Shown: piece by piece, positions 1 to 64,000 of the stretch
How the letters are laid out: the number at the start of each line of letters is the position of its first letter
Numbering within the stretch: position 1 is the stretch's first letter
Assembly: GCA_022573655.1 (NCBI GenBank)
Contig: JACZTO010000003.1
Coordinates: forward strand, 1 to 64,000
Direction: 5' to 3'
DNA length: 64,000 bases
Source of the DNA: Pseudomonadota bacterium
Lineage (GTDB): Bacteria; Pseudomonadota; Gammaproteobacteria; Steroidobacterales; Woeseiaceae
Notes under the pieces: model-generated
Seen by the model: the letters and a program-made list of their open reading frames with translations, nothing else
Databases searched by the model: none
What the model was told of the DNA's origin: nothing
Position numbers and translations under genes: made by a program

Positions 1-2
1 TC

Positions 3-1602
3 GTATTGATCGCGATCGGATTTCCGGCTGCATTGATCCTCGCCTGGGTGCTCGAGCTGACGCCATCCGGATTAAAACGTGACCGCGGTGCCGAAATGCC
101 GGCCAGGTCCAACCGTCACACACTCGACAATGTCATCATCATTACGCTCGCAGCTGCCGTCGTGTATTTCGTTGCCGATAAATTCATATTTAGTGATGGC
201 CCCACCGGGCGAAGCATTGGTCGATCAGTTGCCGTCTTGCCGTTCACCAACATGACTCAGGATAAGTCCAATGAACCTTTTTTGCTCGGTATTCATGATG
301 ACCTGCTGACCCACCTTTCCAGAATCAAGTCGGTGCGGACAATATCGCGAACCTCGATGCTGCAATACCGGGGAACGACCAAGACGATTCCGCAAATTGC
401 GGACGAACTCGATGTCGCAACAATACTTGAGGGCAGCGTGCAGCGATCAGGCAACCGGATTCGTATCAATGTGCAGCTTATTAACGCGGAGCTGGACGAA
501 CATATCTGGGCCGAGACGTATGACAGGGAGCTTACGGCAGCGAATGTTTTTGAGATCCAGAGTGAAATCGCAACCGCAATTGCCGGTGAGCTCCGAGCGG
601 CGCTGACTCCGGAAGAGTTGCAAAGACTCGGCGCAGTACCAACACAAAGCATTGACGCACTCGACACATACTTTGTTGGCAAGCAACTTCTCGAAGAACG
701 GACGCGTGAATCCCTGACGGTGGCACTCGAGTACTTCGAAAGAACGGTTGAGCTCGATCCTGGCTTTGCCCTCGGCTGGTCGGGGCTTGCTGACGCAGCT
801 ATGTTGCTCCCTGAATACTCGGCTTCGGCCGACCGGCACGCGCTTCGCGCTCGCTCCGATGAAGCCATTGCACGGGCTATGGCGATCGACGCCGACCTGC
901 CGTTTGTCAGCAGCACCATCGCCTGGTCCGAACTGATTCGCGATTACGACTGGGCGGGCGCCAAGAAGACTTTCAGAAATGCGCTGTTGGTCCAGGAGGA
1001 CAATACCAATGTGCTGCACTGGCTGTCACATACAGTGTCCTGGCAGGGCCACCACGAGGAGGCGCTCAAACATGCTCGGCGTGCGGTCGAGATCGAACCA
1101 GACTCCCAACTGATGCTGATGAATCTCGCCTATACTGGCCGACGCAAGAGACTATCCCGGCGCCTTGCAGACTATTCGGCAAATACGCGACAAGATGCCT
1201 GATTATTATTCGGCGCGGCGCAACCTCTACCTGCACGAATTACGAGCAGGCGAGGTCGAAAACGCCGCAGACTCGTTCGTCGCCTTTACAACGATCATTG
1301 GCGGCCAGCCGGCAGCGGCACAGACAATCGGTGATATGTTTGTCGCGTATGCGCGTGGCGGTGTTGTCGGTGACGTCACTGATGAGTTGATCGAGGATGC
1401 TCACCTAGGCACCGAGGACCTCGCGCAGATTCTTGCACTCGTCGGCGATGCGGAAGGGGCGCTGGACGCGCTGGAGGTGGCGATCAACGAACGTTCCGGC
1501 TCGCGCAGCGCGCTGAGTATGAAAATTAATCCCGCCTATGACTTCATCCGTGATGATCCACGTTTCAACTCGTTGCTGGTTGAAATCGGCCTCGCTGAAT
1601 AG
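3..1602 (+). pseudogene. TolB-like/TPR protein, 5' truncated and frameshifted
   Basis: The reading frame is already open at the window edge. It encodes a hydrophobic stretch ending in WVLELTPSG, a second membrane segment near residues 42-58, a TolB/FlgO-like domain starting SVAVLPFTNM, and TPR-like helices from about residue 225. Proteins of this layout usually carry a DNA-binding or kinase domain upstream, which would lie outside the window. Near base 1135 the frame breaks. The first frame runs into a nonsense tail and stops at 1202. The next frame reads LADARDYPGALQTIRQIRDK and continues to a normal C-terminus at 1602. Adding one base at TAT-AC(N)-CTG joins them. This is either a real frameshift or a sequencing error. 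The exact role is unknown. Confidence 0.8.
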
Positions 1603-1615
1603 CGCCTCTCTATGG

Positions 1616-3028
1616 TCAGTTCAGGTGTAAGGCTTTCATCTTGCGTGCCAGCGTGTTCCTCCCCCAGCCCAACAACTTTGCTGCTTCCTGACGGTGTCCG
1701 TTGGTTCGCGACATGGCGATCGAGATTAAGGTTTTCTCGAATTCGGGCAGCGCCGTTGCAAGTAATGGTGCCTCACTATCGTTGAGTTGTCGCTGCGCCC
1801 AGGTCGCCAGAGTGTTCGTCCATTCTTTAACTCCGCGCTGCGGTGGCTCGATGCCGCCGAGGTCGCCTGGTATGTCCTGCGCCGTAATGACTCTTCCGGG
1901 TGCAGTAAGCGTAAGACGCCGTGTCACATTGACAAGTTGCCGAACATTGCCTGGCCAGCCGTAGTCCTGCAACGCTTCAATTGCGTCGGCGTCGATCGAT
2001 TTTGCGGCTGCCCCCAGCTCCCTGGCCGCTTCGGCAAGGTAATGATTAAGCAACAGTGGTATGTCATCGCGTCGCTTTCGCAGCGGCGGTGTATTGATGC
2101 GAATGACGTTTAGCCGATGAAACAGATCTTCGCGGAAGCGCGATTCTTTCACCGCCCGCGGCAAGTCCTGATTGGTTGCCGCAATAACACGCACATCTAC
2201 CTTGATCGGCGTCTGCCCACCCACGCGGTAGAACTCGCTTTCAGCCAGCACGCGCAATAGCCGTGTTTGCAGGGCGGGCGACATGTCGCCAATCTCATCA
2301 AGGAATAACGTGCCGCCGTTTGCTTGTTCGAAGCGACCAATGCGGCGCGCATCAGCACCGGTAAAAGCGCCTTTCTCATGCCCGAACAACTCGGTCTCGA
2401 GCAAATCTCCAGGAATGGCCGCCGTGTTCAGTGCGACGAACGCCTTGCCGGCCCTGGGGCTATGGTCGTGCAGCGCCCGCGCAACGAGTTCTTTGCCGGT
2501 TCCCGACTCGCCCGTGATCAGAACCGTCATGCTGGAACCTGCGAGACGGCCAATGGCGCGAAATACATCCTGCATCGCAGGCGCCTGACCAATCATCGAC
2601 TCCATCGAATCGGGCCGCGCGGTATCATCAATATTCTCGGTACCATCGACGCGCGCGGCTTTGTGAACCAGCGCCACCACTTCGTCAATGTCAAACGGTT
2701 TCGGCAGATACTCAAACGCGCCGCCTTTATATGCTGCAACAGCGTTCTCCAGGTCCGTGTACGCCGTAATCACGATGACAGGGAGGTTTGGTTGCGAACT
2801 GCGCAGTCGCCCCAGCAATGCCAGGCCGCTCATGCCAGGCATGCGAACGTCAGTAATCAGGACATCGGGCGACTCACTGCCTGGCACTTCATCGATAGCC
2901 TTGAGCAAGTGTTCGGCGCGTTCAAAGCAGCGAGTTTCCATGCTCGCCTGTTTGAACGCCTTTTCAAGCACCCAGCGCACCGATTGATCGTCGTCAACAA
3001 TCCAGACCCTGAGAGGACGCTTAGCCAT
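1616..3028 (-). CDS. ntrC: Nitrogen regulation response regulator NtrC
   Basis: Sigma-54-dependent activator of 470 residues, the family's usual length. The receiver domain (1-120) has acidic residues D12-D14, the phospho-acceptor D60 in LITDVRMPG and K110. The AAA+ domain (about 145-375) has Walker A GESGTGKE at 173-180 and the sigma-54 contact loop GAFTGA at 220-225. A Fis-type helix-turn-helix ends the protein. It overlaps the end of ntrB by 8 bases, so the two are probably translationally coupled. NtrB~P would phosphorylate it under nitrogen limitation, and the target is likely the glnA promoter in this window. Confidence 0.97.
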   Translation of the reverse strand: MAKRPLRVWIVDDDQSVRWVLEKAFKQASMETRCFERAEHLLKAIDEVPGSESPDVLITDVRMPGMSGLALLGRLRSSQPNLPVIVITAYTDLENAVAAYKGGAFEYLPKPFDIDEVVALVHKAARVDGTENIDDTARPDSMESMIGQAPAMQDVFRAIGRLAGSSMTVLITGESGTGKELVARALHDHSPRAGKAFVALNTAAIPGDLLETELFGHEKGAFTGADARRIGRFEQANGGTLFLDEIGDMSPALQTRLLRVLAESEFYRVGGQTPIKVDVRVIAATNQDLPRAVKESRFREDLFHRLNVIRINTPPLRKRRDDIPLLLNHYLAEAARELGAAAKSIDADAIEALQDYGWPGNVRQLVNVTRRLTLTAPGRVITAQDIPGDLGGIEPPQRGVKEWTNTLATWAQRQLNDSEAPLLATALPEFEKTLISIAMSRTNGHRQEAAKLLGWGRNTLARKMKALHLN

Positions 3029-4088
3029 CGTCGGGTTCCACCGGCTGGCCGAGTGGAATACGCACGAAGAACACGGTTCGTCCCGGGCGGCTCTCGAATT
3101 CGATCAGGCCGCCGTGACGGCTGAGCAGCTCTTGCGCAACCGGCAGGCCGAGGCCCGTTCCATCGGGTCTACCCGTAACCAGCGGGTAAAAAACCGAGTC
3201 CTGAATTTCCGGTGGTATGCCCGGACCGTCGTCTTCCACTTCAATCGACGCGATCACCCGATGTCGAACATCACCAATTGTATAGTTCGTCACCGCACGG
3301 CTGCGCAGCGTCAGCGTACCTTGGCCATCCAGCGCGGCCGCCGCATTGCGCACAAGATTCAGAAACGCCTGGATCATATGGTCGCGGTCGAGTTCCATGA
3401 GGGGCAAACCCGGATCGTACTCGCGCCTAATGGTCGGTTGTTTTTGCTCCTCCGCCGCCCAGATTCGAATAACGTATTCCAGTATCTCGTGAATGTTGAC
3501 AGGTTGTTTGTTCGGCGGACCGCCGGGGCCAAGCAAGGTGTCAGCCAACGCGGCCAGCCTGTCGGCTTCGCTGATCACAACAGCCGTGTATTCCCTTAGC
3601 CCTTTGTCCTTGAGCTGGCGCTCCAGCAATTGCGCCGCGCCACGAATGCCGCCCAGTGGATTTTTGATCTCATGTGCCAGCTGCCGAACCATCTGACGCC
3701 CGGCCCCATGCTGAATCAGCAACCTGTTCTCTCGACTGATCTGCACGCGCCGGGTGACATCGGTTATCTCCACCAGCAAACAGGCATCTTCAGTATTGAG
3801 CGGAGACACGCGGCAATCGACAACACGTTCATTACTGTTTGCCTCGCTTGGTGCGAGACGCATTTCATTCGCATAGTGGTCGCCGGTGGCGACTACACGA
3901 CTCAGGATGTCGCGCATTTCCGGCTCGTCATCGACAAGTTGCAAGAGTGGCTGTCCGTGGGCGCGACGTTGACTGATGCCGAGAATGTTTTCAGCCGCCG
4001 GATTCAATCCGACGATCAGCAGATGTTCATCGAGCAATATGACGCCTGAACTTAGCGCATCGAGAATACTTTGGGAATTACGGTGAAT
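3021..4088 (-). CDS. ntrB: Nitrogen sensor histidine kinase NtrB (GlnL)
   Basis: PAS domain, then the H-box HEIKNPLGG, then N, G1 (DDGPGIPP) and G2 (GTGLGL) boxes of the ATPase domain. It phosphorylates NtrC and is controlled by PII in relatives. The start is unclear. The frame is open to an ATG at 4376, but that would overlap the DUF4124 gene by 240 bases, and no in-frame ATG, GTG or TTG lies between there and the PAS domain. I placed the start at an ATT codon (4086-4088), preceded by GGA. This gives 355 residues and puts the phosphorylated histidine at position 139, the same number as in E. coli NtrB. A TTG at 4037 is a shorter alternative. Confidence 0.9.
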   Translation of the reverse strand: MHRNSQSILDALSSGVILLDEHLLIVGLNPAAENILGISQRRAHGQPLLQLVDDEPEMRDILSRVVATGDHYANEMRLAPSEANSNERVVDCRVSPLNTEDACLLVEITDVTRRVQISRENRLLIQHGAGRQMVRQLAHEIKNPLGGIRGAAQLLERQLKDKGLREYTAVVISEADRLAALADTLLGPGGPPNKQPVNIHEILEYVIRIWAAEEQKQPTIRREYDPGLPLMELDRDHMIQAFLNLVRNAAAALDGQGTLTLRSRAVTNYTIGDVRHRVIASIEVEDDGPGIPPEIQDSVFYPLVTGRPDGTGLGLPVAQELLSRHGGLIEFESRPGRTVFFVRIPLGQPVEPDDG

Positions 4089-4135
4089 CGATCCGTCATC
4101 ACCAGAGCCGGATCTGCCGCGCTTGGGCGGCGTGC

Positions 4136-4675
4136 CTAAAACACGTTGTTCTGTTGCACGTAAAATCGACTCGGACGACTGCGAATCATCAGCTTGCCCG
4201 TCTCGTCGATGACTTCCACCTGGATGTTGTGCACCCCGCGGTAAACGTCCTCGAGTTGAAAACTTGCCGTCCTGACCAACTGCGGCGTGCCGTCGAAGTA
4301 CACTCGTACCTGATGACCTGGCCGCAACGCCGGTCTTAGCGTCAAGGACACGCTTAGTGTGCCCTCTATGTTCCACAGCGTCTCTTCCGCGGTGGGGCTT
4401 GCGACCTCAATAATTTCGTAGCTGAAGGGCGCAAGTGTCTCGGCTTCTTCCGCGCCAGCCGCAGCGTTGGCCCCTGATCGCGCCGTGCTGCTGCGGTTAC
4501 GCGCCGGCGCACGCCCTCCCGGGTTGGACGCCGGCAATTCGACCTTCTCTGCGCCGGCCTGTGGCCTGTCGGAATAATGCACGACACCCTCTTCGTCAGT
4601 CCATTTATAGGCGTCGGCCAGCACGCCATCGGCTGCCAGTAATCCGAGCAGGATAAAAATCGGTCGCATTTCCAT
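4136..4675 (-). CDS. DUF4124 domain-containing secreted protein
   Basis: Protein of 179 residues with an N-terminal signal peptide ending near VLADAYKW. The DUF4124 core follows (YKWTDEEGVVHYSDRP), a short domain common in gammaproteobacterial envelope proteins. A low-complexity Ala/Arg linker (about 50-75) leads to a C-terminal beta-rich part. A second ATG two codons downstream (4669) is an alternative start. The gene sits between glnA and ntrB, a place where other gammaproteobacteria also carry a DUF4124 gene. Its function is not known, and the nitrogen link rests on position only. Confidence 0.88.
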   Translation of the reverse strand: MEMRPIFILLGLLAADGVLADAYKWTDEEGVVHYSDRPQAGAEKVELPASNPGGRAPARNRSSTARSGANAAAGAEEAETLAPFSYEIIEVASPTAEETLWNIEGTLSVSLTLRPALRPGHQVRVYFDGTPQLVRTASFQLEDVYRGVHNIQVEVIDETGKLMIRSRPSRFYVQQNNVF

Positions 4676-4711
4676 ACAGTTAGCATAACAGCGTCAATAG
4701 GATCCCGGCTA

Positions 4712-4743
4712 GTGACCAGGCGGCAAAATGCCGCCCGGGTCAC
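4712..4743. terminator. Hairpin downstream of glnA
   Basis: GTGACC-A-GGCGGCA, loop AAA, TGCCGCC-CG-GGTCAC forms a strong interrupted stem just past the glnA stop codon. There is no clear U-tract on the minus-strand side, so it may attenuate transcription or protect the glnA mRNA end rather than terminate fully before DUF4124-ntrB-ntrC. Confidence 0.55.
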
Positions 4744-4755
4744 ACTTTTAGCCTG

Positions 4756-6165
4756 TTAAAGGCTGTAATACATGTCAAATTCAACCGGATGTGTCGTCAT
4801 TCTCAGTCGAGTGACGTCATCCAGCTTCAGGTCGATGTAGGCATCGATCAGGTCGTCACTGAAAACGCCGCCCGCCTTAAGAAATTCCCGGTCACCGTCC
4901 AGCTCGGCCAATGCCTCGTCCAGCGAGAACGCAACCAATTTAAGTTTCTTTTCTTCCTCCGGCGGCAGGTCGTAAAGATCCTTGTCCATGGCATCGCCCG
5001 GATGGACCTTGTTCTGGATGCCATCGAGGCCCGCCATCAGCATCGCTGCAAAGACGAGGTATGGATTTGCCATTGAGTCGGGGAATCGAACTTCAACGCG
5101 CCGCCCCTTCGGGTTTGCATCATAGGGAATACGAATCGAGGCTGACCGGTTACGCGCCGAATAAGCGAGAATCGTTGGCGCTTCGAAGCCCGGCACGAGA
5201 CGCTTGTAACTGTTCGTTGCGGGATTGGCGAAAGCGTTGATTGCCTTCGCGTGCTTGATGATGCCGCCTATATAGTAGAGCGCCATTTCCGAGAGGCCGC
5301 CATAGCCCTCGCCCGAGAACAGGTTCTTGCCTTTTTTAAACAACGACTGGTGAACGTGCATGCCGTTGCCGTTGTCGTTAACCAGCGGCTTCGGCATAAA
5401 TGTCGCTGTCTTACCGTATGCATGTGCAACATTGTGCACAGCATATTTCATGATCTGCACCTCATCCGCCTTACGCACCAAGGTGTTGAATTTCGTACCA
5501 ATTTCGCACTGCCCGGCCGTGGCAACTTCGTGGTGATGAACCTCTGTTTCAACGCCCATCTCCTCGATTGCCAAACACATTGCCGAACGCAGGTTGTGTA
5601 GAGAATCAACAGGTGGGACCGGGAAATATCCTCCCTTTACCGTTGGGCGGTGTCCCGTATTGCCGTTATCAAAGCTGGCGCCCGAGTTCCATGCGCCTTC
5701 GTCCGAGTCGACCACGTAAAATGCGCCCTGCATGTTGTCGTCCCATGCGACGTGATCGAATACGAAGAATTCGTTCTCAGGTCCGAAAAATGCCTGATCG
5801 GCGATGCCGGTAGACTGCAAATATGCTTCGGCCCGACCGGCCAGTGCGCGCGGGCAACGATCGTAACCTTGCATCGTTGCGGGTTCGACGATCTGACAGC
5901 GAAGATTCAATGTCGTTTCGTCTGTGAAAACATCGAGCACTGCCGACGCTGGATCCGGCATCAGGATCATGTCCGATTCATTGATCCCCTTCCATCCCGA
6001 TATCGACGAGCCGTCAAACATCTTGCCGTCTTCAAACAGGTCGTCATCAACGGTATGAGCGGGTACCGTTACATGGTGTTCTTTGCCGATCGTATCGGTG
6101 AATCGAAAATCGACAAATTTAACGTCTGCATCTTTAATGAGGGCGCGTACCTCTGCGGGCTTCAT
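4756..6165 (-). CDS. glnA: Type I glutamine synthetase
   Basis: Makes glutamine from glutamate, ammonia and ATP in the cytoplasm as a dodecamer. The 469 residues equal the E. coli enzyme in length. Visible are the N-terminal beta-grasp ([17 protein letters not shown]), the catalytic motifs FGPENEFF and [10 protein letters not shown], and the adenylylation loop with the target tyrosine in DLYDLPPEE. This makes it a GS-I-beta form controlled by GlnE. The start ATG has AGGAGAAAG about 5 bases upstream. The upstream sigma-54 promoter and NtrC boxes indicate nitrogen-limited induction. Confidence 0.98.
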
Positions 6166-6205
6166 GGTTCTTTCTCCTGGTGATGGTTGCCGTACAAGAC
6201 TCTAT

Positions 6206-6221
6206 TGCACGATGCATGCCA
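6206..6221 (-). promoter_or_regulatory. Sigma-54 (-24/-12) promoter of glnA
   Basis: On the minus strand the sequence TGGCATGCATCGTGCA fits the sigma-54 pattern TGGCACG-N4-TTGCA with two mismatches. GG and GC are correctly spaced at -24 and -12. Transcription would begin near 6195, giving a leader of about 30 bases before the glnA ATG. Confidence 0.75.
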
Positions 6222-6283
6222 ATAGAGCGTTCATGATAAGTTATTGTTTATAAAGACAGTTTTGATATAGTCGCCGCTAGCGT

Positions 6284-6300
6284 CGCACCAATATAGTGCG
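6284..6300. promoter_or_regulatory. NtrC binding site, promoter-proximal
   Basis: CGCACCAATATAGTGCG fits GCAC-N7-GTGC, the half-site layout of known NtrC enhancers (for example TGCACCAACATGGTGCA). Its centre lies about 97 bases upstream of the predicted glnA start point. Confidence 0.75.
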
Positions 6301-6314
6301 CCTGATAATTAGCT

Positions 6315-6331
6315 TGCGCCATTTTAGTGCA
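6315..6331. promoter_or_regulatory. NtrC binding site, distal
   Basis: TGCGCCATTTTAGTGCA has the same 4-7-4 layout with one base off in one arm. Its centre is 31 bases (three helical turns) from the proximal site, as expected for cooperative binding of NtrC dimers on one DNA face. Confidence 0.7.
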
Positions 6332-6464
6332 AAGTGCGGGGGTTTGCACCCTTGCGGGCCCTCGAACGTGCGTAACGGCACGCTTTCAGCGCCGGCCGTC
6401 GCCAGAAGCACTTTTGCACCTGAAGCCGTTATACTTCGCGCCTTCGACCCTGTGTGACACCTGA

Positions 6465-7397
6465 ATGAGCAGCCAGATACCGCCCACACCGTTAAGTTTT
6501 CAGGACCTGATTATCAAACTGCAGCAGTACTGGGCTGAGTGCGGCTGCGTAATCATGCAGCCCTACGACAAAGAGATGGGTGCTGGAACCTTTCACCCGG
6601 CGACATTTCTGCGCGCCATAGGACCCGAGCCGTGGAGCGCTGCTTATGTGCAGCCGAGCCGCAGACCGACCGATGGTCGCTACGGTAACAACCCGTTCCG
6701 CCTGCAGCACTACTACCAGTACCAGGTGGTATTGAAGCCTTCCCCGGACGATATCCAGGAGATGTACCTCGAATCGCTGCGCGCCATTGGCATTGATTCG
6801 GCTGTGCATGATATCCGCTTTGTTGAGGATAACTGGGAGTCGCCAACACTCGGTGCCTGGGGGCTAGGCTGGGAAGTCTGGTTGAACGGTATGGAGATTA
6901 CACAATTCACCTATTTTCAACAGATCGGCGGACTGGAGTGTCGACCTGTGACGGGTGAAATTTCATACGGCCTGGAGCGTCTGGCCATGTATTTGCAAGA
7001 CGTCGAGAGTATTTTCGACCTGCTGTGGACGGATGGACCGCTGGGCCGAATCAGTTACGGCGACATTTACCATCAAAACGAAGTCGAACAGTCAAAGTAC
7101 AACTTCGAGCTGGCGGATGTTGAGGCGCTGTTTAATACCTTCGATCACGCGGAGCACGACGCGCAGCGGCTCATAGACCTCGACCTCGCCTTGCCTGCCT
7201 ACGAGCAAATGCTGAGCGCCTCGCATACTTTTAACTTGCTTGATGCACGGCAGGCTATTTCGGTTACCGAAAGACAGCGTTTCATCTTGAGAATTCGGGC
7301 ACTGTCTCAGTCAATTTGCGAAACATACTTCGCCAGCCGTGAGGCACTTGGCTTTCCCATGCTCGATTCAAGAGTGCAAGGGCGGGCGTCAAAGTGA
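6465..7397 (+). CDS. glyQ: Glycine--tRNA ligase alpha subunit
   Basis: Catalytic subunit of the alpha2-beta2 glycyl-tRNA synthetase; it activates glycine and charges tRNA-Gly with GlyS. At 310 residues it is close to E. coli GlyQ. It starts with [18 protein letters not shown] and contains the conserved blocks [20 protein letters not shown] and [19 protein letters not shown]. The 3' end overlaps glyS by four bases, so the pair is coupled. No strong ribosome binding site is visible before the ATG. It is divergent from glnA across a shared 299-base control region. Confidence 0.98.
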
Positions 7398-9478
7398 ACA
7401 AGGCTGACTTCCTTGTAGAAATCGGTACCGAGGAGCTGCCACCTAAAGCGTTGCGCTCGCTAATGACGGCTTTTGCCGAGAACCTGACGAAAGCGATTGA
7501 TGAGGCGCGACTGGAGCATGGCGCGGTGCACGCTTATGCGAGCCCGCGGCGGCTCGCCGTCCTGGTAGAGAAACTGGGACTGCAACAAGACGACCGCACC
7601 GTTCAGCAACAAGGCCCAGCCGTCAAAATCGCCTTTGGCGACGATGGCAAACCAACACCGGCGGCCACAGCATTCGCCAGGAAGTGCGGGGTCGCCATTG
7701 GCGAGCTCAGCCGAAGCAAGACATCCAAAGGCGAGTGGCTGGCATTTGAGGTTGTTGAAAAGGGCAGGGCCGCAGCGGAGATTCTGCCAGGGCTGGTTGA
7801 GCAAGCGCTCACGTCATTACCCATTCCGCGTCGTATGCGCTGGGGTGATGGTGACGTCGAATTCGTGCGGCCGGTGCACTGGGTTATCCTGCTTCACGGC
7901 AGGAAAACGATCAAGGCTCCGGTGTTGGGAATTACCGCCGGCAACCAGTCGCGTGGGCATCGTGTTCACTCGTCTGGCGACCTTACAATAAGTTCGCCGG
8001 GCAGCTATCTGGATACGCTTGAAAAGGACGGTTACGTCATTGCCGACTTCGAGCGCCGCCGCGCATTAATTATCAGTGGCGTTACGGCAGCGGCAGCCGA
8101 GTCCGGGGGCAGCATCATTGACGGCGAGTCACTCTACGACGAGGTTGCTGCGCTGGTCGAGTGGCCGGTGCCGTTGCTGGGTGATTTCGACAGCAAGTAT
8201 CTCAGTCTGCCACGCGAAGTTGTGATCTCCACGTTGACCCGTCATCAACGTTACTTCCCAATAGCCGACGCCGAAGGCAATTTGTTGCCACACTTCGTCA
8301 CCGTTGCAAATCTCGACAGCAAGGATCCCGGGCAAGTCCGCAGCGGCAACGAGCGTGTCATTCGCTCGCGGCTCGCCGACGCAGCGTTTTTCTGGGACAC
8401 CGATCGACGCATCGTCCTCGCCAGTCGTCAGGATGCACTCAATGAAGTCGTTTATCAGCACGGTCTTGGCAGTCTGTTCGACAGGACACAGCGCATAGGG
8501 ACATTGGCTACATGGCTGGCCACGAAACTCAACATGAACAGCGACGACGTTGACCGCGCAGCTGCTCTTGCGAAATGTGATTTGCTTACCGGTATGGTCG
8601 GCGAGTTTCCTGAGCTGCAGGGAATAATGGGGCGTTACTACGCGACGGCAGACGGCGAAACGGACGCCGTCGCATGCGCAATCGAGGAACATTATCTGCC
8701 ACGCTACGCTGGCGACAAGTTGCCGGCGTCAAAGGAAGGCCAAGTACTTGCTGTGGCCGACAGACTGGACACGCTTGCCGGAATTTTTTCGCTTGGCAAG
8801 CGAGCGAGCGGTAATCGCGATCCCTTCGGATTGCGCAGAGCCGCGCTGGGCGTTGTCCGAATTCTTATTGAATGTGGGTTGGACATCGACCTCAAAGCAC
8901 TGATCGCGAAAGCCTTCGCGATTCAACCGTCAGGCAAGGCTGTCGAGGCCGACATTGCTGACGAACTGTACGTGTTCGTGACCGACAGACTGCGTCGTTA
9001 CTTCCTGGACCGCGACCCCGGCCTTAGTGTGGAAACCTTCGATGCCGTTATGGTCCGCCAACCTGCCTCACTGCTTGATTTTGATCGGCGCCTGGTCGCA
9101 GTGCAGACCTTTGCGCGCCTCGAACAGGCCAAAAGTCTCGCTGCCGCGAATAAACGCATAGCGAACATTTTACAAAAGGCTGACAACCCGGACGGACTGA
9201 GTATTAATCAGAAATTGCTGCAGGAAGAAGCAGAACAGGCCTTATTCTCTTCCCTGGTCAATGCGCAGCGTAAAGTACGGCCTTTGCTTGCAGCGCGCAG
9301 CTACGCCGAAGTACTCAACGAGCTGGCTGACCTCCGCGACCCTATCGACCGGTTTTTTGACAATGTCATGGTTATGGTTGATGACGATAAAGTGAAAACC
9401 AATCGTCTCGCTTTGCTGGGAGAGTTACGCGCGCTGTTTCTCGACGTGGCCGATATATCCCGCATGTCGATCGGTTAG
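7394..9478 (+). CDS. glyS: Glycine--tRNA ligase beta subunit
   Basis: 694 residues, GTG start overlapping the glyQ stop. The N-terminus [15 protein letters not shown] and the motif [11 protein letters not shown] are typical of GlyS. An HD-like middle region ([21 protein letters not shown]) is followed by the C-terminal DALR-type anticodon region. It recognises tRNA and supports the alpha subunit. gmhB follows two bases after the stop, pointing to one transcript glyQ-glyS-gmhB-plsC. Confidence 0.98.
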
Positions 9479-9480
9479 AG

Positions 9481-10041
9481 ATGCCCGTTCGCCTTGCGAA
9501 AAAGGGCCTGATCATTCTCGACCGCGATGGCGTGATCAATCGCGATTCCGCGGCCTTCGTAAAATCGGCGGCTGAGTGGATACCGTTGCCCGGCGCAATC
9601 GCGGCAATCGCCACGCTGGGCCGGGCCGGATACACCGTCACCGTAGCAAGCAATCAGTCGGGTCTTGCGAGGGGGCTCTTCGGCCGCGACGCGCTACTGG
9701 CGATGCATCGCAAGCTGAGAAAACTGGTTGCCGCCGACGGGGGTTCGATAGCGCGCATAGTTGTCTGCCCGCATGGGCCGAATGCCAACTGTAGCTGTCG
9801 CAAGCCAAAGCCCGGGCTGCTGCTACGGCTGGCGCGGCATTACAACACCGCGTTAGCCGGCGTTCCGGTTATCGGCGATTCTCTGCGCGACATGCAGGCC
9901 GCCCTTGCCGTTGGCGCCAGACCAATACTCGTGCGTACGGGCAACGGTGTAAACACGGAATCGTCTTTAACCGCAGACGACGACAGGATCGAAATATTCG
10001 ATGATCTCGCAGCGGCAACTGCTGCCCTGACACAGGAATAG
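9481..10041 (+). CDS. gmhB: D-glycero-D-manno-heptose 1,7-bisphosphate 7-phosphatase
   Basis: HAD-family phosphatase of 186 residues. Motif I is ILDRDGVIN with the two catalytic aspartates, motif II is ASNQSG, and GDSLRDMQAA is the Mg-binding motif. The zinc-loop residues CPHGPNANCSC separate GmhB from histidinol phosphatases. It removes the 7-phosphate in ADP-heptose synthesis for the LPS core. The neighbours glyS and plsC match the order near gyrB in Pseudomonas. Confidence 0.94.
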   Translation: MPVRLAKKGLIILDRDGVINRDSAAFVKSAAEWIPLPGAIAAIATLGRAGYTVTVASNQSGLARGLFGRDALLAMHRKLRKLVAADGGSIARIVVCPHGPNANCSCRKPKPGLLLRLARHYNTALAGVPVIGDSLRDMQAALAVGARPILVRTGNGVNTESSLTADDDRIEIFDDLAAATAALTQE

Positions 10042-10048
10042 GTGCACG

Positions 10049-10786
10049 ATGCGCACGCTCCGATCGATCATTTTCATCGCATTCGGTTCCACGACAGCCG
10101 TAATTGCGTCGGTCATTGTGTTGTTGTTGTTCTGGGCGCCCGAGCGCTGGCGCTGGGCTACCGTCGTAGCCTATTGTCGCCTTACGCTGCTGGCCGGCGA
10201 GTTTTTTTGCGGCCTCAAGGTGGTTGTGGAAGGGCTGGAGCACCTGCCAAAGACCGCCAGCGTTCTCATGATCAAACATACAACAGTGCTTGAGACCTAC
10301 GGCCACGTGCCGCTGTTCCCGCGCACTACCTGGGTAGTGAAACGCGAGCTGTTGTGGGTTCCGGTAATCGGCTGGGCGCTGGCGCTGGTGATTCGGCCCA
10401 TCGCCATTAATCGCAGCGCCGGACCCTCGGCGATAAAGCAGGTGATTCAGCAAGGCAAGAAAAAACTCGACGCTGGGATCTGGGTCACCGTTTTTCCGGA
10501 GGGGACGCGCGTACCACCGGGAGAAACCCGTAAGTACGGCGCGAGCGGCGCGGCGCTGGCCAAAGAAGCCGGTGTCCAGCTCGTTCCTGTCGCTCACAAC
10601 GCCGGCGATTTCTGGCGACGCCGGGAACTGACGAAGCGGCCAGGCATCGTGCGCTTTTGTATTGGCCCGCCCATCGATGCGACGGCCCAATCGCCCAGGG
10701 AAACGAATCGCATTGTACAAGAGTGGATCGAAAACAAGATGCGCGAGATTAGTACCGAGTACCAGGGCGGAAACACTGACAAATGA
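10049..10786 (+). CDS. plsC: 1-acyl-sn-glycerol-3-phosphate acyltransferase
   Basis: PlsC/LptA-type acyltransferase of 245 residues with one N-terminal membrane segment (about 6-35). The acyl acceptor block reads KHTTVLETY, an H-x4-E form in place of the classic H-x4-D; similar variants occur in the homologue next to gyrB in pseudomonads. The phosphate-binding block is VFPEGTR. It makes phosphatidic acid for membrane lipids. It follows gmhB by seven bases and a hairpin lies just after it. Confidence 0.93.
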   Translation: MRTLRSIIFIAFGSTTAVIASVIVLLLFWAPERWRWATVVAYCRLTLLAGEFFCGLKVVVEGLEHLPKTASVLMIKHTTVLETYGHVPLFPRTTWVVKRELLWVPVIGWALALVIRPIAINRSAGPSAIKQVIQQGKKKLDAGIWVTVFPEGTRVPPGETRKYGASGAALAKEAGVQLVPVAHNAGDFWRRRELTKRPGIVRFCIGPPIDATAQSPRETNRIVQEWIENKMREISTEYQGGNTDK

Positions 10787-10796
10787 GCGCGATTGT

Positions 10797-10817
10797 CTCG
10801 CCGCAGGAAACGGCGAG
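10797..10817 (+). terminator. Terminator after plsC
   Basis: CTCGCCG, loop CAGGAAA, CGGCGAG, followed by TCTTT. This is a perfect 7-bp GC-rich stem with a short T-run, placed between the convergent plsC and csoR-like genes. Confidence 0.7.
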
Positions 10818-10823
10818 TCTTTA

Positions 10824-11096
10824 CTAGCGCTTCATCTTCGCGAACAGATCTACTAATTCGCCAAACTTCTTGCGCTGCTCCTCTTCCACGCCGGATGCGA
10901 TCGCCGTTTCCACGCAGGTCGCAGCATGGTCTTTGAGAATGGCGTCTTCAACCCTGGCCAGCGCAGACTTTATTGCCTGTGTTTGCTGCAGGATGTCGAT
11001 GCAGTAACGTCCCTCTTCAATCATGCGCCCAATGCCACGAACTTGGCCTTCGATTCTATTGAGGCGTTTGATGGTGGCCTCTTTGTCGATTTTCAT
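10824..11096 (-). CDS. csoR: CsoR-family metal-sensing repressor
   Basis: All-helical DUF156 repressor of 90 residues. The ligands C32, H57 and C61 have the same spacing (25 and 4) as C36, H61 and C65 of the Mycobacterium Cu(I) sensor, and Y31 precedes the first cysteine as in CsoR. The histidine argues against a persulfide sensor, and the lack of an N-terminal His argues against the nickel sensor RcnR. It is divergent from a DUF4396 membrane protein and shares with it a T-A-C-C-C palindrome, so it probably represses both. Copper as ligand is inferred from the residues. Confidence 0.88.
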   Translation of the reverse strand: MKIDKEATIKRLNRIEGQVRGIGRMIEEGRYCIDILQQTQAIKSALARVEDAILKDHAATCVETAIASGVEEEQRKKFGELVDLFAKMKR

Positions 11097-11111
11097 GGTG
11101 ATCTCTGGACA

Positions 11112-11130
11112 TATACCCTATAGGGGTATA
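11112..11130. promoter_or_regulatory. Probable CsoR operator
   Basis: TATACCCTATAGGGGTATA is a near-perfect palindrome with the A-T-rich ends and C/G-rich inner arms seen in CsoR operators. It lies 16 bases upstream of the repressor start and 31 bases upstream of the divergent DUF4396 gene. Confidence 0.75.
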
Positions 11131-11160
11131 GAGTATATCATGAATTGACAGGAAAACACC

Positions 11161-11610
11161 ATGAGTGAGCACGTTCTTCATCAAAGTGGTAACCCGTTTG
11201 TTACCTCCGCCCAGGCGACCCTCCATTGCCTGAGTGGCTGTATTATTGGAGAGCTCGCGGGCCTGATGATTGGCGTCGCCCTTGGTCTTTCCGTAGGACC
11301 GATCATTGTCCTGGCGACGTCCCTGGCCTATCTGTCGGGCATGGCCCTTGGTCTCGTGCCGGTGATGCGCAACCAGAACAAGACTTTCCTTGAAGCACTC
11401 AAACTCATCTGGATCGGCGAAGTCGTGTCAATCGGAGTAATGGAGATTGCCATGAATGCTGCCGACTATGCGGCCGGTGGCATGCAGGCCGGGTCAATAA
11501 TCTCTCCCGCTTTCTGGGCCGGCGTTGCGGCGGCAGTGCCTGCGGGCTTCCTGGCAGCATGGCCGCTCAACTGGTGGCTATTGAAACGCGACCTCAAGAA
11601 GTGCCACTGA
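11161..11610 (+). CDS. DUF4396 domain-containing membrane protein
   Basis: 149 residues with about four membrane segments. A conserved H-C-x2-G-C motif (HCLSGC, about residues 21-26) sits at the start of the first segment. Two Met-rich stretches occur (ALGLVPVMRNQ and MEIAMNAADYAAGGMQ), and the tail is basic with H149 last. DUF4396 has no established biochemical role that I know. The divergent CsoR-like gene and shared operator suggest metal-controlled expression. The Cys, His and Met residues could bind Cu(I), but that is inference. AGGA lies 8 bases before the ATG. Confidence 0.88.
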   Translation: MSEHVLHQSGNPFVTSAQATLHCLSGCIIGELAGLMIGVALGLSVGPIIVLATSLAYLSGMALGLVPVMRNQNKTFLEALKLIWIGEVVSIGVMEIAMNAADYAAGGMQAGSIISPAFWAGVAAAVPAGFLAAWPLNWWLLKRDLKKCH

Positions 11611-11623
11611 CGCACAAGGAAAA

Positions 11624-11642
11624 GGGCCTCCATTGGAGGCCC
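11624..11642. terminator. Bidirectional terminator
   Basis: GGGCCTCC, loop ATT, GGAGGCCC: an 8-bp perfect stem flanked by AAAA on the left and CCTT on the right, between the convergent DUF4396 and M13 peptidase genes. Confidence 0.7.
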
Positions 11643-11668
11643 CCTTGCTGGATCAGCTTGACGCTACA

Positions 11669-13714
11669 TTACCAGATCTTCACACGATCTTCGGGCGCCA
11701 GGTACAGCGCATCGTCTTCGCTGACATCGAACGCCTCGTAGAAAGCCGGCACATTGCGTACCGCACCATTTGCTCGATACTGCGCGGGTGAGTGTGGATT
11801 GGTACCAATAAGCAGTCGCAAGGCCTCCTCGCGGTACTTGTTGCGCCAGACCTGGCCATAGCCGAGGAACACACGCTGCACGCCCGTGAATCCATCTATG
11901 ACCGGTGCTTCTTCGCCATTGAGAGACATCTGGTAGGCAAGCAGACCGATACTGATACCGCCGAGATCGCCGATGTTTTCGCCAAGCGTGAACTCGCCGT
12001 TGACGTTCAAATCGTCGAAAGGCTGAAAGGCATTGTATTGTTCAACAAGTTTTCCAGTGCGTCTCTCAAATTCTGCCAGGTCTTCGTCAGTCCACCAGTT
12101 GCGCATTACGCCATCGCCATCGAATGTGCTGCCCGTGTCATCGAAGCCGTGACCAATTTCGTGGCCGATGACCGCGCCGATTGCGCCATAATTGACCGCG
12201 TCGTCGGCATTCAGATCGAAAAACGGAGGTTGCAGGATTGCGGCCGGGAATACGATCTCGTTAAGCGGCGGACTGTAATACGCATTGACCGTCTGTGGCG
12301 TCATGCCCCACTCAGTGCGATCTACCGGCCCGCCCTGCCTGTCCATCAAGCGCTGATACTCGGCCAGGGCCGCGCGCTCAATGTTGCCGTAGTAGTCATC
12401 CGCCTCAATAACCAGCGCCGAATAATCTCGCCATTCGTCAGGATAACCAATCTTCGGAGTGAACTTGGAAAGCTTGTCCAGCGCCTGCACCTTGGTGTCT
12501 TCGGACATCCACTCGAGCTCCTTGATGCTCTTTTCATACGCATTAACGATGTTACCCACCAGCTCAAGCATGCGTTCCTTCGCCTCGGGCGGAAAGTGTC
12601 TTTTCACGTATACCTTGCCGACAACTTCTCCGAGGTTGCCATTCACTACGCTGACCGCGCGACGCCACATGGGTAGTTGCTCCTCGGTGCCTGACAGTGT
12701 CGTGCCATAGAACGCGAAGTTTTGCTCGTCCAGTTCGCTGCTCAGGCGGGTTGCTGTATTGTCAATTGCTACCCAGCGAAGATAGGTTTTCCAGGTTTCC
12801 AGGTCGGTATCGACAATGATGCCGTCCAGCGCTTTCATATAGTCGGTGTTGAAGACGACCAGCGCACCGACGTCCTGCAGACCACCTTCTGTGAGATATC
12901 CCTGCCAGTTGAAGTGCGGCATGAGCGCGGGAAGGTCTTCGAGAGCAACACTATTGTAATTCGTGGCCAAGTCGCGACTATCTTCCTTCGTCATGTTTTG
13001 CTCGGCCAGGCGCGTTTCCAGCGCCATTATGGTTGCCGCCGCAGCCGCGCCGTTCTCGAAGCCGGCCAGGCCAAACATCTTCTCGATATGCTCCACATAC
13101 TGGTCGCGCAGCTCCGCGGACTTTTCGTCATCTGTCAGGTAGTACTCGCGGTCAGGCAGGCCCAGTCCGCTCTGTCCCACATAAATCATGTACTTTTTCG
13201 GGTTCTTGAGATCCGCATACTGGCCGAGGCTAAACGGCGCATCAAGGTTGCGCTTCATCGTTTCAGCGAAGTAAACGGCGAGATCAGCATGATCGGTTAT
13301 CGCGTCGATGCGCTCGAGCTCCGGCCGCAATGGCTCCATGCCCCGCGCGTCTCGCCTCTCCATGTCCATGAACGAACGATACAGGTCGCCGACCTTTTGT
13401 TCGTCACTGCCCTTCGCGAAATCCCCTGTGGCGGATTCCTCAATGATGATCTTGACGTTGTCCTGTGATTCATCATTCAACGAGGCAAAAACGCTGTAGC
13501 TGGATTTGTCGGCGGGTATTTCTGTTTCTGCCAGCCACGTACCGTTGACGTAGGAAAAGAAATCCTCGCCCGGACGAACGCTTGCGTCCATGTTCGCTAA
13601 CGCAATACCAGAATGCCCTGCCTGCGCGTCTTCGGCAACGAGTTGCTCTGTGGCCGACTTGCCGCAGGCGACAACAAACAACAGCGCAGCCGCGCTGATT
13701 ACAATTTTTTCCAC
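11669..13714 (-). CDS. M13-family zinc metallopeptidase (PepO/neprilysin type), lipoprotein
   Basis: 681 residues, GTG start with GGGAG six bases upstream. The lipobox VVAC places the lipidated cysteine at 17, so the enzyme is probably anchored in the periplasm. Catalytic features: NAYYSPPLNEIVFPAAIL substrate-binding block, zinc motif HEIGH within VIGHEIGHGFDD, and third ligand in ENIGDLGG. M13 enzymes cut short peptides on the amino side of hydrophobic residues. The gene stands alone on the minus strand, 20 bases after the DUF6491 gene. Confidence 0.95.
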   Translation of the reverse strand: MEKIVISAAALLFVVACGKSATEQLVAEDAQAGHSGIALANMDASVRPGEDFFSYVNGTWLAETEIPADKSSYSVFASLNDESQDNVKIIIEESATGDFAKGSDEQKVGDLYRSFMDMERRDARGMEPLRPELERIDAITDHADLAVYFAETMKRNLDAPFSLGQYADLKNPKKYMIYVGQSGLGLPDREYYLTDDEKSAELRDQYVEHIEKMFGLAGFENGAAAAATIMALETRLAEQNMTKEDSRDLATNYNSVALEDLPALMPHFNWQGYLTEGGLQDVGALVVFNTDYMKALDGIIVDTDLETWKTYLRWVAIDNTATRLSSELDEQNFAFYGTTLSGTEEQLPMWRRAVSVVNGNLGEVVGKVYVKRHFPPEAKERMLELVGNIVNAYEKSIKELEWMSEDTKVQALDKLSKFTPKIGYPDEWRDYSALVIEADDYYGNIERAALAEYQRLMDRQGGPVDRTEWGMTPQTVNAYYSPPLNEIVFPAAILQPPFFDLNADDAVNYGAIGAVIGHEIGHGFDDTGSTFDGDGVMRNWWTDEDLAEFERRTGKLVEQYNAFQPFDDLNVNGEFTLGENIGDLGGISIGLLAYQMSLNGEEAPVIDGFTGVQRVFLGYGQVWRNKYREEALRLLIGTNPHSPAQYRANGAVRNVPAFYEAFDVSEDDALYLAPEDRVKIW

Positions 13715-13734
13715 AAGTTCTCCCCTCTGGAGTT

Positions 13735-14151
13735 TTATCCGCCCGGCCCCTCGCCAAGCTGTATTAATTCTTCGGCCTGACCATCGTCAAGCGCGTATAG
13801 CGATTCAATCCTGCACCCTCTGATGGTGTCGAATCGCGCCCGAATGGTATTTCGATCATGACGAATATCCGGCGTGACATGCGTCTCTTTAAGTTCTCTG
13901 CATGCGCGCCGAAACGTCGCCAGGTAGGACTTTTTTCGATCATAAATGATGATGTGTTTTTCAGAAACCACTTTATAGTGAATCTGATCCCGCGTTCGAA
14001 TCAACGCCAGCTCCTCAAGCTGTCCGACTTCAACGTAGTCCTCGAGGGCCTTCGCTTTTGAAATCGCACTCGAGTCCTGTGTTGCACCGCTTGCCGCACA
14101 TCCTGCGACGGCCGCCGCACCCAGAAGTGCGAGATACCTGCTCACATTCAT
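13735..14151 (-). CDS. DUF6491-like lipoprotein
   Basis: 138 residues from the ATG at 14151, chosen because it starts a clean lipoprotein signal (MNVSRYLALLGAAAVAGC). An earlier in-frame start at 14223 would add 24 Cys/Arg-rich residues before the signal and is unlikely. The mature part has a region with CRELK and a later C, possibly a disulfide, as in the small DUF6491 family. Function unknown. It lies between a GST-like gene and the M13 peptidase on the same strand. Confidence 0.8.
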   Translation of the reverse strand: MNVSRYLALLGAAAVAGCAASGATQDSSAISKAKALEDYVEVGQLEELALIRTRDQIHYKVVSEKHIIIYDRKKSYLATFRRACRELKETHVTPDIRHDRNTIRARFDTIRGCRIESLYALDDGQAEELIQLGEGPGG

Positions 14152-14158
14152 GTCACCC

Positions 14159-15130
14159 CTAAGCGTTTCGCGGTTCGACCCGCAACGACAGCATTCGTTC
14201 CTTTCTGTACAACCCCGAGACAAAGGCGACGACTTCCGGGTAGGCCGCCTCCCACGCCTCTACGTCCGCGCGCATTGGCGCCGGCATCCTGTCTCTTTCC
14301 ATCCGCACGTGGTCGGCCTTGCCGCCGCCATAGGCCGTGGGCATCAGCCATAGTCCCGTCATCGAAGCGAATGCAATATCCGTGTAATTCAGTTCGTCAC
14401 CGCCAAGCAACGACTGGCGCTTGTCCATCAAACGACTGTTGAGGTCGGCCAGCAACGCTTCAATGTGTTCAACAGACCGTGCAAAGTTGGCATCGTTAAC
14501 CGAGAACGCCCTGCGCACCAAGGCAGCCAGAAGCGGAAACAACAGCCGCAGTAACTGCCGTTGCCAGAACGGTACCAGCGGGTTGTTGACTCCCCAGGCC
14601 TGCAGCGTCATCTCCCTGTCCGCCAGTATTCGATAGTAAGTCCAGACTTGCAAATTGACGCCGTGGCGATCCAGGCGCCGCTCGAGCTCGAGGCGTTCGG
14701 TGGTCGGCTCCAGGAAGGCTGCAGCCACCGGGTCTTCGGCCGCGTAACGACCCCACAGGTAGCGCAAAATATCCGCTGAATTACCAATGACCGAGCACAC
14801 ACTTCCGGTGCGAACCTTGAGTTGCGGCACCGTGCGACCGCGGAAAAAAGCGCCGAGTGTGCCGCCCGTTGCCCGCTCCGTGTAGGGAACGCCAAGGCGG
14901 TCCATTGACCAGCGAACCTTCTCAACAAAGTGACTGATCGAAATCGTCTCCAGCACCAATACCGGGGATTTTTCGGGTATGGAAAATCCGCTGAGCACAA
15001 TGAGCCAGCGCCAGACAAGCAACAACAACACCAGCAGGCATGCCGCGAACACAGACATGCCAAACCACGCAGCGATAATCGGTGCAATCGTCAGAAAAAC
15101 CGCATGTATCCGGAAGCGTTTATCCGTCAT
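14159..15130 (-). CDS. Membrane-anchored glutathione S-transferase-like protein
   Basis: 323 residues. Two hydrophobic helices (about 9-25 and 27-47) precede a thioredoxin-fold GST N-domain (VLVLETISISHFVEKVRWSM) and a helical C-domain with the usual late motif NYTDIAFASMTG. Most bacterial GSTs are soluble and near 200-230 residues, so the anchor is unusual. The catalytic residue is uncertain; the serines in SISHF are candidates. It is divergent from an MMPL transporter with 56 bases between them, and 7 bases ahead of the DUF6491 gene. Confidence 0.82.
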   Translation of the reverse strand: MTDKRFRIHAVFLTIAPIIAAWFGMSVFAACLLVLLLLVWRWLIVLSGFSIPEKSPVLVLETISISHFVEKVRWSMDRLGVPYTERATGGTLGAFFRGRTVPQLKVRTGSVCSVIGNSADILRYLWGRYAAEDPVAAAFLEPTTERLELERRLDRHGVNLQVWTYYRILADREMTLQAWGVNNPLVPFWQRQLLRLLFPLLAALVRRAFSVNDANFARSVEHIEALLADLNSRLMDKRQSLLGGDELNYTDIAFASMTGLWLMPTAYGGGKADHVRMERDRMPAPMRADVEAWEAAYPEVVAFVSGLYRKERMLSLRVEPRNA

Positions 15131-15186
15131 TTTTGTACGCTTTTACCGTCAAGTACGACATTCTATCCAGTTCAGGCTCCATTAGG

Positions 15187-19784
<4,598 letters not shown>

Positions 19785-19805
19785 TTATACCGAATCGGAA
19801 ACTTA

Positions 19806-20870
19806 TCAGGGCTGCGCCGAAACCCGGCCCTGTTCCACGTGGAACAACACGGGCTGCTGCGGGAAAGTCAGCGCTTCCCGGCTCAAGCTAGTGGCGATAA
19901 CCTGGCACTTTAGTCCTGCTACCGCCGCCATCAACCGCTCCAGTGACTCGCTGTCCAGCTCCGCCGCCGGGTCGTCGAGCAGCAGCAACAGCGGCCTGCC
20001 CAGCGCTGCCTGTGCCGTTTGCGTCGCGCCGAGAACCATCGCGCTGGCCAACAGTTTTTGCTGCCCCCTTGATACCAGCTTGCGCGCCTGCCGCTCATTG
20101 TAACTAACCTTCACGTCAGCTCGGTGTGGGCCGCTCTGTGTCGCGCCATGCTGCAAATCCCGATCCAGGCCTTCCTCCAGCACCTCCTGCAGCTCCCTGT
20201 CCCTGGGCCAGCCCTGCTGATAATCGAAACCAAGTTCCGTCTGCAGCAAACACCGGCCGAACTGCTCCAGGCTGTGCTTCGCAACATCCAGAACCCGCCG
20301 CCGCGATTGATCGAGCTGGGTGCTTAGCTCCAGGAACTCGGCGTTCCAGCTCCGAATCGCCGCCGCCGACGCTTTCGCCTTAAGGGCCGCATTACGCTGC
20401 TTGAGCGCCCGCCTGAAGCGGCGCCAGATCATCAGGTGGTCCGGTTCCACGTGGAACGCCAGCCAATCCAGGAACCGGCGCCTATGCTCTGGCCCGCCGG
20501 CGATAAGGCCGTGAACCTCAGGATCGATAACCTGTAGCGGCAGCGCCTCCGCCAGGGCGGCAGCGCCGCCATTGTCCTCGCCACCGACGCGGACCTCCAG
20601 CCCCTCGCGCCCATTACGAACCCCAACCGTAAAGCCGCGCCCATCCCTGTCCAGGTCAGCGAACAGCGTAAATTCGCTTTCCCCGTGTCGAATGAGGTTT
20701 GCGGTGCTGGCGCCGCGAAAAGACTTTCCGCGCCCCAGATACGCCAACGCCTCCAGAAGACTTGTCTTCCCGGAGGCGTTGGCACCGTAAATCAGGTTGT
20801 AGTTGGGGCCCAGCTCCAGCTCGACCGATTCCAGGCAGCGGAAATTACTGGCTCTGAATAATCGAATCAT
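19806..20870 (-). CDS. recF: DNA replication and repair protein RecF
   Basis: SMC-like ATPase of 354 residues acting with RecO and RecR to load RecA on gaps. Walker A is GANASGKT (29-36), a signature region is SRGQQKLLASAMVLG, and Walker B is LLLLLDDPAAELD. The order dnaA-dnaN-recF-gyrB is classical. The coding sequence contains two GTTCCACGTGGAAC palindromes that match parS. Confidence 0.97.
   Translation of the reverse strand: MIRLFRASNFRCLESVELELGPNYNLIYGANASGKTSLLEALAYLGRGKSFRGASTANLIRHGESEFTLFADLDRDGRGFTVGVRNGREGLEVRVGGEDNGGAAALAEALPLQVIDPEVHGLIAGGPEHRRRFLDWLAFHVEPDHLMIWRRFRRALKQRNAALKAKASAAAIRSWNAEFLELSTQLDQSRRRVLDVAKHSLEQFGRCLLQTELGFDYQQGWPRDRELQEVLEEGLDRDLQHGATQSGPHRADVKVSYNERQARKLVSRGQQKLLASAMVLGATQTAQAALGRPLLLLLDDPAAELDSESLERLMAAVAGLKCQVIATSLSREALTFPQQPVLFHVEQGRVSAQP
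19831..19846. promoter_or_regulatory. parS centromere site 1
   Basis: TGTTCCACGTGGAACA is a perfect 16-bp palindrome, identical in its 14-bp core to parS sites of pseudomonads. It lies in the last codons of recF. ParB encoded at 49.3-50.2 kb is the expected binder. Confidence 0.9.
20444..20457. promoter_or_regulatory. parS centromere site 2
   Basis: GTTCCACGTGGAAC, a perfect 14-bp parS core, also inside recF and about 613 bases from site 1. The outer pair is G/G rather than T/A, so it may bind ParB more weakly. Confidence 0.8.
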
Positions 20871-20888
20871 TATTCTTGAACCGTCACA

Positions 20889-21986
20889 TCATAGGCGCAT
20901 GGGCATTACGACAAAGGTGCTGTCTTCATTTCCTGGCTGACGAATTAAGCAACTGGAATTACTGTCCTGTACGGACAGCGTTACAATATCGCCCTCTACC
21001 GCGCCAAGTGCGTCGAGAAGATAATTGACGTTGAACCCGATCTCTATGTCTTCGCCGCTGTACTCAACTTCGAGCTCCTCCTCGGCCTCTTCCTGCTCTG
21101 GATTGTGCGCCTGTAGAATCACTCCACTGTCGCGAATGACCAGCCGAATGCCACGATATTTTTCGTTGGACAGGATCGCCGTCCTCTGCAAGGCGTCACG
21201 AAATTCGCTTCTGTTCGCCTTTAGTTCGTTTGCCGACTCTTTCGGGATTACCCGATCATACTCGGGAAATTTTCCATCGATTAGCTTCGACGTAAAGCGA
21301 ATTCCCTCAAGTTGAATCCGAATGTGATTCGAACCAAGCTCTATGTTGAGGTCACCCTCTCCGCTCATTAACCGTTGCAACTCCAGGACACCTTTACGCG
21401 GCACAATGACCTGCTGCGCCTCAAGATCTGCTCCGTCGAGTTCGACCTGGCATAACGCAAGACGGTGCCCATCTGTCGCAACTGCGCGCAAATGCTGTCC
21501 ACTGGTTTCAAGCAGCATGCCGTTAAGGTAATAACGAACATCCTGCTGTGCCATCGAAAAGTGCGTCTTTTCAATCAAATGCCCCAACGCCTCCTGGGAC
21601 ACCGAAATCGTCTGACCCGCCTTAATGTCCTCCACAACCGGAAACTCCGCGGCTGGTAAGGTTGCCAGATTAAATTTGCTGCGGCCGGCGCGAACAGACA
21701 GCTTCTCTCCACTAAGGCTGATGTGTATGTCAGACCCTTCCGGCAGGGCCTTGCAAATATCCAGCAGCTTTCGACCAGAGACCGTAATTTCTCCCCCGTT
21801 CTCCACATCAACCTCTGCCTGTGCGACCAGCTCAACCTCCAGGTCTGTTGCTGTTACCGATAACCGCCCATCTTGAGCAATGATCAAAACATTAGAGAGA
21901 ATCGGCATTGTCTGACGTCTCTCAACGACCCCAATTACGGCTTGTAATGGTTTCAACAGCACTTCCCGAGCTGCACTAAACTTCAT
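20889..21986 (-). CDS. dnaN: DNA polymerase III beta subunit (sliding clamp)
   Basis: 365 residues, like E. coli DnaN (366). It begins MKFSAAREVLLKPLQAV, and the three clamp domains are each about 120 residues. The C-terminus VVMPMRL is the usual clamp ending. ATG 21986 has AGGTGG six bases upstream; a GTG three codons earlier would lie within that ribosome site. The clamp tethers Pol III to DNA. It sits directly downstream of the candidate origin and 18 bases before recF. Confidence 0.98.
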   Translation of the reverse strand: MKFSAAREVLLKPLQAVIGVVERRQTMPILSNVLIIAQDGRLSVTATDLEVELVAQAEVDVENGGEITVSGRKLLDICKALPEGSDIHISLSGEKLSVRAGRSKFNLATLPAAEFPVVEDIKAGQTISVSQEALGHLIEKTHFSMAQQDVRYYLNGMLLETSGQHLRAVATDGHRLALCQVELDGADLEAQQVIVPRKGVLELQRLMSGEGDLNIELGSNHIRIQLEGIRFTSKLIDGKFPEYDRVIPKESANELKANRSEFRDALQRTAILSNEKYRGIRLVIRDSGVILQAHNPEQEEAEEELEVEYSGEDIEIGFNVNYLLDALGAVEGDIVTLSVQDSNSSCLIRQPGNEDSTFVVMPMRL

Positions 21987-22193
21987 AGGTTCCACCTGTT
22001 AATAAATATTGGAAATTTATAATTATTATTATTATTAAGCACCCAAAGGCCTGTGTATAACTTTTTAATTACCTTATTATTCAATAACTTACGTAATGAT
22101 TGCGAGGCTAGCAAATCCTGTTTCAATGGTCCATGTCCTGTGGGTGACCTGTGCATAAAAAACAGCAGTCAGTTTATTCACTGCTTATCCACA
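21987..22193. other. Candidate replication origin (oriC) between dnaA and dnaN
   Basis: This 207-base gap holds three DnaA boxes: TGTGTATAA (22052-22060), TGTGCATAA (22150-22158) and TTATCCACA (22185-22193). It also holds an A-T-only tract near 22010-22038. On the minus strand, box TTATACACA is followed by a 13-base G-C-rich spacer (22039-22051) and then five TAA triplets (22021-22038). This is the box, spacer, DnaA-trio order of the bacterial basal unwinding element. dnaA-dnaN gaps also serve in dnaN control, so function as the origin is inferred. Confidence 0.7.
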
Positions 22194-23552
22194 CTAACCT
22201 GTCAGGGTTCTGAACAAATTTAAATAATCGTCATCAACACGCTTGTCCGTCTCACGCAGCGATGCGATGCGCCGACAACCGTGCAGCACAGTTGTGTGAT
22301 CGCGCCCACCAAACGCATCGCCGATCTCCGGCAGACTGTGGTTGGTTAACTCTTTAGCTAAGGCCATGCCAAACTGTCGCGGCCGTGCTATCGAACGCGT
22401 ACGCTTCTTTGACAACAAATCCCCAACGCGAATCTTAAAGTAGTCGGCGACGGTTTTCTGGATGTTTTCAATGGACACGAGGCGGTCCTGCATTGCGAGT
22501 AGATCGCGTAATGCTTCTTTGGCGAAATCGACATCGATTTTGCGGCCCGTAAAGCGATGGTTGGCGATTACTCGACGCAACGCGCCCTCCAGTTCCCGAA
22601 CGTTGGAACGAATTCGTTTGGCGATGAAAAACGCGACTTCTTCCGGCAACGCGATACCATCAGCATCTGCTTTACTCATGAGAATCGCCACTGATGTCTC
22701 CAGCTCCGGCGGCTCAATGGACACGGTAAGGCCCCAACCAAAACGAGACTTGAGACGTTCTTCAAGACCGGCAACCTCTTTGGGATAGCGATCGCAGGTC
22801 AGAACAATTTGTCGCTGTCCTTCAAGCAAGGCATTAAAGGTGTGGAAAAACTCTTCCTGAGAGCGCTCCTTGCCGGCGAAGAACTGAATGTCGTCAATCA
22901 ATAAAGCATCCAGCGCGCGGTAGGAACGCTTGAATTCCGAAATCGTATTGTGCTGCAAGCCCTGAACCATGTCGCCAACAAAACGCTCCGAACGGACATA
23001 GCTGACTCGGGCGTTGGGATTATTCTCAACCATGGCGTTGCCAATGGCGTGCATAAGGTGCGTTTTTCCGAGGCCAACGCCACCATAAATGAACAGCGGG
23101 TTATATGATTTACCGGGATTCTCGCTGACCTGGCTGGCTGCGGCCCGCGCGAGCTGGTTGCTTTTACCTTCGACGAAATTTGCAAACGAAAAGATTGGGT
23201 TCAGTCGCGAAGCAACAGGTGGCGCGCTGGGGGCCGTGATAACAATTGGTCGAGGACGGTTGACGCTCGTCTGTGGCGACGCGGCACGGCGTGATCCGAC
23301 CTCAATAATAACCTTCGCGCCGCCGCCCTTTTCCTCGACGAGCTGCAAAATTCGATTTATGTGATGTTGCTGCAGCCAGTCCACGACGAAGCGATTAGGG
23401 GCCAACAGGCGCAAAACACCATCATCGTCCACGGCCTGCAAAGGCCGGATCCAGGTATTGAACTGTTGCTCTGGCAGCTCCGCTTGCAGTACGCGAAGGC
23501 AGTCGTTCCAGAGCGTCGATTCAGCAGACAACGAATTCCCCAAAGGGCCCAC
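22194..23552 (-). CDS. dnaA: Chromosomal replication initiator DnaA
   Basis: About 452 residues. Domain I starts at [26 protein letters not shown]. Domain III has Walker [11 protein letters not shown] and Walker [14 protein letters not shown]. Domain IV has the DNA-binding signature [14 protein letters not shown]. The GTG at 23552 lacks a good ribosome site. A TTG at 23531, seven codons in, has GGGG about seven bases upstream and would align better with E. coli DnaA, so the true start is open. The stop codon touches DnaA box TTATCCACA. Confidence 0.97.
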
Positions 23553-23636
23553 AAAACAGACTGAGCCGTGTAGCTTTAAGAGACAGAATAAAGACCGGGC
23601 AGTCTATACTGAAAGTCCAGTGGTTACATCCGTCTA

Positions 23637-23665
23637 TTGACACTGTCAGGCCTTCTGCGTACGCT
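23637..23665 (+). promoter_or_regulatory. Sigma-70 promoter for rpmH
   Basis: TTGACA (23637-23642), 17-base spacer, TACGCT (23660-23665). The -35 is a perfect consensus. It lies 57 bases upstream of the rpmH ATG in the dnaA-rpmH divergent gap. Confidence 0.65.
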
Positions 23666-23722
23666 TGCCGCCCTCCGCAAAACCGGCTTGATATTGCCGG
23701 ATCTCGAACCAGGTATCAGGCA

Positions 23723-23857
23723 ATGAAACGCACATATCAGCCCAGCAAAATCAAACGTGCACGCACCCACGGTTTCCGTGCGCGTATGGCCACGAAGGCC
23801 GGGCGCCTCGTTCTCAAACGCCGCCGCGCAAAAGGCCGCGCGCAGTTGACGCCGTAA
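23723..23857 (+). CDS. rpmH: 50S ribosomal protein L34
   Basis: 44 residues, beginning [18 protein letters not shown] and ending in QLTP. It is the very basic L34 of the large ribosomal subunit and is nearly invariant in length. It is divergent from dnaA and 41 bases ahead of rnpA, the standard origin-side arrangement in gammaproteobacteria. Confidence 0.98.
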
Positions 23858-23898
23858 CGCAGCTAGCTAACGTCACGACGACGAGTCCCATTTCAGGA

Positions 23899-24306
23899 TT
23901 GCCGAGCGACGCGAGCAACCGGTTCAAAAAGCCAAACCGGCTACTGAACGCCGCGGCTTTCGGCCGCGTATTCGAAAAAGCGACGCGCAGCCGGGACGGG
24001 TTATTTACAGTGCTCTGGCGACGGAACGATGAGGATCTGGCTCGACTGGGCCTCGCGATCTCCAAGAAACTGTGCCGTCGCGCAACAGCACGAAATCGCA
24101 TTAAACGGATTGTTCGAGAATCTTTCCGGCAGCACCAAACGCTGTTGGCGGGGCTGGACGTGGTGGTTATCAATCGAGCGGCGGCGGCCGGCGCCGATAA
24201 CCCGGCAATGGCGACCAGTCTCAACCGGCACTGGCAACGCTGCGCAACGGCATGCCGCAAGAACGAATCAGACAATAAGCATGCAGGAAAGCTAACGGAT
24301 GGATAA
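23899..24306 (+). CDS. rnpA: Ribonuclease P protein component
   Basis: 135 residues from a TTG start; no ATG or GTG is available in frame nearby. The RNA-binding signature ISKKLCRRATARNRIKRIVR is clear. It helps the RNase P RNA process tRNA 5' ends. The stop lies eight bases inside yidC, so no room remains for yidD, which normally sits between rnpA and yidC. The start is the main uncertainty, since AGGA directly touches the TTG. Confidence 0.95.
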   Translation: MPSDASNRFKKPNRLLNAAAFGRVFEKATRSRDGLFTVLWRRNDEDLARLGLAISKKLCRRATARNRIKRIVRESFRQHQTLLAGLDVVVINRAAAAGADNPAMATSLNRHWQRCATACRKNESDNKHAGKLTDG

Positions 24307-25996
24307 TCAACGACTGCTGATTTGGGCGTTCTTCGGCCTCACGGCCTGGATTACCTATCAGGCCTGGTTACAAGACTACGCGCAGCCCCCCGCCGCCGTG
24401 GTGACCGAGCAGACGGCGCAGCAGGAGCTGCCGCAGAGTGACATGGACCTGCCCGAACTGGCAGCACCGACGGCAAACACCCCGGAAAGCATTGACGCGC
24501 CGGCGCCAGCGGAGTTGTCAACAACACAGGGTGAATCGGGCGCAGCGACCATTCGCGTAACCACTGACGTTCTCGAAATCGAAATCAGCACTCAGGGCGG
24601 TACGTTACTGGAGGCGTCACTTATCGCTTACCCGGTCGCGAAAGACCGACCGGACACATTAGTGAAACTGTTGAGCTCCGAGCCAGCGAATTTCGGTCTG
24701 ATTCAAACCGGCTTGCGCATCGTCGGGGAGGGCGACGAACCCAATCATCTGGCGCAGTTTACGAGCCCAAGCCAGCGTTACTCTCTGGGCGGCGCAGATG
24801 AGCTTGTTGTTCCGCTGATGTGGCGCAGTGCTGTCGGCGTGACGGTGGAAAAGCGCTTTTACTTCACGCGTGGTGGCTACGCCATCCGCGTGGAGCAAGA
24901 GGTGACTAATAATAGTGACGGACTCTGGCGCGGTGCCGATTACTCGCAAATTCAACGCCATTTCGTTGCGCCGGAACGTTCCATGTTCGATGTGGATTCG
25001 TATTCTTTTGGCGGCCCGATAATCTACGACGGAGAGAAATCGGAAAAGCTGCAACTTGATGACCTTATCGAGGATGGTGCGGTTTCGTTTTCCTCGCAGG
25101 CGGGCTGGTTCGCGTCAATCCAGCACCATTTTCTGAGCGCGGTCGTGCCAATGCCTGGCAGCGAACAGCGGTTTAATGTTGCGGTCCGCGGGGATCGCTC
25201 GATAGCAAGTGTGATTGGTCGGGCACAGTCGATCGCTCCTGGCGCGAGCAAGACGTTCGTGACCACACTTTTTATCGGGCCGAAGTTGCAGTCTCAGCTT
25301 GAGGAGATAGACGATAGTCTGAAGCTGACGGTTGATTATGGTTGGCTGACAATTATTTCACAGCCCTTGTTCTGGTTGTTGAGCATCGTATTCGGTTTCG
25401 TGGGCAACTGGGGTGTCTCGATTATTTTCGTCACATTCCTGATCAAGCTCGCATTTTACAAGCTCACCGAAGCCAGCGGTCGATCCATGGCAAAAATGCG
25501 CAGCCTGCAGCCGCGGATGACGGCGCTGAAGGAGCGCTACAAAGACGACAAACAAGCGCACAGCCAGGCCATGATGGAACTGTACAAGCGCGAAAAAGTG
25601 AATCCGGCAGCCGGCTGCTTGCCAATATTGATTCAGATGCCGTTCTTTCTTGCTTTCTACTGGGTGCTGCTTGAGAGCGTCGAGATGCGGCAGGCGCCGT
25701 TCGCACTTTGGATTACGGACCTGTCGACGCGTGACCCGTACTTCATATTGCCGCTAATCATGGGCGTGGCAATGTTCATGCAGCAAAAGCTGAACCCGGC
25801 ACCGGCCGATCCGGTGCAGGCGAAAGTCATGCAGATCATGCCGATCATGTTTACGGGGTTCTTCGCGTTTTTCCCGGCGGGGCTCGTGCTTTACTGGGTG
25901 ACCAATACGCTGTTGTCGATCGCACAGCAGTGGAACATCAATAAAGTAGTCGAACGGGAAGCAAAGGCGCGCAAGGCCGGCAAAAAAGGCGATTAG
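24299..25996 (+). CDS. yidC: Membrane protein insertase YidC
   Basis: 565 residues, Gram-negative type. One N-terminal membrane helix (about 5-22), a variable Ala/Glu/Pro-rich linker, a large periplasmic P1 domain (about 75-340), then five helices of the insertase core. Core motifs include GNWGVSIIFVTFLIKLAF, the cytoplasmic loop MRSLQPRMTALKERYKDDK and PAAGCLPILIQMPFF. It inserts inner-membrane proteins alone or with SecYEG. It begins within the rnpA stop region. Confidence 0.98.
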   Translation: MDNQRLLIWAFFGLTAWITYQAWLQDYAQPPAAVVTEQTAQQELPQSDMDLPELAAPTANTPESIDAPAPAELSTTQGESGAATIRVTTDVLEIEISTQGGTLLEASLIAYPVAKDRPDTLVKLLSSEPANFGLIQTGLRIVGEGDEPNHLAQFTSPSQRYSLGGADELVVPLMWRSAVGVTVEKRFYFTRGGYAIRVEQEVTNNSDGLWRGADYSQIQRHFVAPERSMFDVDSYSFGGPIIYDGEKSEKLQLDDLIEDGAVSFSSQAGWFASIQHHFLSAVVPMPGSEQRFNVAVRGDRSIASVIGRAQSIAPGASKTFVTTLFIGPKLQSQLEEIDDSLKLTVDYGWLTIISQPLFWLLSIVFGFVGNWGVSIIFVTFLIKLAFYKLTEASGRSMAKMRSLQPRMTALKERYKDDKQAHSQAMMELYKREKVNPAAGCLPILIQMPFFLAFYWVLLESVEMRQAPFALWITDLSTRDPYFILPLIMGVAMFMQQKLNPAPADPVQAKVMQIMPIMFTGFFAFFPAGLVLYWVTNTLLSIAQQWNINKVVEREAKARKAGKKGD

Positions 25997-26024
25997 GGCG
26001 GCCGAGCTGTGGTTTCATTGTTGC

Positions 26025-27365
26025 ATGCCGACGTTACCCTACATGGCCGAGACGATCGTTGCTGCTGCCACGCCGCCAGGTACCGGGGGCGTCGCGATCG
26101 TGCGGGTGTCCGGAAACAGCGTCGAGGCAATCGCGCGGGCCACGCTGGGCGGCCTGCCTGAACCGAGAACGGCGACCTACCGAAATTTTCGTAACGCAGC
26201 AGGCGACACGGTCGATGCCGGCCTCGCCCTGTATTTCCCGGCACCGGCGTCGTTCACGGGTGAGTCGGTCCTCGAGCTGCACGGACACGGTGGGCCGATC
26301 GTGGTGTCACTGCTTGTTGAGGCGATTGTCGGACTCGGCGCGAGGCGCGCCGAGCCCGGTGAATTTTCTAAGCGCGCCTTTCTGAATGGCAAGCTCGATC
26401 TCACCCAGGCGGAGGCCATTGCAGACCTTATCAACAGTGGAACAGCCCAGGCAGCGCGAGCCGCGTTACGTTCGTTGTCCGGGGCGTTTTCGGATAGCGT
26501 TGCGGCGCTGGCGGAGCGGCTTGTCCGGCTACGCATGCATGTGGAGGCGGCTATTGATTTCCCGGAGGAGGAAATCGACTTTCTTGACGATGAGCAGTTG
26601 CTACGAGGACTTGACGAGTGCGCCGCCGCCTTTGCGGCGCTAACGGCGGCGGCAGCACAGGGGCGTGTGTTACGCGATGGTTTTCAGGTCGTTATTGTTG
26701 GCAAACCCAACGCGGGTAAGTCGAGCCTCTTGAATCTGCTCAGTGGTCAGGACGCAGCGATTGTCACGGAGGTTGCCGGAACGACCCGCGACATCTTGCG
26801 CGAACAAATTGATATTGACGGTCTCGCGGTAGAGCTCGTTGATACGGCCGGATTGCGTGATGACCCTGATCGTATCGAGGCAGAAGGAATGCGCCGTGCG
26901 CGCAATGCGCTGCGCAACGCTGACGCGGTGTTGTGGATACAGGACGCAACAGAGGCCGAAGAAGACACACTGGACGAAGCGCTGCCCGATAATGTGCCGG
27001 TGACCGTCATTCGCAACAAAGTCGATTTGAGCGGGGACGCGCCCGGCTTAAGAGACGGACGGGTTTATTTGTCGGCGAAGAACGGTGCGGGCATCGATGC
27101 ATTGCGGACGCGCATTCGCGAGCTGGCAGGCTACGAAAATATCGGCGAAGGTGCTTTCACCGCACGAAAACGACACATGGACGCGCTGCACCGGGCCGCC
27201 GAGCATTTCGCGGTTGGGCAGGCGGCGTTGCAAGAGACTCGTGCCGGAGAGCTGCTGGCCGAAGAGTTACGCCTTGCGCAGCAGGCGCTCGGCGAGATTA
27301 CCGGGGCGGTTTCCTCAGACGAACTGCTGGGAAAAATATTCTCGGAATTCTGCATCGGCAAGTAA
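26025..27365 (+). CDS. mnmE: tRNA modification GTPase MnmE
   Basis: 446 residues. The N-terminal folate-binding domain begins ETIVAAATPPGTGGVAIVRVSG. The G domain has G1 GKPNAGKSSLLN and G3 DTAGLRD. It ends in CIGK, the conserved C-terminal cysteine motif. With MnmG it modifies U34 of certain tRNAs (cmnm5U). An in-frame ATG at 26043 may be the true start. It follows yidC by 28 bases, while its partner mnmG lies 4 kb further on. Confidence 0.97.
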   Translation: MPTLPYMAETIVAAATPPGTGGVAIVRVSGNSVEAIARATLGGLPEPRTATYRNFRNAAGDTVDAGLALYFPAPASFTGESVLELHGHGGPIVVSLLVEAIVGLGARRAEPGEFSKRAFLNGKLDLTQAEAIADLINSGTAQAARAALRSLSGAFSDSVAALAERLVRLRMHVEAAIDFPEEEIDFLDDEQLLRGLDECAAAFAALTAAAAQGRVLRDGFQVVIVGKPNAGKSSLLNLLSGQDAAIVTEVAGTTRDILREQIDIDGLAVELVDTAGLRDDPDRIEAEGMRRARNALRNADAVLWIQDATEAEEDTLDEALPDNVPVTVIRNKVDLSGDAPGLRDGRVYLSAKNGAGIDALRTRIRELAGYENIGEGAFTARKRHMDALHRAAEHFAVGQAALQETRAGELLAEELRLAQQALGEITGAVSSDELLGKIFSEFCIGK

Positions 27366-27498
27366 TGGCGTTGGCAAGTCGTTGATTCTGCAGACGGCCC
27401 GCCATCATCAGGTCAAAATAGGAAAACCATCAGGCCATCGTCAGGTTTGCGACAGCGCGTGCCGGCATTGTTAACCCTCGCCAGACGAGGAGAACAAT

Positions 27499-27897
27499 AT
27501 GAACGGCGTGATCAGAAAAACCCTGGTACTGCTCAGCAGCACACTGTTTCTGCTAACCGCAGCCTGCACGACGATTAAACCCATCTACGCAGACGAACAC
27601 GCGACGCTGGCGGAGAAAATACAGGTCGGTGACAGAGTCCGGCTGACCTACATTGACGATCGTGTGAAAGTAATCGATGTGACGAAGGTCAGCGAAACGG
27701 AAATCTCGGGAACGCTGCACAAAGCGACTCTCAGCCAGCGCAGGGGCGCGCCGGTCGTCGCTGACTGGAGGGACGTTTATGCTGCGGAGCGGGTCAGGAT
27801 TTCGGTGCTGAAGACGGCCGGAGCTGCGGTCGGTATTGTTGCGGCCATTCCATTTCTCGCCATCGGGGTCATGGTGGCCGGCGCGGGTGCCTACTGA
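27499..27897 (+). CDS. Hypothetical lipoprotein
   Basis: 132 residues. The signal peptide ends in a lipobox (LLTAAC, lipidated C at about 24). A small beta-rich stretch follows (VGDRVRLTYIDDRVKVIDVTKVSETEISGTL), then a hydrophobic helix near the C-terminus (AVGIVAAIPFLAIGVMVAGAG). I do not recognise the family with confidence. The GAGGAG ribosome site before ATG 27499 is strong, which supports it as a real gene. It stands alone between mnmE and a convergent ABC gene set. Confidence 0.75.
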   Translation: MNGVIRKTLVLLSSTLFLLTAACTTIKPIYADEHATLAEKIQVGDRVRLTYIDDRVKVIDVTKVSETEISGTLHKATLSQRRGAPVVADWRDVYAAERVRISVLKTAGAAVGIVAAIPFLAIGVMVAGAGAY

Positions 27898-27970
27898 GGC
27901 GTCCGTTGTGTTGCGTCATCCGGGGCATTCATCGCGGCTGCCGGCGTGCACATAGAGGTACATCACGATT

Positions 27971-29152
27971 CTACCCGAGCAAACCCTCGCGGCGGTACAG
28001 GCGCGCGCAGGCCCAGGTCAGCAAAGCGCCGAACACGAGCGTGCTGAAAACAGAAATGGCAATGTGCAGGCCATTCAAGGGCTCGTTCTTGACCATGTCC
28101 ACAAGGATTAGGTGCTGGCTCAAACTTGGCACGAACATGAACCCAAGTTGCGGCCGCAACGTCAGGATGCTGACGATCAGAATGGGCAGTGTCGGCGCAA
28201 TCAACACCACGCTAATCCAGGTCTGCGCCTCCTTGTAGCTCTTCGTGAAAGAGGCAACGAGCGTCATCAATGAGGCGCCCAGGAGAATGAATGGCGCGAG
28301 CAGAAAGAACGCGGCGACAACGACGGCAAGGTCAAAGTTTGGTGTCATACCCAATTTTTCCAGCGGCATGAATTTCAATACAACATAGAATGACAGCAAA
28401 CTAAGCATCAGCGAGAACGCCATGAATACGCCGGTTGCCGCAATCTTGCCGAGCATTAACTGAGTGCGCGTTACCGGTAGCGAAAGCAGCGGCTCCAGAG
28501 AGCCGCGCTCGCGTTCGCCGGCCGTAGAGTCGATGGCGAGATACATGCCACCCATCAGCAACGCGAAGATAAAAAAGTAGCTCATCATGCCGAGCAACAT
28601 GGCGGAGCGACCACTCGGCGTCGACACATCAATGTCGTCGATGTTAATGGGCCTGAGCACCAATGGGTTGATGCCGCGAGCGGACAAACGAATAGCGGCA
28701 AGCTCCCGGTTGTAAGCGGACAGCGCGCGCGCGGCGCGACGGGCTTCTCGACCTCCTTGAGTATTGGCCCCGTCCGAATACAGTTTGACTCTTGCCGGTC
28801 TGGTGGCGGCCAATTGCGCGCCGAAATCCTCGGGTATCACCAATACAACGTCGTGAAGGCCGGTTCTCACAGCCGCAGCGGCGGCGTCAGGATCTGCCGG
28901 CCCGTCAGTGATTTCTATGTTACGGCTCTCGAGGTAGCGCACCAGGTTGGGCGCGTATTCCTGGCCAACAACGGGCAATTCCATGGTCTCTTCGACGTCG
29001 TCGAGAGAGCGCTCAATCGAAAGACTGATAACGAACGCAAACAAGATTGGCCCGAAAATCGGTCCCATGATAAGCGCAGAGGCAAGCGAGCGCCTGTCGC
29101 GCAGGTTGTCGACAATCTCCTTCAGGAAAACAGTGACGAGAGTGCGCGTCAT
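27971..29152 (-). CDS. ABC-2 type exporter permease (NatB-like)
   Basis: 393 residues with one N-terminal membrane helix (about 24-45), a large external domain and five or six C-terminal helices. ERERGSLEPLLSLPVTR is the conserved motif of ABC-2/NatB permeases. It pairs with the ATPase gene just upstream, overlapping it by four bases. NatAB exports sodium in Bacillus, but the substrate here is unknown. Confidence 0.92.
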   Translation of the reverse strand: MTRTLVTVFLKEIVDNLRDRRSLASALIMGPIFGPILFAFVISLSIERSLDDVEETMELPVVGQEYAPNLVRYLESRNIEITDGPADPDAAAAAVRTGLHDVVLVIPEDFGAQLAATRPARVKLYSDGANTQGGREARRAARALSAYNRELAAIRLSARGINPLVLRPINIDDIDVSTPSGRSAMLLGMMSYFFIFALLMGGMYLAIDSTAGERERGSLEPLLSLPVTRTQLMLGKIAATGVFMAFSLMLSLLSFYVVLKFMPLEKLGMTPNFDLAVVVAAFFLLAPFILLGASLMTLVASFTKSYKEAQTWISVVLIAPTLPILIVSILTLRPQLGFMFVPSLSQHLILVDMVKNEPLNGLHIAISVFSTLVFGALLTWACARLYRREGLLG

Positions 29153-29877
29153 TCTGCTGCCACCAGGTGTATGGCCGCGACGAAAGCGTCTTCAAGGTCG
29201 TCGCAACCGGTGCGTTCGCGGATGCCGTCGATCGAATCGTCAATCGCGACGACACCGTCGGCGATAATGCAGATGTCGTCGCACAGGGCGGCGACCTCCT
29301 GCATGACGTGGCTGGAGAACAACACGCAACGGCCAGCGTCTTTCAATTTAAGAATCAGGTCGCGCAACGACCGCGTCGCCATGACGTCAAGGCCATTGGT
29401 GGGCTCGTCGAGAATCACGTTCTGCGGGTCGTGTACCAGCGCGCGCGCCAGTGACACTTTGGTGCGCTGACCTTGTGAAAAGCCCTTCGTACGGCGATCT
29501 GCGAAGTCGCCGATTTCCAGCAGCTTGATGATGTTGTCGACTTGGTCGTCAAGTACCCCTTTCTCGACTCCACACAGCCGCGCGAAATAAGCGATGTTTT
29601 CTCTGGCGGTGAGGTGGGGATAAAGTCCGGCACCGTGTGGCAGCGCGCCAATTCGCCTCCGTGCGGCAAGGCTGTCGGCGACCACGTCGATGCCGTCGAC
29701 GGAGGCATAGCCCTTGTCCGGCCGCAATACCGTGTACAGCACGCGCATGATCGTGGATTTGCCCGCCCCGTTCGGGCCGAGTAGCCCCGTAATTTTGCCA
29801 TCGGGCGCCGCGAAACTGACGCCACGCAGAGCCTGCACATTGCCGAAAGACTTGTGAATTCGATCGACCTTTATCAT
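29149..29877 (-). CDS. ABC exporter ATP-binding protein (NatA-like)
   Basis: 242 residues. Walker A is GPNGAGKST, signature FSQGQRTKVSLARAL (a Q-for-G change usual in NatA relatives), Walker B NVILDEPTNGLD and the H-loop SSHVMQE. It powers the adjacent permease and overlaps genes on both sides by four bases, so hydrolase, ATPase and permease form one operon. Confidence 0.95.
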   Translation of the reverse strand: MIKVDRIHKSFGNVQALRGVSFAAPDGKITGLLGPNGAGKSTIMRVLYTVLRPDKGYASVDGIDVVADSLAARRRIGALPHGAGLYPHLTARENIAYFARLCGVEKGVLDDQVDNIIKLLEIGDFADRRTKGFSQGQRTKVSLARALVHDPQNVILDEPTNGLDVMATRSLRDLILKLKDAGRCVLFSSHVMQEVAALCDDICIIADGVVAIDDSIDGIRERTGCDDLEDAFVAAIHLVAAE

Positions 29878-31328
29878 GGCGCTGGTCCCGAGAAGTCGAG
29901 GAAGAACGGCATGACGAAACTGCGTTCCAGGCAGTCCACGTCGAGTCCGTCAGGATCGGCGGTGTCGATAAAGGCAGCTACGAGCCGCCGCGTGCAGCCG
30001 ACAGCGAGCTGACCGTGGCCCTGGTGCTTGCCAATTAAATGGCGGGCGTTCGAGAAATTGACGGCGGCCATCTCCGCGTAGCGGGGCGGAGTAATTGGGT
30101 CGGCGTCGCCGGACAGCAGCAGTACGGGCAGGTCAGTTGCGAGCGGCACCTTGAAATCCGGGTCGATAGGCCCGGCGGGCCAGACCGAACATAGTGCGTC
30201 GAGTGCGTCGAGTTGCATCGGGCCCATGTAGCTGGCGGCGACGGCGCCATAATCGATGGTTGTCTTGTCAATGAAAGGAATGTCCTCGGTGCACATGATC
30301 GAATTGTGCATGCCGAGTGACAGCGCGTCGGTCAGGGCGAGCATCGTCATTTGAAATTGCGACGCCAGCGGCACGTAGTTGCCCTGCCCGGCTTCATTGA
30401 TCAGCAGCGGCAGCAACGCCATGGAGTTCGGGTGATAGGCGAGCAGGCGTATTGCGACCGCCAGCTCAATGTTGCCGAAGTCGATTTCTTCCGGCCGCCC
30501 CGTGCTGGGGTCCGGCACACTGATCGTGGCCGGTGCACTCGTCAACAAAGCGACGACTCTCGTGAATGTTTCCCCGATGTCCGGGAAACGCTCGTTACAT
30601 GCGCTGTCCGCGCCGCAACGGGCAAGAATGTTGTCCACTGCTTTTTGACTTTCCGTCGCGATTTCCGGGCCAAGCGCTATCTGCGGTGGCACAACGGCGT
30701 CAATCACGATGGTGCGCGTTGAGTCCGGATAGCGGCGGGCGAAATGTTGTGCGACGCGGGTGCCGTAGGATACGCCGTAGAGATTCAGCTTTGCGTAGCC
30801 CAGGGCCTCACGCACGGCCTCGAGATCCGTTACTGCGACGCTGGTTGTAAAAAATCGTGGGTCGTGAGGTAACGTATCGAGGCAGGCGCGCGCGGACTCG
30901 ATCGTCAGTTCGGTTGAATATTGTCCGTCTAAGAGCTCGTCATCGACGGGACAGTCCATTGGTGATGATTCGCCAGTGCCGCGTTGATCGACGAGCAAGA
31001 TGTCGCGATTGCGCCGGACCTCTTCAAAGGCCGAGGAATAGGTGGTGTAGAATTGCACGGAACCCTGGCCGGGACCGCCGGCAATCGGCACCACCGGGTC
31101 TGGTTCGGGGGTGAGGTTGAGGGCAGGGACGACGGCCACCCGCAGCTCGATTTCGCCGGCTACGGAGCCTGTCGGGTCCAGTCGGCGGGTCATGGTGCCG
31201 CAACGGGCCTTGATGCTGGGCGCGCCCGGTCCGGCACTGATGCGGCAGTCCGTAAGCTCCAAAGACGCAGCGTTGGCGGCGCCAGCGGCCAACAGGGAGG
31301 CAAAAAGGACGGCGGCAAGACGAAGCAT
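29874..31328 (-). CDS. Secreted alpha/beta hydrolase, TAP-like peptidase
   Basis: 484 residues with a signal peptide ending near AAGAANAASLEL. The oxyanion block is AGGPGQGS, followed by the D-Q-R-G-T motif (LVDQRGTGESSP) typical of proline iminopeptidase relatives. The nucleophile serine is in YGVSYGTRVAQ. The C-terminal TAP-like part holds the acid (LLLSGDADPITPP) and histidine (GKHQGHGQ). It probably cuts short peptides in the periplasm. It is first in an operon with the ABC exporter and divergent from mnmG. Confidence 0.9.
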   Translation of the reverse strand: MLRLAAVLFASLLAAGAANAASLELTDCRISAGPGAPSIKARCGTMTRRLDPTGSVAGEIELRVAVVPALNLTPEPDPVVPIAGGPGQGSVQFYTTYSSAFEEVRRNRDILLVDQRGTGESSPMDCPVDDELLDGQYSTELTIESARACLDTLPHDPRFFTTSVAVTDLEAVREALGYAKLNLYGVSYGTRVAQHFARRYPDSTRTIVIDAVVPPQIALGPEIATESQKAVDNILARCGADSACNERFPDIGETFTRVVALLTSAPATISVPDPSTGRPEEIDFGNIELAVAIRLLAYHPNSMALLPLLINEAGQGNYVPLASQFQMTMLALTDALSLGMHNSIMCTEDIPFIDKTTIDYGAVAASYMGPMQLDALDALCSVWPAGPIDPDFKVPLATDLPVLLLSGDADPITPPRYAEMAAVNFSNARHLIGKHQGHGQLAVGCTRRLVAAFIDTADPDGLDVDCLERSFVMPFFLDFSGPAP

Positions 31329-31420
31329 GAAACACTCGGCGCGTGAAATAGCGGAGTATCTTGGACAACGGTCTGCAAATAGTAAAGAATGCGCGGCCCT
31401 GGGTGGTTACTTTTTAACCA

Positions 31421-33274
31421 ATGATTGAATCATACGACGTAATAGTGATCGGCGGCGGTCACGCCGGTACGGAAGCTTCACTGGCGGCCGCGCGTTCGGG
31501 TGCGGCTACGCTTCTGGTCACTCAAGACATCGCGACGCTTGGGCAGATGAGCTGCAACCCGGCCATCGGCGGAATTGGCAAGGGCCACCTGACCAGGGAG
31601 ATCGACGCGCTGGGCGGCGCGATGGCGCGGGCAATCGATGTGGCGGGAATCCAGTTCCGCACGCTCAACGCGAGCAAGGGCCCTGCCGTTCGCGCAACGC
31701 GCGCGCAGGCGGATCGCCAGCTTTACCGCCAGGTGATTCGGGCGATGATTGAAAATCAACCCAACCTGGCAGTGTTTCAGCAGTCGGTTGAGGATCTCAT
31801 TATCGACGGCGATCGTGTTACGGGAATCGTTACGTCGCAAGACCAGCGGTTTCTTGCCAGGACCGTCATACTGACTGTTGGCACATTCCTGGCGGGGCGT
31901 ATTCTTATCGGCCGCACCGAGAAGGCCGGGGGTCGAGCCGGCGACGCGTCGTCAAACAAGCTTGCAGAACGACTTCGGGAGCTACCGTTCAGCGTCGCGC
32001 GCCTGAAAACGGGTACGCCACCGCGCCTCGACGGCAAGACGCTGAACTATGACCTGATGCTCGAGCAGGCCGGCGACGAACCAACACCGGTGTTCTCTTT
32101 CCTCGGCCGGCGCCGCGATCACCCGCAACAGATTTGCTGCCACATCACCAGGACGACTGAGGAGACACACGACATTATTCGCAGCTCACTCCATGAGTCG
32201 CCCATGTATTCCGGGATGATAGAAGGGGTTGGGCCGCGTTACTGCCCGTCCGTTGAGGACAAGATTGTGCGTTTTGCGGACAAGACATCGCATCAGGTCT
32301 TCGTTGAGCCGGAGGGGCTGAATACGGACGAGGTTTACCCGAACGGCATTTCGACGAGTTTGCCGTATGAGACACAGGTGCGTTTTGTGCGCTCGATCAT
32401 TGGTTTCGAAAACGCGCACATTATGCAGCCGGGTTATGCAATCGAGTATGACTACTTCGATCCTCGCGACCTCAAGCCGACGCTGGAAACAAAGCATGTT
32501 GACGGGCTTTATTTTGCCGGCCAGATAAACGGCACGACGGGATACGAAGAGGCCGCCGCCCAGGGTTTGCTCGCCGGTATCAATGCAGCGCGCCAGGCGA
32601 AAGAACAGCAAGAGTGGTTCCCTGAGCGTCATGAAGCGTACATCGGTGTTTTGGTTGATGACCTGATCACGCGCGGCGTCAGCGAGCCCTACCGGATGTT
32701 TACGAGTCGCGCCGAATATCGGCTCACGCTGCGCGAAGACAATGCTGATCTGCGGCTTACGCCGAAAGGCCGGGAGCTCGGACTCGTCGATGACAAGCGT
32801 TGGAACATTTTCAATGCGAAGCGAGACGCGGTTGCGGCGGAGCAGAAGCGCCTCGATTCCATTACCGTGAAGTCGACGGGCACGAAAGCCGCCGCGCTGC
32901 TAAAGCGCCCGGAGATCACTTATCAGGACGTAATTGCGCTGCCGGAAGTCGGCAGTGGCGACATGCGTGCGCTCATCGATGATGAACAACGTGAGCAGGT
33001 GGAGTTGCAGCTCGAAGTGCAAGCCAAGTACGCAGGTTATATCGCCAGGCAGGAGCGCGAAATCGCGAAGCAGGCAAAGCAGGAGTCGTTACGGCTACCC
33101 GAAGATATCGACTATGAGGTGGTTGATGGGCTGTCAAACGAAGCGCTGCAAAAGCTCATGGCGTCGCGCCCGGTAACGCTGGGTCAGGCATCACGCCTGG
33201 AAGGCATGACACCTTCAGCGGTATCGCTGCTGTTGATACACCTCAAGAAGCGGCAGCTGAAGAAAAGTGCCTGA
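31421..33274 (+). CDS. mnmG: tRNA U34 carboxymethylaminomethyl-modifying enzyme MnmG (GidA)
   Basis: 617 residues. The FAD-binding start is [19 protein letters not shown], followed by the GidA blocks [15 protein letters not shown] and [22 protein letters not shown] helical C-terminal domain binds MnmE. It lies in its usual region, but here both mnmE (before) and rsmG (after) are separated from it by other genes. Confidence 0.98.
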
Positions 33275-33335
33275 CTCCGGCCATGCCAAGCCATAGTCGA
33301 GCGAAATCAGGGCGTTGTCAGGTATGCTTTGCGAC

Positions 33336-34940
33336 ATGAAATCGATGCGAATACCGATCCTGATAGCAGTGCTTGGCGTCGTAGCTGCGTGCGGCGGTGC
33401 GGGCAAATCCGGTGATGCGACATCCGTTCTCAATCGCGGCATCAGCACCGAGCCCGAGTCACTCGATGCGCACAGAGCACGCAGCACGCAGGCCGCGGAT
33501 GTGTTGCGTGATATTGGCGAAGGCCTCGTTAGCTATACGGCAAGCGGAGAGCTGACGCCGGGCGTTGCCGAAAGTTGGGAACTGTCCGACGACGGGCTCA
33601 CTTATACATTTCATCTGCGGGCCAACGCGAAGTGGTCGAACGGCGAGGCAGTCATTGCCGAACACTTCGTTTTCGGACTGCGGCGACTTGTTACACCCGC
33701 AACGGCAGCGTTTTATGCGCAAATGCTCGCAGACGTGAGTAATGCAGCAAGAGTAACGTCGGGAGTGATGCAGCCCTCGGCGCTCGGCGTCACGGCCATT
33801 GACGATCAGACTCTTGTTATCAAGTTGGATCGGCCAACACCGTATCTTATTAGCCTGCTGACACACCCGGCCACATTTCCCATGCACCCGGCATCCATCG
33901 AAGAGCATGGCGACGCTTTTGCGCGGGCCGGCAATTTGTTATCCAACGGCGCCTATGTGCTTGCCGGGTGGATTCCGGGTTCGGTCATCACCTTGCACCG
34001 CAATGAGCACTACTGGAACAATGCAGCAACTGCGATCGACGAAGTTCAGCACCACGTACTCACGCAGGAAATGACCGAGCTGGCGCGTTATCGCGCCGGC
34101 GAAATACATGTCACCAGCTCTGTGCCACCAGAGAGCTTCGAGCAGGTCAGGTCAGAACTTGGTGATCAGTTGCACATATCGCCGTATCTCGGTGTTTATT
34201 ACTACGGTTACAATCTCATCAAGCCGCCGTTCAGTGGCAGTCCGGCGTTGCGACAGGCATTGTCGATGGCGATTGATCGCGATCTGCTGGTCGAAAAAAT
34301 AACCGGTCGGGGCGAATCACCGGCCTACAGCTGGGTGCCGCCCAGTGTGGACAATTACGAACCAACGGTATTCAGTTATGCGCTACTGAGTCAGGACGAG
34401 CGCAATAACATCGCGCAGGGACTGTATGAGGAAGCGGGATATAGCGCGCAATCCCCCCTGCAACTCGAGTTGCGTTACAACACTTCGGACACGCAGCGGC
34501 GTGTCGCCCTCGCCATACAATCAATGTGGCGTGATGTGCTCGGCGTTGAAACGAAACTCATTAACGAAGAGTTCCAGGTATTGCTTGCCAACATGCGCGA
34601 TCGTGAGATCACGCAGGTTTTTCGCTCCAGCTGGATGGGTGATTACAACGACGCGCACACCTTCCTTAGCATTATGCAGGCGGGTAATTCGGCAAACATG
34701 CCGGCCTACAATAGTGAAGAATATGACTCGCTGATGAAGCGCGCAGCCGAGCAGGTCGACCTGGGCCGGCGGCGTCTTTATCTCGAAGAGGCGGAGCGCG
34801 TGATGCTGGCAGATCATCCGGTCATACCGATCTATTTCTATGTCAGCAAGCACCTCGTCAGCCCGCAGGTACAAGGCTGGGGAGACAACGTTCTCGATTA
34901 TCATTACTCTCAGCACCTGAGCCTCAAGGCGGCCGAATAG
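33336..34940 (+). CDS. Oligopeptide ABC transporter substrate-binding lipoprotein (OppA type)
   Basis: 534 residues from ATG 33336, chosen because it opens a lipoprotein signal with lipobox VVAAC. Earlier in-frame starts (33315, 33324) and a later one (33345) are possible. It belongs to SBP family 5: RGISTEPESLDAHRA near the start, LTPGVAESWELSDDGLTYTFHL and the late block SFLSIMQAGNSAN-like region. It captures peptides in the periplasm for the two permeases and fused ATPase encoded next. Confidence 0.93.
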   Translation: MKSMRIPILIAVLGVVAACGGAGKSGDATSVLNRGISTEPESLDAHRARSTQAADVLRDIGEGLVSYTASGELTPGVAESWELSDDGLTYTFHLRANAKWSNGEAVIAEHFVFGLRRLVTPATAAFYAQMLADVSNAARVTSGVMQPSALGVTAIDDQTLVIKLDRPTPYLISLLTHPATFPMHPASIEEHGDAFARAGNLLSNGAYVLAGWIPGSVITLHRNEHYWNNAATAIDEVQHHVLTQEMTELARYRAGEIHVTSSVPPESFEQVRSELGDQLHISPYLGVYYYGYNLIKPPFSGSPALRQALSMAIDRDLLVEKITGRGESPAYSWVPPSVDNYEPTVFSYALLSQDERNNIAQGLYEEAGYSAQSPLQLELRYNTSDTQRRVALAIQSMWRDVLGVETKLINEEFQVLLANMRDREITQVFRSSWMGDYNDAHTFLSIMQAGNSANMPAYNSEEYDSLMKRAAEQVDLGRRRLYLEEAERVMLADHPVIPIYFYVSKHLVSPQVQGWGDNVLDYHYSQHLSLKAAE

Positions 34941-34958
34941 CCGCACAGGGACGATTGC

Positions 34959-35882
34959 TTGCTGCGATACACGCTGCTCCGATTACTGGGGGCGATACCG
35001 ACGCTGCTGTTGGTCATCGTCCTGGCCTTTCTCATGGTGCATGCCGCACCGGGCGGGCCGTTTGACGACGAGCGCGTTTTGCCGGCCGACGTAGAGGCGA
35101 ATATCGCGAAGGCTTATCATCTCGATGAGTCGCTGCCGAAGCAATTCGTGCGCTACATGTCGGGGCTGTTGCGTGGCGACCTGGGGCCGTCTTATCGCTA
35201 TCGCGACCACACGGTTTCCGAGTTGATTCGCAGCGGTTTTCCGTTGTCGTTGCAACTGGGCGCAATGGCCATCACGCTCGCGTTGCTTGCCGGCGTCAGC
35301 GCTGGCACCGTAGCGGCATTGCGGCAGGATTCTCTTCTCGATCGGGTAATCATGTCATTTGCGATGACGGGCATTTCGATTCCCGTTTTTGTGATCGCGC
35401 CGGTCCTCGTGTTATTGCTCGCCGTAAAGGTGCATTGGCTGCCCGCAGGCTGGAGCGGCTCCGCCGGTGCTGCAAAGTTTGTGTTGCCTGTCTTTACGCT
35501 GGCATTGCCGCAAATCGCCTACATCGCGCGGCTAACCCGGGCGAGCATGATTGATGTGCTTGGCAGAGATTTCATCCGCACGGCAAGGGCACAGGGCCTC
35601 AGCACCAGTACCCTGGTCCGTGTACATGCGCTCAAACCCGCGATGTTGCCAGTGCTGTCCTACATGGGCCCGGCGATTGCTGCGATTCTGACCGGTTCGG
35701 TTGTCGTTGAAGAAGTTTTTGGCATTCCGGGTCTTGGTCAGTTTTTCGTGCGTGGCGCATTGAACCGCGACTACACACTGGTACTGGGCATCGTTATTTT
35801 CTACGCGACACTGATCGTGTTCCTGAATCTGCTTGTCGACATTCTTTATGGCGTGATCGATCCGCGAGTGCGATACAAGTGA
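34959..35882 (+). CDS. Oligopeptide ABC transporter permease (OppB type)
   Basis: 307 residues from a TTG start. Six membrane helices, with a first helix followed by the family motif HAAPGGPFDDERVLP. The permease EAA loop reads DFIRTARAQGLSTSTLVRVHAL, and the end ILYGVIDPRVRYK is typical of OppB/DppB. It follows the binding protein by 18 bases and overlaps the next permease by four. Confidence 0.95.
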   Translation: MLRYTLLRLLGAIPTLLLVIVLAFLMVHAAPGGPFDDERVLPADVEANIAKAYHLDESLPKQFVRYMSGLLRGDLGPSYRYRDHTVSELIRSGFPLSLQLGAMAITLALLAGVSAGTVAALRQDSLLDRVIMSFAMTGISIPVFVIAPVLVLLLAVKVHWLPAGWSGSAGAAKFVLPVFTLALPQIAYIARLTRASMIDVLGRDFIRTARAQGLSTSTLVRVHALKPAMLPVLSYMGPAIAAILTGSVVVEEVFGIPGLGQFFVRGALNRDYTLVLGIVIFYATLIVFLNLLVDILYGVIDPRVRYK

Positions 35883-36700
35883 ATCTGGCCGGCAATCGCA
35901 CCGTCGCAGTGAGTAGCAGCATTTTGTTGTTTGTCACCATGTTGGCAGTAGTTGGGCCGTGGATTAGCCCGCATGAGTATCTGACAACAGACTTCAGTCG
36001 CATCCTGCTTGCGCCGGCGGCGACCAATATGCAGTTCTTCGGTACTGACGATTTAGGCCGCGACCTGTTCGTACGCACGATGCTTGGCATACGCGTGACC
36101 CTGCTTATTGCCGTCGTCGCGAGCATGGTGAGCCTTGTCATTGGCGTTGCCTATGGTGCCATCGCGGGATATGTTGGCGGGCGAGTGGACGCGGTGATGA
36201 TGCGCTTTGTCGATACCTTGTATGCGCTGCCGTTTATTTTTCTCGTCATCCTGTTGATGGTTGCGTTCGAGAGCAATTTTTTCCTGATTTTTGTTGCCAT
36301 TGGTGCAATTAACTGGCTCGACATGGCGCGCATCGTGCGCGGGCAGACGCTGAGCCTGCGGGAGCGTGAATTCGTGGAGGCGGCACGACTAATCGGCGTC
36401 AGCACACCACGAATTATTTTGCGTCATATTGCACCGAACATGCTCGGCATCGTTGTTGTCTACCTAACGCTAACCATACCGCAGGCGATTCTGGTTGAGT
36501 CTTTTCTGAGCTTCCTGGGGCTGGGCATACAGGAGCCGCAAACGTCGCTCGGCGCGCTCGTGGACGCGGGCGTAAATCAGATGGAAGGAGCGTCATGGAT
36601 GCTGCTCATTCCGGCGACACTACTGGCATTGATTTTGATGTGCTTCAATTTTCTTGGCGACGGCTTGCGCGACGTCTTCGATGCGAGGCGGAAATCGTGA
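35879..36700 (+). CDS. Oligopeptide ABC transporter permease (OppC type)
   Basis: 273 residues, GTG start overlapping the preceding stop. The motif FGTDDLGRDLFVRTMLGIRVTL and the EAA loop EFVEAARLIGVSTPRIILRH identify DppC/OppC. It ends in LGDGLRDVFDARR. It forms the inner-membrane channel with the OppB-type protein and overlaps the ATPase start by four bases. Confidence 0.95.
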   Translation: MNLAGNRTVAVSSSILLFVTMLAVVGPWISPHEYLTTDFSRILLAPAATNMQFFGTDDLGRDLFVRTMLGIRVTLLIAVVASMVSLVIGVAYGAIAGYVGGRVDAVMMRFVDTLYALPFIFLVILLMVAFESNFFLIFVAIGAINWLDMARIVRGQTLSLREREFVEAARLIGVSTPRIILRHIAPNMLGIVVVYLTLTIPQAILVESFLSFLGLGIQEPQTSLGALVDAGVNQMEGASWMLLIPATLLALILMCFNFLGDGLRDVFDARRKS

Positions 36701-38460
36701 GTTTGCTGGAAGTCAGTGGGCTGAGCATTCGCTATGCGGGTGCAGCGGTTGTGAACGACATTAGCTTCACCGTCGATGAGGGCGAATCGGTAGGGATCGT
36801 TGGTGAATCCGGATCCGGCAAATCGCAAACGGCACTCGCTTTGCTCGGGTTGTTGCCGAAACAGGCAGACGTTAGCGGCAGCGTAAAACTCGGCGGAGAG
36901 GAAATCATTGGCGCTACGGAACAGGCGTTGAACAAGCTTCGCGCCCGGCGTGTCGGGATAGTATTTCAGGATACGATGCAGGCGCTCAACCCCTATATGC
37001 AAATTGGCAAACAGGTTCGACAGGTTCTCTTACAGCACCAACTGGCCGCGGGCGATGCTGCAGACCGGCGGGTCATGGAAATGCTCAGGCGTGTCGGGCT
37101 GCCCGATCCCGAACGGCAATTTCGCGCTTACCCGCACCAGCTGTCGGGAGGCATGCGGCAGCGAGTGATGCTGGCGTCAGCGTTGATAGCGGAGCCGGAT
37201 TTGCTTATCGCAGACGAGCCGACTACTGCTCTGGATGTTACGGTGCAGGCGCAGATACTCGAGCTGCTGGAGGACATTCGCGACAACACGGCACTGCTGC
37301 TAATCACACACGACCTGGGGATTGTTGCCGGACGCTGCGAGCGCATGCTGGTGTTTGAGAAAGGACGGTTGGTCGACGCGGGACCGACAACGTCGTTGTT
37401 TGCGTCCCCCGGCCACGCGCACACAAGAGCGTTGCTGGACGTCGCACCGCGGATAGACCGCGGCACCTTTCCCGCGCCGATCAAGGCCAGCACGATACTG
37501 AGCGTCGAGGCGGCAGAGGTGGTTTACGAAGCGGGTGGTAGCGCGCAGCTTCGTGCCGTGATCGATGTAGATCTGTCGTTGCGCAAAGGCGAGACACTTG
37601 CTGTTGTGGGTGAGTCGGGCTCGGGAAAGTCCAGCCTGGTGCGAGCGATACTGGGCTTGATTCCTATGCACTCGGGCCGTGTCGTTTACGCGGGGGAAGC
37701 GCTGGACGGCCCGGTAGAAACGCGATCAATCGCCCAGAAACGCGACTTTCAACTGGTTTATCAGGATCCGGTTGCCGCACTTAATCCGCAGATGCGAGTG
37801 CAAAGTATTGTGGGCGAGCCGTTGTCGGTGCATGAGCCTTCGTTATCCTCCCAAGAGCGCATTGCGCGCGTTATTACGACGCTGCAAAAGGTGGGTCTGG
37901 ACGATAATTATTTGCGTCGCTATCCGCATCAACTGTCGGGTGGCCAGGCACAGCGCGTCGCGATTGCGCGAGCGTTAATTCTTGAGCCGAGTGTCCTGGT
38001 GTGTGATGAAGCCGTGGCCGCGCTTGATGGGTCTGTGCGGGCACAGGTGTTGGCGCTGTTGCGTACAGAGCAAAACAAAACCGGGTTGTCTATCATCTTC
38101 ATCTCCCATGATCTGGCCGTCGTACGCTCTATCAGTCACAGGGTGCTGGTGATGTACATGGGGCATCTTGTCGAGTTTGCAGATTGCGAAAAAATATTTG
38201 CGGCACCGCGGCACCCTTATACGAGAGCATTGCTTGATGCAGTGCCAGTACCAGATCCGGTCGTTTCGGTAAGAGTGGCACCACTCAAGGGCGAGGTTGG
38301 GTCGCTGCTTTCGCCGCCCTCCGGGTGTGTGTTTCATCCACGCTGTGGCTATGCGAAGGAAATTTGCAGTGAGCGCGCTCCGGAACCGCGTGATGTCGGT
38401 GGGTCGCGAGTTGCGTGTCACCGCGCTGACGACATCGAACTCACGCCGCAGCATCCTTGA
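36697..38460 (+). CDS. Fused OppD-OppF-type ABC ATPase
   Basis: 587 residues from GTG 36697 inside the oppC-type stop; the longer frame to 36595 lies in that gene and is unlikely. Two ABC domains in tandem: Walker [10 protein letters not shown] with signature [12 protein letters not shown], then Walker [10 protein letters not shown] with signature [12 protein letters not shown]. The second Walker B reads [12 protein letters not shown]-terminal Fe-S-type cysteine motif follows ([17 protein letters not shown]). Such fusions also occur in YejF and GsiA. It powers import of peptides or related solutes. Confidence 0.94.
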
Positions 38461-38604
38461 ACCCCGGTTTTCGGATTATGTAAATGGCGCAGGTACTACG
38501 TCATGGTTTGCGCTGTGACGCCGGCCACGGTAAATGTCTTTGGAGCGCGGATAATACAGACTATTGGAGACTAATCCGTATGCACGTCGGACAGTATCTT
38601 TACG

Positions 38605-38877
38605 ATGATCAAATTGCCAGATGGAATAGTTACGGTGCATCTCAACGGTGAACGGTACCGAGGAGCTTACTACTTTCGTGGAGACGAACTGGTGGTAACG
38701 GCCTACGGGCTTCGAGAATCTTCGGCAAATCTGGCCATCCTCGACGGCGAACGCGGCAAAGCAGCGCTCAATCTTGCCAAGCTAGTGTTGATTGATATGG
38801 TGAGGGAGGCTACGGATGTTCATTTCATCGACCCAGGGCTGTCGTTGCAAGGATCAACGACGAGGCTCTGTTTCTGA
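38605..38877 (+). CDS. Small hypothetical protein
   Basis: 90 residues, no signal peptide or membrane segment. The first half is beta-rich (VTVHLNGERYRGAYYFRGDELVVTAYG) and the second half helical (ALNLAKLVLIDMVREA). The amino acid make-up looks like a real protein, but I do not recognise the family and no clear ribosome site precedes the ATG. It is convergent with the DUF945 gene. Confidence 0.5.
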   Translation: MIKLPDGIVTVHLNGERYRGAYYFRGDELVVTAYGLRESSANLAILDGERGKAALNLAKLVLIDMVREATDVHFIDPGLSLQGSTTRLCF

Positions 38878-38922
38878 TCGATATACAGATCTGTGAATGG
38901 CGCAATTGGCGTGCGAAGTTTC

Positions 38923-40227
38923 TTAAAATGCGCCTAATGGAATCGGTATTGGTACACCGTTAACCGTCAAGAGACCTTTCTTGTAATGCGCTTCCATCTC
39001 GTAAACGTCACCGTTCTGTTTCAGGTAACCCATGCCGATGATAGCGTCGGCGGCTTGTGGATTCATTTGCAAGGCAAAATCGACCAGCCCCTGCGGCACT
39101 GTGATATCCGCAGACGCGACGACGCCAAGCAGCAATGACTTCCACTCGAAGCTTGCGCGATCCGTCTGCGGGACTTCGAAACTGATTTTCGACGTAACCG
39201 TACCCATAGGCAGTTCAACATCAAGCTGATCGAAGCGCACCTCAAAACCGGCGGCGAAGAGGTCCTTGAAATCTTCTCCGGCAAGCATTATCACTTGTGC
39301 TGGATCGGCGGAAGCAGACATCGAATCGAGGCGTTGTGTTAGAACGCCAAGTGCTACGGCGTCGGCACCGGCAAGGACTATGTTTGCCGTGACCGACACA
39401 TCGCCAAGCCCTGGAATGGCCTGCCCGGTTATTTGTATATAGGTGTCGGCGTCAAATAGCCCATCGTTGACAGCCGAGTTAGCCGTAAAGGCCATGCTGT
39501 TCATAACAGTTGTTATCACACCATCGGTCTCGACGGCAACAGCGCCCAGTGTTGCTTCGGCATGACCGGTTGCAAATCCGTACTGCGTCATTGTTTGATT
39601 GCCCATGAAGGTCAGTCCACCAAACGAGGCGACTTCCTGACCATCCTCAAAAGACAATGCGCCGATATCGCCATCAAAAGTGACGCTGCCGTTCCGAGGA
39701 CTTGTCGAAATGTTGATTCTGACGTCTTCCCACGTCGCAGTTTTGCCGCCGCTTGTCTTTGAGCTGGCCGCAAGTACATAATTCGACCGCAAATCTCCGC
39801 CAAGGCCGAGGTCGCTGAATATTTTTCCGGGTATCTCAATAGTCTCGTCCTCACCGTATTCGATCGAGAGTGTTGAAACAGCACTGCCGAGTCCGGGGGC
39901 CAGGGAGCCACCTTCGCGAGCCATCGATGCAAGCGGCACCAGGCCATGATCCAGATGTGTGTTGATAACGAGCACCGGAATATCTTCCCCTTCGCTAATC
40001 ATTGCCGCGCGAATCGTGCCGTCGCCGAGTGCAACACGATGTTGGCCTTCGGACGAAAACCAGCCGCGGTCGAAACCTGATGACGTGACAACGAGTTGAC
40101 CGCTTTTTGTTGCTGCCCACTCAAGGGTTTCGTTAACGCTTCGTTCGGCGAGCTTGCCGATAATGCCGGGTGAGACCAGAATTATCAGAGCGAGAGTCAG
40201 CAGCAGTGCAATAACGCCTTTTTTCAC
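38923..40227 (-). CDS. DUF945 (YdgA-like) family protein
   Basis: 434 residues with one N-terminal membrane helix (about 5-22) and a large exported part. The early motif SGFDRGWFSSEGQHRVAL is characteristic of DUF945/YdgA. The tail YKKGLLTVNGVPIPIPLGAF is also typical. The family has no firm biochemical role. It is divergent from the MBL-fold hydrolase with 56 bases between them. Confidence 0.88.
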   Translation of the reverse strand: MKKGVIALLLTLALIILVSPGIIGKLAERSVNETLEWAATKSGQLVVTSSGFDRGWFSSEGQHRVALGDGTIRAAMISEGEDIPVLVINTHLDHGLVPLASMAREGGSLAPGLGSAVSTLSIEYGEDETIEIPGKIFSDLGLGGDLRSNYVLAASSKTSGGKTATWEDVRINISTSPRNGSVTFDGDIGALSFEDGQEVASFGGLTFMGNQTMTQYGFATGHAEATLGAVAVETDGVITTVMNSMAFTANSAVNDGLFDADTYIQITGQAIPGLGDVSVTANIVLAGADAVALGVLTQRLDSMSASADPAQVIMLAGEDFKDLFAAGFEVRFDQLDVELPMGTVTSKISFEVPQTDRASFEWKSLLLGVVASADITVPQGLVDFALQMNPQAADAIIGMGYLKQNGDVYEMEAHYKKGLLTVNGVPIPIPLGAF

Positions 40228-40283
40228 GGGGGTTCCTTAAATGGAGGAGCAGAGCGCGACGATGCTAACATGGTGGCCTCGAT

Positions 40284-41216
40284 ATGATTACCAAACTTGA
40301 CGACGGCATCGTCGCCATCGACACAGAATTTATGCGGCCAATTCAGGACGCCAGCCACCTGATCATCGAAGGTGGTCGGGCTGCTTTTGTCGACACCGGA
40401 ACAAATGACAGCGTGCCGCTGTTGATTGATGCGTTGCGGCAGCAAGACCTCGACGTCGCTGACGTTGACTTCGTTTTTCTTACGCACGTTCACCTTGACC
40501 ATGCGGGCGGCGCTGGCCTGTTAATGCAGGCGCTGCCGAATGCGCGCTGTGTCATTCATCCGCGCGGCGTGCGGCATATGGTTGATCCGGCGAAATTGAT
40601 CGCAGGCACTGAGGCCGTCTACGGTGTCGAGCGAACGCACGATTTGTATGGCGTTATCCAGCCTATCGACGAGTCGCGAATCGTGGTGCCGAAAGACGAG
40701 CAATGGATCGAGCTCAACGGGCGCAAGCTGCAGGTATTGTTTACCGAAGGACATGCACGGCATCATTATTGTTTGCTTGACCCGGCGTCTCGCGGTGTGT
40801 TCACGGGCGATAGCTTCGGCGTCTCGTATCGGGAACTCGATACCGCTGCCGGGGAGTTCATATTTCCGACCTCAACGCCGGCGAGTTTTGACCCGGCGGA
40901 GGCACACAAGTCGATCGATCGCATCATGGCATGCAATCCGGAACGACTTTATCTGACTCACTACAGCCGCGTGACCGATCTTGCGCGTCTCGCAGCCGAC
41001 ATGCACGCGGGAATTGACGCATATGTGGAGATAGCGCTGGCGCAGCGAGATAATGATGATCCGCTTCCAGCAATGCAGTCGGCGATGTACGATTATCTTT
41101 CGACGCGCCTGATTGCGCACGGTTACAAGGGCGACGACAGTGCGATGCGCTCGGTACTTGAGATCGACGTTGTGCTGAATGCGCAGGGGCTTGTGTCATG
41201 GCTACAACGACAATAA
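40284..41216 (+). CDS. MBL-fold metallo-hydrolase
   Basis: 310 residues. The metal-binding motif THVHLDHAGG is complete, with later histidines in EGHARHHYCLLD and LYLTHYSRV and an aspartate in FTGDSFG. Substrate unknown. It precedes an AcuI-like reductase by 15 bases and is probably co-transcribed with it. Confidence 0.88.
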   Translation: MITKLDDGIVAIDTEFMRPIQDASHLIIEGGRAAFVDTGTNDSVPLLIDALRQQDLDVADVDFVFLTHVHLDHAGGAGLLMQALPNARCVIHPRGVRHMVDPAKLIAGTEAVYGVERTHDLYGVIQPIDESRIVVPKDEQWIELNGRKLQVLFTEGHARHHYCLLDPASRGVFTGDSFGVSYRELDTAAGEFIFPTSTPASFDPAEAHKSIDRIMACNPERLYLTHYSRVTDLARLAADMHAGIDAYVEIALAQRDNDDPLPAMQSAMYDYLSTRLIAHGYKGDDSAMRSVLEIDVVLNAQGLVSWLQRQ

Positions 41217-41231
41217 GAACAGGGGTAAGTG

Positions 41232-42224
41232 ATGGAGCGTTTTCGTGCATACAGAATTGACCAGGAGGATGGCAAAATTGTCGCGGGCTTCAAGGAGCTG
41301 TCACTCGATGACCTGACCGAAGGCAATGTCGTTGTTCGCGTCAGCCACTCGACGATCAACTACAAAGATGCCCTGGCGGCGACTGGTGCGGGAAAAATTC
41401 TGCGCCGCTATCCTCTTAACGGCGGCATTGATCTCGCCGGTGTTGTGGTGAGCTCCGAAGACACCGACTTTCAACCAGGTACCGAGGTGCTGGTGAACGG
41501 CTGCGGTCTGAGCGAAACGGTTGATGGTGGATATTCCGAATACGCACGAGTCGATAGCAAGAGTCTCGTGATGATTCCAGACGGCATGACCGCGTTTGAA
41601 GTCATGCAGATCGGCACCGCAGGATACACGGCCGCGCTTGCCATTCATCGCATGGAACAGAACGGACAGTCGCCGGAGCAAGGGCCGGTTGTCGTTACGG
41701 GTGCGACCGGCGGCGTAGGCAGTGTCGCTATCGACATGCTCAGCGCAAGGGGCTACGAAGTTGTCGCGTTGACGGGAAAGGGCAGCGAAGAGGCTTATCT
41801 ACGCAAGATTGGTGCCAGCCAGATTATCTTGCGAGATGATCTCGACCTTGGCAAGCGACCCATGGAAAAAGCACTTTGGGCGGGCGCAATCGACAACCTC
41901 GGTGGCGATTACCTGGCGTGGCTGACGCGCACCGTTGACTACGGCGGCAATATTGCAAGCATTGGCCTGGCGGCGAGCATCTCCCTGCAGACAACCGTCC
42001 TGCCGTTTATCCTCAGGGCAGTGTGTCTGCTGGGAATCAATTCTGTGGATACGCCGCGCGAGTTGCGACACGTTGTGTGGGCGCGAATCGGTGGGGATCT
42101 GAAACCACGACACCTCGACATCATCGGTCATCGGACGATTTCATTCGACGAATTGCCCGATGCATTCGAAGCTTACATCGACGGCACGATTACGGGCCGC
42201 ACAGTCGTGGAGATAGGGTCGTAG
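41232..42224 (+). CDS. acuI: AcuI/YhdH-family acrylyl-CoA reductase-like oxidoreductase
   Basis: 330 residues. Zinc-free MDR fold: N-terminal INYKDALAATGAGKILRRYP, then a Rossmann motif GATGGVGSVAID that binds NADPH. YhdH/AcuI enzymes reduce acryloyl-CoA to propionyl-CoA. ATG 41232 has AGGGG six bases upstream; the GTG directly before it is less likely. The next genes consume propionyl-CoA, which supports the call. Its TAG stop lies inside a REP-type repeat. Confidence 0.85.
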   Translation: MERFRAYRIDQEDGKIVAGFKELSLDDLTEGNVVVRVSHSTINYKDALAATGAGKILRRYPLNGGIDLAGVVVSSEDTDFQPGTEVLVNGCGLSETVDGGYSEYARVDSKSLVMIPDGMTAFEVMQIGTAGYTAALAIHRMEQNGQSPEQGPVVVTGATGGVGSVAIDMLSARGYEVVALTGKGSEEAYLRKIGASQIILRDDLDLGKRPMEKALWAGAIDNLGGDYLAWLTRTVDYGGNIASIGLAASISLQTTVLPFILRAVCLLGINSVDTPRELRHVVWARIGGDLKPRHLDIIGHRTISFDELPDAFEAYIDGTITGRTVVEIGS

Positions 42225-42245
42225 GAGCGCGCCTTGCGCGCGACA
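42221..42245 (+). repeat. REP-type palindrome, single copy
   Basis: Begins GTAGGAGCGCGCCTTGCGCG and ends CGACA. Its inner arms pair (GCGCGC around CTT). The TAG within its first four bases is the stop codon of the acuI-like gene. The head GTAGGAGCG matches REP elements of pseudomonads. Confidence 0.85.
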
Positions 42246-42263
42246 TCGGGACCAAAGGCCGCG

Positions 42264-42334
42264 ATAGGGGGACAGTGACCCTAACTACCGATGAAAGCCC
42301 CCATCCACCTAAGTTAGGGTCACTGTCCCCCTAT
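42264..42334. repeat. Long palindromic repeat, GGGGGACAGTGACCC family
   Basis: Two perfect 23-base inverted arms (42264-42286 and 42312-42334) starting ATAGGGGGACAGTGACCC, with 25 bases between. It could form a large hairpin between the acuI-like gene and prpB. A second copy group lies after parB. Confidence 0.9.
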
Positions 42335-42396
42335 CTCTATTTGGGAAACGACCTTGCGGTGGTTTAGAATCCCACCTCTCCAGAGAGGATTTGATT

Positions 42397-43296
42397 ATGA
42401 GTGCAGGAGCACGCTTTCGTGCCGCGCTCGATGTGGAGCGCCCGCTTCAGATCGCCGGCACAATAAACGCCTATACCGCCAAGCTCGCTGAACGGGCCGG
42501 TTTTAAGGCGATCTACCTGTCTGGAGCGGGCGTCGCGAACGCATCGTTTGGACTTCCCGACCTGGCAATGACCACTCTTGGCGATGTCTGCGAGGACATC
42601 CGGCGTATCACGTCTGCGACTGATATACCGTTGCTGGTTGACGCCGATACCGGCTGGGGCGGCGCGTTCATGATCGGTCGTACCGTCGGCGAGATGACCC
42701 GGGCCGGTGCTGCCGGCTGCCACCTCGAAGACCAGGTCGCCACCAAGCGCTGCGGTCATCGTCCGGGCAAGGCGCTGGTGGACAGTCGCGAGATGTGCGA
42801 TCGCATTAAGGCGGCGATCGACGGCCGGATTGACGACGAGTTTGTCATTATGGCTCGTACCGATGCGCACGCGGTGGAAGGCCAACAGGCGGCGATTGAT
42901 CGTGCGGCGGCTTACGTCGAGGCGGGCGCGGACATGATTTTTGCCGAGGCACTGGAAACCGTTGCGGAGTACCAACAGTTCACGGATGCAATCGACGCAC
43001 CGGTGCTTGCCAACCTGACCGAATTCGGCAAAACGCCGTTGTTTACGATTGACGAGCTGGCGGCAGTTGGCGTGGCAATGACCTTGTATCCGCTTAGCGC
43101 TTTTCGCGCGATGTCAGCCGCGGCACTGAACGTCTATCAGACGATTAAAAGCGAAGGCACGCAGGCGCCGGCGGTCGACAGAATGCAAACGCGGGAGGAG
43201 CTTTACGACGTGCTCGATTATCAGGCGTATGAAGACAAGCTCGACGCTCTGTTTCAGGAGCAGGGGCTGGACGCGGGAGGTAAAGATGGCAGCTAG
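42397..43296 (+). CDS. prpB: 2-methylisocitrate lyase
   Basis: 299 residues. The catalytic motif is KRCGH within [11 protein letters not shown], with Mg ligands in DADTGWGG. It splits 2-methylisocitrate into pyruvate and succinate, the last step of the methylcitrate cycle. ATG 42397 follows GAGAGGA by nine bases. Its end overlaps prpC by 11 bases. A prpR regulator gene is not seen nearby. Confidence 0.95.
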
Positions 43297-44410
43297 CAAG
43301 AAAACAGGCGGTCTGGCCGGAGTAACCGCGGGCGAGACGCATATATGCACGGTAGGCAAGGAAGGCGCCGGCCTGACTTACCGGGGTTATGATATTTATG
43401 ATCTTGCGGACAATGCGTGCTTCGAAGAAGTTGCTCATTTGTTGGTGCACGGCACACTGCCGACGCAGGCGGAGCTGGACAGCTACGTCGCGAAGATCAA
43501 ATCACTACGCGGTTTGCCCGCAGCGCTGAGAACGGTGCTTGAAATGGTGCCCGGCGACGCGCACCCCATGGATATGCTGCGCACAGGCGTATCGTTTCTC
43601 GGCAACATTGAGCCCGAAGGCGATTTTTCGAACCAGACTGACGTGGCCGATCGATTGCTCGCATGCCTGCCGTCCATGTTGCTTTACTGGCACCGCTTCC
43701 ATACGGACGGCGTGCGTATCGAGACAGAGACCGACGACGATAGCGTCTCGGGACATTTCCTGCACATGCTGCACGACAAGGCGCCAAAAGAGCTGCATCG
43801 CAAGTGCCTCGATACGACGCTGATTCTCTACGCAGAACACGAATTCAATGCGTCGACTTTCACGGGCCGCGTGATAACCGGCACGCTTTCCGATATGTAT
43901 TCAGCTGTCAGCGGCGCTATCGGCGCGTTGCGTGGACCGCTGCACGGTGGAGCAAATGAGGCAGCGATGGAGCTCATTTCGACATTCGATACACCTGAAG
44001 AAGCCACCGCAGGCGTGCAGGAGATGCTCGAGCGTCGCGACCTGATCATGGGTTTCGGTCATCGTGTCTATACGACATCCGACCCACGTAACGTGGTTAA
44101 CAAGAAAATGTCGCAACAGCTCGCCGACGATGTCGGCAATACGACGCTGTTCCCGATATCCGAAGCGGTTGAAAAGGTCATGTGGGATGAGAAGAAACTA
44201 TTCGCAAACGCGGATTTCTTTACCGCAAGTGTTTACCACTTCATGGGCATTCCGACGCACTTGTTCACGCCAATCTTCGTGTGCTCACGCATTACGGGAT
44301 GGGCCGCCCATGTCATGGAGCAACGTGCCGACAATAAACTGATTCGTCCGGCGGCCGACTACATAGGCCCGGATCTGCAACAGTGGGTAGCAATAGAGGA
44401 CCGCGCGTAG
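43286..44410 (+). CDS. prpC: 2-methylcitrate synthase
   Basis: 374 residues from ATG 43286, which has GGGAGG six bases upstream; a longer frame to 43229 lies within prpB. Citrate synthase fold with catalytic histidines in [14 protein letters not shown] and [14 protein letters not shown], and an aspartate near the C-terminus. The short bacterial form near 375 residues fits PrpC rather than the housekeeping citrate synthase. It joins propionyl-CoA with oxaloacetate. Confidence 0.94.
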
Positions 44411-45858
44411 TGTCTGACGATGATGTTCGCTCGGCGAAACGCGCGGACTGGGACAGTGTGCTTGTCGATATTGCAGATTACGTCTGCGAGTACGAGGTCG
44501 ACAGCGAGCTGGCCTATGAAACGGCCCACTACTGCCTTATGGATACACTGGCCTGTGGCTTTCAGGCGCTGGATTTTCCGGCTTGTACCAAGTTAATGGG
44601 CCCGGTCGTTCCGGGTGCGACGTTGTCCGGTGGTGCGCGGGTACCGGGCACGTCCTATGAACTCGATCCGGTTCTGGCGGCGTTCAACATCGGCATTATG
44701 AACCGCTGGCTGGACTTCAATGACACCTGGCTGGCGGCGGAGTGGGGACATCCTTCCGACAACCTCGGCGGCATTCTCGCGGTCGCGGATTATCTAAGTC
44801 GCCAGGCGCGTACACAAGGCAAAGAGCCACTGACCATGAAAGACGTGCTGCGCGCGGCGATCATGGCGCACGAAATTCAGGGCATACTTGCGTTGGAGAA
44901 CAGCTACAACCGCGTCGGTCTCGACCACGTGTTGCTGGTTCGCGTCGCGACAACGGCTGTAGTCACACGCATGTTGGGTGGGGACCGGGACACGATATTG
45001 AGCGCCGTTTCAAACGCCTGGGTTGACGGCTGCTCACTGCGCACCTACCGCCACGCGCCGAATACGGGGTCTCGCAAGAGCTGGGCGGCGGGCGATGCCA
45101 CGAGTCGTGGCGTGCGTCTTGCGCTGATCGCAATGACCGGGGAGATGGGCTATCCATCGGCGTTGACGGCGCCGACCTGGGGTTACTACGACGTGCTCTT
45201 CAAGGGCAATTCATTCCAGTTCCAGCGAGCGTACGGCAGCTATGTCATGGAGAACGTGCTGTTCAAGATTTCCTACCCGGCGGAGTTCCACTCACAGACC
45301 GCGGTTGAGGCCGGCATGACATTGCATTCGCAAGTTAAAGATCGAATCGGCGACATAGAAAAAGTTATTATTGAAACGCAGGAAGCGGGCGTTCGTATTA
45401 TCGACAAGACGGGCCCACTGGATAACCCGGCCGATCGTGACCACTGCATCCAGTATATGGTTGCGATACCGTTGATCTTCGGCCGACTGACGGCAGCGGA
45501 CTACGAGGATGGTATCGCCAGTGACCCGCGCATCGATAAACTGCGCGCCAAAATGCAAGTCAACGAAAACCAGCAGTTTACGAAAGACTATTTCGATCCG
45601 AAGCTGCGGTACATTGGTAATTCCGTACAGGTGTTTTTTAATGATGGTACCCAAACAGAGCGCGTGGCAGTCGATATTCCGATCGGTCATCGCGAGCGAC
45701 GCGAAGAGGGGATTCCCGTTCTCAAGGAAAAGTTTATCAACAGCGTTGCGCCGCGGCTTGGCGCCAAACAGTGGGCGGAACTCGACGCGCTTTGCAAAAA
45801 CCCCGAGAAACTCGGGGCGACAGCCGTTGATGATTTCATGGCCCTTCTCGTTGCGTAG
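44410..45858 (+). CDS. prpD: 2-methylcitrate dehydratase (MmgE/PrpD family)
   Basis: 482 residues from a GTG overlapping the prpC stop. MmgE/PrpD features include [33 protein letters not shown] and GHPSDNLGG. It converts 2-methylcitrate to 2-methyl-cis-aconitate. No acnD or prpF is present, so this is the PrpD-type pathway. Its TAG stop is contributed by a REP-type repeat. Confidence 0.95.
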
Positions 45859-47860
45859 GAGCGGCCCTTGGCCGCGATATCGCGCGTTTATTCGCGCGCA
45901 AGGCGCGCTCCTACTGGGGGTTCTCTTATTCTCTGTGCCTGTGTTTGGCGACGTCGAACGGCGCACCGCAAACGATGGTCAGTTGGTCATGGAGGACATT
46001 CCGGAGATTCCAAGGGAGATCTTCCTGAGCCTGTTTCGCTATCAGAATGTTCGCTCCGCAGGTTTTCGGGCATGGACAGCAGACGGACAGGGAATTTACG
46101 TGTCTACCGGCTTCGGCGATGTCGATTCAATCCATAGGGTCGATATGCCACTCGGTGCCCGACGTCAGCTTACTTTTTACGACGAGCCGGTTGGTGGCGT
46201 GTCGCGGCAACCGGGCGGAAGCAAGATTCTGTTCACGCGCGATGCCGGCGGCAGCGAATTCGCCCAGATATTTCTCATGGACCCCGACACTGGCGATGCC
46301 GAACTGCTAACCGATGGGAAATCCAGGAACGGTGCAATGCTGTGGGATCGTCGTGGCGATCGCGTTGCGTTTCAGAGCACACGCCGCAATGGCGCATCCA
46401 ACGATGTCTGGATCATGGATCCTGCCAGCCCGGGAAAGGCGGAGATGATTTTCGAGTCGCCCGATGGGAGCTGGTGGGGTGCGGCCGAATTCTCGGCCAA
46501 CGGTAGCAAGTTGTTGCTCGCCAACTATGTCAGCGTTGTCGATTCTCGTGTGCACTTGCTGGATCTTGATTCGGGTGTGACGACGCTCCTGGCGGGAGGC
46601 CTGGAGAATAAGAGCGTTAACAACCCTGTTGCCTTCGACGATGACAGCGGTGGTTTCTGGTTCATCACCGATCAGGATGGCGAGTTCAATCAGCTCGCCT
46701 GGCAAGCCATGGAGCCGGGCGCGAAAACGGAGTATGTCACCGCAGATATTTCGTGGAACGTGTCGCAAGCAACGATTAGTCACGATCGCAGCCGCATGGT
46801 TTTTGCCGTCAACGAAGAGGGCATGTCACGCATATATCTACTGGATACGCGGACACGCGAGTACCGGCTGGTCGAAACCCTGCCGACCGGGCGGGTTTTT
46901 GGTCTGCGGTTTAGTCCTGACGACAGCCGCCTGGGCATGACACTAAACACGCCGCAGACACCGAGCGATGCTTTCGTACTCGATCTCGGCGCGGGCCCGC
47001 TGGACTATGGAGCGCTGACGCGCTGGACCGAGAGCGAAGTCGGGGGTCTGGACATGAGGAAGTTTCGCACACCGGACCTGGTGCACTATCCAACGTTCGA
47101 CAAAGTCGATGGCGAGCAGCGGCAAATCCCTGCCTGGATTTACCGGCCGGCAGGCAAGGGACCGCACCCGGTCGTGATATCCATTCACGGTGGGCCCGAG
47201 AGCCAGGCCAGGCCGACATTCAGCAGTACGTATCAGATGTGGATGGAAAAGCTGGGTGTTGCCATTATTCAGCCGAACGTCCGCGGCTCCAACGGCTACG
47301 GCAAAACCTATGTCGGACTCGATAACGGCTTCCAGCGTGAGGACTCAGTTAAAGACATCGGCGCTTTGCTCGACTGGATCGCCACACAGCCGGATCTGGA
47401 CGCCGGACGTGTCGCGGTATTCGGTGGCAGCTATGGCGGTTATATGGTGCTGGCGAGTGCAGTGCACTATAGCGATCGACTGAGTGCTGCTGTTGATCGG
47501 GTGGGCATCAGCAACTTTGTTTCGTTCCTCGAAAACACGCAAGACTATCGGCGCGACTTGCGCCGTGTCGAATACGGCGACGAGCGAGATCCTGTCATGC
47601 GGGCGCACCTGGAAAAGATCAGCCCGGTGAACAATATCGAGCGCATTAGCGTCCCCATGTTCATTGTTCAGGGCGAAAATGACCCGCGTGTTCCGGTCTC
47701 CGAAGCGACACAGATGGTCGCAGCATTGCGCAAGCAAGGGCATGTTGTCTGGTATATGAATGCGCTTAATGAAGGGCACGGTTATCGAAAACGCGAGAAT
47801 CGCGATATCTATCAGCAGGCCACCGTGCTGTTCTTGCAACAGTACCTGATCGGCGATTGA
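45851..47860 (+). CDS. S9-family prolyl oligopeptidase-like peptidase, secreted
   Basis: 670 residues if it starts at TTG 45851. The frame is open far upstream inside prpD, so the start must lie near 45851. From there it encodes a basic n-region and then [15 protein letters not shown], a good signal peptide. A beta-propeller with TolB-like blades (about 50-400) precedes the catalytic domain: HGGPESQ, nucleophile GGSYGGYM, acid in [11 protein letters not shown] and histidine in NEGHGY. It probably acts on peptides in the periplasm. The n-region is encoded by the REP pair. Confidence 0.9.
45855..45914. repeat. REP-type pair (two facing copies)
   Basis: A forward copy GTAGGAGCGGCCCTTGGCCG (45855-45874 and on) and an inverted copy ending GCGCGCTCCTAC (45892-45914). 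They form a facing pair at the prpD stop and the start region of the S9 peptidase. Confidence 0.85.
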
Positions 47861-48477
47861 CGGCAAATATTGAAACCGCGCTTGAACAGCTGGGACAGAC
47901 TTTCCCGGATGCTACGGCGGGGAAGCTGGCAACTTTGCTTGGTGAACTCGAGAAGTGGAATCGCAAATTCAACCTGACCGCTATTCGCGGCGTCGACGAA
48001 ATGATCACGGCACACTTGCTGGACAGCCTGGCCGCCAGGCCGCTGCTACACGGCGGCGAGATTCTCGATGTCGGCACCGGGGCGGGCTTTCCGGGCCTGC
48101 CGCTCGCAATTGTTGAGCCAGAGCGGCAATTCACCTTGCTGGACAGCAGCAACAAGAAAATCATGTTTGCTCAGCACGCCGCTGCATTGCTCGGCCTGGA
48201 TAACGTAATTACCGTCAAAGCACGCGCTGAGGACTATGCACCCGGTCACTGCTTTGATACCGTGATTGCACGGGCGGTGGCAGCGTTGCCAAGACTCGTG
48301 GAAATCGCCGGGCATCACGTAAGCAAGGACGGGGTATTTGTAGCGCTCAAGGGGCGATACCCGGCAGAAGAATTGCAGCAGTTAGACCACACATGGGGTC
48401 ACACCGTAATGGAATTGATGGTGCCGGGTCTTGCAAAGGGATCGCGGCACGCAGTGTTGTTACGACGGCAGACATGA
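47857..48477 (+). CDS. rsmG: 16S rRNA (guanine527-N7)-methyltransferase
   Basis: 206 residues from TTG overlapping the S9 peptidase stop by four bases. The SAM-binding motif is DVGTGAGFPGLPLAI, and LEKWNRKFNLTAIR precedes it. It methylates G527 of 16S rRNA. It normally follows mnmG; here about 14.6 kb separate them. Confidence 0.96.
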   Translation: MTANIETALEQLGQTFPDATAGKLATLLGELEKWNRKFNLTAIRGVDEMITAHLLDSLAARPLLHGGEILDVGTGAGFPGLPLAIVEPERQFTLLDSSNKKIMFAQHAAALLGLDNVITVKARAEDYAPGHCFDTVIARAVAALPRLVEIAGHHVSKDGVFVALKGRYPAEELQQLDHTWGHTVMELMVPGLAKGSRHAVLLRRQT

Positions 48478-48492
48478 TCGGGGCAGGACCCA

Positions 48493-49278
48493 ATGACACG
48501 AATTATAGCGGTAGCAAATCAAAAAGGCGGGGTGGGCAAGACCACCACTTGCGTCAATCTAGCTGCATCGCTCGCGGCAACGCAGCGTCGCATTCTGCTC
48601 GTGGACATGGATCCGCAGGGCAACGCGACCATGGGTTGTGGCGTGAACAAGATGGAAGTCGAATATACGACTTGCGATGTGCTGCTGGGCGACGCGACGG
48701 CAGCCGATACGATCGTGTCAGCACCGGAGGGAGGATTCGCGGTCTTACCCGCCAACGCGGATCTGACGCTTGCAGAGGTGAATCTGCTGCAGGAAATAGG
48801 CCGCGAGATGAAACTGAGAAAGGCGCTCGCGCCTGTAGCCGGACTCTATGATTTTATTTTGATCGATTGCCCGCCGTCGATAAATATGCTCACAGTGAAC
48901 GCGCTGACCGCGGCCGATGGCGTGTTGATTCCGATGCAGTGCGAGTACTACGCGCTTGAGGGCCTGAGTTCGTTGCTCAATACGATTGAAAAGGTTCGCG
49001 ATTCGGTCAACCCGAAGTTGGAAATGTACGGCATTCTGCGGACAATGTTCGACCCACGTATTAATCTTTCCAACGAAGTCTCGTTGCAACTTATCGAGCA
49101 CTTCGACCGAAAAGTATTCCGCACCGTCGTGCCGCGTAACATACGTCTCGCCGAGGCGCCAAGTTTCGGTCTGCCGGTTTTGTTGCACGACCGTTCGTCA
49201 CGTGGTGCTATCGCGTATCTCGCGCTGGCGGGCGAAGTGTTGCGGCGCGAAGACGAGCGCGTCGCCCAAGCTGTGTAG
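48493..49278 (+). CDS. parA: Chromosome-partitioning ATPase ParA (Soj)
   Basis: 261 residues. The deviant Walker A is KGGVGKTTT, with DMDPQGNATMGCG and LIDCPPSI as the other nucleotide motifs. It binds DNA non-specifically and moves ParB-parS complexes apart. It follows rsmG by 15 bases and precedes parB by 54. Confidence 0.97.
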   Translation: MTRIIAVANQKGGVGKTTTCVNLAASLAATQRRILLVDMDPQGNATMGCGVNKMEVEYTTCDVLLGDATAADTIVSAPEGGFAVLPANADLTLAEVNLLQEIGREMKLRKALAPVAGLYDFILIDCPPSINMLTVNALTAADGVLIPMQCEYYALEGLSSLLNTIEKVRDSVNPKLEMYGILRTMFDPRINLSNEVSLQLIEHFDRKVFRTVVPRNIRLAEAPSFGLPVLLHDRSSRGAIAYLALAGEVLRREDERVAQAV

Positions 49279-49332
49279 GGCAGCGCCCCATTGCACCCGG
49301 ACGGGCATAAACGCGAAATTATTGGACGAAGT

Positions 49333-50211
49333 ATGACACCGAGAAAAAAGAGACTGGGCCGCGGCCTCGACGCATTGCTCAGCAAGCCAGTATTGAGTGA
49401 GGCCATGGACAGCGGGGATGTGCTGCGGCAGATTCCACTCGATCTGTTGCAGCGCGGTGAGTACCAACCACGCATCGACATGCGGCAGGACACACTGGAG
49501 GACCTGGCAAACTCGATCGAGGCGCAAGGCATCGTGCAGCCGATTGTTGCACGGCGAATAGACAGCAAGGGCAGGACTCAACGTTACGAAATTATTGCGG
49601 GTGAGCGACGTTGGCGCGCGGCACAGATGGCGGGTTTGTCGGACATCCCGGCAATTATTCGCGATGTATCTGACAAATCGGCCATCGCGATGGCGATCAT
49701 CGAGAACATACAACGCGAGAATCTGAATCCACTCGAAGAGGCCCGCGCGCTGGAACGGTTGATCAGGGAGTTCGACCTCACCCACGAAGAAGCGGCAAAG
49801 GCCGTTGGCCGTTCGCGGGCGTCTGTCAGCAACCTGCTGCGCCTGCAGGATTTGTCGGCCAAAGTGAAGCCGCTGTTGGAGAACCGGCAGTTGGAAATGG
49901 GCCATGCACGGGCGCTGTTGTCCATTGCGGATGCGACGCAGCAGTTCGATGCGGCCCGCCAGGTTGTCAGGAAAGGCCTGTCAGTCCGCGAGACGGAACG
50001 GCTCGTGAAACGCATGTTGGAGGGGAAACCCAAGTCGTCCGCAAAGAAAACGGCAAGCGTCAATCGTGATATTCGGCGTCTTGAGATCGAGGTGTCGGAA
50101 AAGCTTGGTGCCAAGGTCCGCCTCGACCATGCGAAAAGCGGCGCTGGCAAGATCGTCATCAGCTACAACAGCCTCGATGAACTCGACGGAATTCTGCAGC
50201 ACATCAAATAG
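49333..50211 (+). CDS. parB: Chromosome-partitioning protein ParB (Spo0J)
   Basis: 292 residues from ATG 49333, giving the usual start with RLGRGLDALL, the ParA-contact helix. The CTP-binding motifs are GERRWRAAQ and ENIQRENLNPLEEA, and the helix-turn-helix is LTHEEAAKAVGRSRASVSNLLRL. It loads at parS and spreads; two parS sites lie in recF. A longer start at 49291 adds 14 residues and is less likely. Confidence 0.97.
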   Translation: MTPRKKRLGRGLDALLSKPVLSEAMDSGDVLRQIPLDLLQRGEYQPRIDMRQDTLEDLANSIEAQGIVQPIVARRIDSKGRTQRYEIIAGERRWRAAQMAGLSDIPAIIRDVSDKSAIAMAIIENIQRENLNPLEEARALERLIREFDLTHEEAAKAVGRSRASVSNLLRLQDLSAKVKPLLENRQLEMGHARALLSIADATQQFDAARQVVRKGLSVRETERLVKRMLEGKPKSSAKKTASVNRDIRRLEIEVSEKLGAKVRLDHAKSGAGKIVISYNSLDELDGILQHIK

Positions 50212-50284
50212 ATAGGGGGACAGTGACCCTAACTCCTTATAGATAGGGTCACTGTCCCCCTGGTTAGGGTCACTGTCCCCCTAT
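50212..50284. repeat. Palindromic repeat cluster, GGGGGACAGTGACCC family
   Basis: Three arms: 50212-50234 forward, 50242-50261 inverted, and 50262-50284 inverted. The first begins right after the parB stop codon. The arms could form alternative hairpins just before the atp promoter. Confidence 0.9.
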
Positions 50285-50291
50285 ATCTGTG

Positions 50292-50320
50292 TTGCCATGC
50301 CAGGGGCGGGCCACTATAAT
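50292..50320 (+). promoter_or_regulatory. Sigma-70 promoter of the atp operon
   Basis: TTGCCA (50292-50297), 17-base spacer, TATAAT (50315-50320). The -10 is perfect. Transcription would start near 50327, about 100 bases before atpI. Confidence 0.75.
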
Positions 50321-50426
50321 GCGCGGGCTATTTTCAAGGTCCGCCTGTTAACACCAAATCACACGCGCCACCAACCGCCGGTCAGCCCGATGGACGTGGC
50401 GTTTTTAGTGCCGGAGGCATAGAGAA

Positions 50427-51678
<1,252 letters not shown>

Positions 51679-51724
51679 ATAATTTTACTTTTAATTTCAA
51701 CAAGTTGGACTTTATCCTCCCTAG

Positions 51725-52009
<285 letters not shown>

Positions 52010-52025
52010 TAACCGGCGAAGCATC

Positions 52026-52050
52026 GTAGGAGCGGGCCATGCCCGCGACA
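52026..52050 (+). repeat. REP-type palindrome between atpE and atpF
   Basis: GTAGGAGCGGGCCATGCCCG followed by CGACA. GCGGGC and GCCCGC pair around CAT. It lies 17 bases after the atpE stop and 20 before atpF. Confidence 0.85.
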
Positions 52051-52069
52051 GCGGTGTTAGGAGAACAAC

Positions 52070-52540
52070 GTGGATATCAACATGACTCTCATAGGCCAGT
52101 CGATTGCAATGATCGTATTCGTCTGGTTTTGTATGAAGTTAATATGGCCGCCGATTCTTGCAGCGCTCGAAGAGCGCCAAAAGCAGATCGAGGAAGGTCT
52201 TGCTGCTGCGGACAGAGGTCAGGAGTCGCTGGTTAAAGCCGCTGCTGAGGCCGACGAGATCGTCAACGAGGCGCGCCAGCAGGCAACGGGCATTCTTGAC
52301 CAGGCACATGCCCGCGCTAACGACATCGTTGCGGAGGGCAAAGCCGGTGGCGTCAAGGAAGGCGAGCGCCAGCTGGATGCCGCGAAATTAGAGATTGAGC
52401 AAGAAGCAAACCGCGCCCGGGAAGAACTGCGTGGCCAGGTTTCTGCTATCGCGATCGCGAGTGCCGAGAAGATTTTGCGGCGCGAGATCGACAGCAAAGC
52501 TCATGACGACATTCTGGGCAAGCTCGCTCAGGAGCTTTGA
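52070..52540 (+). CDS. atpF: ATP synthase Fo subunit b
   Basis: 156 residues, GTG start with AGGAG seven bases upstream. One N-terminal membrane helix is followed by a long Ala/Glu-rich coiled coil that forms the peripheral stalk. MDINMTLIGQSIAMIVFVWF matches the family start. Confidence 0.97.
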   Translation: MDINMTLIGQSIAMIVFVWFCMKLIWPPILAALEERQKQIEEGLAAADRGQESLVKAAAEADEIVNEARQQATGILDQAHARANDIVAEGKAGGVKEGERQLDAAKLEIEQEANRAREELRGQVSAIAIASAEKILRREIDSKAHDDILGKLAQEL

Positions 52541-52543
52541 TCG

Positions 52544-53101
52544 GTGGCGGACAACAACACAATTGCACGACCTTATGCGCAGGCGGTTTTTGAACTTGCC
52601 GTTGATGCCGGCACGCTTGCCGTCTGGTCGGCGTCGCTTGAGGTTGCCGGGCAGTTGCTTGGCGAAAGTACTCTGGTTGAATACCTTGGCAATCCCAAGT
52701 TCAACGATAAGCGGCGCCTCGAATTTCTGACCGGTTTGTTTACCAAGGCCAAGGCAACGTTGCTCTCTGGCGGTGACAAGCAAGGCACGAATTTCCTCAA
52801 GGTGCTGCTTGAGAACAGACGCCTGTCCGTGTTGCCGGAAATCGCCGCACATTTCGAGGCGCTCAAAGCCAAAATCGAAAATAGCGTTGACGCAACGGTC
52901 ACCACCGCAACGAAACTCAGCAAGAGCCAGGTGCAGGAGATTGCTGCCGCATTGAAAAAGCGGCTGGGTTGTGACGTCAGGATCGAAACGAAAATTGATG
53001 AAAACCTTATCGGTGGCGCTGTTATTCGCGCCGGCGATGTCGTAATTGATGGATCATTGCGCGCCAGGCTCGAAGGCCTCGCAGCCGCATTGAGTAAATA
53101 G
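52544..53101 (+). CDS. atpH: ATP synthase F1 subunit delta
   Basis: 185 residues from GTG, three bases after atpF. IARPYAQAVFELA opens the helical N-domain, and GGAVIRAGDVVIDGSLRARL is the conserved C-terminal block. It links F1 to the peripheral stalk. Confidence 0.97.
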   Translation: MADNNTIARPYAQAVFELAVDAGTLAVWSASLEVAGQLLGESTLVEYLGNPKFNDKRRLEFLTGLFTKAKATLLSGGDKQGTNFLKVLLENRRLSVLPEIAAHFEALKAKIENSVDATVTTATKLSKSQVQEIAAALKKRLGCDVRIETKIDENLIGGAVIRAGDVVIDGSLRARLEGLAAALSK

Positions 53102-53114
53102 AGAGGGATAAGAA

Positions 53115-54656
53115 ATGGCACTCAAAGCTTCTGAAATCAGTCGACTGATTAAAGAGCGCATCGAGAACTTCGAGGCAAGCGCGGAAGCACGCGACGTCGG
53201 CACCGTAATCGCGGTAACTGACGGCATCGTGCGCATTCACGGCCTGGCGGACGCACGCTACGGCGAAATGCTCGAGTTCCCCGGCAACACCTTCGGCATG
53301 GCATTGAACCTCGAGCAGGATTCGGTAGGTGCCGTTATCCTCGGCGACTACAAGCACATTTCGGAAGGCGATACCGTGAAAACGACGGGCCGCATTCTCG
53401 AGGTGCCGATTGGCGAGGCAATGCTGGGACGAGTTGTCGATGCACTGGGTTTGCCGATTGACGGCAAGGGCCCGATCGAGGCCGAAGCTTCGGCGCCGAT
53501 CGAGAAGGTTGCTCCGGGCGTTATTCAGCGCCAGTCTGTCGACCAGCCGGTGCAGACGGGACTGAAGGCAATTGATTCGATGGTGCCAATCGGTCGCGGC
53601 CAGCGCGAATTAATTATTGGTGATCGCCAGACCGGCAAGACGGCTGTGGCAATCGATACCATCATCAATCAGCGTGGCACTGGAATTAAGTGCATCTACG
53701 TCGCTATTGGTCAGAAAGCTTCTTCAGTCGCCGGCGTGGTCCGCAAGCTTGAGGAAAAAGGTGCAATGGAGCACACCATCGTTGTTGCTGCGACGGCGGC
53801 TGACAGTGCTGCGATGCAATATATCTCTCCGTATTCCGGCACAACCATGGGCGAGTACTTCCTGGACAAGGGCGAAGACGCGCTTATCGTTTTTGACGAT
53901 CTGACCAAACAGGCCTGGGCATATCGGCAGGTGTCGTTGCTGTTGCGCCGTCCGCCAGGTCGCGAAGCCTATCCGGGCGATGTTTTCTACCTGCACTCTC
54001 GTTTGCTCGAGCGTGCATCGCGCGTCAACGCAGCATATGTTGAGGACGTATCGGGCGGCAAGGTCAAGGGTAAGACAGGGTCACTCACCGCTTTGCCGAT
54101 CATTGAGACACAGGCCGGTGATGTATCGGCGTTCGTACCGACCAACGTGATTTCCATTACCGATGGTCAAATCTTCCTGGAGACCGATCTCTTCAATGCC
54201 GGTATTCGCCCGGCGATCAATGCGGGCCTGTCGGTATCTCGAGTCGGTGGTGCGGCACAGACGAAGATAATCAAGAAGCTCGGTGGCGGTGTACGTCTCG
54301 CTCTTGCTCAGTATCGTGAGCTTGCGGCGTTCGCACAGTTTGCCTCTGACCTCGATGCGGCAACGCGGCGGCAGCTCGAACGTGGCCAGCGCGTAACGGA
54401 ACTCATGAAACAGAAACAGTATGCACCGTTGTCGGTTGCCGAAATGAGCCTGTCGTTGTTTGCGGTAAACGAAGGCTACATCGATGGCGTTCCTGTAGAG
54501 AAGGTTGTTGACTACGAAGCCGCGCTGCATGATTTTGCGCGCGCAAATAATCAGAGCGTCCTCGATGCCATCAATGAGTCCGGCGACTACAACGATGATG
54601 TTGTTGCGAGTCTGAAAGGAATCTGCGAAGCGTTTGCTGAGAAGGGCGCGTTTTGA
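53115..54656 (+). CDS. atpA: ATP synthase F1 subunit alpha
   Basis: 513 residues, the E. coli length. Walker A is GDRQTGKT, and [19 protein letters not shown] and [20 protein letters not shown] are conserved. It provides the non-catalytic nucleotide sites. A cluster of REP copies separates it from atpG. Confidence 0.99.
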
Positions 54657-54664
54657 GTCGAACT

Positions 54665-54773
54665 GTAGGGGCGGCTCTTAGCCGCGATCGCGCGTTAATG
54701 CCCATCTGGGTGCAAGGCGCGCTCCTACAGGAGTGCGACCACGGTATCGTAGGAGCGCGCCTTGCGCGCGACA
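54665..54773. repeat. REP-type cluster between atpA and atpG
   Basis: Three copies: forward GTAGGGGCGGCTCTTAGCCG (from 54665), inverted GCGCGCTCCTAC (ending about 54729), and forward GTAGGAGCGCGCCTTGCGCG (54749-54773). They fill most of the 134-base gap. Confidence 0.85.
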
Positions 54774-54790
54774 ACGGAGACTAGACGAAA

Positions 54791-55663
54791 GTGGCAGGCG
54801 AAAAGGAAATACGCTCGAAAATCGCTTCTGTAAAGAATATGCGGAAGATCACGAGTGCGATGGAAAAAGTCGCGGCGAGCAAAATCCGTAAAGCGCAGCT
54901 GCAGATGGAGGCATCGCGGCCCTATGCGGAGCGCATCCGTAGTGTGGTTGGACATCTCGCACATGCGAATCCGGATTACAAACATCCGTTTCTGACGGAG
55001 CGTGAGGTGAAGCGTGTCGGCCACATCGTAATTTCGACGGATCGGGGGCTCTGTGGCGGCCTGAACGCCAACCTGTTCAAGACCATGATTGGCGAGATTG
55101 CGAAGTGGCAGGGCGAAAATATCGCTGTTGACATGGCGTTGGTTGGCGCGAAGGCGGTTGCTTTCTTTCGCCGCATGGGTGGCAGCGTCCTCGGTACCGC
55201 GACGCACCTCGGCGATAAGCCTGGCATCGATGATCTGATCGGTTCGATCAAGATCATGCTTGACGCGTATAGCGACGGAAAAATTGATCGCTTGTATCTC
55301 GTGCACAACGAGTACATCAATGCATTAAGCCAGAAGCCAGTGATAATTCAGTTGCTTCCGGCCAAGGGCATTGGTTCGGACGATGACGAACTGCAGGCTC
55401 ACTGGGACTACATTTACGAGCCCGATGCCGGAGAACTACTCGATGACGTATTGATGCGCTACATCGAGTCGCAGGTTTATCGTGGTGCGGTTGAAAACTT
55501 CGCCTGTGAAATGGCGGCGAAGATGGTAGCGATGAAATCGGCTACGGATAATGCGGGCGACATCATTGACGGATTGCAGCTGAAGTACAACAAGGCTCGA
55601 CAGGCTTCGATCACACAAGAAATTTCAGAAATTGTTGGCGGCGCAGCTGCCGTATCAGGTTAA
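54791..55663 (+). CDS. atpG: ATP synthase F1 subunit gamma
   Basis: 290 residues, GTG start. The central-stalk helices are at both ends: [20 protein letters not shown] near the start and [20 protein letters not shown] at the end. [15 protein letters not shown] is the conserved middle. It turns within the alpha3-beta3 ring. Confidence 0.98.
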
Positions 55664-55674
55664 GGAACCATTAA

Positions 55675-57054
<1,380 letters not shown>

Positions 57055-57071
57055 CAGAAAGAGACGAACAG

Positions 57072-57488
57072 ATGGCCACGATTCGCATTGACATCGTATC
57101 CGCAGAAGGCGAGATTCATTCCGGAGATGCCACGATGGTTTTTGCGCCTGCGAAAATGGGCGAGGTAGGTATTGCGCCGCGTCATGCTCCACTTTTAACG
57201 GCGCTGGGACCGGGAGAAGTACGTATTCAGGATGCAGACGGCAAGGAGAAAAGTATCTACATCACGGGCGGCTTGCTCGAGGTGCAGCCACATTGCGTGA
57301 CCATTCTCGCGGACACCGCCCTGCGTGGTGATCAGCTTGACGAAGCCGCAGCGTTAGCGGCACAGCAGGAAGCGGAAGAAGCTCTCAAAGGTGCATCGGA
57401 GGAGACTGACGTTGCCCGCGCGCAAGCCGAGCTGATCGAAGCGCGTGCCCGCTACCGCGCCGCGCAAAATCTCAAGGGCAAGAAATAG
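57072..57488 (+). CDS. atpC: ATP synthase F1 subunit epsilon
   Basis: 138 residues. A beta-sandwich starts IRIDIVSAEGEIHSGDATMV, with MGEVGIAPRHAPLLTAL, followed by a C-terminal helical hairpin that inhibits ATP hydrolysis in relatives. It is the last gene of the atp operon and is convergent with a symporter. Confidence 0.97.
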   Translation: MATIRIDIVSAEGEIHSGDATMVFAPAKMGEVGIAPRHAPLLTALGPGEVRIQDADGKEKSIYITGGLLEVQPHCVTILADTALRGDQLDEAAALAAQQEAEEALKGASEETDVARAQAELIEARARYRAAQNLKGKK

Positions 57489-57525
57489 GTGCATGCCCGG
57501 GACACGGTATCCGTCAGCCGATAAC

Positions 57526-59001
57526 CTAGTCCCGAATCGCCAGCGACCCAAAGCGATCTTTCAGTTCCAGGGGATTGCCGTCGTAGTCGGTAAGCATACG
57601 GGGCGGATCGAACTCTTGAGTCAATAGTGTCGCCAGCACCGTCACGATCAGCGACACAACAAGGCCTATCAAATCAGCGGGAATCACAGAATTCAATATC
57701 GTTCCGGTAAGCCATGCACCGAGGCCACCCAGCATTCCAAGCAGTACGCCCGTCCGATTTGCCTTCGGCCACCAGAAGCATAAAACGAAAGGCACAATGA
57801 CTGCCGCCAGGAGTACGGCGGTTGAGTCGATCAATACCTGAACGACGCGGTCTGCATTGAAAGCGACGTAGGTTGCCATCAAAGCACAGACGGGGATCGC
57901 GTAGCGTGCCACTTGCAGGCGTAATTTTTCGCTGGGCCGTTCCTTCACGAGCGGCAGAAGATTTGTGCTGACGATCGCTGACACGGCGAGCAGAATACTG
58001 TCTGACGTACTCATGATTGCAGAAAGAATTGCACCAACGAAAATGGCGACGAAAAACGGATGCATGTGTTGGAGGGCCAGGTCGGTAAGGACGGCGTTGG
58101 GGTTGGCAAGATCCGGCAGCGTAATGGTTGCAGCGAAGCCGAGCATCAAAGGCACCAGGCCAATGGTGACATAGCCGAAGGCGGCAATATAAAAAGAGTT
58201 CTGCGCGACACCCTCGGTTCTGGCCGATAAGGCGCGCTGGATAACTGACGAGCTGGCAATTGCAGCGATGCCCATCGCCAGCCAGACGTGTATGTAGTCG
58301 ACCCAGTTGGAGAGCGTGTGCTCAAGCGGCACCGGGCGGAAAGTATGTTCCGGCAGTTGAGCAGTGATGGCGCTCCAACCGCCGGCGGCATCCAGCACAA
58401 AAAAGAGCAAGACAAACATGCCGATGATGAATACCAACATCTGAATGAAGTCCGTCATTGCAACGGCCCACATGCCACCAATCATTGTATACACGACGAT
58501 GACCAGCAGGCCCCCGAAAATCCCGTAAGCCATCGGCATACCGGCTAGCGATTCCAATAACACCCCAAACGTAAATAAAATCCCGCCAAGCCAGATAATA
58601 GATGCCGTTGCGTCGGCCAGCGCGCCAAATGTGCCGGCAACTTTGCCGAAACGCGCCTCGAAAAATTCGGGCCAGGTCAGGCGGCGGCTGCGACGGTACA
58701 GACGGGCGAAAAACAGGCCGGAGAGCAGCAATGCCAATCCGGAACCGAACGGCTCGCTGACCATCATGAGTAGATCGCTATCATAGGCGGCGGTGGCCGC
58801 GCCCATCATCGTGCCGCTGCCAAACCAGGTGGCGAAGAGCGATACAGAGCAGAGCCATAACGGCATCTTGCGCCCGGCGACCACAAAGTCTGTCAGCGAT
58901 TGAGTGCCTCGGGATGCGTAAATTCCGATGGCGACCATAATTAGCATGTATCCGCCGACGCCAAACAGTATGAGCGTTTGTGTGGCCACGTTTCTTCTCA
59001 T
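57526..59001 (-). CDS. Sodium:solute symporter family protein
   Basis: 491 residues with about 13 membrane helices. SSS features: DFVVAGRKMPLWLCSVSLFATWFGSGTMMG near the start and the sodium-site block with SAIMSTSDSILLAVSA (about residue 330). The substrate cannot be read from sequence. It is convergent with atpC and divergent from glmU. Confidence 0.92.
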   Translation of the reverse strand: MRRNVATQTLILFGVGGYMLIMVAIGIYASRGTQSLTDFVVAGRKMPLWLCSVSLFATWFGSGTMMGAATAAYDSDLLMMVSEPFGSGLALLLSGLFFARLYRRSRRLTWPEFFEARFGKVAGTFGALADATASIIWLGGILFTFGVLLESLAGMPMAYGIFGGLLVIVVYTMIGGMWAVAMTDFIQMLVFIIGMFVLLFFVLDAAGGWSAITAQLPEHTFRPVPLEHTLSNWVDYIHVWLAMGIAAIASSSVIQRALSARTEGVAQNSFYIAAFGYVTIGLVPLMLGFAATITLPDLANPNAVLTDLALQHMHPFFVAIFVGAILSAIMSTSDSILLAVSAIVSTNLLPLVKERPSEKLRLQVARYAIPVCALMATYVAFNADRVVQVLIDSTAVLLAAVIVPFVLCFWWPKANRTGVLLGMLGGLGAWLTGTILNSVIPADLIGLVVSLIVTVLATLLTQEFDPPRMLTDYDGNPLELKDRFGSLAIRD

Positions 59002-59073
59002 TATTGGTGGTCAATAACGTTGCAGAGTAACATTCCCGCCTTAAGCTGGCGGTAACTCCGTAACCTGCACTTC

Positions 59074-60480
59074 ATGTATCATTCGCAGGCCACGAAACAT
59101 GGAGTTATTCGTCTGGGCCTGAGCATCGTTATTCTGGCAGCGGGACAGGGAACGCGGATGCGTTCGGAGCTGCCCAAAGTTCTACAGCTATTGGCTGGTA
59201 AGCCCTTGCTGGCGCACGTTCTGGCGTGTTCGCGAGCATTGGCAGCGGATGATGTGTGCGTGGTCTATGGCCATGGCGGTGAGGCTGTTCCAGCTGCATT
59301 TGCGGGTCAGGACATCCGCTGGGCCTTGCAGGCGGAGCAACTGGGGACCGGGCACGCGGTGCAACAGGCAATGCCGGATATGCCGGCTGCGAGTCAGATC
59401 TTGATACTTGCAGGCGATGTGCCTTTGTTACGGGCAACGACCTTACAGCAGCTTATCGATCAAACTGCGGTCGATGAGATGGCGATTCTGACGGTCGACA
59501 TGGAGGATCCCACGGGGTACGGGCGCATTATTCGCGACGACGACAGTGTGCGCAGCATCGTTGAACAGAAAGATGCCAGCGAGGAGCAGGCGGAAATCGT
59601 TGAGATCAACACAGGCGTCATGCTATGTCCTGGAGCGAGTCTCAAGGCCTGGCTTCTGAATTTGGAAAACAACAATTCCCAGGGCGAGTATTATTTGACA
59701 GATATCATCGCAATGGCAGTTGCGGATGGCGTCAGGGTTCATGGCATTAAGGCCAACAGTTCGGTGGAGGTAATGGGTATCAACGACAAGAAACAACTGG
59801 CAGAAGCAGAGCGCGCAATGCAAGCTCGGCTCGTCGACGAGTTAATGGCAGAAGGCGTTGGTTTCGCCGATCCGGCGCGCGTTGATATTCGTGGCACGCT
59901 CAAGTGCGGCAAGGACGTTTTCATTGACGTCAACGCGATATTCGAGGGTGAAGTGGAACTTGGCGACGGCACGAAAATCGAGTCGAATAACCTGATTCGG
60001 GATAGCAAGCTCGGCGCGGGTACGCTCGTTCATAGCAATTGTCATATTGAGGGTGCGACCACCGGCAGCGATTGTGAGCTTGGGCCGTTCGCGCGACTGC
60101 GCCCAGGCGCAGCGTTGGCTGACAACGTGAAGATTGGCAATTTTGTCGAAATAAAGAAGAGCACCATTGCTGATGGCAGTAAGGTAAATCATCTGGCGTA
60201 CATAGGTGACGCAGAAATCGGCAAGGGCGTCAATGTCGGCGCAGGCACGATTACGTGCAACTATGACGGCGCTAACAAACATAAGACGAGCATTGGTGAC
60301 AACGCGTCCATCGGAGCGAACGTGAATCTCGTCGCGCCCGTTACGGTTGGTGAGGGAGCGACGATTGGCGCGGGCTCTACGATTTCAAAATCAGCGCCGG
60401 CGGGCGAGCTGACGGTAGAGCGTGCAAAACAAACAACCATTCCTGGTTGGAAACGACCCATAAAAAAGGATGCCAAATAG
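59074..60480 (+). CDS. glmU: Bifunctional UDP-GlcNAc pyrophosphorylase/GlcN-1-P acetyltransferase
   Basis: 468 residues. The N-terminal nucleotidyltransferase motif is LAAGQGTRMRSELPKVL, and the C-terminal hexapeptide repeats form a left-handed beta-helix. It makes UDP-GlcNAc for peptidoglycan and LPS. The ATG at 59074 is the only standard start before the motif, adding about 10 residues relative to E. coli. glmS starts directly after its stop. Confidence 0.97.
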   Translation: MYHSQATKHGVIRLGLSIVILAAGQGTRMRSELPKVLQLLAGKPLLAHVLACSRALAADDVCVVYGHGGEAVPAAFAGQDIRWALQAEQLGTGHAVQQAMPDMPAASQILILAGDVPLLRATTLQQLIDQTAVDEMAILTVDMEDPTGYGRIIRDDDSVRSIVEQKDASEEQAEIVEINTGVMLCPGASLKAWLLNLENNNSQGEYYLTDIIAMAVADGVRVHGIKANSSVEVMGINDKKQLAEAERAMQARLVDELMAEGVGFADPARVDIRGTLKCGKDVFIDVNAIFEGEVELGDGTKIESNNLIRDSKLGAGTLVHSNCHIEGATTGSDCELGPFARLRPGAALADNVKIGNFVEIKKSTIADGSKVNHLAYIGDAEIGKGVNVGAGTITCNYDGANKHKTSIGDNASIGANVNLVAPVTVGEGATIGAGSTISKSAPAGELTVERAKQTTIPGWKRPIKKDAK

Positions 60481-62313
60481 ATGTGCGGAATTGTCGGCGC
60501 TGTTGCCGAGAGAGATATTGTTCCGGTTCTTGTCGAGGGTCTGAGACGACTCGAATACCGTGGTTATGATTCCGCTGGTGTGGCAGTTATCGGTGACGAA
60601 GGCACAATCGGTCTACGTCGAACCGTTGGCAAAGTGGTCGAGCTCGAGAAAAAGCTTGCGGAGCATCCGTTGCGAGGTCAGATCGGCGTGGCACACACGC
60701 GTTGGGCGACCCATGGCGGTGTAACGGAGGCTAACGCACATCCGCATGTGTCCGGTGGTCGTATAGCCGTCATTCACAATGGCATCATTGAGAACTTTCA
60801 ACCAATTAAAGAAGAAATGCTGCAAAAGGGCTACGTGTTCGAATCGGAAACCGACACAGAAGTTGCTGCACATCTTGTCCACGATTACATGAAACAAGGG
60901 CTGGACCTGGTCGAGGCAGTCGGCAAGGCGATCGAGCGATTCGAAGGGGCCTACGCGCTGCTTGTCATGGATGCTGAAGATCCGGACCGAATTGTTGTAA
61001 GTCGCGTCGCCAGCCCGCTCGTTATTGGTCTCGGCGATGGAGAGAATTTCGTCGCCAGCGGAGTGCCCGCATTATTGCCGGTTACGAAACGATTCATCTA
61101 TTTGGAGCAAGGAGATCTCGCCGAGATTCGCCGCGACGGCGTAAGAATTGTGGATACCGACGGTAATTCGGTCACGCGCGAAGTGCATGAAACGGAGTGG
61201 GACAGCGCATCGGCCGAGAAAGCGCCGTACGACCATTTCATGTTGAAAGAAATATTCGATCAGCCAAGCGCACTGGCGGATACGCTCTACGGGCGCGTCA
61301 AGAACCAACGCGTTATCCCGGAGTCGTTGGGTTCGAAAGCGACCGAGATGCTCGATCAGGTCGAAAATATTCACATCGTTGCGTGCGGAACGAGTTACCA
61401 CGCAGGCTGTGTTGGTAAGTACTGGATCGAGTCGTTGGCTGGCGTTCCAACGCAAGTTGAAATTGCGAGCGAGTACCGTTATCGCCATGTGGTAGTACCA
61501 CCGAAAACCCTTTTCGTAACGCTGTCACAGTCTGGTGAGACGGCCGATACCCTGGAAGCGCTGCGCATGGCAACAGGATTAGGTTACCTGGGGACGCTGA
61601 CGATCTGCAATAGCGCGCACAGCTCGATGGTGCGCGAGTCTGACCTCGTCATGATGACGCAAGCGGGACCGGAAATCGGCGTCGCGAGTACCAAAGCGTT
61701 TACCACACAGTTGTTGTCGATACTTCTCGTCACGCTGATGATGGCCAAGCATCGGGGCCTGTCAGTTGAAAAAGAAAAAGAGTTCGTCGCGAACTTAACG
61801 CACGCTGCTGCCGCTTCCGATCTGGCGTTAAAGATGAGCGACCAACTGAAGGAGCTGGCCAAGGATTTTGCTGACAAGCAGCACACATTATTTCTTGGCC
61901 GCGGACCGATGTGGCCGATCGCAATGGAAGGGGCGTTGAAGCTGAAGGAAGTTTCTTATATTCACGCGGAAGCCTACGCGGCGGGAGAGCTCACACACGG
62001 CCCGCTGGCGTTGATCGACGAAGATATGCCCGTAGTTGTTGTCGCGCCTAATAATGAGTTGGTCGACAAGTTGAAGTCCAACATGCAAGTCGTCCGTGCA
62101 CGTGGTGGTCAGTTGTATGTGTTTGCGGACGTCGAGACCAACATCGAGAGCGAGCCTGGCATGAAAGTGATCGCGATGCCTCACGCCGACAGGCTTATTG
62201 CGCCGATCGTATACACGGTTCCGTTGCAGCTACTCGCATATCACGTCGGCATTCTTAGGGGGACGGATGTCGATCAGCCGAGGAACTTGGCGAAAAGCGT
62301 GACGGTCGAGTAG
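60481..62313 (+). CDS. glmS: Glutamine--fructose-6-phosphate aminotransferase
   Basis: 610 residues. The catalytic Cys2 is in MCGIVGAVAE, and the glutaminase domain (1-240) has RLEYRGYDSAG. Two SIS domains follow, and the end QPRNLAKSVTVE is the conserved tail. It makes glucosamine-6-phosphate from fructose-6-phosphate and glutamine. With glmU it forms a two-gene unit. No glmS ribozyme is seen. Confidence 0.98.
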   Translation: MCGIVGAVAERDIVPVLVEGLRRLEYRGYDSAGVAVIGDEGTIGLRRTVGKVVELEKKLAEHPLRGQIGVAHTRWATHGGVTEANAHPHVSGGRIAVIHNGIIENFQPIKEEMLQKGYVFESETDTEVAAHLVHDYMKQGLDLVEAVGKAIERFEGAYALLVMDAEDPDRIVVSRVASPLVIGLGDGENFVASGVPALLPVTKRFIYLEQGDLAEIRRDGVRIVDTDGNSVTREVHETEWDSASAEKAPYDHFMLKEIFDQPSALADTLYGRVKNQRVIPESLGSKATEMLDQVENIHIVACGTSYHAGCVGKYWIESLAGVPTQVEIASEYRYRHVVVPPKTLFVTLSQSGETADTLEALRMATGLGYLGTLTICNSAHSSMVRESDLVMMTQAGPEIGVASTKAFTTQLLSILLVTLMMAKHRGLSVEKEKEFVANLTHAAAASDLALKMSDQLKELAKDFADKQHTLFLGRGPMWPIAMEGALKLKEVSYIHAEAYAAGELTHGPLALIDEDMPVVVVAPNNELVDKLKSNMQVVRARGGQLYVFADVETNIESEPGMKVIAMPHADRLIAPIVYTVPLQLLAYHVGILRGTDVDQPRNLAKSVTVE

Positions 62314-62329
62314 TGCGACGATCAGCACA

Positions 62330-62353
62330 TAATGCATAGAAAAGCATGCATTA
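62330..62353 (+). terminator. Inverted repeat after glmS
   Basis: TAATGCAT, loop AGAAAAGC, ATGCATTA: a perfect 8-bp A-T-rich stem 17 bases past the glmS stop. It may be a weak terminator or an mRNA end structure. Confidence 0.4.
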
Positions 62354-62401
62354 ATGAAGCTGAGCTACTGATCATCGAGCCTCACGGCACGCCCAACACG
62401 G

Positions 62402-62731
62402 GTGATCAGGCAACAGCAGCAAAGAAAGTGGAAATATAGCGGGAGAAGAGTAATTACATTTAGAAAATATATAAAGCAACTTTGCATGTTCGTTCTCTCC
62501 TCATCGCTTGCTTTGGGGTTAATCCTCGGCACCTATCTTCTCGTTGTAGGTGAGGTTTCCGTGAACGGAAATCTGGAACTTGATTTTGGACGGTTTGACG
62601 GGTTTTGGTTGATGTTGGGGCTACCGGTACTATTGGTGCTGATTCTTGCAATATTGTCACCGCTTTCGTTTTTCGTTCACCGTTTACTATCAAGGAAAGG
62701 TGACAAGAGCGCGCCATCTGCTGCTCAATAA
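62402..62731 (+). CDS. Small membrane protein, unknown
   Basis: Up to 109 residues from a GTG. Two membrane segments (about 28-50 and 66-90) lie between a basic N-terminus and a basic tail ending in SAPSAAQ. The first 28 residues are low-complexity, so ATG 62486 may be the true start. The region is richer in A-T than its neighbours. I do not recognise the family. Confidence 0.5.
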   Translation: MIRQQQQRKWKYSGRRVITFRKYIKQLCMFVLSSSLALGLILGTYLLVVGEVSVNGNLELDFGRFDGFWLMLGLPVLLVLILAILSPLSFFVHRLLSRKGDKSAPSAAQ

Positions 62732-62843
62732 ATAGCTGCCCTGGGTCGTCGCGAACGAGAGTACGAGTCAATTACCTATTATGGAGACGGACCGTGGGAC
62801 AGGGCCGCGTGCCAGTCAGTTCCACACTTGCCGGAATCAATTC

Positions 62844-64000
62844 CTAATTCTCGTAAGGTCGCATTTGCGAGCGACCGATGATGTGTCGCTGAATTTCCGA
62901 GGTGCCGTCCCAGATGCGCTCGATTCTCGCATCGCGCCAAAGGCGCTCAATGGGTAGGTCGCTCATCAGGCCCATGCCGCCGAAGATCTGCACCGAATTA
63001 TCGGCCGCCCTGCCCAACGCCTCCGAGGCGAACAGCTTGGCCATCGCCGCATCGTCCGATGTCATCTTGCCCTTGTCGGCAAGCGTGCAGGCGTGCAGGA
63101 CAAGCAGGTTCGAGGCGTGTAGTTCAGTTGCCATATCCGCGAGCTTGAAAGAAGTGCCCTGGAACTTGCCAATAGACTTGCCGAATTGCCGGCGCGTGAC
63201 GGCCCACTCGCTCGAAAGATCAAGCAGGCGCTGCATTTTCCCACAGCACTGCGCGGCCACCCAAACGCGCCCCATGTGCAACCACTTGTTGGCGAGCTCA
63301 AGACCCATTCCTTCGTCGCCGAGCATCTGCGATTTGTGCACACGACAATCATCAAACCCCAACTGGTAGGTGCGGTACGCGCGCTGACTGGTGCAGATAG
63401 GGCCGAGGCGCATATCGAAGCCCTTGTGATCACGGTCGACGAGAAATGCGCTGAGTCGTTTGCGCTCCCCGCGTGGAGTCTCATCGACGCCGGTGACGGC
63501 AAACAGGATGGCGAAGTCCGGCATACAGGGTGAGCTGATGAAGTGTTTGCTGCCATTGATCACGTAATCATCGCCATCGGCGACCGCACGCGTCGTCGCC
63601 GACATGATGTCCGAGCCGGCGCCGGGCTCCGTCAACGCAAAGCACTCGTGTTTTTCACCGCGTACGCATGGCTTAAGATACTTCTCGATCTGTTCGCCCT
63701 CACATGCCAGAAGTATCTCTGCGGGTCGCGCAATGAAGGCGCCCAGCGCATAGCCGACCGCGCCGAGCTCCCGCTCCATGAGCCCGAGCGTCGTATAGTC
63801 CAGCCCGCCGCCACCAACCGACTCCGGCAGATTTGCGGCGTAAAAACCCATGTCGATTGCTCGCTCCTTGATGCGCTCGCCAACTTCCGCCGACACGCCC
63901 GCGGCTTCGTCGGCGGCAGCTTCATGCGGTTTGATGTCCTCGTCTATAAACGCGCGAAGCGAGTCAAGCAGCATGGTTTGTTCGTCAGTGAGCTCGTAAT
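62844..64000 (-). CDS. Acyl-CoA dehydrogenase, 5' end outside the window
   Basis: The frame continues to the window edge, reading YELTDEQTMLLDSLRAFID, so the start codon lies beyond 64000. The first internal ATG is at 63974. Flavoprotein features: FALTEPGAGSDIMSATTRA (acyl-CoA/FAD loop), YVINGSKHFISS, and the C-terminal block GTSEIQRHIIGR. It catalyses the first beta-oxidation step on an acyl-CoA; chain length cannot be told. It stands alone on the minus strand here. Confidence 0.93.
   Translation of the reverse strand, partial: YELTDEQTMLLDSLRAFIDEDIKPHEAAADEAAGVSAEVGERIKERAIDMGFYAANLPESVGGGGLDYTTLGLMERELGAVGYALGAFIARPAEILLACEGEQIEKYLKPCVRGEKHECFALTEPGAGSDIMSATTRAVADGDDYVINGSKHFISSPCMPDFAILFAVTGVDETPRGERKRLSAFLVDRDHKGFDMRLGPICTSQRAYRTYQLGFDDCRVHKSQMLGDEGMGLELANKWLHMGRVWVAAQCCGKMQRLLDLSSEWAVTRRQFGKSIGKFQGTSFKLADMATELHASNLLVLHACTLADKGKMTSDDAAMAKLFASEALGRAADNSVQIFGGMGLMSDLPIERLWRDARIERIWDGTSEIQRHIIGRSQMRPYEN

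Follow-up and report, generated by a model that had tools for sequence, protein, structure and literature searches.

Pseudomonas-type origins are located in the rpmH–dnaA gap. The origin of Escherichia coli lies at mioC–mnmG, away from dnaA, and the IHF 13-mer in its left half, published as GATCAACAACCTG (PMC4285127), starts 31 nt before the R1-type DnaA box, with 14 nt separating R1 from a TAATAA motif. In E. coli, it is the upper, T-rich strand of the unwinding region to which DnaA attaches, via TT[A/G]T(T) motifs (PMC10380432, PMC5742627); the former paper also describes datA and DARS2, two E. coli sites which combine DnaA boxes with IHF binding. The basal unwinding system (BUS) of Bacillus subtilis, a species without IHF according to PMC13220808, is located downstream of dnaA and consists of a DnaA box, a GC-rich spacer, most commonly of 13 nt, and AT-rich DnaA-trios on the single strand whose 5' tail points away from the box (PMC8287927). 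The trio consensus is 3'-GAT-5' with a conserved middle A, and according to PMC10721633 this middle A is needed, C is tolerated and G or T is poor, G slowing opening in B. subtilis. A search of the open-licence literature, judged by titles, returned nothing on the oriC of Woeseiaceae.

The DNA analysed here (64,000 nt, hereafter the window) lies within a 71,403-bp contig (C23) of a Woeseiaceae-like gammaproteobacterium, the Woeseiaceae being a family of sediments of which few members are in culture; the genome comprises 94 contigs and 2.27 Mb and is 80% complete. In the window, dnaN is followed by recF and gyrB, and the other side of dnaA carries a divergent rpmH–rnpA–yidC–mnmE group (gene names assigned by reading the sequences), while mnmG is found at 31421–33274. 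The features of the dnaA–dnaN gap and its flanks are as follows.

20889–21986, minus strand: dnaN, with its ATG at 21986; a match was found in 55 of the 60 relatives searched.
21987–22193, minus strand, read from dnaA to dnaN: the intergenic gap and candidate oriC, 207 nt.
21997–22005, minus strand: DnaA box with one mismatch, TTATTAACA, adjoining the dnaN ribosome-binding site.
22014–22038, plus strand: putative DNA unwinding element, with a T-rich plus strand ...TTATAATTATTATTATTATTAA carrying TTATT motifs, the single strand expected to be bound by DnaA.
22039–22051, minus strand: spacer GGCCTTTGGGTGC, 13 nt with 9 G/C (69% G+C).
22052–22060, minus strand: core (R1-type) DnaA box TTATACACA, perfect.
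22079–22091, minus strand: IHF-type site TAAGTTATTGAAT, matching 8/9 of the consensus YAANNNNTTGATW and starting 31 nt before the core box.
22139–22147, minus strand: weak DnaA box TCACCCACA, two mismatches, 11 bp from the 22150 box and forming a direct pair with TTATGCACA.
22150–22158, minus strand: DnaA box TTATGCACA, perfect, opposite in orientation to the 22174/22185 pair and 98 nt before the core box.
22174–22182, plus strand: DnaA box TTATTCACT, one mismatch, 11 bp from the 22185 box, second member of the pair.
22185–22193, plus strand: DnaA box TTATCCACA, perfect, at the dnaA stop, first member of the pair (minus-strand reading TGTGGATAA / AGTGAATAA, an inverted pair).
22194–23552, minus strand: dnaA.

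The original prediction had placed the origin in this gap because of three DnaA boxes and, on the minus strand, a box followed by 13 mostly G-C bases and five TAA triplets. These elements were all recovered. Perfect TTATNCACA boxes occur at 22052–22060 (−), 22150–22158 (−) and 22185–22193 (+), and the core box is followed by the GC-rich spacer and by five TAA triplets within a longer A+T tract, a TAATAA motif beginning 14 nt past the box. Dinucleotide shuffles of the gap contained on average 0.02 perfect boxes and 0.45 boxes with at most one mismatch, and none of 2000 shuffles reached the observed numbers of three and five, respectively. The box signal resides in the clustering within the gap, since the 64-kb window as a whole shows no excess of boxes with at most one mismatch (36 against 30 expected). 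Four features go beyond the original prediction: the IHF-type site, the weak box at 22139–22147, the 11-bp pairing of the dnaA-proximal boxes, and the strand that defines the trios.

The comparison with relatives was based on a same-genus set comprising the window and 30 genomes, drawn from 36 same-genus genomes (G004, G011 and G026 gave no dnaN match, G018 and G020 fragments only, and G006 had no dnaA on the stretch). It was extended by 21 of 23 other genomes of the order (G038 and G054 were without match) and by named records, for which the best 80 of 556 dnaN loci were taken and 79 used (all but L117); L097, L110 and L161 among these 79 had no upstream dnaA, and 18 repeated gaps were merged. 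Among the best 80 of 556, the labels of the closest dnaN relatives read Woeseiaceae, Gammaproteobacteria, Proteobacteria or Chromatiales, and it is on these labels that the Woeseiaceae-like affiliation of the window is based.

Within the genus, the gap is 207–209 nt long in 29/31 cases and 219 nt in 2/31. All eight specified bases of the core box are invariant in 31/31 gaps, and a box with at most two mismatches occupies the −98 position relative to the core box in all 31; in 30/31 one stands at the same distance from the dnaA stop as 22185–22193, and in 27/31 at the position of 22174–22182. The positions of the 22139–22147 box (−87 from the core box) and of the 21997–22005 box (+56) are occupied by a box in 22/31 and 26/31 gaps, respectively. 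The sequence of the spacer is not conserved, its G+C content is (mean 0.65 versus 0.12 in the unwinding element over the 31 gaps). In the two long gaps, L032 (G017) and L036 (G008), an extra 11 bp is found at the dnaA-side box array, which corresponds roughly to a turn of the helix and to a single box period.

The original prediction had also reported that the dnaA–rpmH gap is free of boxes, and indeed no DnaA box at ≤1 mismatch was found in the 170 bp of this gap in the window, in contrast to the Pseudomonas-type location. Across 29 same-genus genomes, six perfect boxes were found in rpmH–dnaA gaps (6/29 gaps) versus 78 in dnaA–dnaN gaps (29/29). At least one perfect box is present in the rpmH–dnaA gap of L034, L042, L043, L046, L047 and L061, as well as in 12/20 order-level loci. 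These boxes of the relatives perhaps serve dnaA autoregulation.

In addition to a box cluster beyond chance near dnaA and dnaN, the window displays a local GC-skew switch. The plus-strand skew is −0.044 to the left of the gap and +0.062 to the right of dnaA, and its sign turns at 22–24 kb; the changepoint in 1-kb blocks falls at 24 kb (0/2000 permutations were as strong), and the cumulative minimum at 23,952 is displaced from the gap by 1.8 kb towards rpmH. When calculated over whole genes (17 genes), the plus-strand skew is negative in 8/8 of those on the left, among them dnaA, and positive in 8/9 of those on the right, with genes of both coding strands represented. Because the signs hold whatever the coding strand, gene orientation alone does not explain the turn. 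The skew at third codon positions is mixed (negative in 5/8 genes on the left, positive in 7/9 on the right). These values cover one 71-kb contig of a 94-contig assembly and describe a local, not a chromosome-wide, switch. The skew switch expected by the original prediction was seen locally in the window, but was weak or lacking in three longer contigs of relatives: the cumulative minima of G030 and G015 lie 2.5 kb and 3.8 kb from the gap, with a nearly flat left arm in the former and no sustained positive right arm in the latter, and in G021 the minimum is 34 kb away and no switch occurs near the gap. A plasmid search with dnaA gave partial dnaA matches only.

On this evidence, the dnaA–dnaN gap is very probably the oriC of this gammaproteobacterium. 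The assignment, made from sequence, draws on the local skew turn, on the conservation of boxes and AT tract across the 31 gaps of the genus, and on the finding that the site is the sole match at ≤3 mismatches to the full core pattern described below in its own genome (80% complete). Alternatively, the gap might chiefly serve to regulate dnaN, its boxes controlling transcription, and replication might start at another site. Weak sigma-70-like matches are present at 22028–22059 (−), and a conserved block, TTATTAACAGGTGG, adjoins the ribosome-binding site; however, the promoter-like matches barely exceed those in shuffles (3 versus a mean of 1.7, sd 1.4), the skew turns at the gap, and the same core arrangement recurs next to rpmH and mnmG, where dnaN is not the neighbour. 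A regulatory function in place of an origin thus appears very unlikely, and the reading as a dnaN promoter region only was rejected. The conserved sequence before dnaN, TTTATTAACAGGTGG at 21992–22006 (−), is strongly conserved in the genus and fuses a one-mismatch DnaA box to the ribosome-binding site.

A DnaA-titrating or recycling site of the datA/DARS type would likewise account for the co-occurrence of boxes and IHF-type site, this being the combination found in E. coli datA and DARS2. Such a site would nevertheless not explain why an AT-rich unwinding element carrying TTATT repeats lies at a constant distance, nor the dnaA–dnaN location and the position at the skew turn. We regard this alternative as extremely improbable and rejected it.

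The spacing of the IHF-type site relates the gap to the E. coli origin. Between −50 and −15 relative to the core box, seven columns are conserved in at least 26/31 same-genus gaps, and six of them make up the two half-sites of IHF, with TAA occupying −31 to −29 and TTG occupying −24 to −22. Among 110 distinct dnaA–dnaN gaps of this group and its relatives, 82 had a recognisable core composed of box and TAATAA, with a distance of 14 nt in 60 and 13 nt in 13 of them; 5 of the 28 gaps in which the core was not recognised are labelled Steroidobacteraceae. A match of at least 7/9 to YAANNNNTTGATW starts at exactly −31 in 65/82 cores, any other offset being occupied in at most 10/82. By group, this match was observed in 31/31 cores of the same genus, in 8/16 of the other same-order cores (13/16 within 1 nt) and in 26/35 of the further named loci (29/35 within one base), compared with an average of 3–5%, and at most 29%, for control windows of three offsets. 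The E. coli site scores 7/9 at the same −31 offset, and the 13-mer that starts there is the published IHF site.

The candidate origin thus shares with the left half of E. coli oriC an IHF site that separates an R1-type box from the remaining boxes and keeps the E. coli spacing, the orientation of the box, the 14 nt from box to TAATAA, and a T-rich strand with TTATT motifs. It differs in its location between dnaA and dnaN, in its confinement to a 207-nt gap with 11-bp-spaced box pairs next to dnaA, and in having TAA triplets as repeats where E. coli has 13-mers. Further, the GATC cluster of the E. coli type is missing: the gap of the window contains no GATC, nor do 24/31 same-genus gaps. Likewise, SeqA was detected in 0/20 genomes searched, the window's own included, whereas it was detected in E. 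coli among 14 controls. With neither GATC in the gap nor SeqA, the opening core resembles that of E. coli but the sequestration layer does not. IhfA (TIGR00987) exceeded its cut-off in 15/20 genomes, a count that included the window's own; in that own genome, which is 80% complete, IhfA was not over the cut-off, and its absence may reflect incompleteness of the assembly.

Taking the E. coli work as a model for the steps after sequence recognition (PMC13220808, PMC6127211 and PMC10380432), DnaA would fill the dnaA-side boxes, arranged as two 11-bp-spaced pairs, together with the R1-type box at 22052–22060. IHF bound at 22079–22091, between the two box groups, would bend the DNA, and the bend would draw the AT-rich element beyond the 13–14 nt spacer back onto the DnaA complex. 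DnaA would then hold the T-rich plus strand via repeated TT[A/G]TT motifs, whereupon the helicase could be loaded. We infer protein binding, bending, strand choice and origin function from the arrangement of the elements, and consider it likely that the gap is the chromosomal origin of this Woeseiaceae-like gammaproteobacterium and opens, probably, by the E. coli scheme.

The original prediction had matched the order of box, GC-rich spacer and AT repeats to the BUS, and this order, including the commonest BUS spacer length (13 nt; PMC8287927), is indeed present, as is the location downstream of dnaA. The alternative is a B. subtilis-type opening, in which DnaA would pass directly from the box to the neighbouring trios, with no more than an accessory part for IHF. 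Read from the spacer outward, the plus strand is 3'-AAT TAT TAT TAT TAT TAA TAT-5', and the box lies within 16 nt of seven NAN trios of the right polarity (at least three being the threshold), after a spacer of 13 nt. The minus-strand TAA triplets are the complement of this strand. The original prediction had described the triplets on the minus strand; these were rejected as the DnaA-bound strand, since trio polarity puts the single-strand target on the T-rich plus strand. Both the polarity of the trios and the upper-strand binding known from E. coli point to this plus strand as the one that DnaA is expected to bind.

The identity of the middle base separates the two modes of opening, as trios need A whereas in the E. 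coli motif either A or G can stand there. The two trios nearest the spacer keep a middle A in 29 and 31 of the 31 same-genus cores, which fits both models. Further out, a G at the middle base (C on the minus strand) was found in 17/31 cores in the fourth repeat and in 5/31 each in the third and fifth. A run of at least three NAN trios is present in 26/31 same-genus cores, but the best run is three in 15 and below three in 5, so that in 20/31 it does not exceed three, mostly through changes of the middle base from A to G, the substitution that slows opening in B. subtilis, where C is tolerated (PMC10721633). The trio grammar is hence not the best-preserved feature among relatives, whereas the conservation of the boxes that the original prediction asked for was seen. 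The window also departs from the 3'-GAT-5' consensus, its spacer-side repeat being 3'-AAT-5' and the next four 3'-TAT-5'. In comparison, each of the 31 cores contains two to five TTRTW pentamers within 32 nt, a motif taken from PMC10380432. In the class-wide modules described below (63 of 64 counted, one being without flank), the first two repeat-phase positions outside the search pattern hold 44 C and 2 G in 126 cells, while C or G occupies 22/252 cells at the four positions between repeat phases; a T-to-C change here reads as A-to-G on the T-rich strand. The distal repeats thus favour the E. coli motif over trios. In combination with the fixed IHF offset, which a B. subtilis-type opening leaves unexplained and which sets the locus apart from the BUS, these counts make that alternative unlikely, albeit one with a complete box, spacer and trio order in its favour. 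Of the original interpretation, the location of the origin and the BUS order stand; the minus-strand target and the trio grammar are not supported, and the E. coli scheme of IHF bend, R1-type box and TT[A/G]T(T) strand gives the better fit.

The occurrence of the arrangement outside the dnaA–dnaN gap was studied with a ruler pattern (IHF, 18 nt, box, 14 nt, TAATAA) in 369 gammaproteobacterial genomes. At ≤3 mismatches the ruler was found in 107/369 genomes, versus 12/369 for the reversed pattern (12 counted by eye), with no match in the remaining 262. At ≤2 mismatches, it was found in 63/369 genomes, the window's own and one same-genus genome among them, versus 0/369 when the IHF-to-box distance was lengthened by 5. 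Being based on a pattern, this search misses any genome whose ruler has changed. The 107 genomes contain 124 ruler places (64 at ≤2 and 60 at three mismatches), whose neighbours were typed with marker proteins. Out of the 64 low-mismatch places, 39 lie between dnaA and dnaN, 15 beside rpmH/rnpA at 0.1–1.2 kb, as in Pseudomonas-type origins, and 2 before mnmG (56/64 in these three main settings); 3 otherwise adjoin dnaA or dnaN, giving 59/64 beside one of the marker genes, and 5 lie elsewhere. The 60 three-mismatch places comprise 23 in dnaA–dnaN gaps, 3 at rpmH, 3 before mnmG and 1 close to mnmG but arranged differently; 1 more adjoins dnaA or dnaN in some other way, and 29 lie elsewhere. The latter are probably due to chance, which makes about half of this class chance matches. 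The unwinding element points to rpmH in 15/15 and to mnmG in 2/2 of the low-mismatch places, and to dnaN in the window.

The ruler therefore recurs at other known origin places, and from its sequence context looks like a portable origin core. As a single proposal, towards which we lean without great confidence, gammaproteobacterial origins would share one such core, with TTR repeats on the strand opposite TAATAA, kept while the origin moved among dnaA–dnaN, the rpmH side and mioC–mnmG, and the E. coli origin would be the same device as the Woeseiaceae-like dnaA–dnaN origin. The parts were already known; one exact ruler joining E. coli, dnaA–dnaN and rpmH-side origins across the class is apparently new, no prior description having been found in the open-licence literature (titles, abstract starts and passages, with subscription journals mostly outside). 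The comparison bears on the relation of E. coli-type to B. subtilis-type opening, and a location-independent ruler would offer a tangible module in which the function of origins and their evolution can be traced. Through the A-to-G changes of the repeats, the trio model can be tested against that of ssDUE recruitment, and the pattern can serve to locate origins in draft genomes, having given one match in the 94-contig assembly of the window. For Woeseiaceae, 21987–22193 names a minimal segment for plasmid use.

Several genomes carry cores in duplicate or in unusual surroundings. In G422, one contig of 4.97 Mb has two cores 21.7 kb apart, L250 (C1:4973189–4973248) and L251 (4951449–4951508), of which one lies beside rpmH (2 mismatches) and one before mnmG (3 mismatches). 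Its skew minimum, in the 100 kb examined, is at 4,949,953, 1.5 kb from the mnmG copy, and the two copies may represent a snapshot of an origin move. The genomes of L174 (G163) and L222 (G401) each have two cores near rpmH, separated by 0.3–0.6 kb. In L224 (G117), a perfect core is located right before dnaN, and the upstream gene resembles, by reading of its sequence, a sigma-54-type regulator and not dnaA. Finally, one-mismatch cores were observed off the usual markers before groES–groEL by a transporter (L267, G173) and in a gap flanked by genes for a MoxR-type ATPase and a transporter (L238, G307), all names being from reading the sequences; these two could possibly be moved or extra origins.
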